A stretch of DNA of 64,000 nucleotides from Lysinibacillus fusiformis (GTDB lineage: Bacteria > Bacillota > Bacilli > Bacillales_A > Planococcaceae), in contig NZ_PDFK01000009.1 of NCBI RefSeq assembly GCF_002845985.1, forward strand, positions 1 through 64,000, in the 5' to 3' direction. The notes under the pieces were generated by a model. It saw nothing but the letters and a program-made list of their open reading frames with translations, was not told the origin of the DNA and searched no databases. Position numbers and translations under genes: made by a program. The stretch's first letter is position 1. Each line of letters starts with the position of its first letter. Positions 1 through 64,000 of the stretch are shown here, piece by piece.

Positions 1-78
1 TATACAAAAACTCCTATTAGATGTATTTTTTATAATATTATACTATTTATTCAAATTAATAACATTTCAATTTAACGA

Positions 79-112
79 AAAAAGAGTAATTTCACATGAA
101 ATTACTCTTTTT
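79..112. terminator. Perfect hairpin with A/T flanks
   Basis: Two perfect 15-base arms (79-93 and 98-112) with a 4-base loop, an A-run on one side and a T-run on the other. It can terminate on either strand. It lies beyond copy A of the long repeat, so a transcript running out of yfiC would cross the repeat and stop here. Confidence 0.75.
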
Positions 113-118
113 ATCGTA

Positions 119-504
119 AACCATCCATAGAATTTTTGTGAAAGGTGAAGATGGATTAACGTAGCAGGCTACTTGCTTCCCTGTGAGCCGCTTCCTCCGC
201 TACTGCTCTTTTTAGCAAAGATTTTTAAATAAAGTGAAGGTGTCCACTACTCTTTATAGAGGGTTGTTGTCACTCATCACTTCTCCACATTGAAAATAAG
301 AGGCTATCCTTTCTCTAATCATACAAAAATAATAGGCTATTTTGTTCACTACGGCTCGTTTGAAGGATAAGGGTAAGGCACTTTTGCACATGATTGCTTG
401 GAGTAAAGCGGCTCATAAGACGCCCCCCTGGAAAGGACGCTGGCGCAACGGCAATCAATCCCTTGGCTTTCAAAATGGCTGTTTCTGCCGTTGACATCAC
501 CTTT
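119..504 (-). repeat. Long interspersed repeat, copy A
   Basis: A stretch of roughly 385 bases that is clearly similar to 19163-19565. The exact word cttctccacattgaaaataa occurs at 280-299 and 19338-19357, and about 80 bases around it are close to 90% identical by eye. The end nearest the gene carries the word gccgttgacatca in both copies. Copy A starts a few bases after the stop codon of the minus-strand yfiC gene, and copy B does the same after hemAT. A core at about 400-470 also matches 17837-17905. No long conserved reading frame is seen. The function is unknown; a mobile non-coding or 3'-UTR element is an inference. Confidence 0.7.
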
Positions 505-509
505 TTCCT

Positions 510-2342
510 CTATTCCTCAAGATGATGTGAGGAGGACTGAAGCATTTGCGCATAAAGGCCACCTGATTCAATTAGTTTTTGCTGAGGTCCAGCTTCTACT
601 AACTCACCTTTTTGCATAACTAAAATCATATCGGCATTATGCACAGTATTTAATCGATGGGCAATAACAAAACTAGTGCGACCCTGCATTAACGTATCAA
701 GCGCCTCTTGTATCGCCATTTCCGTCACAGTATCGATACTGCTTGTCGCCTCATCCAAAAGTAAAATTTTCGGATCAGCAATAAGCGCCCTTGCTATAGA
801 GAGTAACTGCTTCTGACCTTGTGATATCTCGCGTCCATCCGCAGCAAGAATCGTATCATAGCCATCTTTGAGCTTCATGATAAAGTCATGGGCATTCGCT
901 TGCTTGGCAGCTTTCTCAATCTCTGCATCACTTGCATCCAGTCGACCATATCGGATATTTTCACGAACAGAAGTCTCAAATAAAAAGGGGTCCTGCAATA
1001 CAAAAGCCATCTGTGAGCGAAGGGATTGACGATCTATTTGCTGTACATTTATGCCATCAAATAATACCTCACCCTTTGTTACCTCATAAAACCTTGCAAT
1101 CAGTTGGAGGATTGTTGTTTTCCCAGCTCCAGTCGCACCAACAAGGGCTACCGTTTGTCCAGGTTCTACTTTAAAATTAACATTCTTTAGTGTGTAAGCT
1201 TCTTCTTCCAGCTCATATTTAAAATACACATGCTTAAACGCCACATGCCCCAATAACTGATGCTTTTGTGCTGAAACGATTTCTGCCTCTGGTTGTTCAT
1301 CAAGCAAGGCAAATACACGCTCTGCACCAGCAATGGCTGATAGTACCGTATTGAACTGGTTTGCTAAATCATTTAAAGGACGTGTAAATTGTCGTGCATA
1401 TTCAGTGAATATAACAATAACTCCTATCGACACATGCCCATATAACGCAAGTACGCCTCCTATACCTGCAACAATTGTAAAGCTCATATTATTTAAAAAG
1501 TTCATGACTTTAGGAATATACCCCGAGTAAGTCTGTGCCCAAAAACCGGTCCTTCTTAATCGCGAGCTTTTTTCTCGAAACTCTGCTTTCATACGCTCTT
1601 CTTGTGAGAAAGCTTTGACAATCCGCTGCCCTGAAATTGTTTCCTCTATCATCCCATTCAAAGCGCCAATAGCTACTTGCTGCTCTTTAAATAAGGGTGC
1701 TGTACGCCGTGTAATCCAGCGCATCGCCCAAAACATCAGCGGAATAATTGTCATCGTCAGCACTGTCAGCAAAGGGCTTAAACTAAGCATAATAATGACG
1801 GTTCCTCCAAGCGTAAGTACACTTGAAAACACTTGGATAAAAGAGCTATTTAAGGTAGAGCTGACAGCTTCAATATCATTCGTCATACGACTCATCAGTT
1901 CACCATGTTGACGACGATCAAAGAACGCAACTGGCAATCGTTGAAAATGAGCAAATATACTTGTTCGTAATCTATAAATAGTCTGCTGAGCAATACCAAT
2001 CATCCAATAGTTTTGTAGAAAAAGTGAAACAGCTAACAGAATATAAATACCAATTAATACACCAATCCACTTACCTAAACCTGAAAGCTTGCCATGCATA
2101 ACATAATTATCAATCATTTGACCGATTAAATAAGGACCAACTAAAGCTAAAATTGAACTGAGCATCACTAGTAAAAGAACCACAATGAGGAGTGTGCGTT
2201 GTTCGTCGACAATTTTCCATAGTCGAAGCAATGTACTTTTCCAATCTGCTGCACGAGGCCCTTTCTTTTTCTTCACAGCTTGCTTCAGATCATCTTTAGT
2301 CAAAATCGGCTCATAGCCAAAAGGTTTTTGGAAAAATCCCAT
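510..2342 (-). CDS. yfiC: ABC exporter half-transporter, catalytic subunit (YfiC-like)
   Basis: A 610-residue ABC half-exporter. Six membrane helices (about residues 50-330) are followed by a nucleotide-binding domain. Walker A reads GATGAGKT, Walker B LLLDEATSS with the catalytic Glu, and the H-loop AHR. The signature motif is ISQGQ rather than LSGGQ. The start ATG shares one base with the stop of the upstream subunit (TAATG), so translation is probably coupled. With its partner it should form a heterodimeric multidrug-type exporter in the cell membrane. Its length fits B. subtilis YfiC (about 604 aa) better than BmrD. The substrate cannot be read from sequence. Repeat copy A follows the stop directly. 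Confidence 0.85.
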   Translation of the reverse strand: MGFFQKPFGYEPILTKDDLKQAVKKKKGPRAADWKSTLLRLWKIVDEQRTLLIVVLLLVMLSSILALVGPYLIGQMIDNYVMHGKLSGLGKWIGVLIGIYILLAVSLFLQNYWMIGIAQQTIYRLRTSIFAHFQRLPVAFFDRRQHGELMSRMTNDIEAVSSTLNSSFIQVFSSVLTLGGTVIIMLSLSPLLTVLTMTIIPLMFWAMRWITRRTAPLFKEQQVAIGALNGMIEETISGQRIVKAFSQEERMKAEFREKSSRLRRTGFWAQTYSGYIPKVMNFLNNMSFTIVAGIGGVLALYGHVSIGVIVIFTEYARQFTRPLNDLANQFNTVLSAIAGAERVFALLDEQPEAEIVSAQKHQLLGHVAFKHVYFKYELEEEAYTLKNVNFKVEPGQTVALVGATGAGKTTILQLIARFYEVTKGEVLFDGINVQQIDRQSLRSQMAFVLQDPFLFETSVRENIRYGRLDASDAEIEKAAKQANAHDFIMKLKDGYDTILAADGREISQGQKQLLSIARALIADPKILLLDEATSSIDTVTEMAIQEALDTLMQGRTSFVIAHRLNTVHNADMILVMQKGELVEAGPQQKLIESGGLYAQMLQSSSHHLEE

Positions 2343-4063
2343 TAATCCTCCACCTCCTGTTGGGAGATTGCAATTTTTTTATAGAGCGTTGAAGTTTGTA
2401 AAAGCTCTTCATGTGTACCATATGCAACCACTTTTCCAGCATCGATCAGTAAAATACGGTCTGCACCTTTAGCTGTGCGAATTTTTTGTGTGACAACAAG
2501 CATTGTTGCCTTCTCTTCACTTAATGCCTCCCACAAAGACTGTTCAGTTTTAACATCTAAGGCACTTGTACTATCATCAAGCATTAAAATATGCCCCTTT
2601 CTCAAAAGAGCTCTAGCAATAGATAGTCTTTGTTTTTGGCCCCCTGATAAATTAACACCTTTTTGTCCAACCTTAGTGTCGTAACCATTTGGGAAATCTT
2701 CCACAGATGCATGTATTTGTGCCTGCATTGTAGCCTGTAGTACAGCATCCATTTCAGCCTGAGTATCTCCCCAACGTACATTATCTGCAATACTTCCAGT
2801 AAACAATAATGATTGCTGAGGGACATAACCAATGATTTCACGTAGCTCTTGCAATTCCCAGTCCTGAACATCCTGCCCTTCCACAAGAATTCTTCCTTGC
2901 GTTACTTCATAAAAACGAGGAATTAGCTGTAACAATGTTGACTTTCCAGCACCGGTTGCCCCCATAATCGCTAATTTTTCTCCTGACCTCACTTGAAAAC
3001 TCACATCTGACAGGACGGGAGCATCTCCTTCTGGATAGGTAAAACAAACATGTTCAAAGGTTAGCTCTCCATATTGCATTGTGCTATCTACTTCTTCTGA
3101 GTGGGAAATATCCTCCACCTCATTTTCCATAGATAGTACTTCTGCCATACGTTCTGCGGAGGCCTTTGCACGCGCATAAAAAATAATAATAAACGCAAAC
3201 ATTGAAAACGAGCCGGTCATACGCATGGCATAATTGACAATAGCTACAATATCGCCAAGTGGCGTTGTCCCTGTGGCAATTTGCTTTGTACCAAACCATA
3301 AAACGGCAAGCAAGCTCATGTTCATGATGAATAATAGAACAGGCATAATATATTCCATAATGCGTAAAGCCTTTACTGTATCCATTTTTAAGCGTGAAGC
3401 AACTTCATCGAAGCGTGTAGCCTCATATGCTCCACGTAAATAGGCCTTCACTAAACGAATTGCCTGTAAATTCTCCTGTAATACCCTATTTAAACGATCT
3501 ACCCTCTTCTGTACACGTCCAAAATAAGACACACCCTTCGCCACCATAAAAATAAGAAAAATAAAGATGATGGGTGCGCCTATCACTAAAAACAGCGCCA
3601 ATTTGGCATTTACAACAAAGGCCATTACAATACTTCCTATAACAGCAAGCGGTGCTCGAAGCATAATACGTAAGCTCATAAACAGTACCGTTTGTACCTG
3701 TGTGACATCATTCGTTAATCTAGTAATGAGCGATGCTGTGGAAAATTTTTGATAGGTTGCTAGTGTAAAGGATTGAATTTTATCAAACATGGCATTTCGT
3801 AAATCATATGAAAAGCTTTGTGCTGTATGAGAGGAGAAATAAGAGTTAATAACTCCCGCTATAAAGGCTACGATTGATAGTGCAAGTAAAACAGCTCCCC
3901 ATTGCAAAATCATCCCTTGATTTTGGGCTCGTACACCTTCGTCAATTATTTTTGCCATAATGAGTGGCTGTACAAGCTCCACAAATAATTCTAAAAGCAT
4001 TAAACATAAAGCAAAAATGGCAGTCCATTTATATGGTCTTACATAGGAAAAAACTTCTTTCAC
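2342..4063 (-). CDS. yfiB: ABC exporter half-transporter, degenerate subunit (YfiB-like)
   Basis: A 573-residue ABC half-exporter, the same length as B. subtilis YfiB. Six N-terminal membrane helices precede the ATPase domain, with Walker A GATGAGKS and a canonical LSGGQ signature. Walker B ends LMLDDSTS, so the catalytic Glu is Asp, and the H-loop His is Gln (VVTQK). These changes lie on the same composite ATP site as the altered ISQGQ signature of the partner, which is the usual design of heterodimeric exporters with one inactive site. It is the first gene of a two-gene operon. Confidence 0.85.
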   Translation of the reverse strand: MKEVFSYVRPYKWTAIFALCLMLLELFVELVQPLIMAKIIDEGVRAQNQGMILQWGAVLLALSIVAFIAGVINSYFSSHTAQSFSYDLRNAMFDKIQSFTLATYQKFSTASLITRLTNDVTQVQTVLFMSLRIMLRAPLAVIGSIVMAFVVNAKLALFLVIGAPIIFIFLIFMVAKGVSYFGRVQKRVDRLNRVLQENLQAIRLVKAYLRGAYEATRFDEVASRLKMDTVKALRIMEYIMPVLLFIMNMSLLAVLWFGTKQIATGTTPLGDIVAIVNYAMRMTGSFSMFAFIIIFYARAKASAERMAEVLSMENEVEDISHSEEVDSTMQYGELTFEHVCFTYPEGDAPVLSDVSFQVRSGEKLAIMGATGAGKSTLLQLIPRFYEVTQGRILVEGQDVQDWELQELREIIGYVPQQSLLFTGSIADNVRWGDTQAEMDAVLQATMQAQIHASVEDFPNGYDTKVGQKGVNLSGGQKQRLSIARALLRKGHILMLDDSTSALDVKTEQSLWEALSEEKATMLVVTQKIRTAKGADRILLIDAGKVVAYGTHEELLQTSTLYKKIAISQQEVED

Positions 4064-4128
4064 ATTCTTTCCCCCTTGTCAGAGATAAAATATAAAGCTA
4101 GTTAAAAAATCCTAACCCAATAGTATAT

Positions 4129-5022
4129 TTATGCTTTTTCGCCTGCTACCGAAAGCCAGGTTACACAAACAAGCATAACGAAAACACCTATTAATTGCCA
4201 AAAACCTAAAGATGTACCGAATACAATGACTGAAATAACCATTGCTGTTAATGGTTCGATACTGGAAAGGATACTCGTCTCCACTGCTGTAATATATTTC
4301 ATACTACTTAAAAACAGAATAAAGGCTACTGTTCCAAAAAATATTAATGCCACGACTAACATAAGTATCTTAAAATCTGTTAAAACAACCCATTGGTTGG
4401 ACTGCCACACACGGCTCACTAAGCCTAATGTTAAACCACCTACCAGCATGCCCCAGCCAACTACTAATAGCACACTCCACTCCTTCATTAAGCGTGCAGG
4501 ATACAGTGTGTAAAATGCAAATGTTAAGCCTACTGCTATACCCCAAAGCAAGGCTTTTGGACTAATAAGCAAACTTTCAAACGAAGCGTTCGTTAGTAAT
4601 AGAAATAACCCTATAAGGGTACCAATAATCCCTAACACTTGATATTTTGGTGGCCATTTCTTTAAACTAAGAGAGACATATGCCACAACAAAAATGGGCG
4701 CTAAAAATTGTAGTAAGGTCGCAAGTACTGCGTTGCTTTCATTTATAGCAGCAACAAAAGCAAATTGTACACCTAGCATCCCTGCAATACCAAAAGTAAT
4801 GAGCTGTCTACCCCAGAGTTTATGCTGCCAAATACTAAAAATATTTTTTCCTGTTAACAATAAATATGTAAGTAGTAATATACCTGCAACCGATAAACGG
4901 ACTGTTAACATAAAGGAGACGGTCAATGGTGTATGGTTAAGTAGCCACTCCATCAAAGGGCCAGTTGCTCCCCATAACATAGCACCCGAGACAATAAATA
5001 ATATTCCTTTTAAACGTTCCAT
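4129..5022 (-). CDS. EamA-family (DMT) transporter
   Basis: A 297-residue protein made almost entirely of hydrophobic helices, about ten, in two repeats of five as in the EamA/DMT family. The N-terminus has the family's WGATGPLMEW-type first helix. It is an inner-membrane carrier, probably exporting a metabolite; the substrate is not predictable. It sits 65 bases upstream of yfiB on the same strand with no obvious terminator between, so read-through into the exporter operon is possible. Confidence 0.8.
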   Translation of the reverse strand: MERLKGILFIVSGAMLWGATGPLMEWLLNHTPLTVSFMLTVRLSVAGILLLTYLLLTGKNIFSIWQHKLWGRQLITFGIAGMLGVQFAFVAAINESNAVLATLLQFLAPIFVVAYVSLSLKKWPPKYQVLGIIGTLIGLFLLLTNASFESLLISPKALLWGIAVGLTFAFYTLYPARLMKEWSVLLVVGWGMLVGGLTLGLVSRVWQSNQWVVLTDFKILMLVVALIFFGTVAFILFLSSMKYITAVETSILSSIEPLTAMVISVIVFGTSLGFWQLIGVFVMLVCVTWLSVAGEKA

Positions 5023-5141
5023 ACCAATCCTGCTTCCTATATACGTACTAAAAATTGTTACTTTTCTTCAAATCTTTTCTTACACATCACGAGAAAAGTC
5101 CTATTTTTCTTCATTATCAAATATTTACAATTATATTCATA

Positions 5142-5170
5142 ATGACTAATTCCCGATAATTAACTATAAT
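5142..5170 (+). promoter_or_regulatory. Likely sigma-A promoter of the GGDEF-EAL gene
   Basis: ATGACT (5142-5147) and TATAAT (5165-5170) separated by 17 bases, followed 22 bases later by a good ribosome binding site (AAGGAGAT) and the ATG at 5209. The -35 matches consensus at four of six positions. Confidence 0.45.
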
Positions 5171-5208
5171 ATTAGTATATATTGATTACCCAAGGAGATC
5201 GAAAAATC

Positions 5209-7233
5209 ATGAGTCATATGCATAAATCATTTACGATTGATGAACATTATTTAAATTCACTTCCTTTTCCTGCAATTATCATAAATCAAGATGGACAAGC
5301 GACTATCTGGGGAAAGAGCGCAGAACATCTGATTGGATTGTCAGCCGATGATATTAAAGGAAATACTACTCCATCTATACTCGAAAATCTACTACGTCAG
5401 CTTCCTGTAGAAACATTTCAGTCTATTTTACAAAATGAGGACAGTACGTATTTAGATAAAATTCAAGTATACACAACGTCAAACACAGAAATAACGACAG
5501 CCCTGTTAGCGAAGCCTTATACAGAAGAAGGAGAACGTTTTATTCTACTAATCTTTATGCTACCAGAATTAATGACGAATGCTGTTTCACATTGCAGTAC
5601 ATTTGTTAATATCAAGTCAGGTTTAGATGCTACATTCATGACTGTCACACTCGATCACGATGGATTTATCTTAGAATGTAATAATGAATTTTTAAAGACA
5701 AGTCAATGGACGCCAAAGCGTGTAATCGGCAAAACATTTTGGCAGTTATTCCCGGATAATGAAGCGAGCGAAAAAATCACAAATACGATTTGGCGTAATT
5801 TAAACAATGGTCATACGTGGCAAGGCGAAGTTGAAAAAATCACAAAAATAGGCCAATCCTATTGGGTATTGCTAACAGCCATTCCTACTTTTAATCTCGA
5901 AACAAATGAACAACAATTTATCTTAATTGAAAAAGATATTACTAAATCGAAAACCATTCAACATCAGCTAGAAAAAATAGCTTATATCGATACAGAAACT
6001 GGGCTGATGAATGCACATCGACTTGAAAAAGTCATTACCAATATGATTGAAGAGCAAAGACATTTTTCTTTTGTTTATCTAAGTATTGATAAATTTTATA
6101 CTCTAAAAGAATTACATGACCAACAAATCGATCAAAGCCTTATTATTGAATTTACAAATCGAATAAAAATGTATTTCCAAGATAGCACAATGGCTCGTAT
6201 AAATGAAAATGATTTTGTTGTCATTACCCCTTTAAGTGAGTGGTTTATTCAAGGGTTCTTATCTTACTTACAACAGCACCCTATTTATAGCGGCAATATT
6301 GCTGTCCCAATTTCTATTAGTGGTGGCATTACAAGATATCCAGAAGACCAAACAACATTCTCTCAACTTATGAAAGCCTCAATTGCTACCATTTCAACAG
6401 TGCGTGAGGCTGGTGGGGACAAAGTTGTTTCCCTGTCAACAGCAACACATAAAGCTTTAAATCGTAAAGCTTTAATTGAAAAACGTTTACTTCAAGCACT
6501 TGATCAGAAGAATTTAAAGGTACTTTATCAGCCACAAATTGATGTTTATTCTGGTAAAATTACAGCTGTTGAAGCACTTGTAAGATGGGAAGACGAGGTA
6601 ATTGGCGTTGTTGCGCCTGATGAATTAATTCCGATTGCGGAAGAAACAGGCCTTATTAATAATATCGGTTCCTTTATGCTAGAAAAAGCTTGTGAGCAGG
6701 CATTACTTTGGAAAAGGGCGGGTCATGATTTAAAAGTATCTATTAACTCTTCTGTTCGCGAATTCCGCGATAAAAATATGGCAAAATCCATACTTGAAGT
6801 GCTCGCAAAAACAGGTTGTCCAGCAAATCTTCTACAAATTGAAATTACTGAAAAATTTGCTTTAGAGGCGGAAGCTGCCACATCTATCGCACAGCAAATG
6901 CGCAAGCTTGAAAACGAAGGCATCTCTTTCGTATTAGATGATTTTGGAACTGGCTATGGATCATTTAGATATATGCAGATTTTACCGATTGATACACTAA
7001 AAATTGATCAAACGTTTACGAATTCTCTATTAAAATCTGAAAAGAGCCAAAAGCTTATGCATGGTATGGTACAACTTGGTAAATCTATGGAACTGAAAGT
7101 TGTAGCCGAGGGTGTCGAAACGGCTGAGCAAGCAGACCTATTAATCACATATGGTTGTGACGCCATTCAAGGCTATTATATTAGTAAGCCAGTTACACCA
7201 GATGAAATTGAAGTATTGCTTAGTAAAAAATAA
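5209..7233 (+). CDS. PAS-GGDEF-EAL protein, probable c-di-GMP phosphodiesterase
   Basis: A 674-residue cytoplasmic protein. Two PAS-like sensor domains (about 10-110 and 145-255) precede a GGDEF domain (about 265-420) and an EAL domain (about 430-670). The GGDEF signature is replaced by NENDF, so cyclase activity is unlikely. The EAL domain keeps EALVRW, the Asn of SINSS, the Glu of EITE, LDDFGTGYG, LKID and VVAEGVET, so it should hydrolyse c-di-GMP. There is no membrane segment. A TTG lies upstream at 5182, but it precedes the ribosome binding site AAGGAGAT (about 5192-5199), so the ATG at 5209 is the start. It is transcribed alone and ends at a strong terminator. Confidence 0.88.
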   Translation: MSHMHKSFTIDEHYLNSLPFPAIIINQDGQATIWGKSAEHLIGLSADDIKGNTTPSILENLLRQLPVETFQSILQNEDSTYLDKIQVYTTSNTEITTALLAKPYTEEGERFILLIFMLPELMTNAVSHCSTFVNIKSGLDATFMTVTLDHDGFILECNNEFLKTSQWTPKRVIGKTFWQLFPDNEASEKITNTIWRNLNNGHTWQGEVEKITKIGQSYWVLLTAIPTFNLETNEQQFILIEKDITKSKTIQHQLEKIAYIDTETGLMNAHRLEKVITNMIEEQRHFSFVYLSIDKFYTLKELHDQQIDQSLIIEFTNRIKMYFQDSTMARINENDFVVITPLSEWFIQGFLSYLQQHPIYSGNIAVPISISGGITRYPEDQTTFSQLMKASIATISTVREAGGDKVVSLSTATHKALNRKALIEKRLLQALDQKNLKVLYQPQIDVYSGKITAVEALVRWEDEVIGVVAPDELIPIAEETGLINNIGSFMLEKACEQALLWKRAGHDLKVSINSSVREFRDKNMAKSILEVLAKTGCPANLLQIEITEKFALEAEAATSIAQQMRKLENEGISFVLDDFGTGYGSFRYMQILPIDTLKIDQTFTNSLLKSEKSQKLMHGMVQLGKSMELKVVAEGVETAEQADLLITYGCDAIQGYYISKPVTPDEIEVLLSKK

Positions 7234-7242
7234 TAAGTAATT

Positions 7243-7276
7243 AAGGAGGCTGCGTTTAGCTTAACGCAGCCTCCTT
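7243..7276. terminator. Bidirectional terminator
   Basis: Perfect 14-base arms (7243-7256 and 7263-7276, aaggaggctgcgtt and its complement) between two convergent genes. An A-rich stretch on the left and a T-rich stretch on the right serve both strands. Confidence 0.9.
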
Positions 7277-7753
7277 CTATTTTTTATAGACCTTTTGTAA
7301 TTTTACTTTACTTGAACGGACTGAACGGAAAATAAGTTGAATAATTACTTCCGCAAAGACTAGACCGATCACAATTGCACCTGTAATTAAAAATGCCTTT
7401 AGGCCATACTGTAAGCCTTGTAAGTAATCGTCCTCTACAACATTTCGCATGGCATTATATGCCATCCCTCCTGGCACCAACGGAATAATTCCACCAACGA
7501 TAAAAATAATCATTGGTATTTTAAAACGTCGCGCATACAAATGGGCAACTATGGCAATGACAAACGAGCCAAAGAAAGAAGCTTTGACGACATCCATTCC
7601 TTGCTCTGTTAAAACATAATAGATAATCCAGCCAATAACTCCAACAAGGCCACAATGAAGTAATGTTTTTCTAGGAACATTAAAAAGAATAGCGATCCCA
7701 GCTGTCGCAAAAAAACTAACAATTAATTGTATAAGAATGTCCATCATCTGCAT
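7277..7753 (-). CDS. Threonine/serine exporter, small subunit (ThrE_2/DUF3815)
   Basis: A 158-residue membrane protein with about five helices and a family-typical GGIIPLVPGGMAYNA segment. It matches the C-terminal half of ThrE-type threonine/serine exporters (YjjB-like), encoded separately here. AGGAGG lies eight bases before the ATG. It follows the larger ThrE half by 12 bases, so the two are one operon and probably one complex that exports threonine, serine or small organic acids. The substrate is inferred from the family. Confidence 0.82.
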   Translation of the reverse strand: MQMMDILIQLIVSFFATAGIAILFNVPRKTLLHCGLVGVIGWIIYYVLTEQGMDVVKASFFGSFVIAIVAHLYARRFKIPMIIFIVGGIIPLVPGGMAYNAMRNVVEDDYLQGLQYGLKAFLITGAIVIGLVFAEVIIQLIFRSVRSSKVKLQKVYKK

Positions 7754-7765
7754 ATTGTCCGCCTC

Positions 7766-8518
7766 CTAAAATCCTAGCGTGACGGCAATTGCTGCACCGA
7801 TTGCAAAGGCTGTTAAAAAGGCCTCTGCTCCCTTTGCCATCCCTGACATAAAATGACCCGCCATTAAATCACGAACAGCATTGGTAATCAAAATACCTGG
7901 TACAAGTGGCATGACAGAACTAATAATAATTTTATCAAGTTCAGTTCCATAACCATACTTTACTGCTAAGAAGGCCACAAAGCCGAGAACAAGTGATGCC
8001 GTAAATTCAGAGAAAAACTTCACCCTTGTTAAATGGTTGATCATCACAAGTACTAGAAAACCCATCCCACCCGCTATACAAGCTACCGGAAAATCCGACC
8101 ATCCTCCCTTAAACATAATCAGGAAACACCCACTTGCAAGTGCGGCTGACAAAACTTGTAAATAAGTTGGTAAAAAATAATTTGTTTTTTGTATCGACTT
8201 TAACTCGTCATAAGCTTCTTCTAATGTTATGATGTGAGATGTGAGTCTCCGAGATACTGAATTTACCAAGGCTATTTTTTGTAAATCTGTAACCCTACTG
8301 GAAATTGATGTAATTCGCGTCGGCTGTGTCTTGCCTAACGAAAAAATGATTCCAGTTGGTGTGGCATAACATTGAGCATCTGGCATATTTTGAGTATGTG
8401 CCATCCGCAGCATCGTATCCTCCACACGATATGTTTCTGCTCCACTTTCAATCATAATACGCCCTGCAAGCAACAAACAGTCAATCGTAAGTTCATTATC
8501 CGCTTCTTGTAAGACCAT
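7766..8518 (-). CDS. Threonine/serine exporter, large subunit (ThrE/DUF1212)
   Basis: A 250-residue protein: a soluble N-terminal part (about 1-115) with the family feature GAETYRVEDTM, then about five membrane helices including PLVPGILITNAVRD. This is the N-terminal (YjjP-like) half of a ThrE exporter and the first gene of the pair. AGGAGG lies 12 bases before the ATG. Confidence 0.83.
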   Translation of the reverse strand: MVLQEADNELTIDCLLLAGRIMIESGAETYRVEDTMLRMAHTQNMPDAQCYATPTGIIFSLGKTQPTRITSISSRVTDLQKIALVNSVSRRLTSHIITLEEAYDELKSIQKTNYFLPTYLQVLSAALASGCFLIMFKGGWSDFPVACIAGGMGFLVLVMINHLTRVKFFSEFTASLVLGFVAFLAVKYGYGTELDKIIISSVMPLVPGILITNAVRDLMAGHFMSGMAKGAEAFLTAFAIGAAIAVTLGF

Positions 8519-8854
8519 TACAGCTATCTGCCTCCTTCAAAAGGTTCCTTGCCAATATTATCGAACTGCCAATAAAAACTCAACTGAAAATTTCAGCATA
8601 AACAGTTAGCTTTCTTTCAATTTAATTTTCATGAATTAACAATTATTGAGCATGTTTTTTCTATTTTAGTAGGTATTTTACAACCACTTTAAAAGAAGTA
8701 CAACAACATTCGATTGATACCCTATAGAAGGATAGCCGATTTAAAATAATTACTATAAATTAACATTAAAAGATCCGTAATTTGTATAACTTTTTTAATG
8801 ATTAACACGTCTGATTGTATAGAGAATAAAAAAGAGGGGAGCGTATCCAACACC
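8519..8854. other. Divergent intergenic region, thrE pair / pdaC
   Basis: 336 AT-rich bases between divergent genes, so promoters for both must lie here. An odd palindrome CTGAAAATTTCAG sits at 8584-8596; the overlapping 8578-8592 matches the CodY consensus at about 11 of 15 positions, too weak to claim. No terminator, RNA motif or additional ORF is seen. Confidence 0.35.
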
Positions 8855-10267
8855 ATGCAGGAACGCAGAAAAAAACGCGGTCCAATAATTGATTTTTTAT
8901 TACTGGGCCTTATTGTAACCTTAACAACAGTTATACTAGTTATTATCCTATCAAAGGATGAATTTAAGTTTCAAAAGATTAGTGCTTCAAAAGAAGAATC
9001 TAAGACAGAATCGGTCAATAGTAATTTATCGACTGAAAGTTCTGCGTTTCCAGGCATACGTATTGTTACAGACGTTTCTAATGATAAACGAACACCATTT
9101 GCTATACATTACCCACAAACAGATAACAAAGTTTTTAATGACGCCGTATTACAATACATATCGGATTCAAAAGAAAACTATCTAGCATCTATGAAAAAAA
9201 ATAAAGATAAAGAAGCTATGGGTGAATTAAATATTAGTCTTGAAACATTTCCATACCGAGAGCATTATTATTCCTTTGTTCTAACAAAAATGGAGTACCT
9301 TGGTGGAGCTAATCATGAAGTCTCAACGAAAACATTCTTCATTAATAACGAAACAGGCGAGCAAATTACAATTCAAACCCTTCTACAAAATGACGAGAAC
9401 AACTTATCAACGTTAGCTGCCAATGTACGAAAGGATTTGCAGAAAAACCTTCAAATAAAGGATGAGCTTTTCACTGATGAATTACTGAAAGCTACAGAGC
9501 CAAAATGGTCTAACTTCAATCGCTTTGCTATTGTCGACGATTCATTACAATTCTATTTCAATGAATATGAGATTGCTAGCGGAGCAGCAGGTGCCCCAAT
9601 AGTGAAACTACCCCTTTCACTTATTAACCCATTGTTAGCCTCTGAGTTTCAAATTGCTATGGAAAATGTAAAACCAACAAATCCACCGCCTACAGGTGAT
9701 CCGAATAAGAAACGTATTGCATTAACATTTGATGATGGTCCACATCCAAAAGTGACGGAACAAATTTTAAACATTCTCGATAAGTATCACGCAAAAGCAA
9801 CCTTCTTTATGCTCGGTAGTCGAGTACAATATTATCCTGATATTGCAAGAGATGTATTGGCGCGGGGCCATGAAATTGGCAATCATTCGTGGAACCACCC
9901 TGTCTTAACAAAGCTTACACAAGAGCAAGTGATGAAAGAGTACAATACTACAGCCAATGAAATAGAAAAGGCAATTAATCATGGTGCTACAGTTTTCAGA
10001 CCACCTTATGGTGCAACTAATGACACGATTAATGCCGAGATCCCTATACCTGTAGTGCTATGGTCGATTGATACATTGGATTGGAAGCATCGCAATGCAC
10101 AGCAATTATTGCCACATGTAAAAAATAATTTGCACAATAATGCCATTGTCCTAATGCACGATATACATCAATCTACTGCAGATGGACTTGATGCTGTCCT
10201 TGCCTATTTACAGGAGCAAGGTTATGAATTCGTAACGGTATCAGAAATACTACCATATCGTCAATAG
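8855..10267 (+). CDS. pdaC: Membrane-anchored polysaccharide deacetylase (PdaC-like)
   Basis: A 470-residue protein with an N-terminal membrane anchor (about 12-35), a central domain resembling DUF4163/DUF3298 (about 70-270), and a C-terminal NodB deacetylase domain (about 280-465). NodB motifs are complete: TFDDGP, HSWNHP, RPPYGA, WSIDTLDW and MHDIH. Length and architecture match B. subtilis PdaC (467 aa), a peptidoglycan N-acetylmuramic acid deacetylase acting outside the membrane. An in-frame ATG 57 bases upstream (8798) adds a non-hydrophobic leader; the gagggga before 8855 favours the later start, though the spacing (about 13) is long. Confidence 0.8.
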   Translation: MQERRKKRGPIIDFLLLGLIVTLTTVILVIILSKDEFKFQKISASKEESKTESVNSNLSTESSAFPGIRIVTDVSNDKRTPFAIHYPQTDNKVFNDAVLQYISDSKENYLASMKKNKDKEAMGELNISLETFPYREHYYSFVLTKMEYLGGANHEVSTKTFFINNETGEQITIQTLLQNDENNLSTLAANVRKDLQKNLQIKDELFTDELLKATEPKWSNFNRFAIVDDSLQFYFNEYEIASGAAGAPIVKLPLSLINPLLASEFQIAMENVKPTNPPPTGDPNKKRIALTFDDGPHPKVTEQILNILDKYHAKATFFMLGSRVQYYPDIARDVLARGHEIGNHSWNHPVLTKLTQEQVMKEYNTTANEIEKAINHGATVFRPPYGATNDTINAEIPIPVVLWSIDTLDWKHRNAQQLLPHVKNNLHNNAIVLMHDIHQSTADGLDAVLAYLQEQGYEFVTVSEILPYRQ

Positions 10268-10294
10268 TATGAACCCTTTTCATATATTCAATGA

Positions 10295-10334
10295 AAAAGT
10301 CCAATGAATTTTTAAACGAATTCATTGGACTTTT
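10295..10334. terminator. Bidirectional terminator
   Basis: Perfect 16-base arms (10295-10310 and 10319-10334) with an 8-base loop between the convergent pdaC and beta-propeller genes; A- and T-runs flank it. Confidence 0.9.
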
Positions 10335-10338
10335 CTTA

Positions 10339-12435
10339 TTATTTTATTGTTAATGTATCTAAAGGCTTGAAGTCATTTAGCTGATAGCTCTTTACCTCGT
10401 TACGCGCTATTGTATAAAGAGCATCATCTATATAGACTACTCGTTGTACAACCTGCTCCCAATTCTCATATGGCTCATTAGTATTACGATTGATTATATT
10501 TCCTTTCAAAACAATCCCCTTATCAGCAGTAATTTCATAAATTTGAGCACCATGACCTTGGTACACAATCTCATCACCCTTACCTGCATCATACAGTACT
10601 ACTGGGAAGCCAAAATAATTGAATTCCTTATTGCGGAATAGCGCTTTCGGATTATATTGTACATCAGAGTAGGAGCCTTTCCCACCGATTTTTACTGTCG
10701 ATTGTTCTTTTGGGTTACTGAAGTCTGACACATCAAATAGTGACATCTTCATATTGGTTGTCACCGTAAAATTACGTTTCGTATAAGCATCATAGCGTTG
10801 CTCTGTATCATAACCAATGCCCATTAAATGTGTTTCATCTATTGGATGTAAGTAATTACTGAAGCCTGGAATCTTCAATTCCCCTAATACTGCTGGCTTT
10901 TTTGGATTTGCTACATCAATGACAAATAGTGGATCTACATGTTTAAATGTCACTACATATGCTTTTTCTCCCATAAAACGAGCAGAATATATTTTTTCTC
11001 CAGGCGCCATATCCTTTACCGAACCAAGTGGTTTTAAATGTTCATCTAAAATAAAGAGGTGATTATAGGAAGTACTTTTCTCATCCCACGTATTGCCCTC
11101 GGTTGTAAAGATTCGGAAATTACCTTTGTATTCGTCCATTGAATACTGATTTAAGACAGTTCCCTTTACTTCTGTACTTCCAGCAAAATTTAAAGTCGTT
11201 CCATCTACATTCCACTTAAAAATCTGAGTGTCTGCTGACCTAGGTAGCCAAATCATATCCATAACTCGTTTATTGGATGGAGCAGCCTGATTATTTTCAT
11301 AAATTGGTGTCGTTAAATATAGGGCATTTTCTGACATATAAAGACCACTACTTCCACCTAAATACCCTTTTGTATTGGCTGTTGTCTTAGCTCCATTTTT
11401 TAAATCGACAGCTGTAATTAAACTATAGGTACCATCCATTGTATTAGGTAATATAGAGATTTTTTCTAAAGGTAGGCTTGTGTACGCTGATCCTGCTACA
11501 CTATCAAATGTTTTAGGCTTTAATTCGGCTTTTTTGTCTTCTTGCAACATCCAATAATTCGGATACATATTACCAATTATATATAATGTGTCCTTCGTAA
11601 TACGAATATCCTGTAAAAAGCCTTCTTGCCCAACATTACGTACATGTTTTGGATTGCCTGGATTCGAAATATCATAAAATGAGGCTGTTACCATGGCTGT
11701 ACCAGCCTTTTCAATATATTCATCCCCAATGGCAATTAATAGATTGTCATATAATGCAAGCTTAGAAATATACTGTGACTCTTTTAGTTTAATGCTTGTC
11801 GCTAACTTCAAATGCTTAGGATCTTTAGCATTGACAACCGTAATACTCTGATCCTTTACACTGTAAATAAAGCCGTCTTTTACGACAACAATATCACCCT
11901 CTTCTACACCGTCTACTTGGTTATTGGTTGTAGACTCGTTATTAGCAGTGGCTTTATCTTCACTTGCTGCACTTTCAGCTTTCTCTTCCTCTCCCCATCC
12001 AACTCTTTGAGTCGTTAACAGCTTTTTAAAATATTGCTGGAGCTCTTTTTCAGATTTGACGGCTGTTAACGTTTCAATAATAGTAAATGAAATCGTCTGT
12101 GAAGAGACATTCAGCCCCCCTTGTGCGAAGGCTTCCTTTTTCACATGTAATTGATAATTCCCTGGTGCTAACTTCTTGACCACTATTGTTTTTTGATCTT
12201 CTAATAATTCAATTGTTGCAGGCACTTTTTGGCCTTTTGCCGTTGTAATAAAGACATAGTCCTCTGTAATCTTGTTTTTCTTTAAAGCTACTGAAAAAGA
12301 TGCTTGCCAGCTTTGTGTAGCCATGCTGGTGCTAGCGGCCTTTGCAGTCACATCCGTATTCACCATCCATGTGAAAACGCCAGGCACGATAGCTACAACA
12401 AGTATCAACATAATTACCAACCATTTGTTTTTCAT
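10339..12435 (-). CDS. Secreted/anchored beta-propeller protein (Beta_propel, PF09826-like)
   Basis: A 698-residue exported protein. A single N-terminal hydrophobic segment (about 6-26) ends near an Ala-rich AKAAS, either a signal peptide or an anchor. A small beta-rich domain (about 35-110) and a Ser/Glu/Ala-rich low-complexity linker (about 135-165) follow. The rest is a long array of repeated beta-strand units such as VDGVEEGDIVVVKDG, LFVIDVANPKKPAVLGEL and MSLFDVSDFSNPKE, typical of the C-terminal beta-propeller family. Function is unknown; an extracellular binding or scaffold role is likely. The second of two adjacent ATGs has better spacing to GAGAGG. It is a monocistronic gene. Confidence 0.75.
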   Translation of the reverse strand: MKNKWLVIMLILVVAIVPGVFTWMVNTDVTAKAASTSMATQSWQASFSVALKKNKITEDYVFITTAKGQKVPATIELLEDQKTIVVKKLAPGNYQLHVKKEAFAQGGLNVSSQTISFTIIETLTAVKSEKELQQYFKKLLTTQRVGWGEEEKAESAASEDKATANNESTTNNQVDGVEEGDIVVVKDGFIYSVKDQSITVVNAKDPKHLKLATSIKLKESQYISKLALYDNLLIAIGDEYIEKAGTAMVTASFYDISNPGNPKHVRNVGQEGFLQDIRITKDTLYIIGNMYPNYWMLQEDKKAELKPKTFDSVAGSAYTSLPLEKISILPNTMDGTYSLITAVDLKNGAKTTANTKGYLGGSSGLYMSENALYLTTPIYENNQAAPSNKRVMDMIWLPRSADTQIFKWNVDGTTLNFAGSTEVKGTVLNQYSMDEYKGNFRIFTTEGNTWDEKSTSYNHLFILDEHLKPLGSVKDMAPGEKIYSARFMGEKAYVVTFKHVDPLFVIDVANPKKPAVLGELKIPGFSNYLHPIDETHLMGIGYDTEQRYDAYTKRNFTVTTNMKMSLFDVSDFSNPKEQSTVKIGGKGSYSDVQYNPKALFRNKEFNYFGFPVVLYDAGKGDEIVYQGHGAQIYEITADKGIVLKGNIINRNTNEPYENWEQVVQRVVYIDDALYTIARNEVKSYQLNDFKPLDTLTIK

Positions 12436-12543
12436 CATTTTTCCTCTCTTTCATTTACTTGTTTATCCATTAGACTAATAAAAAATCGGAAAGTTACATT
12501 TTTCTGAATTTTTTAATGTAGGTTATGACTTCACAAAAAAAAC

Positions 12544-12568
12544 AAGGGGGGAATACTCCCTCCCCCCT
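12544..12568. terminator. G/C-rich hairpin after the acyl-CoA dehydrogenase
   Basis: An imperfect stem of about eight bases (agggggga paired with tcccccct) just beyond the stop of the acyl-CoA dehydrogenase gene, with an A-run to its left, which is a T-run on the transcribed strand. Confidence 0.6.
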
Positions 12569-12571
12569 CGT

Positions 12572-13765
12572 TTATTCTTCAAACGGCCATTTCGGCAACA
12601 TTTTTGATAAAGACTTATCTCGACGTCTTCCTAATACATAATCAGCCTGCATAATGGTATGAATTTCACGGGTTCCTTCATAAATAACAGGTGCTTTTGA
12701 GTTTCGTAAATAACGGGCAACTGGATATTCATCTGAATAGCCATATGCACCATGAATCTGTACTGCATCATCAGCAGCCTTATTGGCAAAGTCACACGCT
12801 TGCCACTTTGCTAAGGATGTCTCGCGAGTATTTCGAACACCTTTATTTTTCAGTTCACCTACGCGATAGACAAGAAGACGACTCATTTGATAGCCGGCTT
12901 CCATATTAGCAATCATTTGTCCAACAAGCTGGTGCTCTCCTATAGGCTTACCAAATGTCTCTCGTTCATGACAATATTTCACACTAGCCTCTATACAAGC
13001 TTGGATTAAACCAACAGCACCTGCCGCTACTGTAAATCGACCATTATCAAGCGCAGACATGGCAATTTTGAAGCCTTCACCCTCTTCACCAAGTCGGTTT
13101 TCAACTGGCACACGTAAATCTTCAAAAAAGAGCTCACCTGTATTACCAGCACGAATACCATACTTTCCTTTAATCGCTTTTGACGTAAAGCCAGCCATCG
13201 AACGTTCTACAATGAACGCACTAATTCCATGATGTTTCTTCGATTTGTCTGTATAGGCAAAAACGAGAAAATGATCTGCGATATCACATAAGGAAATCCA
13301 CGTTTTCTGCCCATTGAGGATATAATGATCGCCATCACGGACAGCTGTTGTTGACATGGCAGCTACATCAGACCCAGCGCCCGGTTCTGTAAGACCAAAT
13401 GCTCCAATACGAACACCTTTAGCCTGCGGAACAAGGTAGCGCTGCTTTTGCTCTTCAGTACCCCACTGCATTAAGGTCATGCTATTTAAGCCCGTGTGGA
13501 CAGATACAGCTGTGCGAAATGCTGTATCTCCCCGTTCAAGTTCCTCACATACGATGGCAAGAGCATTATAATCCATACCACTACCACCGTATTGTTCAGG
13601 AACACAAACACCCATTAAGCCTAACTCAGCAAGCCTTGACCAAATTTTAGCATCAAAGCCTCCATCAGCATCCCACTTTGCAATGTAGGGAATGATTTCT
13701 TCATCAACAAACTGTCTTACCGTTTTTCGTAGCATTTCCTGTTCAGTGGACATTTCAAAATTCAT
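12572..13765 (-). CDS. Acyl-CoA dehydrogenase (lysine/glutaryl-CoA context)
   Basis: A 397-residue FAD enzyme of the acyl-CoA dehydrogenase superfamily. FAD/substrate motifs GLTEPGAGSD (about 124-133) and KTWIS are present, and the catalytic base is the Glu of IYEGT (about 363). It oxidises an acyl-CoA to the 2-enoyl-CoA and passes electrons to ETF. As the last gene of an operon with lysine 6-dehydrogenase and an aldehyde dehydrogenase it may act on glutaryl-CoA, but the sequence alone does not separate this from a short-chain enzyme. A GTG sits directly against the upstream stop; the ATG at 13765, six bases after AGGTG, is the better start. Confidence 0.75.
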   Translation of the reverse strand: MNFEMSTEQEMLRKTVRQFVDEEIIPYIAKWDADGGFDAKIWSRLAELGLMGVCVPEQYGGSGMDYNALAIVCEELERGDTAFRTAVSVHTGLNSMTLMQWGTEEQKQRYLVPQAKGVRIGAFGLTEPGAGSDVAAMSTTAVRDGDHYILNGQKTWISLCDIADHFLVFAYTDKSKKHHGISAFIVERSMAGFTSKAIKGKYGIRAGNTGELFFEDLRVPVENRLGEEGEGFKIAMSALDNGRFTVAAGAVGLIQACIEASVKYCHERETFGKPIGEHQLVGQMIANMEAGYQMSRLLVYRVGELKNKGVRNTRETSLAKWQACDFANKAADDAVQIHGAYGYSDEYPVARYLRNSKAPVIYEGTREIHTIMQADYVLGRRRDKSLSKMLPKWPFEE

Positions 13766-13774
13766 GGTTAGCAC

Positions 13775-14947
13775 CTACCATTTCACGATCATAGCAGACT
13801 TATGTGATGTCTCTTTAATCACCACGCCACGTTTAGCCATCTCTTCGATATACGTATCACCAGGAACTATTGCTTCAGGTGGAAATACACCATGCTCTGT
13901 AATAGCACCCGCTCCTATCATCTGCGCTACAACAGAAATGGTATTAGCAGTAGCACGAGCCATGGCTGTTTCATTAATTGTCATATCCTTACGTACAACC
14001 ATTTCATATTCATACGTGACCTGCTGTTGTGCTTTTTCACCAGCTACAATGACACGTAACAGTACCGCATCTGGTTTTGTGCCCAGTTCAAGCTTCTTTT
14101 TAAGTGCCTCTCGTACAACGGCACGAACAGGTACTTCTTGATTATCAACTTCTACCTTATTAGTGGAATCAAGGAATCCTAAGTCAGCTAAAAGCTTAAA
14201 TTTCTCTGCGTGACCTTTATAGCGGATCGTTTTATATTCTAATGTGCGGACATTGGGGAATGTCTTATACAATGTGGAAATGCCACCAGATGTATAAAAT
14301 GCCTCTAGCACACCGAAGTCATCAAAATAAATAGGTTCAACGCCAGACAGGGATGGAACTTCTTCAAGCTTGCCCTTCTGAATCGTTTTGGAAGGCTCTG
14401 TATAATGATCGAATACGCCATCTAAAGAAAACACACGTGTATAATGAAGTGGAGGCTTTGGATCAGTTGGAATACCACCTACAAATAGTTTAATAGAATC
14501 GACATCATCTAATTTCGATGCACCATAGCCAGCAAGAATATTAATCATACCTGGCGCAACACCTAAGTCCGGAATGATTGTGACACCTTTTGCTTTTGCT
14601 TCCTCATGAAGATCTAATATCTTCTCTGTCACACCACCAATATGACCGCCTAAATCTACGGAATGTACGCCTGCCTCAATCGCTGCTCTCGCTACTCGCT
14701 CATTGAACGAATAAAATAGCGCATTGACGACAACGTCACCCTTAGACATAACGTCCATTAATGAATCATCACGCTCTGCATGAAGCTCCACAACCTCCAC
14801 TTTATTAGAGTCTAGCGTATCTACAAAATCCTGTGCTACTTTTACATCGATATCCCCTAAAAACACACTCTCCACTTTATCATTTTTTATTAAATCACGA
14901 GCTACCTCTTTACCCATTAAACCTGCACCTAATACAACAACTTTCAT
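13775..14947 (-). CDS. lysDH: L-lysine 6-dehydrogenase (saccharopine dehydrogenase family)
   Basis: A 390-residue enzyme with an N-terminal Rossmann fold ([16 protein letters not shown]) and the saccharopine-dehydrogenase-family core. From memory the protein is close to Geobacillus stearothermophilus lysine 6-dehydrogenase (about 386 aa) along its length, including [37 protein letters not shown] and [11 protein letters not shown]. That enzyme oxidatively deaminates the epsilon-amino group of lysine to allysine with NAD. The start is the ATG at 14947, nine bases after AAAGGGG; the earlier in-frame ATG abuts the ribosome site. It lies between the aldehyde dehydrogenase, which can oxidise allysine, and the acyl-CoA dehydrogenase. 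A true saccharopine dehydrogenase is the alternative. Confidence 0.75.
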
Positions 14948-14973
14948 CAAGAACATCCCCTTTCGTTGATCTG

Positions 14974-16452
14974 TTACTCTGTATCGATTTGTGCTCTTTG
15001 TAATTTACCGCTGTAGTCTACATAAATACTCTTCCATTCTGTGTAAACATCTAGGGCCGCTACACCTGAATCACGGTGTCCATTACCAGTCCCTTTTGTG
15101 CCGCCAAATGGCAAATGAATTTCAGCACCTGTTGTGCCGGCATTTACATAAACAATACCCGTGTCCAAATCACGTTGTGCGCGGAAAATTGTATTTACAT
15201 CTTGTGAGAAAATGGAGCTAGATAAGCCAAATTTCACACCATTATTTACTTCAATTGCTTCTTCCAAGCTTGCTACTTCAATGATAGAAACGACTGGGCC
15301 AAAGATTTCTTCTTGGGCAATAATCATGTCAGGCTTCACATTTGTAAACAGAGTTGGCTCATAATAGAACCCTTTATCGTAAGGTGGTTCATTTAATATT
15401 TTGCCCCCCGCTAATAATGTAGCTCCCTCTTGTTTGCCTATTTGCACATAGTGATTAATTTTTTCCAATGCGGCTTTATTAATCACTGGCCCGATTTTAA
15501 CGTCCTTTTCTAGACCATCGCCAATTGTTAGCTTTTGCATTTCATCTAAGAGACGCTTTTCTAATTGTTCTTTTACATCTTTATGCACAATGACTCGACT
15601 ACATGCTGTACACCTTTGCCCAGCAGTACCAAATGCACTCCATAAAATTCCTTCTGTAGCTAGCTGTAAATCGGCATCATCCATGACAATGACAGCATTT
15701 TTCCCACCCATTTCTAAAGAAATCTTTTTCAAGTGCTTACCGCCAAGCTCGGCTACTTTACTGCCCGTTGTCGTGGAACCAGTAAAGGAAATAACCTTGA
15801 CATCAGGGTGTTCAATTAACGCTGTCCCTACTGTAGGCCCTGTACCAAATACAATATTAGCGACACCATCTGGTAAGCCCACTTCTTCAAAAATTTTACC
15901 CATTTCATAGGCCATCATCGGTGTCTCATTCGATGGTTTCCAAATAAATGTATTCCCCGCAACAATGGCAGGAAATGACTTCCACGTTGCAATGGCAACG
16001 GGGAAATTCCAAGGCGTAATGAGTGCCACAACACCAATCGGTGCCCTTACACTCATGGCAAATTTATTGGCAAGCTCCGATGGTGTTGTTTCGCCAAACA
16101 ATCTTCGACCCTCACCAGCCATATAATAAGCCATATCAATTCCTTCTTGCACTTCTCCCCTAGCCTCTTCAATTACCTTGCCCATCTCTTTTGTTAAAAC
16201 GGTCGCCAAATATTCTTTCTTCTCTTTCATTTTGAGACCGATGGCATATAAATAGTCTGCACGCTTTGGCGCTGGTACAAGTGCCCAGCTCTTTTGTGCT
16301 TGTTTGGCAGCAGCTACAGCCTCATCTACCTCATTTGAAGTAGAACGTGGTATGGTAGCAAGCTGCTCACCATTTGCAGGGTTCGTCACTGCTATACTTT
16401 GTAAATGTGAATGTGTGACCCATTTACCGCCAATATAGTTTTTAATCTCCAC
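14974..16452 (-). CDS. Aldehyde dehydrogenase, probable aminoadipate-semialdehyde dehydrogenase
   Basis: A 492-residue NAD(P)-dependent aldehyde dehydrogenase with Asn149 (TPWNF), general base Glu247 (LEMGGK) and catalytic Cys281 (GQRCTACSR). First gene of the operon aldehyde dehydrogenase - lysine 6-dehydrogenase - acyl-CoA dehydrogenase, with 26 bases to the next gene. Context suggests oxidation of allysine (2-aminoadipate 6-semialdehyde) to 2-aminoadipate. The GTG at 16452 follows AGGGG by about nine bases and gives the usual [11 protein letters not shown] start; an upstream GTG at 16461 touches the ribosome binding site and is less likely. Confidence 0.78.
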
Positions 16453-16492
16453 TACATACACCCCCTGAAATACTCTATGATGCCTCGGCTGT

Positions 16493-16518
16493 TGTACCAG
16501 TTGTATTCCATTGGTACA
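16493..16518. promoter_or_regulatory. Inverted repeat upstream of the lysine operon (possible operator)
   Basis: TGTACCA (16493-16499) and TGGTACA (16512-16518) form a 7-base inverted repeat with a 12-base gap, 41 bases upstream of the aldehyde dehydrogenase start. The spacing suits a dimeric regulator. The remainder of the 16462-16869 gap is AT-rich with a TTGACA on the minus strand (16541-16546) but no convincing -10 at proper spacing; no other gene is seen. Confidence 0.35.
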
Positions 16519-16869
16519 GCGTCTGTAACAGAATGAAATATGTCAATATTCCGAATTTTCTAGATGCAATATACCTGGTCATACTAGCATTTACCTAATA
16601 ATCGGTGACAACTACCAGAGGCTTTATTTTCATCTAACGTCATTACCTCCATATAGAGGATGACTTCTAAATTTAGAAGCCACTTAAGGTTATGTATATT
16701 CACAATACCCTTCGTTATATGAAAATAAATAATACACATTCTAGTTTTTTATATTCGACATTTTCTAGCTAATTCCCTTTTTTTCTAAAATATTTAATTT
16801 CCTATTGAAACTAATGTGATTTATAATCGTATACAATATCATTAAATTTACTTTTGGAGGAATCCCTTT

Positions 16870-17670
16870 ATGAATAATCATGAAATTGACTACAAGTTAT
16901 TTGGTGACGACATGCAATATGTGCAAGTTGAGCTTGATCCTCAAGAAACAGTTGTTGCAGAAGCAGGAGCTTTAATGATGATGGATGACTCGATCCATAT
17001 GGAAACTATTTTTGGTGATGGCTCACGAGGTAGCTCACAAAGTGGTCTAATGGGGAAATTATTTGGTGCTGGAAAACGACTAATTACTGGTGAAAGTTTA
17101 TTCATGACGACATTCACAAATTTTGGTGCAGGTAAAAAGCATGTTTATTTCGCTTCACCATACCCAGGTAAGATTATTCCAATGGATTTAAGCCAATTGA
17201 ACGGTAAAATCATTTGTCAAAAGGATGCATTCTTAGCAGCAGCTAAAGGTGTTTCTGTTGGCGTTGAGTTTCAGAAAAAAATCGGTGTAGGCTTCTTCGG
17301 CGGTGAAGGCTTTATTATGCAAAAGCTTGAGGGAGACGGTATGGCATTTGTACATGCAGGTGGAGCGATTCACGAAAAAACGTTACAGCCGGGAGAAGTG
17401 CTACGTGTAGATACAGGATGTTTGGTGGCGATGACATCAAATGTAGATTACAATATCGAGATGGTTGGAGGCGTAAAAACTGCACTATTTGGTGGAGAAG
17501 GGATCTTCTTTGCTACACTACGCGGCCCAGGGACTGTGTGGGTACAATCATTACCATTTAGCCGTTTAGCAAGTCGTGTCTTTGCAGCAGCACCTATTTC
17601 GCAAGGAGGGGGCGGTCAATCTAAAGGTGAAGGCGGCATCGGTGGCATATTCGATTTATTCAATAAATAA
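16870..17670 (+). CDS. TIGR00266/AIM24-family protein
   Basis: A 266-residue soluble beta-rich protein of the TIGR00266 (AIM24/DUF124) family. It has family features such as EAGALMMMD near the N-terminus, QKDAFLAAA in the middle and a glycine-rich C-terminal tail (QGGGGQSKGEGG). The biochemical role is not established. GGAGG lies about ten bases before the ATG. It is transcribed alone and ends at a strong terminator. Confidence 0.82.
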   Translation: MNNHEIDYKLFGDDMQYVQVELDPQETVVAEAGALMMMDDSIHMETIFGDGSRGSSQSGLMGKLFGAGKRLITGESLFMTTFTNFGAGKKHVYFASPYPGKIIPMDLSQLNGKIICQKDAFLAAAKGVSVGVEFQKKIGVGFFGGEGFIMQKLEGDGMAFVHAGGAIHEKTLQPGEVLRVDTGCLVAMTSNVDYNIEMVGGVKTALFGGEGIFFATLRGPGTVWVQSLPFSRLASRVFAAAPISQGGGGQSKGEGGIGGIFDLFNK

Positions 17671-17714
17671 GAAAACATAAGGCTGGAACAAAAAATGTTT
17701 CAACCAACAAAAAT

Positions 17715-17768
17715 ACCGAACTATCCAATGAAACACTTATAAAGTGTTTCGGAATAGTTCGGTTTTTC
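17715..17768. terminator. Strong terminator after the AIM24-family gene
   Basis: A long hairpin: ACCGAACTAT (from 17715) pairs with ATAGTTCGGT (to 17763), and an inner perfect GAAACACTT/AAGTGTTTC stem caps it; a T-run follows. A short ggctggaacaaaa word just upstream resembles aggctggaccaca at 63957. Confidence 0.85.
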
Positions 17769-17836
17769 TATTTGTCATGTTTTGTTATTAAGAAATTATT
17801 CGACTTCTTGAAAGAACAATTTAGAGCAAACGTGGT

Positions 17837-17905
17837 GAGTGAAGCGGCTAACGGACGCCCTGAAAGGACACTGGAGGAACGGAAATCAATCCCACAGCTT
17901 ACTAA
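17837..17905 (-). repeat. Short copy C of the interspersed repeat core
   Basis: About 70 bases similar to the core of copy A (about 400-470) and less to copy B (about 19460-19530). All contain a form of gaagcggct, then gaaaggac.ctgg and aacgg.aatcaatccc. It lies 3' of the minus-strand 2-hydroxyacid dehydrogenase gene, about 60 bases after its stop, in the same orientation as copies A and B. Reading frames here are not credible genes. Confidence 0.55.
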
Positions 17906-17966
17906 AAAGTTTTTTCTAGTCTTTTTTCAATGTGTAGCATGTCAGCAAATGATATGCTCCTCTTTT

Positions 17967-18929
17967 TTAATCAATTCGATTGGAGATTGCCTTGCCTTGT
18001 CCATAAGCCGTTAATGCTTTCACATTTAGCATCAGCATGGCCGTTCTCGTTGCTAACGAAGCGCTACCGATATGTGGAAGTGCTACTACATTTGGAAGAG
18101 TTAATAAAGGATGATTCATAGCAATCGGCTCTTGTTCAAAAACATCTAGCCCCGCAGCCCACAGCTTACCATTTTTCAAAGCATCATACAGGGCAGCCTC
18201 ATCAATGATCCCACCACGGGAAGCATTTATTAATACAGCATCTTCCTTCATCAAAGCTAGTTCCTGTGCCCCAATGAGTCCTTCCGTATCAGTATTATAA
18301 GGTGTCATAATCACAACAAAATCAGATTGCTTTAAAAGGTCTTCCAATGAAACATACTGGAAGCCATACATTTCTTCCGCTTCATGCCGACGTCTGCGAT
18401 TATTATATAAGATTTTCATATCAAAACCTTTTGCTCTTCTAGCAACAGCTTGGCCAATTCGCCCCATGCCAATAATTCCTATTGTTGCTCCTGATACATC
18501 CTTACCAACCAGTTGCATTGGATACCAGCTGTTCCATTTGCCTTCACGTAAATATCTTTCACTTTCTGGAATTCTACGTGCAGTTGCAAGCAGTAAGCCA
18601 AATACTAAATCCGCAGTCGTATTGGTTAAGACACCTGGTGTATTTGTCGCCATAATGCCTTGTTTCCGTAAAGCTTTCACATCAATATTATTATAGCCAA
18701 CTGCTAAATTGGTCACTAATTTCAAATTGGGTGCATGTGAAAGTAACTCTTCATCTACTTGATCGGCTATCGTTACCCATAGCACCTCACAGTCAGCGAC
18801 AGCTGCTAGCAATTTGTCTCGTGGAATAACCAGGTCTTCTTCTTCCCACTGCGAGATTTCATAAAACTCCTGTAATGGTTCAACAATATGTGTAGGAAAT
18901 TTACGTGTTATAAATAATTTCTTTTTCAT
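17967..18929 (-). CDS. D-isomer-specific 2-hydroxyacid dehydrogenase (glyoxylate/hydroxypyruvate reductase-like)
   Basis: A 320-residue NAD(P)-dependent 2-hydroxyacid dehydrogenase. The Rossmann motif GIIGMGRIGQAVARR and the catalytic triad are present: Arg in INASRGG, Glu in DVFEQEP and His in LPHIGSAS. It interconverts a 2-keto acid and D-2-hydroxy acid in the cytoplasm. The closest family is GyaR/YvcT-type glyoxylate reductase, but the substrate is an inference. It stands alone on the minus strand. Confidence 0.85.
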   Translation of the reverse strand: MKKKLFITRKFPTHIVEPLQEFYEISQWEEEDLVIPRDKLLAAVADCEVLWVTIADQVDEELLSHAPNLKLVTNLAVGYNNIDVKALRKQGIMATNTPGVLTNTTADLVFGLLLATARRIPESERYLREGKWNSWYPMQLVGKDVSGATIGIIGMGRIGQAVARRAKGFDMKILYNNRRRRHEAEEMYGFQYVSLEDLLKQSDFVVIMTPYNTDTEGLIGAQELALMKEDAVLINASRGGIIDEAALYDALKNGKLWAAGLDVFEQEPIAMNHPLLTLPNVVALPHIGSASLATRTAMLMLNVKALTAYGQGKAISNRID

Positions 18930-19110
18930 GCTCCAAAAACACCCCTCTACTCATTTCCCTAATTCGCCTATAGCGTAACACTTAAAACAAGCATTTTCTA
19001 GGGTTTTCTAGTCTGTATCCTTCCATAACTGATAGTTATTAGCTAATTCATCAGCCTCATTTTTAGTTTATCCGTGTAATACATCATTCTATCCTAATCC
19101 ACAGCACGAA

Positions 19111-19143
19111 AAAAACTATGCATAGATTGGATGCATAGTTTTT
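19111..19143. terminator. Perfect hairpin distal to repeat copy B
   Basis: 13-base arms (19111-19123 and 19131-19143, aaaaactatgcat and its complement) with a 7-base loop and A/T flanks. It sits about 20 bases beyond copy B, just as the 79-112 hairpin sits beyond copy A. The gap 18930-19110 before it shows no gene; it must hold the promoter of the 2-hydroxyacid dehydrogenase. Confidence 0.75.
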
Positions 19144-19162
19144 CATAATGTTGGAAAACAAA

Positions 19163-19565
19163 ACCTTCAATAACATTTTTGTGAAAGTTCCATTGTAGGC
19201 TACTTGCATTCTGTAAGCGAGTACTACCCCATGGGAATCAAGTAGCCCAATCAATAAAAATATTTCTTTTGAGCAAAGGTTTTCAACTAAAGTGGAAGTA
19301 TTCACTACTCTTTATGGAGGGGTGTTGTCACTCATCGCTTCTCCACATTGAAAATAAAAGCCTATCCTTACTCTAATCATACAAATAAAGAGCTATTTTG
19401 TTCACTAAGGCTCGTATGAAAGATTAGGAAAAGACTCTTTTGCGCATGGTTGATTGGAGTGGAGCCAGCGTCACTCCTAGGGATTTAGCGTCACAGCTGA
19501 GACGCTGGCAGAACGGAAATTAACCCCTCGCCTTTCAAACTTACTTTTTCTGCCGTTGACATCAA
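19163..19565 (-). repeat. Long interspersed repeat, copy B
   Basis: About 400 bases matching copy A (119-504) over their length. The best block runs from about 19300 to 19400. It begins within about ten bases of the hemAT stop codon and reads away from it. It contains an inner segment (about 19461-19535) with imperfect inverted ends, gattggagt and ggaaattaa. No transposase or conserved frame is present. Confidence 0.7.
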
Positions 19566-19570
19566 CACTA

Positions 19571-20863
19571 TTAAAATTCTCTAATTGTTGTATTTAAGCG
19601 ATTGGCCACTTTCTCTAATGCTCCAGAAGATTCACCAATAGTTTCAATAATCTTTACTAATTCAGCTATTTGACTACCAACATTTTGAAAGTTAGAGATA
19701 GAATCTTCCACAGAACCAGAAATCGCATCAAATGCTTTTAGCGACTCGGCATTGCGTTCAATACTACTATTCACGAGTTGCTGTATATCCTGAATGGCTT
19801 GGACCACCTGTGTTGTAATACCGTTCGACATCATAATTAGTTCAGCTATTTGTTCGACTGAGCTTTTCGTTTGATCAGCAAGCTTACCTACTTCATTTGC
19901 AACGACTGCGAAGCCCTTACCATGTTCGCCAGCACGTGCTGCTTCAATTGCAGAGTTCAGCGCAAGTAAATTGGTTTGCCCTGAGATGCTTTTCACAATT
20001 TCTACAACTGCATTAATTTTGGAAGAAGAGGCATCTAACTGCTCCACCATATTAGCCATCTCAACTGTTTTATGATGAATTTTTCCAGTTTGCTCATTGA
20101 TAGATACAATTTTAGTATAACCTTCACTAGACACCTTTTGCATAGATTGTGCCTCTTGCATACTATCTGTCAAAGAATCATTGACATGCTGTGCACTATA
20201 AACAAGTTGTGTTACTGTTTCAGTCGTATTTTGAGATTGAACCTCCAACTGTGTTGAAATGCCGCCTATGACATCCTTTACATGCTCCCTAACGCTATTG
20301 CGTTGTTTCTCTATTAATATACTGGCATAGTTATCGTATTCTTCCAAAACAATTTGCTGCTCGAAATTACATATTTTACTAACAGCATCACAAAATTTCT
20401 CTTCCTCGTCTTTAGATAGTCGAAGCTCATAAATAATTTTACGTAGTGATTTTTCAAGAATGTGAAAGGCTGCTAAATACCATTTAGGATAGAGATTAAT
20501 CTTCACATGCATCTTTGCCACACGGCTTCGCTTCTCTAAAAAAGCTTCATCTATACGCCCCTCAAACATTTCAATAATATGATGGCGTAATGTTTGCCGT
20601 AAGCGCTCGCTAGAACTATGCTTTTGTATCACAGCCTGTAAAGAGGGCACGCTTTCAATAGCATGATAAAATGCACCAACCACCTCAACAACGTTTCTTT
20701 CCACATAAGGCTTTAAGCTTTTAATCAATTGAAGGTCGTATACACTTAATCCTACAAGATTTAACTGAAATAAACGTTCTGGCTCTTCAATAAAAATACC
20801 GACAGCTGCTTCATCACTAATTTCAATTGTATTTTTCTTAGATCTATTTACAATTTGAAACAT
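19571..20863 (-). CDS. hemAT: Globin-coupled methyl-accepting chemotaxis receptor HemAT
   Basis: A 430-residue soluble receptor with no membrane segment. Residues about 30-180 form the globin sensor; the proximal haem His is His119 in [16 protein letters not shown], and Tyr66 in GAFYHAIE fits the distal pocket. Residues about 190-430 are a methyl-accepting signalling coiled coil with hairpin tip [21 protein letters not shown]. Length matches B. subtilis HemAT (432 aa), an aerotaxis oxygen sensor working through CheA/CheW. The ATG at 20863 follows GAGGTGG by about five bases; a GTG nine bases upstream overlaps that site. Repeat copy B follows the stop. Confidence 0.9.
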
Positions 20864-20999
20864 TTTCTCCACCTCATATTATAATCATATACCGAACTAA
20901 GTCTATTATCCTAAATGCTATTCAATAACAACAAATATTTGGACATTCTATGTATCAATTATAATCTCAAAATAAACAAATGAATAATAAAGAGGTAAA

Positions 21000-21014
21000 T
21001 GATAGCTATTATCA
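21000..21014. promoter_or_regulatory. Candidate Fur box upstream of hemAT
   Basis: TGATAGCTATTATCA matches the 7-1-7 Fur consensus TGATAATNATTATCA at 12 of 14 informative positions. On the minus strand a TATAAT lies directly before it, so the box would overlap the start region of a transcript leading into hemAT about 140 bases away. No good -35 was found at 17-base spacing. Confidence 0.4.
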
Positions 21015-21130
21015 TTATAATCCTCTATACATTTGTACTATTCAATAAGTCTTTATAACTATTTTACTCATTTTTCAAAAAAATGATGGCTGGAGTAATA
21101 AAAAAAGCCACTGCTTCTTATCAAAGAAGA

Positions 21131-21183
21131 GTCCTGCACCCCTAAAGTTTAGATTTTTGACTCTAACTTTAGGGGTGCAGGAC
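21131..21183. terminator. Long perfect hairpin after uppP
   Basis: Perfect 19-base arms (21131-21149 and 21165-21183; gtcctgcacccctaaagtt and its complement), extended outward by an imperfect stem that ends in an A-run near 21110 and a T-run near 21195. It lies just downstream of the minus-strand uppP gene. The stem is longer than a simple terminator needs and may be a repeat element. Confidence 0.8.
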
Positions 21184-21202
21184 CAAGAGTGACCTTTTTT
21201 AT

Positions 21203-22039
21203 TTACATAAAAATAATTACACAAAGAACTGCGGCTAAAACTAAACGATAAATCGCAAAAGGCATTAACTTCACCTTTGAAATAAGTGCTAGGAAAAACT
21301 TGATGGATAGTAAGGCAAAGATAAATGAACTAATAAATCCAACTGCATAGAATCCAAAATAGTCCATCGATAAAGTATCCCAGTTTTTCAGAACGGATAC
21401 TAGACTAGCCCCTGCCATGATTGGCACTGCCATAATGAATGTAAAATCGGCTGCAACACGGTGACTCATACCAAAGAGTACCCCACCTGAAATAGTCGCA
21501 CCTGAACGAGAAAAACCTGGCCATAAAGATAGACATTGAACTAACCCAACTTTAAATGCTAAACCATAGGATATCTTGTCTAAAGAATCTACTTTTGGTT
21601 TTCTTGGTGCCAATTTATCCGCAGCAATCATTAGAATTGCTCCTGCCACTAAAGCATAAACTACATGTTCTACTTTAAATAAATGGTCGTCTATAAAATC
21701 TTTAAACGCAAAACCTAAAACAACTGCTGGCAGCATCCCAACAATAACATGCAATAAGTTAAAACGGCCGTTTATGGATTTTGATTGACCGTCAATATTA
21801 TATAAGCCAACTAAGCTTAGCATACGTTTCCACATCACTACGATAACCGCTAAAATGGAGCCGAGCTGCACAACAATTTTAAATGTGTTAGCAGGATATT
21901 TTCCCAAAAACTCCTCTGTCTTTAACCACATATCATCCACGATAATCATATGACCCGTAGAAGATACTGGTGCGAATTCCGTCATACCTTCGACAAAGCC
22001 TAATATTAACGCTTTTAATAATTCTATAATTTCCACCAT
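21203..22039 (-). CDS. uppP: Undecaprenyl-diphosphatase UppP/BacA
   Basis: A 278-residue polytopic membrane enzyme that dephosphorylates undecaprenyl diphosphate to recycle the lipid carrier for wall polymers; extra copies raise bacitracin resistance. Both active-site segments are present: VEGMTEFAPVSSTGH near the N-terminus and PGFSRSGATISGG in the middle. The N-terminal part through HMIIVDDMWLKT resembles B. subtilis UppP. A GTG one codon after the annotated ATG has slightly better spacing to AAGGTG and could be the true start. Confidence 0.92.
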   Translation of the reverse strand: MVEIIELLKALILGFVEGMTEFAPVSSTGHMIIVDDMWLKTEEFLGKYPANTFKIVVQLGSILAVIVVMWKRMLSLVGLYNIDGQSKSINGRFNLLHVIVGMLPAVVLGFAFKDFIDDHLFKVEHVVYALVAGAILMIAADKLAPRKPKVDSLDKISYGLAFKVGLVQCLSLWPGFSRSGATISGGVLFGMSHRVAADFTFIMAVPIMAGASLVSVLKNWDTLSMDYFGFYAVGFISSFIFALLSIKFFLALISKVKLMPFAIYRLVLAAVLCVIIFM

Positions 22040-22143
22040 GTCACCTTACCTTTTTTAATCAAATACCCACCTATTATAAGATACTACGTTTTCATATACT
22101 ACTGTCATTTCACCTAGGTAGCTCATTTCAAGATTACCACACA

Positions 22144-23223
22144 CTATTGAAAGTTTATATCCACTACCCAAAGCTCTGATCTACTACCAATTCGCATCGG
22201 TGGTCCCCAGAAGCCATAGCCTGATGAAACAAGTGTATGCATATGCTCCTTCAACTTATAACCATAGTCCAGTTCAAATACCCGAGCCGTTATATACTGG
22301 TTTGGCCATAGCTGACCCTTATGTGTATGACCTGACATATGTAAATCAACCCCCATTGCCGTTGGTGTTACCAAGTCATCGGGTGTATGGTTCATCACAA
22401 GCCATGGCAAGTTATCAGATACCTTTAATTCTTCAAGTGTTTTTCTTTCTTTATTCGTCCTATCCTCTTGCCCTGTTAATACAAACGCATCTTCTATACG
22501 AATTGTTTCATCTAGCAGTATTTTCACATTGGCATTTTCCATTTCCTTTACAAACTCAGGAATTTTTTTACCGTAATATTCATGGTTACCCAATATCCCA
22601 TACGTTCCATATGTAGATGTTAATCCTTTCATGACATCCGCCATGCCCTCTTGAACAAACCATTTTGGATCATCATCCACGATATCGCCAGCTAACAATA
22701 CAATATCTGGCTGCGCTTCATTTGCCAAGTTTACAAATCGTTGCAAATGCCTTTTATGCGATAATACCCCTAAATGAAAATCAGATGCCACAACAGCTCT
22801 CAGTGATTCTAGTTCACTTTCCTTTTTGGCTACCGTTATTTCTAAATGACGAACTACTGGTGAATAAGCTAAATAAGAGCCGATGATACTTAACAAAACT
22901 AGGACAGCAACTGCTATACTACCAATTATTTGTACATTTTTAAAGGGAGTTAACCAAACAATCAATTGTGAAGCTAAACACAGTAATAAGCCGTATTCAA
23001 AGAGAAACATCCAGTAATTACTGATGACCGAAAAAAACCGTAAAGACTCATGTAATCTTCCGATAATAATACTAAAAGCAACAATATACAGGATCAGCCA
23101 AAATAGGACTGGATAACGGAACCATCCCATCGCTACAAGCCACTGCTTTACTCCCCACCCTAAATAGAAAGTCAACGCACTATAAATACTAATTAAAAGT
23201 ATACCACCGATTACTTTTGGCAT
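22144..23223 (-). CDS. Membrane-anchored metallophosphoesterase
   Basis: A 359-residue protein with about four N-terminal membrane helices (about 1-125) and a C-terminal calcineurin-like phosphoesterase domain. Metal-binding motifs appear in order: SDFHLG, GDIVDD, GNHEYY, NHTPDD and GHTHKGQ. YkuE/YkoQ-type proteins share this fold; the substrate is unknown, perhaps a lipid-linked or extracellular phosphoester. It lies upstream of uppP on the same strand but with a 104-base gap. Confidence 0.82.
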   Translation of the reverse strand: MPKVIGGILLISIYSALTFYLGWGVKQWLVAMGWFRYPVLFWLILYIVAFSIIIGRLHESLRFFSVISNYWMFLFEYGLLLCLASQLIVWLTPFKNVQIIGSIAVAVLVLLSIIGSYLAYSPVVRHLEITVAKKESELESLRAVVASDFHLGVLSHKRHLQRFVNLANEAQPDIVLLAGDIVDDDPKWFVQEGMADVMKGLTSTYGTYGILGNHEYYGKKIPEFVKEMENANVKILLDETIRIEDAFVLTGQEDRTNKERKTLEELKVSDNLPWLVMNHTPDDLVTPTAMGVDLHMSGHTHKGQLWPNQYITARVFELDYGYKLKEHMHTLVSSGYGFWGPPMRIGSRSELWVVDINFQ

Positions 23224-23526
23224 AACCTAGTCCTCTACTTTCTTCTATAATTTAGTTGATTATATCATTATACTTAACAATCATATTGCTTGAAGCCCTT
23301 GAATAATCTTCTATCTGAAAATAGGAACTGATTACAGATGACAACTATAAGTTTACCTTTTTATTTCCTTCGATTCTCTCGTTCTACATGACATTCCACC
23401 ATATTTAGATGACATTTTCGTCATTTTCACACTAAAAGCCACTTTAATTTCTACAAATCTTCCAGTAACATAATAGATGAACGAGAAAATTTACGCATTT
23501 ACGAGCAAAAAGGGGTGCTATTTCGA
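23224..23526. other. Divergent intergenic gap, no feature recognised
   Basis: About 300 AT-rich bases between the metallophosphoesterase and the second acyl-CoA dehydrogenase. It must hold both promoters. I see no convincing -35/-10 pair, operator palindrome, RNA motif or ORF. Confidence 0.3.
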
Positions 23527-24675
23527 ATGACACGTTATAAATTTGAAACAATAGAGCATGAGTTATTTCGTAAAACCTTCCGTAAGTTTTTAGCTGAAGA
23601 AGCTGAGCCACATTATATTCAATGGGAAAAAGACCATCTAATTCCACTTTCCTTTTGGCGCAAGCTCGGTGAGATGGGCTACCTTTGCCCACAGGTCGAG
23701 GAGCAGTATGGCGGGCTTGGTCTGGATTTCAGCTTCGGTGTTATTATTCAAGAGGAGCTAGAACGTATAGGTTCAAGTCTTATTGGGATTGGACTGCATA
23801 ATGATATTGCCGTACCTTATATCGAGGCTTATGGTACACATGAACAAAAATCTCGCTGGCTGCCTAAATGTATTTCAGGCGACTATATCACTGCGATTGC
23901 GATGACTGAGCCTGGTACAGGTTCAGACTTGGCAAATATACAAACAACCGCGATCCGCGATGGTGACTTTTACATTGTCAATGGACAAAAAACCTTTATC
24001 ACTAATGGCATTCATACAAACTTAGCCATTGTTGCAGTGAAAACAAATCCACAGGTGGAGAAAAAGCATCGCGGCATCAGTCTACTTGTCATTGAAGAAG
24101 GTACACCTGGCTTTACAAAGGGAAGACAGCTCGAAAAGGTTGGGATGCATGCCCAAGATACGGCAGAACTCTATTTTGAAGATTGCCGAGTGCCTGTGCA
24201 AAACCTACTTGGAGAAGAAGGCAAGGGTTTTCACTATATGATGGAAAAGCTACAGCAAGAGCGATTAGCAGTAGCGATTGCTGCACAAACAGCCGCAGAG
24301 GATATGCTTACCTTGACATTAGACTATGTAAAATCACGTCAAGCCTTTGGTAAAACAATTGGCGACTTCCAAAATACAAAATTTAAAATTGCTGAAATGG
24401 CTACTAAAATTGAGCTTGGAAAATCATTTTTAGAATCCTTGATTGAAGAGCATATTGCTGGGAAAGAGGTTGTAACAAAGGTATCTATGGCAAAATACTG
24501 GATCACAGAAAATGCACGTGAGCTTGCCACGCAATGTATGCAATTGCATGGTGGCTATGGCTATATGGAGGAATATAAAATTGCTAGAAGGTATAGAGAT
24601 ATACCTGTTATGTCCATCTATGCTGGTACCAACGAAGTGATGAAAGTCATTATCGCCAAAAATTTAGGCTTATAA
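23527..24675 (+). CDS. Acyl-CoA dehydrogenase, long-chain/isovaleryl-like
   Basis: A 382-residue acyl-CoA dehydrogenase with MTEPGTGSD (about 126-134), KTFIT and a C-terminal QLHGGYGYMEEY segment. The usual catalytic Glu of IYEGT is Ala here (IYAGTNE). In long-chain acyl-CoA and isovaleryl-CoA dehydrogenases the base instead comes from an earlier helix, and Glu245 in KLQQERL fits that position. I therefore place it with that subgroup. The ATG at 23527 lies nine bases after AAGGGGTG; an in-frame GTG inside that site was rejected. It is monocistronic. Confidence 0.82.
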   Translation: MTRYKFETIEHELFRKTFRKFLAEEAEPHYIQWEKDHLIPLSFWRKLGEMGYLCPQVEEQYGGLGLDFSFGVIIQEELERIGSSLIGIGLHNDIAVPYIEAYGTHEQKSRWLPKCISGDYITAIAMTEPGTGSDLANIQTTAIRDGDFYIVNGQKTFITNGIHTNLAIVAVKTNPQVEKKHRGISLLVIEEGTPGFTKGRQLEKVGMHAQDTAELYFEDCRVPVQNLLGEEGKGFHYMMEKLQQERLAVAIAAQTAAEDMLTLTLDYVKSRQAFGKTIGDFQNTKFKIAEMATKIELGKSFLESLIEEHIAGKEVVTKVSMAKYWITENARELATQCMQLHGGYGYMEEYKIARRYRDIPVMSIYAGTNEVMKVIIAKNLGL

Positions 24676-24707
24676 AAAGATGGCGGCAAATTTCTGCCGC
24701 CATCTTT
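24676..24707. terminator. Bidirectional terminator
   Basis: Perfect 13-base arms (24676-24688 and 24695-24707, aaagatggcggca and its complement) between convergent genes, starting right after the stop of the acyl-CoA dehydrogenase. Confidence 0.92.
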
Positions 24708-24710
24708 CCA

Positions 24711-26915
24711 TTATACTGCTGGAATTCGAACAATTACTTTAAATAGATCGCCATCTACATCAATACTCATTCTTGCCCCATGTAAGTCGACAATAGATTG
24801 TGCAATCGCTAATCCAAGTCCTGAGCCCTCTGTATGTCTTGAAGCATCTGCACGTTTAAAGCGTTCAAATAATTCCTCGGCATCCTCACTGATTTCATAT
24901 TTCGCAACATTTTTCACTGTAAATTCAGCATCACCATCTGCCGTACGTTTCAACGTCACGTATACACGTGTTCCTTCTAACGCATATTTCAAGACATTCA
25001 CAATTAAATTATCGATGAGTCTCCACCATTTTTGACCGTCCACATATGCATAGATGGGATCGTGTGGCATCGTCATACGTAAATCTAAGCTTGACTGTGT
25101 CAAATCCTCTTTATGCTCCCCTACCGCTTGCTGAATAAGCTGCGTCAAATCTACTCGACTGCGATGGAGTTCAATATTGCCACTTGCCATTTTTGACACT
25201 TCAAAAAGGTCTTCAATCAATACTTTTAAACGCTCAGATTTTTTATCGAGAATTTGAATGTATTGTTGACGTTCTTCGTCTGTAATAGTGGGCTTTTTCA
25301 GTAAATCCGTATACGTAATAATAGAGGTTAATGGCGTACGTAAATCATGACTCACATTTGTAATAAGCTCTGTTTTCAAACGTTCACTTTTCGCCTGCTC
25401 ATGCATGGACGTACGAACACCTTCTCGTAAATGGTTAAGATTTTCAGCATGACCTGCAAGCGGTGATTTGCCTTTTACCTTCACATCTCGGTTTAAACGT
25501 CCTTCAGCCATATTCTTCGTATCCTTCATAATGCGATTTAAATAACCCATTCTTGATAGGAAAACAACCAGAGCAGGAATTCCTACGAACATACACATAG
25601 CAAGAACAAGAACTGGAAAACCGCCTCCTCTTAACATAGAAGCGACAAGGCTACCTCCCCCAAAGAAGGCTGCAGCTAACATGACCAATGAATGCAATGC
25701 AATAGAACGATTGATAAATAAATCAGTCATCGAATCGCCAAGTGACCATAAATAACTTGATTTCATATTTTCTTCTAGCTTTTTCAAAGTATCCACTCTT
25801 GTATACAGCCAAATTAATTGTACAAAGAAAGCACTGCCTATAACGAATAACACAGCTATTTTAAAGGCAGAATCTAGTATAGACCGTACATAATTATATT
25901 GATAATTGTAATCGTAAGTGTATTCAATAGATTCAAAAACAATTTGGGAAGTAAAAAGATACATAAATCCTGTGATCAATACTAGAATAACCTGAAAGTC
26001 AAACTTTACCTTAGTTAAAATCTCTTTTTCCTTCATATTCGTGACAGTTTGTAGTACAACCTTACGACCTCTCCATGCAAAGATTGCCGTTACTATACTA
26101 GTCAGCCACACAAAGAAAAAGGTATATTGATTACGGTGAAAACGATTATAATCCTGCATAACGCCTAATGATTGAACTGCTTTTTTCGAGATGGTTAAGA
26201 CACCCATATATTCAGCTGTTTCATAAAAATTATCTACATCCACATATGCTTCTGTACTGTAAAAAATATCCCTTAAATTATTACTAATATTTCCTGCATA
26301 TAATGGGTTTCGCTCAGAATATTTTATTTTATAGGCACTGCTTTCTGAAACATCACCTGCACGGTATATTTTACCTGTTTCAATATTCGTCAACTCATAG
26401 GACCAGTAGTCATAGTTTTTTCCAAAGCTTTTCGCTTCGGCTTGTACTGACTTAATATATTTATCAATTAATGCTTCTTTTTCAGCACGAATCTTCTTTC
26501 GCACATGCTCATCATTTTCAAAGTTTGCCGTAATATCTTTAATCTTATTATCGCGTTCAGTCTCTAGCTTTATTTGTAATTCTGCAGCATTGGCATCCAC
26601 TGCTTCTTGAATTCGCTGTCCGTATTGCTGTTTAATATTATCGATTTGCTGTCCCAATGTACCATAGTAATTACGATGATCTTCTATTTCTGATTGCGTA
26701 ATTTCTATTTCATCTTTAAAATCTGCGGCATTCGGTACATTTAACACTAACGGTCCTAGTTCTGCTGTGAAATTATCGATTTCATGCTGGAAATTTTCCG
26801 ATTGGAAATAGGATTTACCAATATACTGATAACCTACATGCCAAAAAGTAAAAATACCAAAAATTGTCCAAATGAAACACATTAACACTAGAGAGGATTT
26901 CCATTTTTTTATCAT
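24711..26915 (-). CDS. Large membrane sensor histidine kinase
   Basis: A 734-residue kinase. The first membrane helix (about 8-28) is followed by an extracellular region of some 220 residues rich in charged helices, then about five more helices (about 255-460), a HAMP-like linker, the HisKA H-box NVSHDLRTPLTS and a HATPase domain with DNLIVNVLKYAL and GSGLGLAIAQS. It should phosphorylate the OmpR-family regulator upstream. The stimulus is unknown. The ribosome site GAGGAG overlaps the stop codon of the 39-residue ORF before it, which suggests coupled translation. Confidence 0.87.
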   Translation of the reverse strand: MIKKWKSSLVLMCFIWTIFGIFTFWHVGYQYIGKSYFQSENFQHEIDNFTAELGPLVLNVPNAADFKDEIEITQSEIEDHRNYYGTLGQQIDNIKQQYGQRIQEAVDANAAELQIKLETERDNKIKDITANFENDEHVRKKIRAEKEALIDKYIKSVQAEAKSFGKNYDYWSYELTNIETGKIYRAGDVSESSAYKIKYSERNPLYAGNISNNLRDIFYSTEAYVDVDNFYETAEYMGVLTISKKAVQSLGVMQDYNRFHRNQYTFFFVWLTSIVTAIFAWRGRKVVLQTVTNMKEKEILTKVKFDFQVILVLITGFMYLFTSQIVFESIEYTYDYNYQYNYVRSILDSAFKIAVLFVIGSAFFVQLIWLYTRVDTLKKLEENMKSSYLWSLGDSMTDLFINRSIALHSLVMLAAAFFGGGSLVASMLRGGGFPVLVLAMCMFVGIPALVVFLSRMGYLNRIMKDTKNMAEGRLNRDVKVKGKSPLAGHAENLNHLREGVRTSMHEQAKSERLKTELITNVSHDLRTPLTSIITYTDLLKKPTITDEERQQYIQILDKKSERLKVLIEDLFEVSKMASGNIELHRSRVDLTQLIQQAVGEHKEDLTQSSLDLRMTMPHDPIYAYVDGQKWWRLIDNLIVNVLKYALEGTRVYVTLKRTADGDAEFTVKNVAKYEISEDAEELFERFKRADASRHTEGSGLGLAIAQSIVDLHGARMSIDVDGDLFKVIVRIPAV

Positions 26916-26930
26916 ACCTCTTACACTCCT

Positions 26931-27050
26931 CTAAAAAATTCTTTCCAAAAATTGCAAAACCTCTGAGGAGCGAGAATCGACGATTTGATAGGCATAAACA
27001 CCAAAATAAATGAGCCCAACAACACCTGCTATAAATCCTGCAATCGTCAT
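26931..27050 (-). CDS. 39-residue single-span membrane peptide
   Basis: A short ORF between the response regulator and the kinase: MTIAGFIAGVVGLIYFGVYA followed by a polar tail (YQIVDSRSSE...). It has one clear membrane helix (about 3-20). It starts 13 bases after the regulator's stop, preceded by tagagaag, and its own TAG stop is part of the kinase's GAGGAG site. Position and coupling make it a plausible third component of the system, for example a kinase regulator. I recognise no family, and conservation has not been tested. Confidence 0.6.
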   Translation of the reverse strand: MTIAGFIAGVVGLIYFGVYAYQIVDSRSSEVLQFLERIF

Positions 27051-27063
27051 ATACTTCTCTAGT

Positions 27064-27756
27064 TTATTTTTCCATTTTATAGCCAACGCCCCATACCACC
27101 TTTAGATAGCGCGGATTTTTCGGATCTGCTTCAATTTTTTCACGTATCTTCCGAATGTGAACAGCTACAATATTTTCAGCATTGTACGCCTCCTCATTCC
27201 AAACACGTTCATAAATTTCACGTATCGAAAAAACACGCCCTACATTTTTCATTAATAATTCCGTGATTTTATATTCTATTGGAGTTAGTCGAACAGGTTC
27301 TCCTTCTAGTATGACCTCTTTTGCATCTTCATCAAGAACAAGTCCGTCAATTTCCACTTTTGTCGCTCCTTCACTATACGTCCCTAGTTGCACATAACGT
27401 CGCAACTGCGATTTCACTCGTGCCAATAGTTCTAATGGATGAAATGGCTTCGTCACATAATCATCAGCTCCAACGGATAGCCCATGTATTTTATCGCCAT
27501 CCTCTGCCTTTGCACTCAGCATAATAATTGGAATATTGCGCTCCTCCCTAATTTTAAAGGTTGCTGTAATGCCATCCATGTTTGGCATCATGATATCTAA
27601 AATAATTAAATGTACTTCATTGTTCTCTAGCTTTTCTAATGCATCTTGGCCGTCTGCTGCTTTAATGACATGATAGCCTTCATTTTTTAAATAAATTTCA
27701 ATACCATCACGAATATCTTGATCGTCATCTGTAACAAGAACTGTTAATTTCGTCAT
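27064..27756 (-). CDS. OmpR-family response regulator
   Basis: A 230-residue regulator. The receiver domain (about 1-120) has the acidic pair DDD, the phosphoacceptor Asp in LIILDIMMPNMDG and Lys in YVTKPF. The C-terminal winged helix (about 135-230) shows RLTPIEYKITELLMKN and VVWGVGYKMEK. It is the first gene of a three-gene unit with the 39-residue peptide and the kinase. The ATG at 27756 follows GAGGTG by about six bases; the in-frame extension upstream lacks a ribosome site. Confidence 0.9.
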   Translation of the reverse strand: MTKLTVLVTDDDQDIRDGIEIYLKNEGYHVIKAADGQDALEKLENNEVHLIILDIMMPNMDGITATFKIREERNIPIIMLSAKAEDGDKIHGLSVGADDYVTKPFHPLELLARVKSQLRRYVQLGTYSEGATKVEIDGLVLDEDAKEVILEGEPVRLTPIEYKITELLMKNVGRVFSIREIYERVWNEEAYNAENIVAVHIRKIREKIEADPKNPRYLKVVWGVGYKMEK

Positions 27757-27832
27757 GATATACACCTCGCTCTCAAATATCAGTGTACCTTTCAAATCTT
27801 AAAAACCAGCTATTATAAAAATGAAGAATTTC

Positions 27833-28696
27833 TTAAGGTTTTCGTTTTTTCCTTCCACCTATGGTTAAAACAACAATGCCACCTAGTAGCATTGCTAGAC
27901 CAAGCCAGGACACGATACTTAATTGTTCTCCAATGAAAAACACCCCAAGAATGGCAGCAGTTAATGGCTCTGCTAATGACAGTGTTACAGCTGAGGATGA
28001 ACTAATTTTTTGCAGACCATTTAAAAACAATAAATACGCCACGCTTGTACACATAATTCCCATGAATAGCATTGTCCATAAGTTATGTGTATTCCCTAAC
28101 CAAGCAAATCCATTTTCAAAAGAAAACGGCAGTAAAAATAACGTACAAATAGAGAATGTCATGGCGACTGCTGGCAATGCCTCTTCCTGTGCCATTAATT
28201 TTTTACTAATGTTTGTATAAAATGCAAAGGACACACCTGCACAAAGTGCTAGTGCAAATCCACCTATATGAACAGACTCGTCTCCATTATTCATAAATAA
28301 TAAAAGACATCCGATAATCGCCATCAGTGTAGCAAGTCCCCATACCACTGTCGGACGAGTTTTCCAAATAAGCCATTCTAAAACACCAGAAAATACTGGT
28401 GCACTACCAATTGTCGCAACTGTTCCAATGGCTACTCCTGTTAGAAGGATAGATGAAAAGAAAAGACCCTGGAAAAGAGCAATACTGGCTGCAGCTAAAA
28501 TCGTCCATTTCCATGACCATTTTCGAAAGTTAATTTTCCGTAATGAAATGGTAATGGCTAATAATAGACCGCCACCAATTGCAGAACGAATAGTGGCCAC
28601 TGCTATTGGAGATACCCCTTGATTTAAAAATGTTTGAGCTGTTCCTGTCATTCCCCATAGAATGGCTGCTAGTAATACCAACAACGGATTTAACAT
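27833..28696 (-). CDS. EamA-family (DMT) transporter
   Basis: A 287-residue protein with about ten hydrophobic helices in two EamA repeats (ILWGMTGTAQTFL at the start, GLAMLLGGIVVL near the end) and a very basic C-terminus (GGRKKRKP) on the cytoplasmic side. Probable metabolite exporter of unknown substrate. It resembles the protein at 4129-5022 only in family. It lies 76 bases upstream of the response-regulator start and may be read through into it. Confidence 0.82.
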   Translation of the reverse strand: MLNPLLVLLAAILWGMTGTAQTFLNQGVSPIAVATIRSAIGGGLLLAITISLRKINFRKWSWKWTILAAASIALFQGLFFSSILLTGVAIGTVATIGSAPVFSGVLEWLIWKTRPTVVWGLATLMAIIGCLLLFMNNGDESVHIGGFALALCAGVSFAFYTNISKKLMAQEEALPAVAMTFSICTLFLLPFSFENGFAWLGNTHNLWTMLFMGIMCTSVAYLLFLNGLQKISSSSAVTLSLAEPLTAAILGVFFIGEQLSIVSWLGLAMLLGGIVVLTIGGRKKRKP

Positions 28697-28852
28697 TTAT
28701 CAATTCATCCTCGCTTTATTACTTCATTAATACTAATAATACATATTTATCCAAAATCAAACAATTATCATTTTTACTTTTTCTTTCAATTAGCCTAGTA
28801 TGCTTTCTCAACAATGGCAGTTATAATATATACAGTAAAAGGAGCGAATCGT

Positions 28853-29083
28853 ATGTACAAAACAATTGCAGAGACAGCTGTTGATCTTGGTATGCCTGAG
28901 GATCAAATTATGCGTCTAGTTTATGAGGGGCGTATCCGTTCTGTTTACGATGGAGAACAAACCCTAATCAATAGCGGCCAATTTAGCACGTATTTTAAAC
29001 AATTGGAACGTATTAAAGAGGAAATCGAAATTTGGCGTTCTACCCCTATTCCAGAAGATATAGATGTGAAGGATGAAGATTAA
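28853..29083 (+). CDS. Small helix-turn-helix (excisionase/MerR-like) protein
   Basis: A 76-residue protein. Residues about 3-45 (TIAETAVDLGMPEDQIMRLVYEGRIRSV) look like a winged helix-turn-helix of the excisionase/MerR type, in which a helix pair is followed by a short beta wing. The C-terminal half is a charged helix (YFKQLERIKEEIEIW) and an acidic tail. AAAGGAG precedes the ATG at 28853 by nine bases; the longer in-frame start at 28814 has none. The target is unknown and no mobile element is nearby, so an excisionase role is not implied. Confidence 0.65.
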   Translation: MYKTIAETAVDLGMPEDQIMRLVYEGRIRSVYDGEQTLINSGQFSTYFKQLERIKEEIEIWRSTPIPEDIDVKDED

Positions 29084-29087
29084 AAAA

Positions 29088-29127
29088 ACCCACCATTCAT
29101 ACAATCGAACATTGTTGAGTGGCGGGT
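29088..29127. terminator. Bidirectional terminator
   Basis: acccaccattca (29088-29099) pairs with tgagtggcgggt (29116-29127) with mismatches, and acaat/attgt extend the stem. A-run before and T-rich/A-rich run after serve the convergent genes. Confidence 0.75.
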
Positions 29128-29147
29128 AATTTTAAAAAATAAGTTTA

Positions 29148-30134
29148 TTAGATTGTCACAACAAATCCTGCTCTTTTCCCAATGATTTCAGCATAGTCCT
29201 CTACCATGACACTCGCAGTTGGGTACATTCCTGCCCCAGGGCCAACTAATGTTAATGTCCCAATATAGTTAGTCTCTAACGCTACCGCGTTGAACACATC
29301 ATCAACGGGATAAAGTGGATGTTCTTTATCAACCAGTTGAGGACCAACTTTAGCGATAATTTTACCGTCAGCCCTTTTTTCCACTTCAGCGACATGGCGG
29401 TAACGCAGACCGTTTTCACACGCTTCACGGACTTGTTCAGCCGAAATGCTATCGATACCAATTACTTCTACATCAGCCCAATCTGGTTGCTCTCCGAAAG
29501 CTAAAGCACTTAAAATCATTAATTTTTTAAAGGCATCCTGACCAGAAATATCATTATATGGATCCGCCTCGGCATAGCCTAAACTTTGCGCCTCTTTTAA
29601 AGCTGTTTCGAATGACCAGCCTTGTGCACGCATTTTTGTTAAAATATAATTACATGTGCCATTCAGGACTCCTTGAATACGGCTCACATCATTAACAAGT
29701 AAAATATTTTTCATTGTTTTAATAACAGGTACGCCACCTGCAGTAGTTGCCTCATAGCCTACAAAAACACCATTTGCTTTTGCCAGATCCTGCAACTCTA
29801 AGCCTCGTTTAGCAAACATCACTTTGTTGGCTGTAACAACGTGACATTTATGCTCAACTGCTCTTTTTAAATAACTGTATGCAGGCTCTTCATTTACAAT
29901 CGCTTCAAACACAACCTGCATACCTGGCTCTGCTAAGACATCATCCATACTCGTCGTCATTAAATGCGCTGTACCTGGTACACGTTCACGACTAGCATCT
30001 GTCACTAAAATCTTTGCTACCTCTAATTCAATACCTAATTTATTTTTTAGCTCTTCTCGCTTTTCATTTAAAATATGATAGATCCCTTGACCCACCGTTC
30101 CAAATCCTAAAATCGCTGCCTTTATAGTTGCCAT
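29148..30134 (-). CDS. hom: Homoserine dehydrogenase, short form
   Basis: A 328-residue NAD(P)-dependent enzyme reducing aspartate semialdehyde to homoserine. It has an N-terminal Rossmann fold (AAILGFGTVGQGIY), the conserved TANKVMFAKRG segment, GVLNGTCNYILTKM, and catalytic Lys/Asp region YAEADPYNDISGQDAFKK. It ends soon after the catalytic domain, so the C-terminal ACT domain found in B. subtilis Hom (about 433 aa) is missing and threonine feedback through ACT is not expected. The ATG at 30134 has GGAGGG ten bases upstream. The frame stays open for 34 more codons to a TTG at 30236. Confidence 0.88.
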   Translation of the reverse strand: MATIKAAILGFGTVGQGIYHILNEKREELKNKLGIELEVAKILVTDASRERVPGTAHLMTTSMDDVLAEPGMQVVFEAIVNEEPAYSYLKRAVEHKCHVVTANKVMFAKRGLELQDLAKANGVFVGYEATTAGGVPVIKTMKNILLVNDVSRIQGVLNGTCNYILTKMRAQGWSFETALKEAQSLGYAEADPYNDISGQDAFKKLMILSALAFGEQPDWADVEVIGIDSISAEQVREACENGLRYRHVAEVEKRADGKIIAKVGPQLVDKEHPLYPVDDVFNAVALETNYIGTLTLVGPGAGMYPTASVMVEDYAEIIGKRAGFVVTI

Positions 30135-30560
30135 TTCTGTTATTCCCTCCAACTTACATTCCGCAGTTTCATCAAAGCTAATTTCTCCATGGGGTTGTGT
30201 CATGATAATTGGACACCCACCGCAAGCTTTAGCCAATTACTCTTCTTTGTACGAGTTTCGCTATTTTAGTATGTGTTGGAACACATACAAATTCAAATAA
30301 TTCTAAATTTATCTTAAAGAAAATTGTAACGCAAATACATACTTAGCACAAGAAAAATCTTTCTAGGAAGGACATTTGTTTTCTCTAGATGTGCAAAAGA
30401 AATCGGTTTCATTCCCTTTATTATACGTTTTTTTAGTTGATCTATAAGATTTGAACAAAAATTGACTATTTCCATTTAAATATATGAATGTCTTTCTTCT
30501 ATTATATATGTATGCTTGGACACCCATCATCTTGTTACTATTTTAATGACCTCTAAAGAA
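30135..30560 (-). other. Upstream region of hom, with open in-frame extension
   Basis: About 425 bases before hom. Nearest the gene, codons from a TTG at 30236 would encode MAKACGGCPIIMTQPHGE and more, in frame with hom, but the TTG has only a poor ribosome site. The word ttggacaccca occurs at 30209-30219 and again at 30517-30527. I looked for a T-box, S-box or lysine element and found none. Promoter not assigned. Confidence 0.35.
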
Positions 30561-30564
30561 AAAA

Positions 30565-30592
30565 CTCATTCCCTGTAGCAGCAGAGAATGAG
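30565..30592. terminator. Terminator after the 128-residue protein
   Basis: ctcattccctg (30565-30575) and cagagaatgag (30582-30592) form an 11-base stem with one mismatch; an A-run lies on the left, serving the minus-strand gene. Confidence 0.75.
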
Positions 30593-30611
30593 CTTTAATA
30601 TATGGGGGATT

Positions 30612-30998
30612 TCAACTTGCTTTTGAAAGCAATTGATAACGATAATGTGTTAAAGCTTGTTGAACAAGACTAATTTCTTCTTCTGTAAAATTTGGTATTG
30701 CATACGTACGTTCCACTAATTGAAATGTACCGTATTTTAAGTAAAGCTCTGTTGCAGGAAGTGCAATATGGCTCACACCGTAATGTTCATATGCCTCAAA
30801 AACTTCCTTTACAGTATAGCCCTCCTCTTCAGCCACAACATACTCTTGAAATGCTGTATGACCAAAGACTCGCTTCCATTTTTTATCGACTGATGTAAGT
30901 AAGTGTTGAATGGATTGATTGTTAACAAAGACATGACCTTCATTCAGCTCATAAATTAGATAGGATGCAATGTTTTGTGCACTATAGATATTACCCAT
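30612..30998 (-). CDS. Uncharacterised 128-residue protein
   Basis: A soluble alpha-rich protein starting MGNIYSAQNIASYLIYELNE, with a Glu/Val-rich middle (VVAEEEGYTVKEVFEAYEHYG). No membrane segment or metal motif is seen. The opening (helix of an IASYLIY type followed by a QSIQHLL segment) faintly recalls the Panacea/SocA antitoxin-like fold, which I do not press. AAGGAG lies eight bases before the ATG at 30998; a GTG nine bases earlier overlaps that site. It is a single gene with its own terminator. Confidence 0.6.
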   Translation of the reverse strand: MGNIYSAQNIASYLIYELNEGHVFVNNQSIQHLLTSVDKKWKRVFGHTAFQEYVVAEEEGYTVKEVFEAYEHYGVSHIALPATELYLKYGTFQLVERTYAIPNFTEEEISLVQQALTHYRYQLLSKAS

Positions 30999-31334
30999 TT
31001 TAAACACTCCTTTATCATCAGTTTTTTTGGAAGAGCAGTCACTGGCTATGCGACCACTCTTCTTCTATATATTCAAAAGTGGGGGGAGCACTTATGAAAA
31101 CATTTACCTTATAACAAGAATTTTCGTATTCTTAACTTATTCCCTAGTATATAACACGGAATTAATTAAGTCAATAATACACATAAAAATACTTGGTATT
31201 ATTTTTAAAAAAGTTCTGATAATTGATGAATTTTATACTTGGTTGATGTAGCAACGTTTGACGCAATGCCAAATGAGGCAATTCGAATGAGAAAATACGT
31301 AAACTCTACAACATCTTCCCTTGCGTTCTAAAAC
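30999..31334. other. Intergenic gap, nothing recognised
   Basis: 336 AT-rich bases between two minus-strand genes. A 74-codon frame on the plus strand (31027-31251) lacks a ribosome binding site and looks random. No promoter, hairpin with a T-run or RNA motif stands out. Confidence 0.3.
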
Positions 31335-32636
31335 TTAAGCTTCTACAGTTTGTTCAGTTGTTGTGGCAAGCGTAATGGCTTGTTCTAAATCAGCAATAAT
31401 ATCCTCTACTGCCTCTAAACCGATGGATAAGCGAATGAGCGACTCGGTTACGCCAGCTTGAATTAATTCATCTGTTGATAATTGCTGATGTGTAGTAGAT
31501 GCTGGGTGAATAATGAGCGATTTGGCATCCCCTACATTTGCTACATGTGAAAACAGCTTCACGCTATCAATTAGCTTTCGACCAGCCTCACGTCCACCTT
31601 TAATGCCAAATGTAAGCACAGAACCGAAGCCATTTTTCAAGTATTTTCTCGCCAAATCATGTGTCGCAAAATCTTCTAGGCCATTATAGTTTACATACTC
31701 CACAGATGGGTGGTTTCGTAAATATTCAGCAACCGCCAACGCATTTTCATTGTGTTTAGGGATACGCAAATGAAGCGTTTCTAAACCTTGTAGTAAATTA
31801 AACGCTGCGTCAGCACTTAATGTTGGACCGAAGTCACGTAACAACTGTACGCGTAGCTTCGTAGCAAAAGCAGCAGAAGCTGTATCAATTCCGTAACGTA
31901 ATCCATGGTAAGAAGCATCTGGTTCCGTAAATCCAGGGAATCGTCCACTAGTCCAATCAAACTTACCAGCGTCTACAACAACCCCACCTAAAGTTGTACC
32001 ATGACCACCTATCCATTTAGTCGCGGAGTGAACAACAATATCTGCACCGTATTCAATTGGTGTGGAACCATAAGGAGAAGCAAATGTACTATCGATAATT
32101 AATGGTAAACTGTTAGCATGTGCAATCTTAGCTACTGCTTCAATATCTAAAACTTTTAAGCTTGGATTACCATAAATTTCAGCGAAGACAGCTTTCGTTT
32201 TATCGGTAATCGCAGCCTTAAAATTCTCTGGGTTTGTTTCATCTACAAAAATTGTTTTAATGCCATACTTCGGTAATGTGTTAGCCAATAAATTATACGT
32301 ACCACCATATAAAGAACTACCTGCTACTATTTCATCGCCTGCTCCAGCTAGATTTAAAATGGAAAATGCGATAGCTGCTGCACCAGATGAAAGTGCTACT
32401 GCTGCTGTTCCACCTTCCAATAAGGCCACACGCTTTTCAAAAACATCCACTGTCGGATTTGTAATCCGTGTGTAAATGTTCCCCGCTTCCTCTAAGGCAA
32501 AAAGACGTTGCGCATGAGCAGTGTCCTTAAATACGAAAGCAGTTGAGCGATAGACAGGAACTGTTCTAGAGCCCGTCACTGGGTCTGGCTCTTGACCACC
32601 ATGTAACAGCAATGTTTCTGGTTTAAAATTTGTCAT
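31335..32636 (-). CDS. metY: O-acetylhomoserine sulfhydrylase (MetY)
   Basis: A 433-residue PLP enzyme of the Cys/Met metabolism family, converting O-acetylhomoserine and sulfide to homocysteine. The PLP lysine lies in VVHSATKWIGGHGTTLGG; other family features are YTRITNPTVDVFEKRVA and the long insert typical of MetY rather than MetB. The sole gene behind a SAM-I riboswitch with a good promoter, so expression should fall when S-adenosylmethionine is plentiful. The homoserine branch enzyme hom is 1.2 kb away on the same strand but separately transcribed. Confidence 0.9.
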   Translation of the reverse strand: MTNFKPETLLLHGGQEPDPVTGSRTVPVYRSTAFVFKDTAHAQRLFALEEAGNIYTRITNPTVDVFEKRVALLEGGTAAVALSSGAAAIAFSILNLAGAGDEIVAGSSLYGGTYNLLANTLPKYGIKTIFVDETNPENFKAAITDKTKAVFAEIYGNPSLKVLDIEAVAKIAHANSLPLIIDSTFASPYGSTPIEYGADIVVHSATKWIGGHGTTLGGVVVDAGKFDWTSGRFPGFTEPDASYHGLRYGIDTASAAFATKLRVQLLRDFGPTLSADAAFNLLQGLETLHLRIPKHNENALAVAEYLRNHPSVEYVNYNGLEDFATHDLARKYLKNGFGSVLTFGIKGGREAGRKLIDSVKLFSHVANVGDAKSLIIHPASTTHQQLSTDELIQAGVTESLIRLSIGLEAVEDIIADLEQAITLATTTEQTVEA

Positions 32637-32701
32637 TGTGTACCTCCAATTATTTTTTTACGATGGTACCGGAGATGAGGAGGATTTATGTGTAGAAAAC
32701 A

Positions 32702-32727
32702 AAACCCTCTCCTGTTAAGAAGAGGGT
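32702..32727 (-). terminator. Riboswitch-controlled attenuator
   Basis: On the minus strand aaccctct pairs with agagggtt (arms 32720-32727 and 32702-32709) followed by a TTTTGTTTT run. It lies directly after the SAM-I aptamer and before metY, as expected for the off-state terminator. Confidence 0.85.
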
Positions 32728-32748
32728 TGCGGTTGCAAGTTTTCCTCC

Positions 32749-32862
32749 CCTTATCTGCCAGATCCAAGTAAGAATCTGTAGGAATTAGCACCTTAGTAAG
32801 TTCATCACTTACTGGTTGCTGGGCATCATAGGGCCTATCCCTCCGCCGCTCTTGATAAGAGT
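32749..32862 (-). promoter_or_regulatory. SAM-I (S-box) riboswitch
   Basis: Read on the minus strand, the region shows the S-box core in order: CTTATCAAGAG at the P1 start, GGCGGAGGGA, GGCCCTATGATGCCCAGCAA, AAGGTGCTAATTCC, and GGCAGATAAG closing P1. Together with the downstream attenuator and metY, this is a clear SAM-binding transcriptional off switch. Confidence 0.95.
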
Positions 32863-32891
32863 ATGAGATTCAATTTCCATCGTTGTAACAC

Positions 32892-32920
32892 AGTATAAAC
32901 ATAGAGTTTTTTTCTGTCAA
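32892..32920 (-). promoter_or_regulatory. Sigma-A promoter of the metY riboswitch transcript
   Basis: On the minus strand TTGACA (32920-32915) and TATACT (32897-32892) are separated by exactly 17 bases, placing the transcript start about 25 bases before the riboswitch. Confidence 0.8.
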
Positions 32921-33016
32921 TATGTAAATTTTATTTTTTCCGAAACTTCTGTCAGCTCTTATACGTAATATGAACGCATACACTAATTTAGAAAAAAATT
33001 TGAAAGGAGTATTTTT

Positions 33017-33649
33017 ATGGTAAAAGCCGTGATCATTTTTCTCTTAGTTGGATATTTAATTGGCTGTATTCACGGCTCTAAAGTGGCACAATTTTTATCG
33101 GGGGTTGATTTAAAAAAAGCTGGCCATGGCAATGCAGGTGCCTCTAATGCTACACTTTCCCTCGGCTGGAAATATGGCGTTTTAGTAGCCCTAATCGATA
33201 TTGGCAAAGGCGTTGTAGCTATTATCGGTGCACACTTTTATTTAGCAGATGCTCCGCATTTAACCGAAGGAGAAATATGGCTCCTGACCTACATTATTGC
33301 TGCAGGGGTTATTTTGGGTCATAATTTCCCATTTTATATGGGCTTCAATGGTGGGAAAGGAACTGCCTCTATTATTGGAATTCTACTTGCTGTAGATTGG
33401 AAGATTGGTTTATTTGCACTTATTTTATTTGTCATTTTATCCTTTGCAACTAACTATTTAATTGTCGGTGTTCTAGAGTTTTATCTCGTTTTTTGTACGG
33501 CAACATATTTATGGATTCCTGGAATTGGCCCAACTATAATTGCTGTCCTTCTTTTTGGCATAGCTATTATCCTGCACATCGAAAATATCCAACGATTAGT
33601 GAAGGGTACAGAGCCTAAAGTAACGTCTGCATTTAAGAAAAAGAAATAA
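33017..33649 (+). CDS. PlsY-like membrane acyltransferase paralogue
   Basis: A 210-residue protein with about five to six membrane helices. The PlsY motifs are all recognisable but altered: HGNAGASNATL for the GSGNxGATN box, GHNFPFYMGFNGGKGTAS where FKGGKG is usual (Lys to Asn), and HIENIQRLVKGTEPK for HRENIxRLxxGxE. PlsY transfers an acyl group from acyl-phosphate to glycerol-3-phosphate. The changes suggest a paralogue with altered activity rather than the housekeeping enzyme. GAAAGGAG precedes the ATG. Confidence 0.72.
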   Translation: MVKAVIIFLLVGYLIGCIHGSKVAQFLSGVDLKKAGHGNAGASNATLSLGWKYGVLVALIDIGKGVVAIIGAHFYLADAPHLTEGEIWLLTYIIAAGVILGHNFPFYMGFNGGKGTASIIGILLAVDWKIGLFALILFVILSFATNYLIVGVLEFYLVFCTATYLWIPGIGPTIIAVLLFGIAIILHIENIQRLVKGTEPKVTSAFKKKK

Positions 33650-33845
33650 TATTACAATGGATATTTTTGTATTTTTTATGACCGTATATTTTCTCTTTAT
33701 CTACTTATATCGCTGTAAAAAGCAGCTATTCTGCATACTTATTTTTTTACAATAAAATAGACAAGTTCTTATCTTAATAAAACATTTTACTAACCGATGT
33801 TATGGATAATAATCGTCATATTTATCGTAGAAAGGATGAGAAAAT

Positions 33846-35327
33846 ATGTCTTCACCCAATCAAACAGCTACGAAACGGAATTTAAAGCCACTATGGATTG
33901 GCTTGGCCTTTGCTTTACTAATCATCATTACTTTTTTACCTAATAACGGTGACTTACCGATTGCTGGACAACGAGCTTTAGCCATCTTAGCATTCGCAGT
34001 CATCCTATGGGTAACAGAGGCCGTGTCCTATCCCGTTAGCTCAGCCATGATCATTGCACTTGTAACTGTTCTACTAGGGCTCGCTCCATCAATGGACGAT
34101 CCTGCTACAGAATTAGGAACTGCTGGCGCTTTAAAATTATCCTTAAGTGGATTTAGTAATTCCGCTGTCGCATTAGTAGCAGCAGCTCTTTTTTTAGCAG
34201 CAGCCATGCAAATTACCAACTTACATAAACGGCTTGCTCTCTGGATCCTTTCACTTGTAGGAACAAAAACAAAAGCTATCGTATTCGGCGCCATTTTAGT
34301 TTCTATAGCCCTCGCTTTTTTTGTTCCTTCTGCCACAGCACGTGCAGGCGCAGTCGTACCAATATTGCTAGGGATGGTCGCAGCATTTGGTTTACCACGC
34401 GATAGTCGACTCGCCGCTTTACTTGTTATTACTTCGGTACAAGCCGTTTCCATTTGGAATATCGGTATCAAGACAGCAGCAGCTCAAAATATGGTCGCTT
34501 TAAACTTTATTCAGGAACAATTTAATGTGGATATCTCCTGGGGTGCTTGGTTGCTCTATGCTGCCCCCTTCTCAATCATTATGTCTGTAGCTCTATTTTT
34601 CATTATGATCGCTTTAATTAAGCCTGAGACTAGCAATATCGAAGGTGGTAAAGAGGTCATCAAAAAACAGCTTTCAGAGCTTGGCCCATTGAAGGCTCCT
34701 GAAATTCGCTTAATCATAACATCAATCGTTTTGCTATTTTTCTGGGCAACTGAAGGGAAATTGCATCCCTTTGACACAACTACAGTCACAATTATTGCCA
34801 TCGCTATTTTATTAATGCCTAAAATCGGTGTTTATTCATGGAAGGAAGTTGAACCTCATATCCCGTGGGGGACAATTATCGTCTTTGCCGTAGGTATTAT
34901 GCTAGGAACCATTTTACTTAAGACGGAAGGTGCATCATGGTTATCCGATAAAGTATTTGGTTCACTTGGGCTAGATACGATGCCAATACTAGCAACCATC
35001 GCACTCGTAACATTATTTAATATTTTAATTCATTTAGGCTTTGCAAGTGCAACAAGCTTAGCCTCTGCACTGATACCTGTATTCATCGTACTAGCCTCTA
35101 CATTAACAACGAATGTTGATCAGGTTGGCTTTGTCATCGTGCAACAATTCGTCATAAGTTTTGGCTTCCTATTACCAATTAGCGCACCACAAAATATGCT
35201 TGCCTATGGGACAGGAGCATTTACAACAAAGGATTTCTTGAAATCTGGTATTCCATTAACGATTATCGGCTTCCTTCTAATTCTTCTGTTCTCAGCTACT
35301 TATTGGAAATGGATTGGATTATTATAA
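33846..35327 (+). CDS. DASS/SLC13-family anion symporter
   Basis: A 493-residue protein with 11-12 membrane helices. Two signature loops, PSATARAGAVVPI (about 160-172) and ASATSLASALIPVF (about 400-415), match the paired SNT-type sodium/substrate hairpins of the divalent anion:sodium symporters. It probably imports dicarboxylates such as succinate or malate, or possibly sulfate. GAAAGGATGAG lies before the ATG. It is convergent with a succinyl-CoA/acetate CoA-transferase, which would fit use of C4 acids. Confidence 0.82.
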   Translation: MSSPNQTATKRNLKPLWIGLAFALLIIITFLPNNGDLPIAGQRALAILAFAVILWVTEAVSYPVSSAMIIALVTVLLGLAPSMDDPATELGTAGALKLSLSGFSNSAVALVAAALFLAAAMQITNLHKRLALWILSLVGTKTKAIVFGAILVSIALAFFVPSATARAGAVVPILLGMVAAFGLPRDSRLAALLVITSVQAVSIWNIGIKTAAAQNMVALNFIQEQFNVDISWGAWLLYAAPFSIIMSVALFFIMIALIKPETSNIEGGKEVIKKQLSELGPLKAPEIRLIITSIVLLFFWATEGKLHPFDTTTVTIIAIAILLMPKIGVYSWKEVEPHIPWGTIIVFAVGIMLGTILLKTEGASWLSDKVFGSLGLDTMPILATIALVTLFNILIHLGFASATSLASALIPVFIVLASTLTTNVDQVGFVIVQQFVISFGFLLPISAPQNMLAYGTGAFTTKDFLKSGIPLTIIGFLLILLFSATYWKWIGLL

Positions 35328-35349
35328 AACTCTAATATGCTCACAACAA

Positions 35350-35383
35350 AAAGCCTTGAAGCACAATTGTCCTTCAAGGCTTT
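35350..35383. terminator. Bidirectional terminator
   Basis: Perfect 12-base arms (35350-35361 and 35372-35383, aaagccttgaag and its complement) between convergent genes. Confidence 0.88.
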
Positions 35384-35395
35384 AATGATGGTATT

Positions 35396-36919
35396 TTATT
35401 GTTTCGTAAACGCAGGGTCCTTCATTGTCCCACTTTTTGCATAATGAACATGCCATGACAGTGCTTTTTCTAGATCGTGTGGCGTATGATGTCCACCAGT
35501 CGCCTCATTGGCATCATTATAATACTGCCATAGTTGCTCACGATAATCGGGGTGTGCACAGTTATCAATGATAAGCGCCGCTCGCTCTTTCGGGGCAAGC
35601 CCACGTAAATCAGCTACACCCTGCTCAGTTACGATGACATCCACATCATGCTCAGTATGGTCCACATGTGAAACCATAGGGACAATACTTGAAATGTTGC
35701 CACCTTTAGCATACGATTTCGTCACAAAAATCCCTAGACGTGCATTACGTGCAAAGTCACCAGACCCTCCAATGCCATTCATCATCTTTGTACCAGAAAC
35801 ATGTGTTGAATTAACATTGCCGTATATATCAACTTCCAATGCTGTATTCACTGAAATAAGTCCGAGTCGACGAATAATTTCTGGTTGATTGGAAATTTCT
35901 TGTGGACGTAATACTAATTTATCAGCATACTTTTCAAAGTTCCCATAAACACGGTTTCCTACTTGCTCTGAAAGGGTAATAGAAGTAGCGGAAGCGAAAT
36001 TTACTTTCCCTGCATCGATTAATTCAAATACTGCATCCTGTAGAACTTCTGAATAAACTTCTAAGTTCTCGAACTCAGAATCTTTAAAGCCTAACAATAC
36101 GGCGTTTGCTACTGAGCCTACTCCTGATTGAATTGGTCGCAAGCTCGTTGTTAAGCGACCTACATTAATCTCTTCACGTAGGAAATTTAATAAATGATTC
36201 GCCATTACATCTGTCTCCTCATCAGCAGGAACAATTGTTGATGGCGCATCTAATATATCTGAAATAACGATGCCCTTTACTTTATCTAAATCTAGCGGAA
36301 TCCCAATTATACCAAGACGATCAGACACATTTTGCAAAGGAATTGGATCACGCTTACCTTGTGGCGCAGGTACGAAAATATCATGCACTCCCTCTAATGC
36401 ATCAAGCTGTGCTACATTTAATTCAATGATGATTTGGTCTGCTTCTTGTACAAAAATCGGAGAGTTACCAACTGAAGTTGTAGGAATTAATAAGCCGTCT
36501 TCTGTAATGGCAGCAGCTTCAATAATCGCAAAATCAATAGGACCTATAATACCTTGGCGAACAAGTTCAGCATTATGAGAAAGATGGGCATCTACAAATG
36601 TGATATCACCGCTATTGATTTTATTACGAATACCAGCATCTGCTTGGAAAGGGCCTCGTTTACGAATGACACCTGCTTCTGCTAAATATTGGTCTACTTC
36701 AGGACCAAGTGATGCACCTGTAAAGACATCTACTTGAAATTTCTCTTTTTTAGCTTTCTCTACAAGTGCAAGAGGTACGACTTTTACATCGCCAGCACGT
36801 GTGAATCCACTCATCCCTAATACCATACCATCTTTAATCCAAGATGCTGCTTCTTCTGCTGTTACAATCTTGCTCCGCAATTGTTCATGGCGAAGCTTTT
36901 TCGCTAACTTTTCTTCCAT
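35396..36919 (-). CDS. Acetyl-CoA hydrolase/succinyl-CoA:acetate CoA-transferase
   Basis: A 507-residue class I CoA-transferase, close to the usual length of AarC/Cat1-type succinate CoA-transferases. The likely catalytic Glu lies in NTALEVDIYGNVNSTH. Glycine-rich loops GIGGSGDFARNARLG and the C-terminal VTEQGVADLRGLAPKERA are family features. It moves CoA between acetyl-CoA and succinate, or hydrolyses acetyl-CoA. It is a single gene. Confidence 0.85.
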   Translation of the reverse strand: MEEKLAKKLRHEQLRSKIVTAEEAASWIKDGMVLGMSGFTRAGDVKVVPLALVEKAKKEKFQVDVFTGASLGPEVDQYLAEAGVIRKRGPFQADAGIRNKINSGDITFVDAHLSHNAELVRQGIIGPIDFAIIEAAAITEDGLLIPTTSVGNSPIFVQEADQIIIELNVAQLDALEGVHDIFVPAPQGKRDPIPLQNVSDRLGIIGIPLDLDKVKGIVISDILDAPSTIVPADEETDVMANHLLNFLREEINVGRLTTSLRPIQSGVGSVANAVLLGFKDSEFENLEVYSEVLQDAVFELIDAGKVNFASATSITLSEQVGNRVYGNFEKYADKLVLRPQEISNQPEIIRRLGLISVNTALEVDIYGNVNSTHVSGTKMMNGIGGSGDFARNARLGIFVTKSYAKGGNISSIVPMVSHVDHTEHDVDVIVTEQGVADLRGLAPKERAALIIDNCAHPDYREQLWQYYNDANEATGGHHTPHDLEKALSWHVHYAKSGTMKDPAFTKQ

Positions 36920-37278
36920 TCCTTATTCCCCCATCCCACTATATTTTTGTTCAACTTGCATATTTGGTTCCATTAAATGTGTGACATTCGTCAGAAGCTA
37001 TATCTTTATCCAAATAATGTTGCATCAGATAAACACTCACATTCGTTGAATAAAGAAATTGTATTTTTTGGTAGCACAACCAAATAAACAGTCGCTTCAA
37101 TAATTTTAAACTATTTAGAATATTTAATCTATATTAAATGAAATATTTTACTTTACGAGATAATTTCTACATTTGTAAACTATTTAAATATAACTATCTA
37201 TCTTTTTTTCATTCGATTTTGGCGACAAAGCGTGCTATGCTCTTGATATAAAGCACGCATAAAGGAGAGAGTTTTTAA
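36920..37278. other. Divergent intergenic region with a short inverted repeat
   Basis: 359 AT-rich bases between divergent genes. Close to nfrA, gcgtgct (37230-37236) and agcacgc (37252-37258) form an inverted repeat with a 15-base gap around gatataa, a likely -10 for nfrA. It could be an operator. The rest shows nothing recognisable. Confidence 0.35.
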
Positions 37279-38010
37279 ATGGTTAAAGAATTATTACGCA
37301 ATCATTCATCGGTACGTATTTATGATGGACAACCAATTTCAAAGGAAATCATCGAAGATTTGATCGCAACAGCACAAATGGCTGCAACATCCCATTTTGT
37401 GCAGGCCTATAGTGTTATATGGGTAACAGATGCAGATAAAAAAGAAAAATTAGGTTTACTCTCTGGTAACCCACGTCAATATGAAACTTCAGGTGGTGCA
37501 TTTGTCTTCTGCGTCGATTTCAAGCGTCTTCAAATGGCAGGAAAATTAGAGGGAGTAGACATTGTGGCTGATTCAGCTGAAAATGTCCTTGTTGGTGTCG
37601 CAGATGTTTCATTATTTGCACAGAATTTTGTTATTGCAGCAGAGTCAATGGGGTATGGAATTTGCTATATTGGAGGAGTACGAAATAAACCTTCTGAAAT
37701 AAGTGAATTATTTAATTTACCTGATCACATTTTCCCATTATTCGGTCTGACAATCGGTGTCCCAGCTCGTCGCAATGAAGTAAAACCACGTTTACCTGTA
37801 TCTGCCATACTACATGAAAATGAATACAATGTTGAAAAGTATGAAGAGCTTTTACCAGCTTATAATGAGACAATGGAAATGTATTACAATAATCGTTCAT
37901 CAAACAGAAAAATTGATAATTGGACTAAACAAATGGCTGATTTTTTAGTCGAACAACGACGTCCTCATATTAAAGAGTTTTTAGCTACAAAAGGATTTAA
38001 CTGGAAATAA
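37279..38010 (+). CDS. nfrA: NAD(P)H-dependent flavin/nitro reductase (NfrA-like)
   Basis: A 243-residue nitroreductase-fold FMN enzyme of the NfsA/NfrA type. N-terminal RNHSSVRIYDGQPIS carries the FMN-contacting Arg-Ser-X-Arg-like region, and GYGICYIGGVRN and LFGLTIGVPAR are family segments. The length agrees with B. subtilis NfrA (about 249 aa). It reduces FMN, nitroaromatics or low-molecular disulfides using NADPH and is usually stress-induced. AAAGGAGAG precedes the ATG. It is a single gene. Confidence 0.8.
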   Translation: MVKELLRNHSSVRIYDGQPISKEIIEDLIATAQMAATSHFVQAYSVIWVTDADKKEKLGLLSGNPRQYETSGGAFVFCVDFKRLQMAGKLEGVDIVADSAENVLVGVADVSLFAQNFVIAAESMGYGICYIGGVRNKPSEISELFNLPDHIFPLFGLTIGVPARRNEVKPRLPVSAILHENEYNVEKYEELLPAYNETMEMYYNNRSSNRKIDNWTKQMADFLVEQRRPHIKEFLATKGFNWK

Positions 38011-38018
38011 CCAAATAT

Positions 38019-38054
38019 AAATGGGGTTACTATCGTATGATTAGAACCCCATTT
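38019..38054 (+). terminator. Terminator after nfrA
   Basis: aaatggggtt (38019-38028) pairs with aaccccattt (38045-38054), followed by a T-run. Confidence 0.85.
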
Positions 38055-38215
38055 TTTTCATAATTTTATTACTCATCGATATTAAGGCTAGTGATTTTGT
38101 CTCGATATAGATAGTAAGTTCACCAATAAATTAAACGAAAAGCCTCTTCCCTTTTCCAGCTATTCCATTCATATTAATAAATGATCCCTAATGGATGAAA
38201 GGAGTTAAATGAATA

Positions 38216-38644
38216 ATGTCCAATATCAATAAACATCTTGCTCGTACTTTAGAACAGCAACATAAAAGAAGTGTAAGAGGTTTATTTTTAAAAATAGAGG
38301 AATTAAATAATGCATGTACACAGCTAAGAAAACGATTAGAGCCGAATGTTGATTTGACACTGTATAAACAGGCTATTGATTATGTTAATCAGTTCGTTTC
38401 CCATACCTCTATTCTCAACTTAAAATTTATTACCAATACACAAAATTTAGAAGTAGCTGTTTTACATACTCTTTTTTTATCCTATATTTTAGAACGCGAA
38501 TCCACGCATTCTTTTGCGTACGAAAATAGATTACTGCAAGGCTATTTACATGAAATCTTTACATTAAATGACCACGCAAAAACACTCTTTATGAACCATA
38601 AAAAAAAAATGCTAACCTTTATTCAAGAGGACAAATCCACATAA
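38216..38644 (+). CDS. Uncharacterised 142-residue helical protein
   Basis: A soluble, almost all-helical basic protein (MSNINKHLARTLEQQHKRSV at the start), rich in Leu, Lys and His. It has no membrane helix, metal site or recognisable domain. AAGGAG lies about 11 bases before the ATG. It has its own terminator and no obvious partner gene. Function unknown. Confidence 0.55.
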   Translation: MSNINKHLARTLEQQHKRSVRGLFLKIEELNNACTQLRKRLEPNVDLTLYKQAIDYVNQFVSHTSILNLKFITNTQNLEVAVLHTLFLSYILERESTHSFAYENRLLQGYLHEIFTLNDHAKTLFMNHKKKMLTFIQEDKST

Positions 38645-38645
38645 T

Positions 38646-38680
38646 AAAAGACGATCTTGATATATCGAAGATCGTCTTTT
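38646..38680. terminator. Bidirectional terminator
   Basis: Perfect 13-base arms (38646-38658 and 38668-38680, aaaagacgatctt and its complement) between convergent genes. Confidence 0.9.
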
Positions 38681-38686
38681 GTTCTT

Positions 38687-40366
38687 TTATTGTAATCCCT
38701 TAATCATGAGGGATCGAACTGGCAAGAATTGTTCACCTGTATCGCCATATGTGAGAATGACCTCATCACCTTCTTGTAAATATATTGCTAAAGGCTCTGT
38801 TTCGGCACTAATTAAATAATTTTCACCATTATTTAATAAGAAAGATACCATTGTAAAATCACCTAGACGTTCTTTGTAAACACGCATTACCTTCCCGCTC
38901 ACTTGTTTCTCTTCCGCATTTGAGCTACCATCTACTGTATTTCCTCCACGACTTAAGGCCGTTTTATATAGCTTTAGTGCCTCTTTAGGAGTAGTAGCAT
39001 AAACAGATATTTCAGGATTGGCAGCAGACACGATGAAGTAGTTTTGTAAAAAGCCGTTGGAATCTAGCACCGCAGTCAGCCAGCTTGCTTCACCATAAAA
39101 ATTATATAACACTGGCATTTCACCAGTCCATTTTTTCTCAATAAATTTCTTCTCGATAATTTGTAAATTACCCTGTGAATCCATATAACTTGAATCTAAA
39201 TTTCCTGTATAGTATGTGGCATCCCCTGTACGAGCATTCGTTAAGGAATAGCCTAACATTGAATCTACGCCTTCTTTAGGGCTTGTAAAATCAGTAAAGT
39301 AATACATATCACCCTTCTCATCGAAAATTGGACTTACATTCGATTCTGTTCCTTCATCGGAAGGGATCTTTACATCCTTTTTACCAAACATACTGTTCCA
39401 AAAACCGTGAACATAATTACCAAAATAACTGTTTTGTAAACTTACTGTCTCTGGTGAAACTGCACCATCAATAAATTCAGGTATTTTGTCCAGTTCAACC
39501 GTTTCCGATTTCCCTGTTAGTGCATCAACTAAAACAATCCCTTTCACATCAAAGCCATTACGCGCAGTAATAAATTCACCATATGAACGAATGTAATAAG
39601 GCTTACCTTCATCATCTACTTCAAGCTGAACGTCTCCATAAAAAATAAGGAATGGATGTTGTAAACGCATATGACGTTCTAAATTAGCATTTAAATATGC
39701 AGAAGGAACATATTTCATTTCCTCTTTAACGAATTTAGGATTATCTGCAGAATCTGTGGCACTCATAATAAAGTAACCAGGTGTTGTATCCCCATTCATC
39801 CATTTAAAGAATCCTGAAAATTCAACAGGTGCGATATAAACATAATCACCCTTCACTTTTTGGATTTGTAAGCGTCCTAGCTCATAGTAACTAGTGTTTG
39901 GCACTTGCCCGAAAGCTTTTTTCATTTTATTGCGAGCAAATTTCGGTGGTACACTTGCAGGTGTTTGTGTCTCATCGAATGGTTTTATTTCAACTTCTTC
40001 CTTCATTTCTGAGGATTCAAATTTTTCATTAGCATTCCATAGAGGAGCCGATAATACATACACAGCTACGCCTAAACTTGCTAAAAATAAAATACCTTTT
40101 ATTTTCCGTTCAATACCACTTGCAAGCAGGGCGCCAGCTAACGTTAATAAAATAATAGCAGGCCAAAAAACAAGCCAGTTTACATCAATTTTTGTTACAT
40201 ATAGAGTGATTGCAGTAGCTAAAAATCCTAGTACAAAGACACCAATAAAAAAGTATCCAATCACCTTTCTTGATTTACCATCTTCTCGCTTCTTTGTAAT
40301 AAGCGGTGTCACTAACACACTCGCGATCAATGCAATGACTGCAGAAGCTATCAGTAGCTTAGTCAT
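38687..40366 (-). CDS. Large membrane protein of unknown function
   Basis: A 559-residue protein. Four membrane helices lie in the first 120 residues, then a large extracytoplasmic-looking domain (about 125-555) made of beta-rich segments with many Tyr/Phe/Gly residues (YFIMSATDSADNPKFV, GDMYYFTDFTSPKEG, YNFYGEASWLTAVLDSNG). The C-terminal 70 residues (KVMRVYKERLGDFTMVSFLL) resemble an OB-like barrel. The family is not recognised with confidence. The first ATG touches its AGAGAGG site; the ATG three codons later has a nine-base spacing and was chosen. Confidence 0.65.
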   Translation of the reverse strand: MTKLLIASAVIALIASVLVTPLITKKREDGKSRKVIGYFFIGVFVLGFLATAITLYVTKIDVNWLVFWPAIILLTLAGALLASGIERKIKGILFLASLGVAVYVLSAPLWNANEKFESSEMKEEVEIKPFDETQTPASVPPKFARNKMKKAFGQVPNTSYYELGRLQIQKVKGDYVYIAPVEFSGFFKWMNGDTTPGYFIMSATDSADNPKFVKEEMKYVPSAYLNANLERHMRLQHPFLIFYGDVQLEVDDEGKPYYIRSYGEFITARNGFDVKGIVLVDALTGKSETVELDKIPEFIDGAVSPETVSLQNSYFGNYVHGFWNSMFGKKDVKIPSDEGTESNVSPIFDEKGDMYYFTDFTSPKEGVDSMLGYSLTNARTGDATYYTGNLDSSYMDSQGNLQIIEKKFIEKKWTGEMPVLYNFYGEASWLTAVLDSNGFLQNYFIVSAANPEISVYATTPKEALKLYKTALSRGGNTVDGSSNAEEKQVSGKVMRVYKERLGDFTMVSFLLNNGENYLISAETEPLAIYLQEGDEVILTYGDTGEQFLPVRSLMIKGLQ

Positions 40367-40497
40367 TTGGTTCATCCTCTCTTCAGCTTTCTGTCTACTT
40401 ATTTACGGTTACATACTAAAAAAGTTTCATACATACGTTGTACAGAAAGGAATTCTACCATAAATATTGAATTTCAAAAGGAAAGGAGCTGAAAAAT

Positions 40498-41148
40498 TTG
40501 TTAAAAAAATTTCTAATAGGTTTCATTATTTTATTTGGTCTTTATTATATATTTCTCTTTTCCCATATTGCCGAAAGTTTAAAACTCATTTTTAAAGTGA
40601 TTCCCATGTTGCTCATCATTATTTTAGCTGCGATTCAGAAGCCATTACATATTAAAAAATACCAACTTTTAATTATTGCTGGGCTTATATTTTGTATGAT
40701 TGGGGACTATACATTGCAGTGGTTTTTAATTGGTCTGACTAGCTTTCTTATAGGTCATGTCTTTTATATTTTTGCTTTCTCTACCGCAAACGAGCGGCAA
40801 GTACCCACGTGGGCAAAAATACTCTTACTGCTTTACGGAGCGAGCATGGCCATCTGGATTGCAGGGTCTGTCTTTAAAACAGGTGAAACGATACTTGGTA
40901 TCGCAGTGATTGCCTATATTTCAGTGATTCTCACTATGGGATGGACGGCCATAAAAACCGATTCTACATTGGCGACAATTGGTGCTCTGTTATTTATTGC
41001 TTCTGATTCTTATTTAGCTATTAATAAATTTGTCACGCCACTAGCTTTTTCACACGAAGTAATCATGCTAACTTATTATAGCGCTCAATTACTTATTGCA
41101 TTAAGTATCCTTCAATATTCCGAAATCCGAAGTAAAGTGTTACAATAA
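40498..41148 (+). CDS. Lysoplasmalogenase-family (YhhN/TMEM86) membrane protein
   Basis: A 216-residue protein with about eight membrane helices. Family landmarks are present: MIGDYTLQW, FLIGHVFYIFAF, GALLFIASDSYLAINKF and YYSAQLLIALS. YhhN proteins include lysoplasmalogenases cleaving vinyl-ether lysophospholipids. Plasmalogens are not expected in an aerobic Bacillales, so the substrate may differ. The start is a TTG, nine bases after AAAGGAG. Confidence 0.78.
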   Translation: MLKKFLIGFIILFGLYYIFLFSHIAESLKLIFKVIPMLLIIILAAIQKPLHIKKYQLLIIAGLIFCMIGDYTLQWFLIGLTSFLIGHVFYIFAFSTANERQVPTWAKILLLLYGASMAIWIAGSVFKTGETILGIAVIAYISVILTMGWTAIKTDSTLATIGALLFIASDSYLAINKFVTPLAFSHEVIMLTYYSAQLLIALSILQYSEIRSKVLQ

Positions 41149-41237
41149 TATCAATTATGCCTTGGCATAATGCGCCCAGAATCAACTTTGTGAATGCACA
41201 AAGAATTTTAACATATACACATTAGGAGGCCATACTT

Positions 41238-42467
41238 ATGAAAGAACAAGTAATCGAGCGATTAATACGCTATGCAAAAATTGATACACAATCAGACTTC
41301 ACAAGCGAAACAACTCCTTCTACCCAAAAACAATTTGACCTGTTACATGTCCTGAAAGACGAACTTGCTGAAATTGGCTTAACAGAAATTACATTAGATG
41401 AAAATGGCTATTTATTTGCTTCATTAGAGGCTAATACAGATAAAGAAGTACCAACTATCGGCTTTTTAGCCCATGTTGATACAGCTACCGACTACACGGG
41501 CACAAATGTGAATCCACAGCGCATAGATAATTATGATGGTGGAGATATTCAGTTAAATGAACATTTAGTGATGTCCCCAACTGACTTCCCTGAGCTTAAA
41601 AATTACGTGGGTCAGACACTTATTACAACAGATGGCACTACGTTATTAGGGGCTGATGATAAGGCTGGTATTGCTGAAATTATAACAGCGATGGAATACC
41701 TCATTAAAAACCCTACTATTAAACATGGAAAAATTCGTGTAGCCTTTACACCAGATGAGGAAATTGGACGTGGCCCACATAAATTTGATATTGCCGCGTT
41801 TGGAGCAGACTATGCCTATACAATGGATGGCGGACCACTTGGTGAGCTACAATACGAAAGCTTCAATGCCGCTGGCGTAAAGGTTGTTACAAATGGAACA
41901 AGTGTACACCCTGGTTCTGCGAAAAATAAAATGGTGAATGCTATCACAATGGCCATTGCCTTCCAAAATGAAATGCCTGCTGACGCAGTTCCTGAAAAGA
42001 CAGAAGGTTATGAAGGTTTCATTCATTTAATGGGCTTTAAAGGGGCTCTTGAGCATACTGAGCTATCTTATATCGTGCGTGACCATGATCGTCAAAAATT
42101 CGAAGAGAAAAAACAATTAATGCTCGATGCGGCTGCAAAAATTCAAGCACAATATGGCGAACATGCCCTAAGTATTACAATTGAAGATCAATACTACAAT
42201 ATGGGCGAAAAAATTGAGCCTGTAAAAGAAATTGTTGATATCGCACGTGCCGCAATGGAAAAATTAGATATTACACCAAATACCTTACCAATTCGTGGTG
42301 GTACAGATGGTTCACAATTATCCTATATGGGCTTACCAACACCTAATATTTTCGCTGGTGGCGAAAACATGCATGGTAAATTTGAATATGTATCTGCTGA
42401 AACAATGGAAAAGGCAACACAAGTTATTATTGAAATCGTTCAGCTCTTTGAACAACAAGCTAATTAG
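41238..42467 (+). CDS. pepT: Peptidase T (tripeptide aminopeptidase)
   Basis: A 409-residue M20-family zinc aminopeptidase removing N-terminal residues from tripeptides in the cytoplasm. Metal-site segments [28 protein letters not shown] and YTMDGG are present, as is a C-terminal [11 protein letters not shown]. The length is typical for PepT. AGGAGG lies before the ATG. It is monocistronic with a downstream hairpin. Confidence 0.95.
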
Positions 42468-42542
42468 TCTATCTTATTTCTGATGAATTTTCGAGTAAGT
42501 TCAATGATTCTAGACTCACGCTAAAGAACAATACTCATCGTT

Positions 42543-42569
42543 ACGAAGAAAGGCTTTTCCTTTCTTCGT
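42543..42569 (+). terminator. Terminator after pepT
   Basis: acgaagaaagg (42543-42553) pairs with cctttcttcgt (42559-42569), followed by a T-run. Confidence 0.85.
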
Positions 42570-42647
42570 CATTTTTTTAGCAATAATTACTGAATTTTCA
42601 ATTTACATAAAGGGTTTAAGCTCTAAACTCAAATTGAGGTGAACGAT

Positions 42648-43610
42648 ATGAAAGAAATTGCCTTAGGCATTTTAGCTTCTCTTTTCTTTGCCGTGACTTT
42701 TATTTTAAATCACGCAATGGAAATGCAAGGTGGCAGTTGGCTATGGAGTGCATCACTAAGATTCTTTTTCATGCTACCCTTTTTACTTATCATTGTCTTT
42801 TATCGCAAAGGCTTTTCACAGCTTTCAGGTGAAATGAAAGCACAGCCTATAGCTTGGTTACTTTGGAGCTTTGTTGGATTTGTTTTATTCTATGCACCAT
42901 TAACCTTTGCCGCAGCGTTTGGTCCAGGTTGGTTGGTTTCTGGCACATGGCAATTTACAATTGTTGCTGGTGTATTATTAGCTCCCCTCTTTGTTTCAGT
43001 TATTGCGGGTAAAACAATACGTCAAAAAATACCTTTCATATCTCTTCTAATTTCATGTGTCATCTTAGTAGGTATTCTACTTATACAAATACCTCATGCC
43101 CAATCGGTTTCGTTTAGAAGTTTAATGCTCGGTATTTTACCTGTCATCGTCGCAGCATTTGCCTATCCTCTTGGTAATCGCAAGATGATGGAGATTTGCG
43201 GGGGACGGATTGATACTTTCCAGCGAGTACTTGGTATGACCATTGCTTCAATGCCAGCATGGATCATCATAGCTATTTATGCCAGTCTTACAGTTGGACT
43301 GCCCTCAGCAAGTCAGATGTTCCAATCATTACTCGTAGGAATTAGTTCAGGTGTCATTGCAACAGTATTGTTTTTCATAGCAACCGATCGTGTAAGAGAC
43401 CATCAAGGGAAACTAGCCGCTGTGGAAGCAACCCAATCAACAGAAATTTTATTTGTTATTATCGGTGAGGTTTTATTATTAGGTATAGCCTTCCCTAGCC
43501 CTATTGCACTTGCAGGTCTGGGCGTCATCATCGTAGGTATGCTATTACATAGTTACTATACTATGATCATTGGGAAAAAAAATGCTGTTCAACAGAATAT
43601 ATCTTCCTAA
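42648..43610 (+). CDS. Multidrug-resistance efflux transporter, EmrE/DMT type
   Basis: A 320-residue protein with about ten membrane helices, matching the multidrug resistance efflux transporter branch of the DMT superfamily (AAAFGPGWLVSGTWQFT and AAVEATQSTEILFVIIGE). Exporter of unknown substrate. The ATG at 42648 lies after TTGAGGTG with good spacing; an in-frame GTG inside that site was not used. A short aacagtcc/gggctgtt hairpin and T-run (43609-43634) end the transcript. Confidence 0.78.
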   Translation: MKEIALGILASLFFAVTFILNHAMEMQGGSWLWSASLRFFFMLPFLLIIVFYRKGFSQLSGEMKAQPIAWLLWSFVGFVLFYAPLTFAAAFGPGWLVSGTWQFTIVAGVLLAPLFVSVIAGKTIRQKIPFISLLISCVILVGILLIQIPHAQSVSFRSLMLGILPVIVAAFAYPLGNRKMMEICGGRIDTFQRVLGMTIASMPAWIIIAIYASLTVGLPSASQMFQSLLVGISSGVIATVLFFIATDRVRDHQGKLAAVEATQSTEILFVIIGEVLLLGIAFPSPIALAGLGVIIVGMLLHSYYTMIIGKKNAVQQNISS

Positions 43611-43656
43611 CAGTCCTTTTATGGGCTGTTTTTTTAGTAGGCGTAATAAATTTACC

Positions 43657-43828
43657 AACAAAAAAGACGACTCCATCCTATTAAATAGAATGAGTCGTCT
43701 GAGATTTTCACGTTCCCAAAAAATGAGGGGGGTTTTAGGAGCGTAATCATGAACTAGCAAACTTCTGGAGAAAAGTAGCTAAAGTTCATCCTCTCTACAC
43801 TGTATTGTAGCGGAGGAATAATCTTTAT
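43657..43828 (-). ncRNA. Candidate Fur-regulated small RNA (FsrA-like in concept)
   Basis: A transcript of about 170 nt with no gene of its own, in a gap between two convergent genes. A sigma-A promoter overlapped by a perfect Fur box lies upstream on the minus strand, and a Rho-independent terminator ends it. The RNA would have a 5' hairpin (43790-43816, CTACA/TGTAG core), a second imperfect hairpin (about 43745-43790, gaac..tagc / gcta.gttc), and a single-stranded C-rich stretch, CUCCUAAAACCCCCCUC (about 43725-43741), before the terminator stem. C-rich unpaired segments are how iron-sparing sRNAs such as FsrA bind G-rich ribosome sites. An 11-codon ATG frame inside has no ribosome-site spacing. 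FsrA homology is not claimed. Confidence 0.65.
43665..43700 (-). terminator. Terminator of the candidate sRNA
   Basis: On the minus strand agacgactcattctat pairs with ataggatggagtcgtct (one mismatch region) around a short loop, followed by TTTTTTGTT. Confidence 0.85.
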
Positions 43829-43830
43829 AC

Positions 43831-43863
43831 GATAATGATAATCATTATCAATTAAATTGTCAA
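43831..43863 (-). promoter_or_regulatory. Fur box overlapping a sigma-A promoter
   Basis: GATAATGATAATCATTATC at 43831-43849 is a perfect 19-base Fur box. On the minus strand TTGACA (43863-43858), a 17-base spacer and TATCAT (43840-43835, five of six) form a promoter whose -10 and spacer lie inside the box. Transcription would start near 43828 and run away from the DUF4395 gene; neither neighbouring coding gene can be its target. Confidence 0.8.
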
Positions 43864-43891
43864 CAATAATCTAATAAAATTTTTCCCTTTT

Positions 43892-44323
43892 TTAAAAAGA
43901 TTTTTTTAATGAACGACGGTACTGCCATTGCTTCAATTGAAAATGTAGAAAACAACCAATACAAAAACCTGCGATTGCGATAGATGATGCGATTGCCACC
44001 ATGCTAGTAAAGATATAACCGACAACAGCCCAATTCAACATATAACCTAACAAGCCTACCCCTAAACAAAAGCTAGCAATGCTGGAATTAAATTTTTGCT
44101 GTTGTGCATCCTCTGGTATATAAGCAGATGGGGCCTTTTTTAGAAATAGCTTACCGACACGAATAATAGGGTTATAATGGCATATAATACCCAATAAATT
44201 TGCAGTCAGTGGAATGACTAGAAGCCATGTAACCCCTGTTAGCCATGTAAAGATAACACTTAAAAGAATGATCCATTGATTCAGTCGAACGAGTGGTCTT
44301 GGAATTGCATGAGGCACTGACAT
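43892..44323 (-). CDS. DUF4395 membrane protein
   Basis: A 143-residue protein with about four membrane helices and a DUF4395-type N-terminus (PHAIPRPLVRLNQW) and CHYNPIIRVGKLFL middle segment. The role is unknown; DUF4395 proteins often sit near thiol or sulfur genes, which is not the case here. The ATG at 44323 lies eight bases after AAAGGTGG; an in-frame GTG within that site was rejected. Confidence 0.75.
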   Translation of the reverse strand: MSVPHAIPRPLVRLNQWIILLSVIFTWLTGVTWLLVIPLTANLLGIICHYNPIIRVGKLFLKKAPSAYIPEDAQQQKFNSSIASFCLGVGLLGYMLNWAVVGYIFTSMVAIASSIAIAGFCIGCFLHFQLKQWQYRRSLKKSF

Positions 44324-44377
44324 TCTAAAACCCACCTTTCAGATATGTTTAATTTATTTTACTGCATGACATTCCAT

Positions 44378-44406
44378 TTGTGAAGCAAAATTGATTACTT
44401 TATAAT
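44378..44406 (+). promoter_or_regulatory. Promoter of the FhuF-like gene
   Basis: TTGTGA (44378-44383), a 17-base spacer and a perfect TATAAT (44401-44406), about 35 bases before the ATG at 44442. No convincing Fur box overlaps it. Confidence 0.6.
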
Positions 44407-44441
44407 GAAATTAACAGAGTTCAAAGGAAAAGAGGATTACC

Positions 44442-45152
44442 ATGCCAGCTTTAACGATGGATCAAGTTCAACAATTAAATTCCTATAGCATCTACACAGC
44501 TGAACCTAAGCGGACTTTATTTACATTAGCTGATATACATAAGGATTTTTACCATCCTGATTTTTTGAACCTCATGATGGGTATAACAGATGCCGCAACA
44601 GAAACGGCCGCTATTTCTCATTTTGCTCGCCGCTATGGTATGTTCTTTGCTATGCAATTTTATATGCTTGCCGCTTATGATGAGGTATGGGATGGCAAGC
44701 CACTCGAATTACGTTTCGATGCTGCAAAGGAATTCAATAGCTTTACCGTTGCCATGTTCGCCAATCCAAATGATTGGCGTTATGTTGAGGAAGATGAACG
44801 TCAAGCGGTCATTGAGAAAATCCTTTATGATGGCCATGTGATTGTTCAACAGCTTCGTAAAGTAACATCGATTTCCCCTCTTACCATTTGGGAAAACTTC
44901 TTTGGTTATTTGCTATGGCACTATCATGTTTTGTTATCTAATCCAGGCTTGGCCGATCAAGCCATGGACGATATTGAAGCTTTAGAAAATCCAGAAACAT
45001 GGGCACGCTTCTCAAATAAATCTTGGTGGGCGCAATATACAGGCTGTCAGAGCCCTACGAATTTAATCAATATTCCTGTTAGAAAATCTTGTTGTTTTTC
45101 TAAAGATATCCCTGGTTTAATGGCCTGTGGCTTTTGTCCAATGAAGAAATAA
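44442..45152 (+). CDS. FhuF-like siderophore-iron reductase ([2Fe-2S])
   Basis: A 236-residue protein whose last 20 residues hold CCFSKDIPGLMACGFC, exactly the CC-x10-C-x2-C cluster motif of FhuF-type ferric-siderophore reductases. The preceding helical domain (about 60-200) with WENFFGYLLWHYHVLL is consistent. It should bind a [2Fe-2S] cluster and reduce siderophore-bound Fe(III) in the cytoplasm to release iron. It lies next to the perfect Fur box and candidate iron sRNA, though it has its own promoter. Confidence 0.78.
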   Translation: MPALTMDQVQQLNSYSIYTAEPKRTLFTLADIHKDFYHPDFLNLMMGITDAATETAAISHFARRYGMFFAMQFYMLAAYDEVWDGKPLELRFDAAKEFNSFTVAMFANPNDWRYVEEDERQAVIEKILYDGHVIVQQLRKVTSISPLTIWENFFGYLLWHYHVLLSNPGLADQAMDDIEALENPETWARFSNKSWWAQYTGCQSPTNLINIPVRKSCCFSKDIPGLMACGFCPMKK

Positions 45153-45166
45153 TAGACTCTCGTAAA

Positions 45167-45208
45167 AAAGCCTTACCCTCCACCAATTTATGCGAAGGGT
45201 AAGGCTTT
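45167..45208. terminator. Bidirectional terminator
   Basis: Perfect 13-base arms (45167-45179 and 45196-45208, aaagccttaccct and its complement) between convergent genes, with A- and T-runs outside. Confidence 0.9.
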
Positions 45209-45211
45209 ACT

Positions 45212-45895
45212 TTATTTTTCGTATACAACAAACCAATCATTGTTTTCTTCAAACATCCTCGTACCAAGAAAGCCTTGTTTTAGCAGTTGCTGTTGTGCGG
45301 CTGTATCCCCCATTGATATTATTTGTTTGTCAGTAAATACTGGGGACAATTCCTGTTGTAAGTCTTTATAGAAAATATAACGGAGCTTATCAACATATTT
45401 AATTTTCAAGCCTTTAATAACGAGATCTTGCGAAAATTTATCTTTTAAACTTGGTATATTATATGGCTTTACAGTGGAGCAAACATAATCATATTTTTCT
45501 AAATCAATCGCATTCATTACGACTGTAGCCAATGTTTTTTGTAAGCCATAACCTCGATATTTCGGTGAAACATTCGATATTTCTTGATATAAAACACGCT
45601 GAAATTCATTTTCCGTAATTCCACAATCATAGCCTAGATGTTCCTCATCAATAGGCGGATTTAACAGTGCTCGAAAGGCAATTAATTCGTCCTCTACATA
45701 AGCACCAATCATCATACCGTTGCCATTTAGAATATATTCAAATTCCTCTGTACTTAAAGGCTGCAAGATACTTTGATCTGCTAATGCTTCATAAACTTCA
45801 ACCTGTAACTCCTCAATTTGTTGTAAATGCTGAGGCGTTAATTTTATGACAAAAAACGGCGTCTTATCAAGCATACCTTCATAAATCTTTTCCAT
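45212..45895 (-). CDS. GNAT-fold N-acyltransferase
   Basis: A 227-residue GNAT protein. The acyl-CoA pyrophosphate loop is VSPKYRGYGLQKTL (about 110-125), preceded by strands of the GNAT core. It should transfer an acetyl or succinyl group to an amine. Its ribosome site TAAGGAGG includes the stop codon of the epimerase gene upstream, so the two are translationally coupled and likely act on related substrates. In Geobacillus a GNAT succinyltransferase, an enolase-superfamily racemase and an M20 desuccinylase convert D- to L-amino acids; a similar set is found here. Confidence 0.78.
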   Translation of the reverse strand: MEKIYEGMLDKTPFFVIKLTPQHLQQIEELQVEVYEALADQSILQPLSTEEFEYILNGNGMMIGAYVEDELIAFRALLNPPIDEEHLGYDCGITENEFQRVLYQEISNVSPKYRGYGLQKTLATVVMNAIDLEKYDYVCSTVKPYNIPSLKDKFSQDLVIKGLKIKYVDKLRYIFYKDLQQELSPVFTDKQIISMGDTAAQQQLLKQGFLGTRMFEENNDWFVVYEK

Positions 45896-45906
45896 ATTAC
45901 GCCTCC

Positions 45907-47022
45907 TTAGGCTGTTACAACAGTTGAGAACTTACATAGTTCCTGGATTACATCCTCATCCACTTCTACACCTAGCCCAGCCTGTTCATTTAAGCAAATA
46001 AATGGAACATCATAATGTAGATTCCCTACATCTTTAGAGAATTTTAGCGGGCCTGTTAACTCTACACTTGTCATAATTTTCTTAGAGAATGCTACATGAA
46101 AACCTGCAGCAGAGCCAACAGATGATTCTACCATGGAGCCAATTTGACATTCAATTCCCGCCATCTCTGCCATGACAGCTAGCTTCATCGCAGGGTAGAT
46201 GCCACCACACTTCATTAACTTAATATTTACTTTATCAGCGGCACGCTTGGCAATAATTTCACGCATTTCACGTACACCACGAAGTCCTTCATCAATCATT
46301 AATGACACATCGGATTTTGATTTAATCTCAACCATTCCATCAATATCTTCACTATCTACCGGTTGCTCTAACCAATCAATGTTTAAATCCTTCATAGCAC
46401 GTAAACCCTGTAAGGTAGTAGACGCATTGCCCCACCCTTGATTTACATCCACTCGGATAGCAATATCTTCACCTACACGTTCACGTACTGCTTTAATGCG
46501 TGCAACATCACGAGTTACCTCTGTGCCTACTTTCATTTTAAAAGAACGATAGCCCATTTCTACTCGATTAGCAGCCTCTTCTGCCATCTCTTCAGGCGTC
46601 CCAATACTTAATACATGGGTAATTGGGAATTTGTCATGATAACGTCCACCTAAAAGTTGGTATACAGGGACTCCTAATGCTTTCCCAGTGATATCAAAGC
46701 AAGCAATATCAAGTGCTGCTTTTGCAGCTGGTACGTCTTTTACAATTTTATTCATTTTTTCGTGCAGCTTTTCAAAAGCCATTGGATTTTCTCCAATAAC
46801 CGCAGGAGCAAGTTGATGTTTTAGCACAGCATATGTGCTTTCCCATGATTCCCCTGTTACATGCTCATCAGGAACTGCTTCCCCGTACCCCACAATACCT
46901 GTATCGGTAGTCACTTTCAAAATAATAGAAGGCATTGTATCATATGTAGCATAACTAATGATAAATGGATCAATTAGAGGTAAATGTATTGCAAAGATTT
47001 CTACTTGTTGGATTTTCATCAT
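45907..47022 (-). CDS. Enolase-superfamily epimerase/racemase (MLE subgroup, dipeptide-epimerase-like)
   Basis: A 371-residue enzyme of the muconate-lactonizing subgroup. Catalytic features: the KxK of SFKMKVG, metal ligands Asp (RVDVNQGW), Glu (LEQPV) and Asp (MIDEG), and the second-side Lys of VNIKLMKCGG. The NIKLMKxGG wording is typical of L-Ala-D/L-Glu-type dipeptide epimerases, while the C-terminal ELTGPLKFSKD differs from the DLDGP of B. subtilis YkfB. Reaction: epimerisation of an amino-acid or dipeptide alpha carbon; exact substrate unknown. It heads a two-gene operon with the GNAT gene and is divergent from a regulator. Confidence 0.78.
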   Translation of the reverse strand: MMKIQQVEIFAIHLPLIDPFIISYATYDTMPSIILKVTTDTGIVGYGEAVPDEHVTGESWESTYAVLKHQLAPAVIGENPMAFEKLHEKMNKIVKDVPAAKAALDIACFDITGKALGVPVYQLLGGRYHDKFPITHVLSIGTPEEMAEEAANRVEMGYRSFKMKVGTEVTRDVARIKAVRERVGEDIAIRVDVNQGWGNASTTLQGLRAMKDLNIDWLEQPVDSEDIDGMVEIKSKSDVSLMIDEGLRGVREMREIIAKRAADKVNIKLMKCGGIYPAMKLAVMAEMAGIECQIGSMVESSVGSAAGFHVAFSKKIMTSVELTGPLKFSKDVGNLHYDVPFICLNEQAGLGVEVDEDVIQELCKFSTVVTA

Positions 47023-47049
47023 AATCAATCTCCCTTGTTGTTATATATG

Positions 47050-47067
47050 TCGTTAATACGTCGTTAA
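47050..47067. promoter_or_regulatory. Tandem tcgttaa words in a divergent promoter
   Basis: tcgttaa occurs at 47050-47056 and 47061-47067, 11 bases apart (one helical turn), in the 77-base gap between the epimerase and its divergent regulator. A regulator binding two adjacent sites is plausible; this is inference. Confidence 0.35.
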
Positions 47068-47099
47068 ATATTTAAAAAAATAGAAAAGGAACGATGCCC

Positions 47100-48341
47100 A
47101 TGTCTACCAAAATAGCGATTATTTGTTCTAAAGCATTTATGAATCGTATTATTAGTATCGCACAAAACATAGCCGATGTTCAATTAGAATTTTATCTTTA
47201 CAACCACCCATCTGAAGCACCAACTTTAATGAAGCAAATTAAACCATGTGACGCACTGCTATTAGGAGGAACATTACCCTATTTACATGCCCAGTCATTA
47301 CTTTCGGAAATCCCAATACCATGGAATTATATTAAACAAGATGAAACAGCCATTTCTACAACACTCTTATCACTAGTAGCCAAACATAGTGTAGCAATCG
47401 ATAGAATTTCCATTGATGTCATGAATCCAGCATTCGTTGACAATGTTTTAACAGAAATAGAATATACTGGACCTAAGCCACATGTTCAGCATATATCGAT
47501 TACAGAACCAACTGAGCATATTTTACAGCGTCATATCACCTTGTGGAATGCCAAAAGTATAGAATTTATCATTACAAGTATTCATAGTGTTTTCGATGAA
47601 TTACAAGCACTTCACATACCCGCAATGCGTATGCTAGATACTACAAATTCTATTCTGCAATGTCTAGAAGAAACTAAATCCAAGTCATTACTAACCAAAT
47701 CCGAAGCCTTTAAAGCCGTTGTCGGTCTATTAGAAATTCAGGGGGATTCTTCAATCGAATCAACTATTTTAAATCAAATTGCTAAGGCTACCTTTTCAAC
47801 GTACAAGCAAATTGCTGCCCACACCTTTGAGCTCTACACAACCGCAGGTCATTTACAAAATGCACTAGAAAAAGACAGCCTAGAAGAACTAATACAACAA
47901 ATCGAACAACCATTTAAGCTAGCATTCGGTTATGGTTACTCCATTTTGGAAGCAACACAAAATGCACAGCAAGCTTTAACATTTACGAAGCCTTTCGAGA
48001 TTTTCATTCTTGATGAACATAAAAATCTATTAGGACCTTTTCCGAATTCAGAAGGTAAAGTGTCTTTAAAAACAGATGATCCCTACGTTTTACAAATGGC
48101 TAAGCTAACAAGCCTCAGTCCATTAAATATCTCTAAACTAATCAATTTCAGCCATGATCGACAATCCGCACAATTTACATCACAAAATCTTGCTGAATAT
48201 CTTCAAGTTACACGACGAACAACCGAACGTATTATCAAAAAATTAGTTGATAATGGTTATGCAAACGTTGTCGGTGAGGAAATGACCCATCAACAAGGTC
48301 GCCCTCGTACCATTTATGAATTGAATTTTGCGACCTACTAA
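47100..48341 (+). CDS. Transcriptional regulator with PrpR-N-like sensor and C-terminal winged HTH
   Basis: A 413-residue protein. The N-terminal 90 residues (KIAIICSKAFMNRIISIAQ ... CDALLLGGTLPYLHA) resemble the periplasmic-binding-like PrpR-N sensor fold. The C-terminal 60 residues hold a winged helix-turn-helix (LAEYLQVTRRTTERIIKKLVDNGYA, then GRPRTIYELN). The middle is helical and not recognised. Divergent from the epimerase/GNAT operon, it most likely controls it in response to a small ligand. The ATG at 47100 has nine-base spacing from AAAGGA; the ATG six bases earlier has only three. Confidence 0.7.
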   Translation: MSTKIAIICSKAFMNRIISIAQNIADVQLEFYLYNHPSEAPTLMKQIKPCDALLLGGTLPYLHAQSLLSEIPIPWNYIKQDETAISTTLLSLVAKHSVAIDRISIDVMNPAFVDNVLTEIEYTGPKPHVQHISITEPTEHILQRHITLWNAKSIEFIITSIHSVFDELQALHIPAMRMLDTTNSILQCLEETKSKSLLTKSEAFKAVVGLLEIQGDSSIESTILNQIAKATFSTYKQIAAHTFELYTTAGHLQNALEKDSLEELIQQIEQPFKLAFGYGYSILEATQNAQQALTFTKPFEIFILDEHKNLLGPFPNSEGKVSLKTDDPYVLQMAKLTSLSPLNISKLINFSHDRQSAQFTSQNLAEYLQVTRRTTERIIKKLVDNGYANVVGEEMTHQQGRPRTIYELNFATY

Positions 48342-48364
48342 ATGATGGCATCAAAAGAAAAAGG

Positions 48365-48398
48365 AATTCTCGTAGATAAACATGTATCTACGAGAATT
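48365..48398. terminator. Bidirectional terminator
   Basis: Perfect 14-base arms (48365-48378 and 48385-48398, aattctcgtagata and its complement) between convergent genes. Confidence 0.9.
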
Positions 48399-48403
48399 TT
48401 ATT

Positions 48404-49852
48404 TTAATCTGCAATCGCTACATTCTCAGAACTTTCTAGCTCTAATTCTTTTTTACGCTTCTCAGCTTCTGCTATTTCCTCTGGTGTTAATTTAACAATG
48501 GCAAATCCAATATATCCATAAATGATGGAGATAATAGGTACAGCAAAATTAAGAATGGCATATGGTGCGTACTCCATAGCACTTACACCTAAAGTAGCTA
48601 GAATAAATACACCACAAGTATTCCAAGGGAAGAAAACAGATGTTAATGTTCCCCCATCTTCTAATGCACGAGATAGATTTTTAGAATGCAAACCACGTTG
48701 TTGATATACCCCCGCAAACATACGTGAAGGGACAACAATTGAAATATATTGCTCAGAACAAGTTGCGTTTGTTGTTACACATGCTGCAATAGTTGAAGCA
48801 ATAAGGCTTCCAGTAGACTTAGCAAACTTCACAATTACGTTCATAAGCGCTTTTAACATTCCTGAATACTCTAAAATACCACCAAAAGTCATCGCTACAA
48901 TGGTCATTGAAACCGTATTCATCATTGAATCTAAACCACCACGGTTAAATAAATCATCCACCATGTGATTACCTGTCGAGATTTCGAATCCAGCTTGCAA
49001 TGCTTGTACAGCACTTGCGGCTGAACCACCTTGTACAAAAATTTGCAGTAAGAAACCTGAAACAATACCAATAATTAAAGCTGGAATTGCTGGCACCTTT
49101 TTAGCTACTAAAACAATAACACCCACTGGTACAAGTAATAGTAAAGGAGAAATGACAAAGCTTTCTTCCATCACTTTTAACGTTGTTAAAATTTCTTCTG
49201 ATTTCATGGAAACATCTGCAAATTTTCTACCGAGAATTCCAAAAACAACAAGCGAAATAATTAACGCTGGAATTGTTGTATAAAGCATATGCTTAATATG
49301 CTCAAATAAATCTGTACCTGTTAAACCTGCTGCTAGATTCGTTGTATCTGATAGTGGTGACATCTTATCTCCAAAGTATGAACCTGAAATAACCGCACCA
49401 GCAATCATAGCCGCTGGAATACCCATACTTAAACCAATACCCATACCTGCGACACCAATTGTCGCCATCGTTGACCATGAACTACCAATAGCTAATGACA
49501 CGATTGAACATAACAGCATGATTGTCACTAAGAACCACGCTGGAGAAATTAATTTTAAGCCATAGAAAATCATCGTTGCTACGACCCCGCCGCCAATCCA
49601 TGCCCCAATTGTCAAACCTACTAAAATAATAATGACAATGGCAGGTAATGCCAGTCGTATCCCCTTATACATCATTTCTTCAATTTCTGACCATTTGTAT
49701 CCATGCATTTTGGCAACAATTGCTGCTACAGTTGTGCCAACAAGAAGAGGTACGTGAGGACTTTGCTCTAAAACAACTACTGTAATCAACATTGTAATAA
49801 TCATAATTGCAAAAGTTAGTAGTGCCCAACCTGCATTAATATCCTTTTTCAT
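48404..49852 (-). CDS. nhaC: NhaC-family Na+/H+ antiporter
   Basis: A 482-residue protein with about 12 membrane helices. NhaC landmarks are present: SLAIGSSWSTMATIGVA, GAVISGSYFGDKMSPLSDTTNLAAG and CSEQYISIVVPSRMF. It exchanges sodium (or malate/lactate as in the MleN branch) for protons. Position between an epimerase operon and an M20 amidohydrolase, on the same strand, hints at transport of an organic substrate, which stays open. The ATG at 49852 follows AAAGGGG by about eight bases; the in-frame extension to 49885 has no ribosome site. Confidence 0.85.
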   Translation of the reverse strand: MKKDINAGWALLTFAIMIITMLITVVVLEQSPHVPLLVGTTVAAIVAKMHGYKWSEIEEMMYKGIRLALPAIVIIILVGLTIGAWIGGGVVATMIFYGLKLISPAWFLVTIMLLCSIVSLAIGSSWSTMATIGVAGMGIGLSMGIPAAMIAGAVISGSYFGDKMSPLSDTTNLAAGLTGTDLFEHIKHMLYTTIPALIISLVVFGILGRKFADVSMKSEEILTTLKVMEESFVISPLLLLVPVGVIVLVAKKVPAIPALIIGIVSGFLLQIFVQGGSAASAVQALQAGFEISTGNHMVDDLFNRGGLDSMMNTVSMTIVAMTFGGILEYSGMLKALMNVIVKFAKSTGSLIASTIAACVTTNATCSEQYISIVVPSRMFAGVYQQRGLHSKNLSRALEDGGTLTSVFFPWNTCGVFILATLGVSAMEYAPYAILNFAVPIISIIYGYIGFAIVKLTPEEIAEAEKRKKELELESSENVAIAD

Positions 49853-50000
49853 TCTTCCATCCCCTTTTTTTGCACCAAATCCCATTTCGGTTTTTCAAAG
49901 ACGCAAATAATTTTTTACGTTTTTTAGCTTAATATTCAAAAAATTAAAAGTCAACGCAAAAAATTTATGCCTCTCTAGCAAATCCCTTTGTTTTAGCGTA

Positions 50001-50015
50001 ATAAAACGTTTTCAA
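50001..50015 (-). promoter_or_regulatory. Candidate cre site upstream of nhaC
   Basis: On the minus strand TTGAAAACGTTTTAT fits the CcpA cre consensus WTGNAANCGNWNNCW with one mismatch (A for C near the end). It lies about 150 bases upstream of nhaC and above a TTGACT(17)TAAGCT promoter candidate, so activation rather than blocking would be expected if it works. Confidence 0.4.
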
Positions 50016-50080
50016 GTAGCAATAAAAAGCAATGCAAACCCTTGAATATCCATACATTTAAGAAAATGTTCATGCAAAAA

Positions 50081-50121
50081 AAGCTATATGAAAAAATAAA
50101 TTACATTTTTTCATATAGCTT
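50081..50121 (-). terminator. Terminator after the M20 amidohydrolase
   Basis: Perfect 16-base arms (50081-50096 and 50106-50121, aagctatatgaaaaaa and its complement) just past the stop of the amidohydrolase gene, with an A-run to the left. Confidence 0.85.
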
Positions 50122-50134
50122 AAAAATTATTTTT

Positions 50135-51244
50135 TTATTCAGGTTTTTTTTCTAATACACAGGCAAGTACTTTTGCAGCATCCATTAAAGCACTACGATC
50201 AAATGTCATCTTAGGATGATGTAATCCTGGCGTTAGGTTTGCCCCGATTCCAATCATCGCTGCTTTTAATTCTGGCTTTTTCACTGTATAGAAATGGAAA
50301 TCATCACTACCTGGTGTCGTTATTTCATCCGCTAAATGTTCTTCACCTAAAGTTTCAATGATGGCAGCCTTCGCCATGTTTGCCGCAATTGGTGAAACTT
50401 CAGCACCTGGCGTAAAATCAACCCAATTCCAAGTCATATCAATTTCAAATTGTTGCTGTATTGATGTTAAACCAAACTCAATTTTGCTGCGTAGCAATTC
50501 GAGCTGTTGATTGTGCTGTGCTCGAATATCCATTGAAAAGCTAGCATTGCCCGGAATAATGTTTGTACTACCTCCATCTGCGATAATTTTCGTTAATTTA
50601 GCAGAATGTGGTTCAAATGGTGATAAATGAATGCTATGTAGCATTTGTTGCACAGCCACAATGACGTCAATCGCATTTTTACCTTGGTGAGGTCTAGCAC
50701 CATGCGCATCAATGCCTTGAATAGTCCCCTCTAAAAAATAAGCTGCACCATGATGGATTGCTGGCGAAACTTTACCAAGTGGTAATTCTTCAATTGGTCT
50801 TAAATGGACTCCAAATAAATGTGTTACCCCATCAACCGCTCCTCGGTCGAATGCTGCACATGCACCATTTCCTAATTCTTCAGCAGGTTGGAAAATGAAA
50901 CGCACACGATGTTGCAATGGGCGATCCTTCAGTAGTAGTAATGCACCAAGAACCATTGTCATATTGGCATCATGTCCACAAGAATGATTCGCTTGCCATT
51001 TTCCATCAACTTCTTGCCATAAAGCATCGATATCAGCGCGGACTGCAACTATTTCTTCACCTGTTCCAATTTCAGCTATTAACCCAGGTATGTCACCTAG
51101 TAAACGATAACTAATCTGTAATTCATCCAGTATCGAAGCGATTTTCTTAGTTGTCTCGAACTCCTTCCAGCTTACTTCTGGATATTTGTGAAAATGATCA
51201 AACCATTGATAAATCGTTTCTTCTACTGTTAAAGCTTTTGACAT
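50135..51244 (-). CDS. M20-family amidohydrolase/aminoacylase
   Basis: A 369-residue zinc amidohydrolase of the HipO/AmhX type. Metal-binding motifs include NHSCGHDANM (Cys and His ligands), QPAEELG and FGVHLRP; the dimerisation domain contains IDAHGARPHQGKNAID. It removes acyl groups from N-acyl amino acids. With the GNAT and the epimerase 4-5 kb away it may complete an acylate-racemise-deacylate route. The ATG at 51244 lies five bases after GAGGTG; an extension to 51307 is in frame but unsupported. Confidence 0.82.
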   Translation of the reverse strand: MSKALTVEETIYQWFDHFHKYPEVSWKEFETTKKIASILDELQISYRLLGDIPGLIAEIGTGEEIVAVRADIDALWQEVDGKWQANHSCGHDANMTMVLGALLLLKDRPLQHRVRFIFQPAEELGNGACAAFDRGAVDGVTHLFGVHLRPIEELPLGKVSPAIHHGAAYFLEGTIQGIDAHGARPHQGKNAIDVIVAVQQMLHSIHLSPFEPHSAKLTKIIADGGSTNIIPGNASFSMDIRAQHNQQLELLRSKIEFGLTSIQQQFEIDMTWNWVDFTPGAEVSPIAANMAKAAIIETLGEEHLADEITTPGSDDFHFYTVKKPELKAAMIGIGANLTPGLHHPKMTFDRSALMDAAKVLACVLEKKPE

Positions 51245-51396
51245 AACTACACCTCTATACGCATTTTTGTTTCCCATTATACATGAATCTATTTCAGAAA
51301 AGTACATATGCCTTAAGACCTAACTAAAATAGTAAAGGGATGTATTTCATTATTATGCTCCTAACAAGCCGTTTATAAATAGAGGTGCAGAAAGTA

Positions 51397-51439
51397 ATGG
51401 ACTATGTTAAAAGTTATCATCACTTTCAACATAGCCCAT
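51397..51439 (-). terminator. Terminator after the 47-residue protein
   Basis: atggactatgttaaaagt (51397-51414) pairs with actttcaacatagcccat (51422-51439) with two mismatches, just past the stop of the small gene. Confidence 0.7.
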
Positions 51440-51449
51440 CAAATATTCA

Positions 51450-51593
51450 TTATAAACTTGTAAAAAACCCTTCTGGATATTCTTCATAATGTACCTTCAC
51501 CATTTGCTCCTCATTTTTTTCTTCCTCTTCATAGAAATCAAACTCTTGATCCATTAAATAAGTTTCAAATTTTGAATTTAACAATTTCCCCAT
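51450..51593 (-). CDS. Small acidic protein, 47 residues
   Basis: MGKLLNSKFETYLMDQEFDF followed by a Glu-rich run (YEEEEKNEEQ) and an aromatic tail (EYPEGFFTSL). About a third of the residues are Asp or Glu. AAGGAG lies seven bases before the ATG at 51593, and a hairpin follows the stop, so this looks like a real short gene. No family recognised. The in-frame extension upstream to 51683 lacks a ribosome site and reads like spacer. Confidence 0.6.
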   Translation of the reverse strand: MGKLLNSKFETYLMDQEFDFYEEEEKNEEQMVKVHYEEYPEGFFTSL

Positions 51594-51744
51594 TGTATCA
51601 CTCCTTATTTGATTGAATTTTCTGATAAAAGAATTATACAATAGTAATTTAGCAAAATGCAATAAATAATACACATTATGCATTATAAATATAAAACTGA
51701 TCTCATCATTAGATAGAACACCATTTTATTCCATATAATAAAAA

Positions 51745-51772
51745 ACTGCATCTAATAATTATTAGATACAGT
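51745..51772 (-). terminator. Terminator after sodC
   Basis: actgcatctaata pairs with tattagatacagt (one mismatch), A-run to the left; it follows the sodC stop on the minus strand. Confidence 0.75.
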
Positions 51773-51785
51773 CTTCCACATCATT

Positions 51786-52334
51786 TTATTGAATTACACC
51801 GCAAGCAATTCTTGCTCCAGAATTACCTGCTGGATCTGTTTTATAATCGTCAGCTGATTCATGAATAACAATAGCACTGCCATCGCTATCTAATAACGAA
51901 TTTGGTTGATCTTTTTGTAAAGTCAATCCCTCAGCTAGGAAATCTAAATCAACATTACCATCCTCACCAATCTCTAAATTTGGTAAATCCCCTAAGTGAT
52001 AGCCGTTTGGATTTAATTTACCATGCTCTTTATTAGTTGGATTAAAGTGTCCACCAGCCGATTCAAATTTAGGTGGTTCACATTTCCCTACTTCATGAAT
52101 ATGAATACCATGTGTGCCTGGCGGTAAGCCAGTTAAGGCCAGCGTCATTCTAACGCCATTATCCTCTTCTTGAAAAAACGCATTCCCATAGCTTTCGTTA
52201 TTTGCACCAATCACTTTTGCAGTAGCCGTTAAGGGGGACGTCGCATTTACAGGTAACTTTTCTTCTTTATTAAAGAAACTACAACCACCAACAAAAACTA
52301 ATAAAGAAATGCCAATTAAACTTATTTTTTTCAT
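51786..52334 (-). CDS. sodC: Cu/Zn superoxide dismutase lipoprotein
   Basis: A 182-residue exported protein. A signal peptide with lipobox VGGC (Cys about 18) points to lipid anchoring on the outer membrane face. All metal ligand positions of Cu/Zn SOD appear present: the HIH pair (GIHIHEVG), GGHFNP, KEHG, YHLGD (His and Asp) and VIHE. The disulfide cysteines and active-site Arg (GARIACGVI) are also in place. B. subtilis YojM has lost copper ligands, so this protein looks more likely to be an active dismutase. It is monocistronic. Confidence 0.9.
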   Translation of the reverse strand: MKKISLIGISLLVFVGGCSFFNKEEKLPVNATSPLTATAKVIGANNESYGNAFFQEEDNGVRMTLALTGLPPGTHGIHIHEVGKCEPPKFESAGGHFNPTNKEHGKLNPNGYHLGDLPNLEIGEDGNVDLDFLAEGLTLQKDQPNSLLDSDGSAIVIHESADDYKTDPAGNSGARIACGVIQ

Positions 52335-52484
52335 AAAAAATTCCTCCTCTATTTCTGATGATTACCAACTTACCCAGTACTTATGCACAAAACAAATAAA
52401 TACGACCTCCTCCTCTCCTAGGAAAAAGGAGTATTTTTAATCTCTGTACATCGTTTTTAGTATGAAATATTTTTGCTGAATCAA

Positions 52485-52519
52485 AAAAGGACTTCCCAAA
52501 GCTTGAGAAATCCCTTTTC
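52485..52519 (-). terminator. Terminator after the 3D-domain protein
   Basis: aaaaggacttc pairs imperfectly with gaaatccctttt around a small loop, immediately beyond the stop on the minus strand. Confidence 0.65.
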
Positions 52520-52523
52520 ATAG

Positions 52524-53300
52524 TTAATCTAAAATTTTTACTGTTACGTGTTTCACACCCCATTGGAGTGCTTGTCCTTCAGTAGGAATAAATACATCAA
52601 TTTTATTACCCTTAATAGCTCCCCCTGTATCAGCTGCTATCGCTTCACCATAGCCTTCCACCCAAACTTTTGTACCAAGAGGAATAACTCTAGGGTCTAC
52701 TGCAATGACTTTTAAGTTGGGATTAGATCTAATATCTGTGCCATTTGCGGTAATACCTGAACAACCTTCACAATAGGCCGTATATGCAGTCGCACGCATT
52801 GTCAATGTTTTACCAGAGCCAGTTGCTGGAGCACTTGCCGGAGCACTTGCTGGTTTAGTTGTAGTCGTTGTAGCAGGTTTTGCAGCTGCAATTCCCTCAG
52901 AAGTTTTGGGCTTTGGTTTTGCAGCCGAAGCCTTAATAGCCAATGACTCACCAGCTAAAATTAAATCTGAACCAAGGTTATTCCATGCTTTTAGTTCATC
53001 AACCGTCACATTATTTGTACGAGCGATTGAAAATAATGTGTCACCGCCTTTGATGACATATTCATCTTCATTTGCCGACTCTGTTTTTGTTGTCGTGTCC
53101 TTCACTAAATCCAGCTCTGGATAGAACCACAACGACTCCATCTCATTTAGTTGCTGGAATTCTCCAACCGTTAAATTATAAATCTCAGGAATTGCCCATA
53201 GTATATTGCCTGGTGATTTGTCCTTCGCAGAGGAAGGACTTGCATACAGACTCAAACCAAAGGTCATCGCTACTGCTAAAGCTAATGCTTTTTTCTTCAT
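52524..53300 (-). CDS. LysM and 3D-domain cell-wall protein (YocH-like)
   Basis: A 258-residue secreted protein: signal peptide (about 1-25), a degenerate LysM-like segment (about 30-65), a clear LysM repeat (YVIKGGDTLFSIARTNNVTV, about 80-125), an Ala/Thr/Pro linker (about 128-165) and a C-terminal 3D domain. The 3D catalytic aspartates lie in VIAVDPRVIPLGTKV, IAADTGG and KIDVF. Such proteins are peptidoglycan lytic enzymes or muralytic resuscitation-type factors. The ATG at 53300 lies 11 bases after GGAGG. The 5' leader can fold (53333-53398). Confidence 0.85.
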   Translation of the reverse strand: MKKKALALAVAMTFGLSLYASPSSAKDKSPGNILWAIPEIYNLTVGEFQQLNEMESLWFYPELDLVKDTTTKTESANEDEYVIKGGDTLFSIARTNNVTVDELKAWNNLGSDLILAGESLAIKASAAKPKPKTSEGIAAAKPATTTTTKPASAPASAPATGSGKTLTMRATAYTAYCEGCSGITANGTDIRSNPNLKVIAVDPRVIPLGTKVWVEGYGEAIAADTGGAIKGNKIDVFIPTEGQALQWGVKHVTVKILD

Positions 53301-53332
53301 GTTTAGTAATACCTCCATCATTTTATTATTTG

Positions 53333-53398
53333 TTGCAAATCTGCTGCTAGCACGCTAGAGTTGAAAGCTCTACTATGACAGCAACCATAAGTTTGCAA
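53333..53398 (-). promoter_or_regulatory. Structured leader of the 3D-protein mRNA
   Basis: On the minus strand a 66-base block closes with TTGCAAA/TTTGCAA, has an inner GCTG/CAGC helix, and encloses two local hairpins (AGAG/CTCT and CTAGC/GCTAG). It lies about 20 bases before the GGAGG site. No known riboswitch consensus was recognised; in particular the c-di-AMP ydaO core is absent. Confidence 0.4.
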
Positions 53399-53547
53399 AT
53401 TAATAACTCAGGGTTATCCGCCTGATATTAGGAATTATTACTATAAAAACAGAAAAATATACAATTTCAATTAATTTTTTAGTAATTCGCAGATTTTGAG
53501 GGTAAAAAATCTATAATTTTGTAGCACAGTTTCGGACTTTTTTATAT

Positions 53548-53574
53548 TAGATATTTGCTATTTTTAGCCGATAA
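53548..53574 (+). promoter_or_regulatory. Sigma-D-like promoter of yjfB
   Basis: TAGA (53548-53551), a 15-base spacer and GCCGATAA (53567-53574) match the sigma-D consensus TAAA-N15-GCCGATAT with two differences. It lies 27 bases before the yjfB start, fitting a motility gene. Confidence 0.6.
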
Positions 53575-53600
53575 ATAAAGAAAGGGGGGGGAATGTAGAA

Positions 53601-53780
53601 ATGGAAATTAATTCACTCATGTCATCACAGCTGATGGAGCTTCAACAAACCGTACAAATGAGCGTAATGCAAAACGCACTCAATTTGAACACATCTACAG
53701 CTATTGAATTATTACAAGATCTACCTCAGCAAGTTCCTACACATCCATACAAAGGATCAATAATAGACATCTCAGTCTGA
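53601..53780 (+). CDS. yjfB: YjfB-family putative motility protein
   Basis: A 59-residue protein: MEINSLMSSQLMELQQTVQM at the start, helical, Met/Gln-rich, ending HPYKGSIIDISV. The family hallmark is an N-terminal run of Met/Ser/Gln helices, AMxxALN-like core and a C-terminal GS-IDI-V. YjfB is called a putative motility protein on the basis of its sigma-D control; its role is not known. A very strong GGGGGGGG site precedes the ATG. 37 bases separate it from the response regulator gene, so both may share the sigma-D-like promoter. Confidence 0.8.
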   Translation: MEINSLMSSQLMELQQTVQMSVMQNALNLNTSTAIELLQDLPQQVPTHPYKGSIIDISV

Positions 53781-53817
53781 TAATGCAGCTATATTTAGCG
53801 GAAGGTGGTGTCCTTAT

Positions 53818-54969
53818 ATGATCCGGGTAATTGTGATGGACGATGAACCATTAGCTCTTGTTAATATAAAAAAACATTTAAATGCATTTGATGACATTGA
53901 GGTCATTGAAACGTTTACTACAGCAAAAGACTTACTGATAGAAGGGCCTACCTTAGACTTTCAAGTAGCCTTTTTAGACGTTGAAATGCCAGGCATGAGC
54001 GGTCTAGAAGTTGCACAATTAATAAAAACATGGGACAAAAACATCTGTATCATTTTTGTCACTGCCTATCGAGACTATGCTGTTCAAGCCTTTGATGTAC
54101 AATCTCTTGATTACTTATTAAAGCCGATTTCGAAATCTCGCTTAGAAATGACGATTAATAGAATTCAAGAGCTGTTCCAGAAAGATCTAACATCAGCAGC
54201 TCAAACTCATCAAAAGCCGTCGCTTATGATCAGGTGCTTTGGAGAATTTGTCGTTTCTTATGAAGAAAAAGCAATTCATTGGAGAACGATTAAAACAAAA
54301 GAATTGTTTGCCTTTCTTTTTTTACAGCTTCATATGCCTGTACCCCGTGATACCATCCTAGATACACTTTGGAGTGATACGGATATTAAAAAGGCAAGAG
54401 TCCAATTGCATACTACCGTTTCATACTTGCGTACAACGCTTTCATCGTATGGTTACTCTGATGTGATTGAATATACGAATGGCTGCTATATTTTGAAACT
54501 AGAGGATTTTCAATGTGATGCCCATGATTTGGAGTATATTTTGAATACTAAAGCAGAAACAGGAAGATTGGATATCGAGAAGGCGGAGGAGCTCATCCAA
54601 AATTATCATGGTGAGTTTATGGCGACATTGGACTATTCATGGACTGCTAGTAAAGCTAACTTAATGAATAAACAATTTACTCAATTACTCGATGAATTGA
54701 TTCATTATTACACTAAAAACCAGAATTTTAAAAATAGAGAACGTTCATTATTGTTAGCTTTAGAGTTAAATCCATATTCCGATAAAACTGTTCAACTATT
54801 AATTCGGCATTACACTGAGATTGGTAATCGTGCAGAAGCCATAAAAATGTATCATTCTTTTAATAGCCTTTTATTATCAGAATTAAATGTATCACCCACT
54901 CAGGAGACAACAGACCTTTTTCAAAATGTTGTACAGGCACAAGCAAAGGAGCTTGAAAAAAGTATATAA
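53818..54969 (+). CDS. Response regulator with LytR-type receiver and SARP/BTAD output
   Basis: A 383-residue regulator. The receiver (about 1-120) reads VIVMDDEPLAL, phosphoacceptor Asp in VAFLDVEMPGMSG and YLLKPISKSRLEMTI, closest to LytR/AgrA-type receivers. The output (about 138-375) is a winged helix (FGEFVVSYEEKAIHWRTIKT) plus a bacterial transcriptional activator domain of TPR-like helices (LLLALELNPYSDKTVQLLIR), as in SARP regulators. LytR-type receivers usually pair with LytS-type kinases; the hybrid kinase 1.4 kb downstream ends in such a module and is the likely partner. Confidence 0.82.
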   Translation: MIRVIVMDDEPLALVNIKKHLNAFDDIEVIETFTTAKDLLIEGPTLDFQVAFLDVEMPGMSGLEVAQLIKTWDKNICIIFVTAYRDYAVQAFDVQSLDYLLKPISKSRLEMTINRIQELFQKDLTSAAQTHQKPSLMIRCFGEFVVSYEEKAIHWRTIKTKELFAFLFLQLHMPVPRDTILDTLWSDTDIKKARVQLHTTVSYLRTTLSSYGYSDVIEYTNGCYILKLEDFQCDAHDLEYILNTKAETGRLDIEKAEELIQNYHGEFMATLDYSWTASKANLMNKQFTQLLDELIHYYTKNQNFKNRERSLLLALELNPYSDKTVQLLIRHYTEIGNRAEAIKMYHSFNSLLLSELNVSPTQETTDLFQNVVQAQAKELEKSI

Positions 54970-54990
54970 CCCATCATGTTGAGGATAGGA

Positions 54991-55025
54991 AAAAGCATGC
55001 TAGTGTACAGTACTAGCATGCTTTT
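54991..55025. terminator. Bidirectional terminator
   Basis: Perfect 14-base arms (54991-55004 and 55012-55025, aaaagcatgctagt and its complement) between convergent genes. Confidence 0.92.
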
Positions 55026-55028
55026 ACA

Positions 55029-56045
55029 TTATTTAACAATCATTTGTCTCATATTTCTAACTACACATAAACAGTTACGTCCTGATTGTTTAGCTTTATA
55101 CAAAGCATGGTCTGCAATTTCTATCAATTGGTTAGGACTCTGGATATTTGGTGTAAAAGCCGTAATTCCAGCAGACATGGTTACGGGTCTACCACATGCA
55201 GTTTCTTGTAAGGCTTGCTTAATCCGTAGACTTTCTGCTAATTGTACAGCATCATCTATGTTCATTGAAGGCAGGATGACCATAAATTCTTCTCCGCCAT
55301 ATCTAAAGCAAAAACCTTGATCCCCCACACTGTTTTGCATATTAATAGCAAAGGCTTTTAAAACTTCATCCCCTACTGTATGACCATATGTATCATTTAT
55401 ACTTTTAAAATCATCTAGATCTATTAAGATGATGGCATGCGGGACCTTATCTACAATCAATTCATGTAAAGTTTGATCCATTCTTCTGCGATTAGGGATT
55501 CCTGTTAATGAATCTAAGTTTAATTGCTCTGTTAAATCAGAAATTTTACTTTGCGAGCAAATCACCATTTTTTGTACATTGTTTTTCAACAGCTTTGCTT
55601 CATAATACCAATCAGCAATCTCCTCAGTCTCCTGGCCCTCTTCACCTACTTCAATTTTTGTTGAAAGATCTTTTAGAGGCTGTGTAATTTTGATAGCTAA
55701 CCATATAGCTAGGCCCAACACAGCTGCTACAACTATGATGATTGGGGTAATAATTTTCTTAAAAAACAAACTAAAAGAAACCATTCTTTCATCAAGTAAA
55801 GTATCAACTACTTGTTCCATATACGGTTCTAATGAATGATCATTTGTCTTAGCACCTTGTAAATAGTCTTCCGTAATTGTAGAGACTTCCTTTACATAGA
55901 TTTCTTGCATGTCTGTTTTATTTTCCTTCAAAATTTCATTAAAATTTCGATAGCTACTCCAAATACTAATACTAGATGTCGCGAGTACAACGACAATCGT
56001 CATACTAACAATAAGAAACGATAACTTTAACTTGAATTTACCCAC
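55029..56045 (-). CDS. Membrane diguanylate cyclase (HAMP-GGDEF)
   Basis: A 338-residue protein: membrane helix (about 8-28), a short extracellular domain (about 30-90), a second helix (about 95-118), a HAMP-like linker, and a GGDEF domain (about 170-330). The active-site loop is RYGGEEF, and IDLDDFKSINDTYGH is intact, so it should make c-di-GMP. The usual RxxD inhibitory site is not seen (SVGD at that place). It lies between the BTAD regulator and the hybrid kinase, on the opposite strand. Confidence 0.9.
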   Translation of the reverse strand: MGKFKLKLSFLIVSMTIVVVLATSSISIWSSYRNFNEILKENKTDMQEIYVKEVSTITEDYLQGAKTNDHSLEPYMEQVVDTLLDERMVSFSLFFKKIITPIIIVVAAVLGLAIWLAIKITQPLKDLSTKIEVGEEGQETEEIADWYYEAKLLKNNVQKMVICSQSKISDLTEQLNLDSLTGIPNRRRMDQTLHELIVDKVPHAIILIDLDDFKSINDTYGHTVGDEVLKAFAINMQNSVGDQGFCFRYGGEEFMVILPSMNIDDAVQLAESLRIKQALQETACGRPVTMSAGITAFTPNIQSPNQLIEIADHALYKAKQSGRNCLCVVRNMRQMIVK

Positions 56046-56339
56046 AATAGATCATTTCTCCCATTGAGATGATTTTTTCGTTAAATCTTATCTATGTTTC
56101 AACTCAAAATTTAATATATTTATTCAATCATCATAAGCCATATCTCTTAAAGAAAACTTAAAAACTAATGAGATTTTACTTTTTTTCAGATTAATAGGAA
56201 AAAATCGATAGTACTACGACCTCCATATAGTTCTATTTATATAGGTTTAAAGTATTCTTTTATACCCCTTCATATTTCCTTTTTTCCAATTCCATGGCAT
56301 GGTAGATGAAGTTATTTAAGAAAAGCATTAGGAGGGAAA
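56046..56339. other. Divergent gap, cyclase / hybrid kinase
   Basis: 294 AT-rich bases holding the promoters of both genes. TATAT-rich stretches abound, but no clear -35/-10 pair, operator or RNA motif was identified. A strong AGGAGGG site ends the gap before the kinase. Confidence 0.3.
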
Positions 56340-59300
56340 ATGGCTGTGTTGAGAAAAACGACTATCCGACATCTACTTATTATAATTGCCATTTTTATAG
56401 TCCTTACTTCTTTACGATTGCTATGGTTAAACTACTTCCTACCCTCTAATCATCAGCCTAGCGCCCAAGGTGGTATTGTAGATCTGAACAATCAGGACCT
56501 TTTGAATGAAGAAGTTCTTTCTTTAAATGGTGAATGGCTCTATTCCCCTGGACAGTTCGTCAATCCTGAAAATAAAGGAAGTAGTCAAAAGACAAATATC
56601 GAGGACCATACTATCCAAACTCTTCCTACACTAAAAGGCGGGAAAACGACTCACCCCTACGGCACTTATCAACTAAAAATTCTGCTACCTAATCTTGCAG
56701 ATAACAGCCGATATGCCATTCGTATTCCTGCTATCTCAACCGCCTCTTCCTTGTATATAAATGGCGAACTTGTAGGACAGTCAGGTAAAGTGGCAGATAA
56801 CAGACAGGATCATAAAGGGCAGGCTGCACCCTACACAGTTTATTTTACAAATACGCAATCTGAAATGGACATCATGCTTCATGTATCTAATTTTGATACA
56901 TCTAAAAGCCCGATTATTAATAAAAGGATTTCATTTGGCACTGCGTCAGCAATGACTCATCATCAATTAATTACAGGTCTATCTCTTTCAACAATTGTCG
57001 TTATGCTAATACTGTTTGCTCTTTTTAGCATACTTGTATTTCTGTTCATCTATAGGAAACCTATCGTTTTACTATTTACATTTGGCTTTCTTCTACCCTT
57101 GGCAGATGAATTAATTACGTTTGATCGTTCTCTGCTAGATTGGTTGCACCTTGATTATGTATGGTCCTATAAGCTTTCTTCTATTATTTTTCTCGGAGCC
57201 TCTTTTTTCTTTGTTCAATTTATGAGAGTCCTCTTGGTTAAATATCACAGCACTAAAACATTTCAATGGATTGTTGCCTTTTATGTACTAGACGCTGTAT
57301 TCATTATAGTTTTACCAATGTCGTGGCTGGTACCTACTAAAATGATTTTCTTCGTACTTTATCTAGTGTCCTTTCTCTACGTCGTGGTATTGGCTCTTAG
57401 AGAGTATTTAGAAAACCAAAAAAGGAGCTCTGCTTTTATTGCTCTAACAGCTGTTGGTACAACAAACGGTATTTTATGGGGATTAATCAAATCTATTTAC
57501 GTATTTGATATACCTGTTTATCCATTTGATTATTTATTTGTTATGCTCGGTTTTTCTAGCTATTGGTTCAGACGTTTTCATGAGAACTCTCAGCAAATCC
57601 AAAAGTTAGTCGCAAAACTACAAAAGGAGGATACTTTGAAAGATGAATTTCTTACAAGTAATGCACAGAAACTGTGGAGTCCGATGAATAGGATGATTAC
57701 CCTAGGTCAGTCCATTTATGATAATCCGAAGAATAGACTTGTAGCTGAAGATCATCGAAATCTTAAACATCTGATTGATATAGGGAGAAGTATGTCCTTC
57801 ACATTAAACGACATACTGGACTATACCCGCTTAAAAGAGGGTAATTTACATCTTCATACACAAAGTGTAAACCTTCAAGGTGCTGTTTATGGGGTCTTTG
57901 ATATGCTTCGTTTTATTATAGATGGAAAGCAAATACATATGGTATCATCGGTACCTCGAAATTTCCCAAATGTGTTAGCTGACGAAAATCGTCTTATTCA
58001 AATCCTTTTTAACCTTTTGCATAATGCGCTAAAATATACAAGTGAGGGCTCTATAGAAATTACCGCTCGTGAGGAACAGCATATGGCCATTATCCACATT
58101 CGTGACACTGGACAAGGAATGGACGATTTTGTGAAAAGTCTTGTGTTTACACCTTATGAACAAGGTCAAGAACATGATGAGGGCATTGGAATTGGGCTTC
58201 TCATTTCAAAAAAACTAATTGAGTTACATGGTGGTACGATGCATATACAATCTGTTCAAAATAAAGGATCAGACATTTATTTTACATTACCGCTTGCAGA
58301 TGAAAGTAAACAGAGCGAACATACATCCTACATGTTTCAAGATAATACTCAGTTACCAACTATAGAACAAAGGCTGTCCACAGTATCAGAAAAGCATTTC
58401 AGTATTTTAATGATTGATGATGATCCTACAAATTTAACAACTATGAAAAGTATATTTTCGAAGTCTGAATACAAAGTTACTACTGTTACAAGCAGTGAGA
58501 AAGCTTTAACGCTCATTCAGCAAGCCTCATGGGATTTGGTGATTGTGGACGCAATGCTGCCCTATATTTCAGGCTACGCTGTAATCGAAAGAATACGAAA
58601 ACAATACTCATTGCTCGAATTACCTATCTTATTACTAACAATAAGAAAGCACCCTGAGGATGTTTATACAGGCTTTGCCTATGGGGCCAATGATTATGTA
58701 ACAAAACCTATTAATGCATTAGAGTTAAAAGTAAGAAGTCGCGCCTTAATTGATTTAAAATACAGTATTCAACAACACTTACATTTGGAAAGTGCCTGGC
58801 TTCAAGCTCAAATCCAACCACATTTTTTATTTAATACGCTCAATACGATTGCTTCTCTTAGTACCATTGATACTGATAGAATGATTGACTTAATGCACCA
58901 TTTTGGTGAGTATTTACATGCCAGCTTTGATGTTCGTAATCTTCAACGAGTTGTACCGCTAGAGCACGAGCTCGAGTTAGTTCACTCTTACCTTTACATT
59001 AAACAACAGCGATTTGGGGAATTAATTCATATTGAATGGGATATTGATGAAAATATAGAAATTGAAATACCCCCCATTTCTTTACAGACTTTAGTTGAAA
59101 ATGCCATTCGACACGGTATTTTAAAAAAGACAGAAGGCGGTACTGTTTGTATCCGTATTAAAGATTACACAACTTATATAGCCATTAGCGTGATTGATGA
59201 TGGTGTGGGAATTAGCCCTAGTCTATTAGAGGAATTACAAGCAGATCACGAAACTGCATGCTCTGGTATAGGTATACGAAATACGGATTTACGCCTTAAA

Positions 59301-59381
59301 AGAATTTATGGTCAGCGATTACAAATTCAAAGTACAGTCAATCAAGGCACAAATGTAACCTTCCATATTCCCAAAAAATAA
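56340..59381 (+). CDS. 7TM-DISM hybrid sensor kinase with two kinase modules
   Basis: A 1013-residue protein. Membrane helix (about 12-30), extracellular beta-sandwich (about 45-200), seven helices (about 210-410), HisKA-like/HATPase module (about 420-655), receiver (about 687-800), and a LytS/YesM-type kinase (about 805-1010). The first H-box reads TSNAQKLWSPMNR, so Gln stands where SHELRTP has its His; its HATPase keeps NLLHNALKY and GIGIGLLIS. The receiver has DDD, Asp in LVIVDAML and TKP. The second kinase has an intact QPHFLFNTLN His (about 828) and LVENAIRHG. The first module may act as an allosteric or pseudokinase. Likely partner: the BTAD regulator upstream. Confidence 0.85.
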   Translation: MAVLRKTTIRHLLIIIAIFIVLTSLRLLWLNYFLPSNHQPSAQGGIVDLNNQDLLNEEVLSLNGEWLYSPGQFVNPENKGSSQKTNIEDHTIQTLPTLKGGKTTHPYGTYQLKILLPNLADNSRYAIRIPAISTASSLYINGELVGQSGKVADNRQDHKGQAAPYTVYFTNTQSEMDIMLHVSNFDTSKSPIINKRISFGTASAMTHHQLITGLSLSTIVVMLILFALFSILVFLFIYRKPIVLLFTFGFLLPLADELITFDRSLLDWLHLDYVWSYKLSSIIFLGASFFFVQFMRVLLVKYHSTKTFQWIVAFYVLDAVFIIVLPMSWLVPTKMIFFVLYLVSFLYVVVLALREYLENQKRSSAFIALTAVGTTNGILWGLIKSIYVFDIPVYPFDYLFVMLGFSSYWFRRFHENSQQIQKLVAKLQKEDTLKDEFLTSNAQKLWSPMNRMITLGQSIYDNPKNRLVAEDHRNLKHLIDIGRSMSFTLNDILDYTRLKEGNLHLHTQSVNLQGAVYGVFDMLRFIIDGKQIHMVSSVPRNFPNVLADENRLIQILFNLLHNALKYTSEGSIEITAREEQHMAIIHIRDTGQGMDDFVKSLVFTPYEQGQEHDEGIGIGLLISKKLIELHGGTMHIQSVQNKGSDIYFTLPLADESKQSEHTSYMFQDNTQLPTIEQRLSTVSEKHFSILMIDDDPTNLTTMKSIFSKSEYKVTTVTSSEKALTLIQQASWDLVIVDAMLPYISGYAVIERIRKQYSLLELPILLLTIRKHPEDVYTGFAYGANDYVTKPINALELKVRSRALIDLKYSIQQHLHLESAWLQAQIQPHFLFNTLNTIASLSTIDTDRMIDLMHHFGEYLHASFDVRNLQRVVPLEHELELVHSYLYIKQQRFGELIHIEWDIDENIEIEIPPISLQTLVENAIRHGILKKTEGGTVCIRIKDYTTYIAISVIDDGVGISPSLLEELQADHETACSGIGIRNTDLRLKRIYGQRLQIQSTVNQGTNVTFHIPKK

Positions 59382-59383
59382 TA

Positions 59384-59430
59384 AATAAGAGTCATTACAT
59401 CCTCTTTCCGAGTTTGGAGTGGCTCTTATT
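59384..59430 (+). terminator. Terminator after the hybrid kinase
   Basis: aataagagtca (59384-59394) pairs with tggctcttatt (59420-59430) with one mismatch; the inner part adds weaker pairs. The T-rich tail is short. Confidence 0.55.
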
Positions 59431-59518
59431 CCTTATTTCAAATTACAATTCTTCTATAGATTTAAGGGAATCAGGGTACATTATACATATAGAATGAAGA
59501 AAGGAAGGATCGATAGAT

Positions 59519-60208
59519 ATGTACAAAATATACATAATAGAGGACGATGTAAATATTGCTTCACTAATCGTTGAGCATTTATCCAAGTACCAGTATGAGT
59601 GCTATCCTGTCCAACAATTTCAGCACATTATCGAAGAATTTAATGCCATTCAACCCCATCTAGTCATTATGGATATCAATCTCCCAACCTATGATGGCTA
59701 TTTTTGGTCACGAAAAATTCGTCAGCTCTCAACCTGCCCCATCATCATTGTTTCTGCCAGAGTAAATGATATTGATCAAGTATATGGTATTGAAAATGGG
59801 GCTGACGACTTTATCACGAAACCTTTTTCATTAGACGTCTTTATGGCAAAGGTTAATGGATTACTCCGACGCACATATGGTGAATATGCTTCAACCGAAA
59901 CAACTACCATGACCATAGCTAATACTACATTAAATCCAGATACAGTTCGTCTTCAGGCAGAAGGTAATGAGAGCCTGTTAACATTAAAAGAAATGCAGCT
60001 AAGTAAGCTATTATTTGAAGCCTATCCCAATGTTGTGCCTCGTCAAAAGCTACTAAGTGCTATTTGGGATGATGAAGCCTTTGTAGAGGAAAATACATTG
60101 TCCGTGAACATTGGTCGACTACGTAGAAAAATGGAAGCAATCCACTCACAGCTTGAGATTAAAACCATTCGTGGTCTAGGTTATCAATTAGTGGAGGAAG
60201 GTAAATGA
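59519..60208 (+). CDS. bceR: BceR-like response regulator
   Basis: A 229-residue OmpR-family regulator. The receiver (about 1-115) has EDD, Asp in LVIMDINLPTYDG and FITKPFS; the C-terminal winged helix ends RGLGYQLVEE. DINLPxYDGYFW is typical of BceR-type regulators of peptide-antibiotic responses. Its stop overlaps the kinase start (ATGA). With the kinase, ATPase and permease that follow, it forms a full Bce module. Its probable binding site is the palindrome before bceA. Confidence 0.87.
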   Translation: MYKIYIIEDDVNIASLIVEHLSKYQYECYPVQQFQHIIEEFNAIQPHLVIMDINLPTYDGYFWSRKIRQLSTCPIIIVSARVNDIDQVYGIENGADDFITKPFSLDVFMAKVNGLLRRTYGEYASTETTTMTIANTTLNPDTVRLQAEGNESLLTLKEMQLSKLLFEAYPNVVPRQKLLSAIWDDEAFVEENTLSVNIGRLRRKMEAIHSQLEIKTIRGLGYQLVEEGK

Positions 60209-61191
60209 AGCTATTCTTTCGAGAACATCTAAGCATTCTTATTCTCTATGGCATAAGCTTTCTGCTATTACCTTGGATTATTCATACTTTAGATGACCTT
60301 GCGTCACACTATGGCTACTTTATCTTTCTTGCCAGCTTTCTGTTTAGTATATGGCTACTAGGTCGTTATTATCGTAGACGAAAGTTTTATAAGCATCTAC
60401 AGAAAGATATCCACACACAGGAGGATCTTCATCTGTTTGAACCACGTGCACCAATTGAACAAGTTTATAGCGAAAGATTGAGACAAATACAGTATCTATT
60501 TTTAACTCAGCAACAACAATTAGACGAACAAGCACAAGAAAAGCAATTGGTTCTATCACATTTTGCACATCAAATGAAGACGCCATTATCTGTTATTCAA
60601 TTAATTGTTCAATCCGCATCCAACAAAACTACTGAAGAATTACTACAATGGCAAATCGTTAATAAAGAATGCGATAAACTGACATTTACACTTAATCAGC
60701 TATTAACGTATGAGCGCACATCTCATTTAGTAGCCGATTTAAAAGTTGAACCCATTGTTTTAAAGGAACTAGTGCAGGAGGTCATCAATGATTTGAAGGA
60801 TTACTTTATCATGAATGACATTTTTCCAAAAATGATGCTTGCTGAAAACCATATTATTTATTCAGATCGAAAATGGTTAAAAATTGTACTTTATCAAGTG
60901 TTCAATAACGCCATTAAATATAGTGACATAGCAAGCACAATTCAAATTCATTATGACAACGCCACTTTACACATAAAAAACTATGGTGAAACAATCCCTA
61001 CTAGCGAAATATCACGAGTGTTTGATTTATTTTATACGGGTATGAAGGGGCGAACGAGTGGCGAAGCAACAGGTATAGGATTATATTTAGTGAAAAAGAT
61101 ATTAACTACATTAGATCACCCCTTCACTCTTCAATCCTCTGACCGTGTTACGACTTTTTCCATAAATTTTTCAAACAGCCAAAAAAAATAA
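60205..61191 (+). CDS. bceS: BceS-like intramembrane-sensing histidine kinase
   Basis: A 328-residue kinase with two N-terminal helices (about 8-25 and 36-52) joined by a loop of about ten residues, so it has no real extracellular sensor domain. The H-box is HFAHQMKTPLSV and the ATPase has FNNAIKYS and GEATGIGLYLVKK. Bce-type kinases sense flux through the partner BceAB transporter. Four-base ATGA overlap with the regulator gene shows coupled translation. Confidence 0.88.
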   Translation: MKLFFREHLSILILYGISFLLLPWIIHTLDDLASHYGYFIFLASFLFSIWLLGRYYRRRKFYKHLQKDIHTQEDLHLFEPRAPIEQVYSERLRQIQYLFLTQQQQLDEQAQEKQLVLSHFAHQMKTPLSVIQLIVQSASNKTTEELLQWQIVNKECDKLTFTLNQLLTYERTSHLVADLKVEPIVLKELVQEVINDLKDYFIMNDIFPKMMLAENHIIYSDRKWLKIVLYQVFNNAIKYSDIASTIQIHYDNATLHIKNYGETIPTSEISRVFDLFYTGMKGRTSGEATGIGLYLVKKILTTLDHPFTLQSSDRVTTFSINFSNSQKK

Positions 61192-61230
61192 ACATAGGAA
61201 CTGTGTCAGCCAAGAGGGCTTTTTCTACTA

Positions 61231-61238
61231 TGACGTCA
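61231..61238. promoter_or_regulatory. Secondary TGACGTCA palindrome upstream of bceA
   Basis: A perfect 10-base palindrome atgacgtcat (61230-61239), about 34 bases centre to centre from the larger operator at 61258-61279; a single GTCATC half-site follows at 61282-61287. They may be accessory sites for the same regulator. Confidence 0.4.
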
Positions 61239-61257
61239 TCCTTTTTCAACATGAACG

Positions 61258-61279
61258 AAGATGACAACTTTGTCATCTT
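61258..61279. promoter_or_regulatory. BceR-type operator upstream of bceA
   Basis: AAGATGACAA-CT-TTGTCATCTT, a perfect 22-base palindrome whose core TGACA-N4-TGTCA matches the known BceR box layout. A TATACT -10 candidate lies at 61320-61325 with a poor -35, as expected for a promoter needing activation. Confidence 0.75.
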
Positions 61280-61360
61280 CACGTCATCAAGCGAAATAGG
61301 TTATATCCCGCTCCTTTTTTATACTAAAGTTATCTAATGATCATAAAGGAGTTGTTTCAA

Positions 61361-62122
61361 GTGGGGAATACAATACTTCAAGTAACCAATTTACAAAAAG
61401 AATATATCGGTGAGCTCACATATAAAGCGTTAAACGGAATTGATTTTCAGCTAAGTCAACAGGAATTCGTAGCTGTCATGGGTCCTTCTGGTAGTGGAAA
61501 AACAACATTTTTAAATAGTGTATCTACTATTGATCGGCCTACTGCTGGTGATATCATCATCAATAATAGAAATCCCTATGTCTTAAATGATGAAGAACTC
61601 GCCCAGTTTAGACGCTCTGAACTAGGCTTTGTTTTTCAAGATTTTAATCTTGTGCATACACTAACAGTGAAAGAAAATATTTTATTGCCATTAACATTAG
61701 ATAGCTTTCCTGCACCCAAAATGCGTCAGCGCTTAAAGCATGTCGCTCAATTTCTTGGTATCGAGGAACTGTTACCTAAACGTATTTATGAAATTTCAGG
61801 TGGACAAAAACAACGAGTAGCCATAGCTCGAGCTGTTATTCATGAACCTAGCCTATTGTTAGCAGATGAACCTACAGGAAATCTAGATTCAAAGGCGGTC
61901 AATGATGTGATGAACTTATTTACCTCCATTAATCACGAGCTCAAAACAGCTATTCTCATGGTGACCCATGATCCTTATGTAGCCAGCTTCGCCAATCGAA
62001 TTATTTTTATGAAAGATGGCAAGTTGTATAATGAAATACATCGTGGCAACAACCGCAAGCAATTTTACCAAGAAATAATGGACACGCTTGCTTTTTTAGG
62101 TGGTGGGCATCATGAGCTTTAA
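61361..62122 (+). CDS. bceA: BceA-like ABC transporter ATPase
   Basis: A 253-residue ABC ATPase, the length of B. subtilis BceA. Walker A GPSGSGKT, signature ISGGQ, Walker B LLADEPTGN and the H-loop VTHD are all present. It powers the BceB permease to remove peptide antibiotics such as bacitracin or lantibiotics from their lipid targets. The GTG at 61361 lies nine bases after AAGGAG; an in-frame ATG at 61337 precedes that site. The gene overlaps the permease gene by 11 bases. Confidence 0.9.
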   Translation: MGNTILQVTNLQKEYIGELTYKALNGIDFQLSQQEFVAVMGPSGSGKTTFLNSVSTIDRPTAGDIIINNRNPYVLNDEELAQFRRSELGFVFQDFNLVHTLTVKENILLPLTLDSFPAPKMRQRLKHVAQFLGIEELLPKRIYEISGGQKQRVAIARAVIHEPSLLLADEPTGNLDSKAVNDVMNLFTSINHELKTAILMVTHDPYVASFANRIIFMKDGKLYNEIHRGNNRKQFYQEIMDTLAFLGGGHHEL

Positions 62123-63953
62123 TCACATCGTCCTTCAAAATATTTTACGGGACAAATGGACATACGTTTCTTATTTCTTAAGTAGCATGTTTTCCATTAT
62201 TATTTTCTTTTTATTTTCTGTGATCGTCTTTCATCCAAGTCTGAAAAGCTTAGACCCCGATTCGACACTTGGTATCTCACTGATGTTAGCTAGTATGCTC
62301 GTTTATTTATTTTCTTTTATTTATATCACCTATTCAATTATGGCGTTTTTACGCAAGAAGACCAAAACGCTAGGAATATTTATGATTACGGGAGCTTCCA
62401 TGAAGCAAATTCGTAAGCTTGTATTCCGAGAAAATTTGTTAATTGGCATTTTAGCTATTCTATTTGCGATCGTTCTTGGACTTGTCATTACGCCACTTTT
62501 TTTAATGGGGGCAAAGGTTGTTTTAAAGGCAGAAACGTTTGGTATGTACATGCCTCTACAAGCAATTGGCTTAACGATTGGCTTATTTCTGATTTTATTT
62601 GTGGTGATATCGACAGTCATAACGAGGTTCATTAATAAAGAAGCATCTATTCAGCTCTTAAAAAGTGATACGATTATCGAAAAATCGATTAAGCCGCATT
62701 ATGTGTTGTTCATTTTAAGCATAATGATAACTGGTATATTAGCGTACTTCTTAAAAACCGAGCATGCCATTGTAGACACGCTAGGTATTCTCTATTATCT
62801 GTTATTTTTCACTAGTATTCTTTGTACAATTCATTTAGTCATCGCACAGGGCTTGAGGCTATTTTTAAAAATATTTGAAAGGTCCCCTGCCTATCTTCGT
62901 AAAACGAATATGCTGTTGGCATCCAATTTAAATGCAAAAATGAAATCACATGCAAATATGCTGTTTCTAGTCACTATCCTATTAAGCGGTGTCTTTCTAT
63001 GCACTAGCATTTTATTTAGCTCTTATTACAATGTAAAAAAGGATAGTGAAGAAAATTACCCGTATAGCTTTCAATACATTGCTGATCCAAAGGCTGACGA
63101 CAATATGGTAAAGACTGATCTTGATTATCTTGAAAATAATCTATCATCGGTTCGTGCACAAAAGTTTTTTATTGAATTTAAATCAAATGAGGATCAACGC
63201 ATTGGCTATATGGCATTATCGGATTATAACCTGTTACAACAACAGGAAAATGTCCTACATCAAAATGAATTTATTGCTGTAGCAGGAAGTCGAGGTGTAG
63301 CGACTATAACAGACAATGCCAGTGACCCGTATATAAAGTCGTTCAAACTTACTAAAACGATTGAGCAAAATCTGCTATCTACTGGTTTCCAGCATAGTTA
63401 TTTCATTGTACCTGACAGCATCTACCAAGCCATAGACTACCCAGTTTATAAAACCTATATTTATGAGCTAGACAACTGGGCAGCCCATATAGAATTGGCG
63501 AATATAATTACTAAAAACATACCATCTCTACCTGGAGAACGTTATGTTACTTCCAAAATTGATTTGTATGACACGGAGATGTTTATCAAAAGCGTCATGT
63601 TCTTTATAGGCTCCATGTTAAGTTTAATTTTCTTAAGTGCTGCCATGAGTATACTGTATTTCTATTTGCAAACTACATTACTACAGGAGAAGGAAAAGTA
63701 TATTGGCATCCGTAAGCTAGGGCTTTCCAAAAAAGAATTAGCTACCGTTATTGCCAAAGAGTTAGCGATCCTTATATTTGTGCCGTTCACTATTGCCATT
63801 ATGCTATTGCTGACGACATTATTGTCTATGCGTACAATGGTCTCTACGGCATTTTTACAGGTTTCCATGGCTAGCTCTTGCTGTTTCTTTGTGCTTTTCC
63901 TCATTAGTTACCTATTTATTCGTAAAAGCTATTTTAAACGCCTTGTAAGCTAA
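62112..63953 (+). CDS. bceB: BceB-like ABC transporter permease
   Basis: A 613-residue FtsX/MacB-type permease. About seven helices in the first 310 residues, a large extracellular domain (about 315-510), and three more helices (about 515-610): the ten-helix layout of BceB with its peptide-sensing loop. B. subtilis BceB is about 646 aa. The ATG at 62112 lies inside the end of bceA. It is the last gene of the module; no terminator is visible before the window ends. Confidence 0.88.
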   Translation: MSFNHIVLQNILRDKWTYVSYFLSSMFSIIIFFLFSVIVFHPSLKSLDPDSTLGISLMLASMLVYLFSFIYITYSIMAFLRKKTKTLGIFMITGASMKQIRKLVFRENLLIGILAILFAIVLGLVITPLFLMGAKVVLKAETFGMYMPLQAIGLTIGLFLILFVVISTVITRFINKEASIQLLKSDTIIEKSIKPHYVLFILSIMITGILAYFLKTEHAIVDTLGILYYLLFFTSILCTIHLVIAQGLRLFLKIFERSPAYLRKTNMLLASNLNAKMKSHANMLFLVTILLSGVFLCTSILFSSYYNVKKDSEENYPYSFQYIADPKADDNMVKTDLDYLENNLSSVRAQKFFIEFKSNEDQRIGYMALSDYNLLQQQENVLHQNEFIAVAGSRGVATITDNASDPYIKSFKLTKTIEQNLLSTGFQHSYFIVPDSIYQAIDYPVYKTYIYELDNWAAHIELANIITKNIPSLPGERYVTSKIDLYDTEMFIKSVMFFIGSMLSLIFLSAAMSILYFYLQTTLLQEKEKYIGIRKLGLSKKELATVIAKELAILIFVPFTIAIMLLLTTLLSMRTMVSTAFLQVSMASSCCFFVLFLISYLFIRKSYFKRLVS

Positions 63954-64000
63954 AGAGGCTGGACCACAACTTTGGCCATCACGCAATCTAGATACAATTA

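Follow-up and report, generated by a model that had tools for sequence, protein, structure and literature searches.

Several bacteria are known to carry small RNAs (sRNAs) that spare iron under the control of Fur. FsrA of Bacillus subtilis (RF02273) represses sdhCAB and citB, with FbpABC as helpers, and its homologs are stated for Bacilli, Staphylococci and Listeria (PMC12871923). It is 83-84 nt long and is laid out as one hairpin, an unpaired C-rich linker and a terminator. IsrR of Staphylococcus is also Fur-controlled; at about 180 nt, it combines C-rich hairpin loops with a terminator and acts on ribosome sites. PMC9410917, from which this description comes, equates isrR with tsr25 (RF02578), rejects orthology between IsrR and FsrA or the others, and adds that some species carry prrF and ryhB in duplicate. 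Farther afield, NrrF of Neisseria is a Fur-controlled RNA that represses succinate dehydrogenase and cytochrome bc1 (PMC5586341), and PrrF1 and PrrF2 of Pseudomonas are Fur-controlled RNAs encoded in tandem. In the open-licence literature we found no iron-sparing RNA for the group of bacteria studied here, no paper naming both FsrA and Lysinibacillus, and no description of the RNA reported below.

We analyzed a 64-kb stretch of Lysinibacillus fusiformis DNA (the window), in which the original prediction had placed a Fur-repressed sRNA in a gap between converging genes. The candidate RNA (Table 1) resembles FsrA in its apparent Fur control, its Gram-positive host, its C-rich segments and the presence of sdhC, an FsrA target according to PMC12871923, among its putative targets; however, its sequence and layout are different. 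It resembles IsrR in length and in having C-rich hairpin loops and a terminator, but not in sequence, in the loops themselves or in gene neighborhood, the isrR gene lying between arlR and pgpB. With NrrF it would share control by Fur and two target complexes, although NrrF belongs to a distant bacterium and was compared for homology through an Rfam scan of the window alone. On sequence grounds, we file the RNA as a new family of a known functional kind.

Table 1. Positions of the predicted RNA gene, its parts and its neighbors in the window
Feature	Position	Strand	Remarks
EmrE/EamA-type gene	42639-43610	+	other flank, ends at gap
Predicted small RNA, about 165-169 nt	43660-43828	-	start placed from the -10 hexamer
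Rho-independent terminator stem	43665-43701	-	predicted fold; then six U (43665-43660)
H3 hairpin	43710-43746	-	fold and covariation (helices 6-7, ~96% of cells paired)
H3 loop CCCCCCUC	43725-43732	-	proposed anti-Shine-Dalgarno seed; five-C run in 40/41 matches
H2 hairpin	43750-43789	-	predicted fold and covariation (helices 3-5)
H2 loop segment CUUUUCUCCA	43766-43775	-	near-invariant; complementary to GGAGAAAAG-type ribosome sites
H1, 5' hairpin	43790-43816	-	predicted fold and covariation; none seen in shortest relatives
19-base Fur box	43831-43849	.	minus strand GATAATGATTATCATTATC, plus strand GATAATGATAATCATTATC
-10 hexamer TATCAT	43835-43840	-	within Fur box
-35 hexamer TTGACA	43858-43863	-	TTGAC also 5' of 40/41 matches in other genera
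DUF4395 gene	43892-44335	-	between RNA and FhuF-like gene in the window
FhuF-like siderophore-iron reductase gene	44442-45152	+	divergent conserved neighbor; TIGR03951

As originally described, both neighboring genes end at the gap. The Fur box within it is perfect over its 19 bases; its plus-strand sequence, GATAATGATAATCATTATC, is what we take to be the classical Fur consensus. No other site in the window comes within three mismatches, and shuffled sequences average 0.06 such sites. The minus-strand promoter TTGACA-17-TATCAT (43863-43835) matches the consensus at 11 of 12 positions and overlaps the box as had been claimed, with its -10 hexamer inside it. Promoter-like sites as such are not enriched (8 versus 6.5 expected in the 1.9 kb scanned). 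A Fur box over the RNA's own promoter is one mark of the class of Fur-repressed iron-sparing sRNAs, and the sequence of this locus has that arrangement.

A folding energy of -53.9 kcal/mol was predicted for the 169-nt RNA, compared to -31.3 (sd 3.7) for shuffled sequences (z -6.07), and none of 200 shuffles did as well. Three hairpins (H1, H2 and H3) and a long terminator stem followed by six U make up the predicted fold. It thus contains what had been expected of an RNA of about 170 nt, namely a 5' hairpin, an exposed, putative anti-Shine-Dalgarno stretch (CCCCCCUC) and a Rho-independent terminator that would end the unit. A simple terminator scan did not list this stem, though the predicted fold contains it; in a consensus fold of 38 sequences, eight terminator pairs are retained, five of them with double changes.

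Two covariance models were used to look for relatives. R1 describes the core, without the Fur box and terminator, and was run at E up to 0.01; R2 takes in more distant copies and was run at E up to 0.1. In an alignment of 49 members that was fitted to R1 and is hence biased toward its structure, 92.5% of cells are paired versus 73.0% after shuffling, and 306 cells carry double changes versus 82.9; not one of 500 shuffles reached either value. Changes on both sides occur in 27 of 36 pairs, and pairing falls to 40.5 or 51.8% when the partners are shifted by one column. Alignment A1 excludes the partial copies L033 and L042 and two duplicate rows. While the stems covary, the loops CUUUUCUCCA and CCCC(C)CUC are nearly constant, the H2 loop segment being the most constant part of the RNA. 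The shortest forms (L348 and L349) show no H1 and retain H2, H3 and both loops. As modeled, then, the RNA is predicted to be free-standing, structured, terminated and non-coding, as befits the class.

Could the locus encode a short peptide, alone or beside an RNA role? In alignment A3, an 11-codon frame (MNFSYFSPEVC in Lysinibacillus) is open in all seven Lysinibacillus rows, five of which begin it with ATG. However, the frame is shifted in L012, 13 of the 49 aligned family cores lack any ORF of at least 9 codons, and conservation tracks the stems and loops. The original prediction had raised the prospect of a conserved peptide here; since none is kept across the 49 cores, we rejected peptide coding and give this explanation scarcely any credence.

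By blastn, the RNA is present in 31 of 31 Lysinibacillus genomes, with a best E below 1e-60 in each. R1 matched 79 of 250 family genomes, spread over 12 of 19 genera, and R2 raised these figures to 106 genomes and 14 genera. R2 was also run over 398 genomes of the class, a set that contains family members; all 12 matches fell within the family. We take the family of our genome grouping to be the Planococcaceae of GTDB; NCBI taxonomy places most of the genera involved in Caryophanaceae and Lysinibacillus in Bacillaceae. Two class-level R1 matches outside the family, G458 and G568 (E 0.002), have neither a Fur box nor a C-run and were dropped; both were assigned to Staphylococcus on the strength of RsaOG in G458 and G044. 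A named pattern scan comprised 62 stretches from genera that include Lysinibacillus, Kurthia, Caryophanon, Viridibacillus, Rummeliibacillus, Psychrobacillus, Paenisporosarcina, Metasolibacillus and Metalysinibacillus; three of the eight stretches inspected (L129, L154 and L168) lack a full Fur site and were judged to be chance matches.

Of the 50 matches that R1 gave outside Lysinibacillus, 41 were inspected with their flanks and two more are L040 and L041. A Fur-type box lies directly 5' of every one of the 41, an independent check because R1 excludes the box. Compared to TGATAATNATTATCA, 16 of these boxes have no mismatch, 15 have one, 8 have two and 2 have three. UUUCUCC (TTTCTCC in the DNA) is found in all 41 matches, and TTGAC and a run of five C are each found in 40. 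Loss of the promoter and hairpins in sister species, which would have spoken against the original prediction, was not seen: sister species and other genera alike retain the promoter, the Fur box and the hairpins.

Could the RNA instead belong, in diverged form, to the FsrA or IsrR family? The promoter logic and C-rich segments are shared, IsrR also has C-rich hairpin loops, and the wide range stated for FsrA homologs would leave room for such a relative. An Rfam scan of the window returned no family at gathering score for the RNA, and four sub-threshold matches at E up to 10. For PrrF (RF00444), the only overlap was a match of 13.9 bits, versus a cut-off of 90, over the Fur-box promoter. The FsrA model had no match in the window at E up to 10, and across 61 genomes its sole match above cut-off was in a genome of another family. 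The tsr25 model, at its gathering cut-off, did not match the window, L031, L087, L118 or L348; among the loci tested, it matched only isrR itself, at L189, a locus that we found through its neighbor genes, as a pattern search for isrR gave nothing useful. With filters off, the isrR locus scored at most 9.8 bits with R1 and 13.4 bits with R2, and the FsrA locus scored 5.6 and 7.1 bits, no better than unrelated stretches. Homology to FsrA or IsrR was therefore not found with either model, and since both models score these loci as noise, the covariance results give no support for counting the RNA among the FsrA homologs of PMC12871923. Moreover, FsrA is an 83-nt RNA with its C-runs outside helices, and isrR does not adjoin an FhuF-like gene. 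Membership in either family is, in our judgment, quite improbable. The original prediction had left a choice between the genus's own iron-sparing RNA and a new one; as the FsrA model does not match, the RNA appears to be new and not FsrA. If so, the RNA would be a further, apparently unrelated Gram-positive solution beside FsrA and IsrR. Rfam also reports the Staphylococcus sRNA S414 near isrR (L189, 918-1092, minus strand) and, elsewhere in the window, a SAM riboswitch (32748-32861, minus strand, 91.8 bits).

By NCBIfam, the gene beyond DUF4395 is a match to siderophore-iron reductase FhuF that lies under the cut-off (E 1.4e-9), and a Pfam search of its product gave no match. The homologs inspected carry a C-terminal CC-x10-C-x2-C motif, which we take to be the FhuF iron-sulfur signature. 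At every one of the 41 inspected matches in other genera, an FhuF-like gene is found upstream of the RNA in divergent orientation. At 19 of these, no DUF4395 match intervenes and the starts of the RNA and the FhuF-like gene are 65-367 nt apart; at the other 22, a DUF4395 gene separates the two, as in the window. In Lysinibacillus, the gene was found at 28 of 30 loci (L001-L030). The two loci without it, L012 and L014, are extra copies, and the same genomes have the gene at L034 and L032. Given this pattern across the family, the convergent gap seems to descend from an arrangement in which the RNA and fhuF formed a divergent pair controlled by Fur.

The claim that no coding gene can use the Fur box thus holds in the window but not in those relatives where the FhuF-like gene starts close by. 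Perhaps, then, the box chiefly serves that gene, with the RNA arising as a by-product? The 19 loci with closely spaced starts would suit such an arrangement. Yet the RNA comes with a promoter of its own, covaries strongly and keeps its loops fixed, a DUF4395 gene intervenes at 22 of the 41 matches, and several extra Lysinibacillus copies away from an FhuF-like gene retain the Fur box, promoter and loops. We regard a by-product as highly improbable.

To look for targets, the H3 loop was paired against the ribosome-site region of 1148 predicted genes, in a scan of the window and a further 1.17 Mb of its 4.58-Mb genome. Of the top 31 genes, 30 were annotated (one was omitted), and 6 of these encode iron-cofactor proteins, versus 0 of 30 comparison genes, the latter being 30 of 40 genes from rank 116 on rather than all genes, with three siderophore- or B12-type transporter parts among them that were not counted as iron-cofactor proteins. 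The six are the Rieske protein QcrA, endonuclease III, two dihydropyrimidine-dehydrogenase-type subunits from one gene cluster, spore photoproduct lyase and AddB; their iron cofactors are in part presumed, and several family matches in this test, such as that of QcrA, lie under the family cut-off. Fur was also among the top 31. A motif-defined class of 14 genes, which takes in Fur and some probable zinc proteins, ranked only modestly higher for H3 (p = 0.037) and not higher for H2 (p = 0.35). Full co-folding, a method that cannot form loop-loop contacts, put qcrA at rank 48 of 1148 and would put sdhC at 287, poor placings that count against these targets.

A GGGGGG run no more than 22 nt from the start is rare, occurring in 10 of the 1148 genes. 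We compared the sdhC and qcrA sites in 30 genomes, comprising 15 carriers of the RNA and 15 presumed non-carriers; the single Kurthia genome gave no qcrA match. A first count of GGGGGG gave 15/15 versus 7/15 for sdhC and 14/14 versus 10/15 for qcrA. Four presumed non-carriers were then moved to the carriers, as a pattern search had found diverged copies in them. After this change, GGGGGG stands ahead of sdhC, no more than 32 nt from its start, in 19/19 carriers versus 3/11 non-carriers (Fisher p = 3e-5) and likewise ahead of qcrA in 18/18 versus 6/11 (p = 0.004), p-values that are too good because the genomes are related and the counts not independent. The motif persists in several non-carriers too. 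As a further target, fur was rejected: the window's genome has GGGGGG ahead of it, yet the motif is kept there in just 8 of 19 carriers, versus 5 of 11 non-carriers. At the sdhC loci L315-L344, the script-chosen start is TTG in 28 of 30, and GGGGGG stands ahead of it in 22 of 30.

We conclude, with a probability of roughly 80%, that the RNA is a trans-acting, Fur-repressed, iron-sparing sRNA of the bacterial family that includes Lysinibacillus, Kurthia and Caryophanon. The sequence itself shows the RNA gene with its structure and conservation, the Fur box, the neighboring gene and the conserved GGGGGG sites, and from these we infer transcription, Fur binding, pairing in the cell and target repression. 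When iron is plentiful, Fur would sit on the promoter and silence the RNA; when iron falls, the RNA would be made. Its C-rich H3 loop, and perhaps also the CUUUUCUCC loop of H2, would then pair with G-rich ribosome-binding sites of iron-enzyme mRNAs and block their translation, the main candidates being sdhC (succinate dehydrogenase) and qcrA (Rieske subunit). The RNA may first have emerged in a divergent arrangement with an FhuF-like gene that frees siderophore iron, in which case one Fur-controlled region would raise iron supply and lower iron demand together. More tentatively, and at somewhat less than even odds, we propose that this is the family's own, independently evolved iron-sparing RNA, with two separate anti-ribosome-site loops and an origin in the divergent promoter of the FhuF-like gene, and that throughout the family it has kept the sdhC and qcrA sites at GGGGGG, which drift once the RNA is lost.

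The constancy of the H2 loop might suggest another role. If the RNA bound a protein or sponged another sRNA through CUUUUCUCCA, rather than acting mainly by mRNA pairing, then one could understand why this segment is the most constant of all and yet its pairing is not enriched for iron-type proteins. Against this, the H3 loop is likewise almost invariant, and it fits the conserved GGGGGG sites of sdhC and qcrA. We consider such a role unlikely, though deserving of some weight, and favor repression by pairing of the H3 loop.

Additional copies of the RNA were seen in several genomes. The window's genome (G000) has a second one at C2:880845-881061 (L031, 4850-5013), 91% identical, with Fur box and loops intact; it lies away from an FhuF-like gene, near oxidoreductase-type and permease-type ORFs. 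Caryophanon has tandem pairs (L087, L091 and L095) spaced 234-242 nt apart, which recall PrrF1/PrrF2. Such extra copies, tandem pairs and stripped-down forms would offer a comparative system for asking why C-rich loops recur and in what way an sRNA leaves its mark on the ribosome sites it targets. Genome G006 has three copies, one of them (L033, around 4893-5017) decayed, with H2 and H3 kept and the Fur box, promoter and H1 gone. The T run of the terminator stem is lost in the extra Lysinibacillus copies L036, L037 and L042, and at L088-L090, L092-L094 and L099-L103 a pyrimidine-rich stretch (e.g., ttttttcaccctttatatttttcttc) follows H3 in place of a compact terminator.
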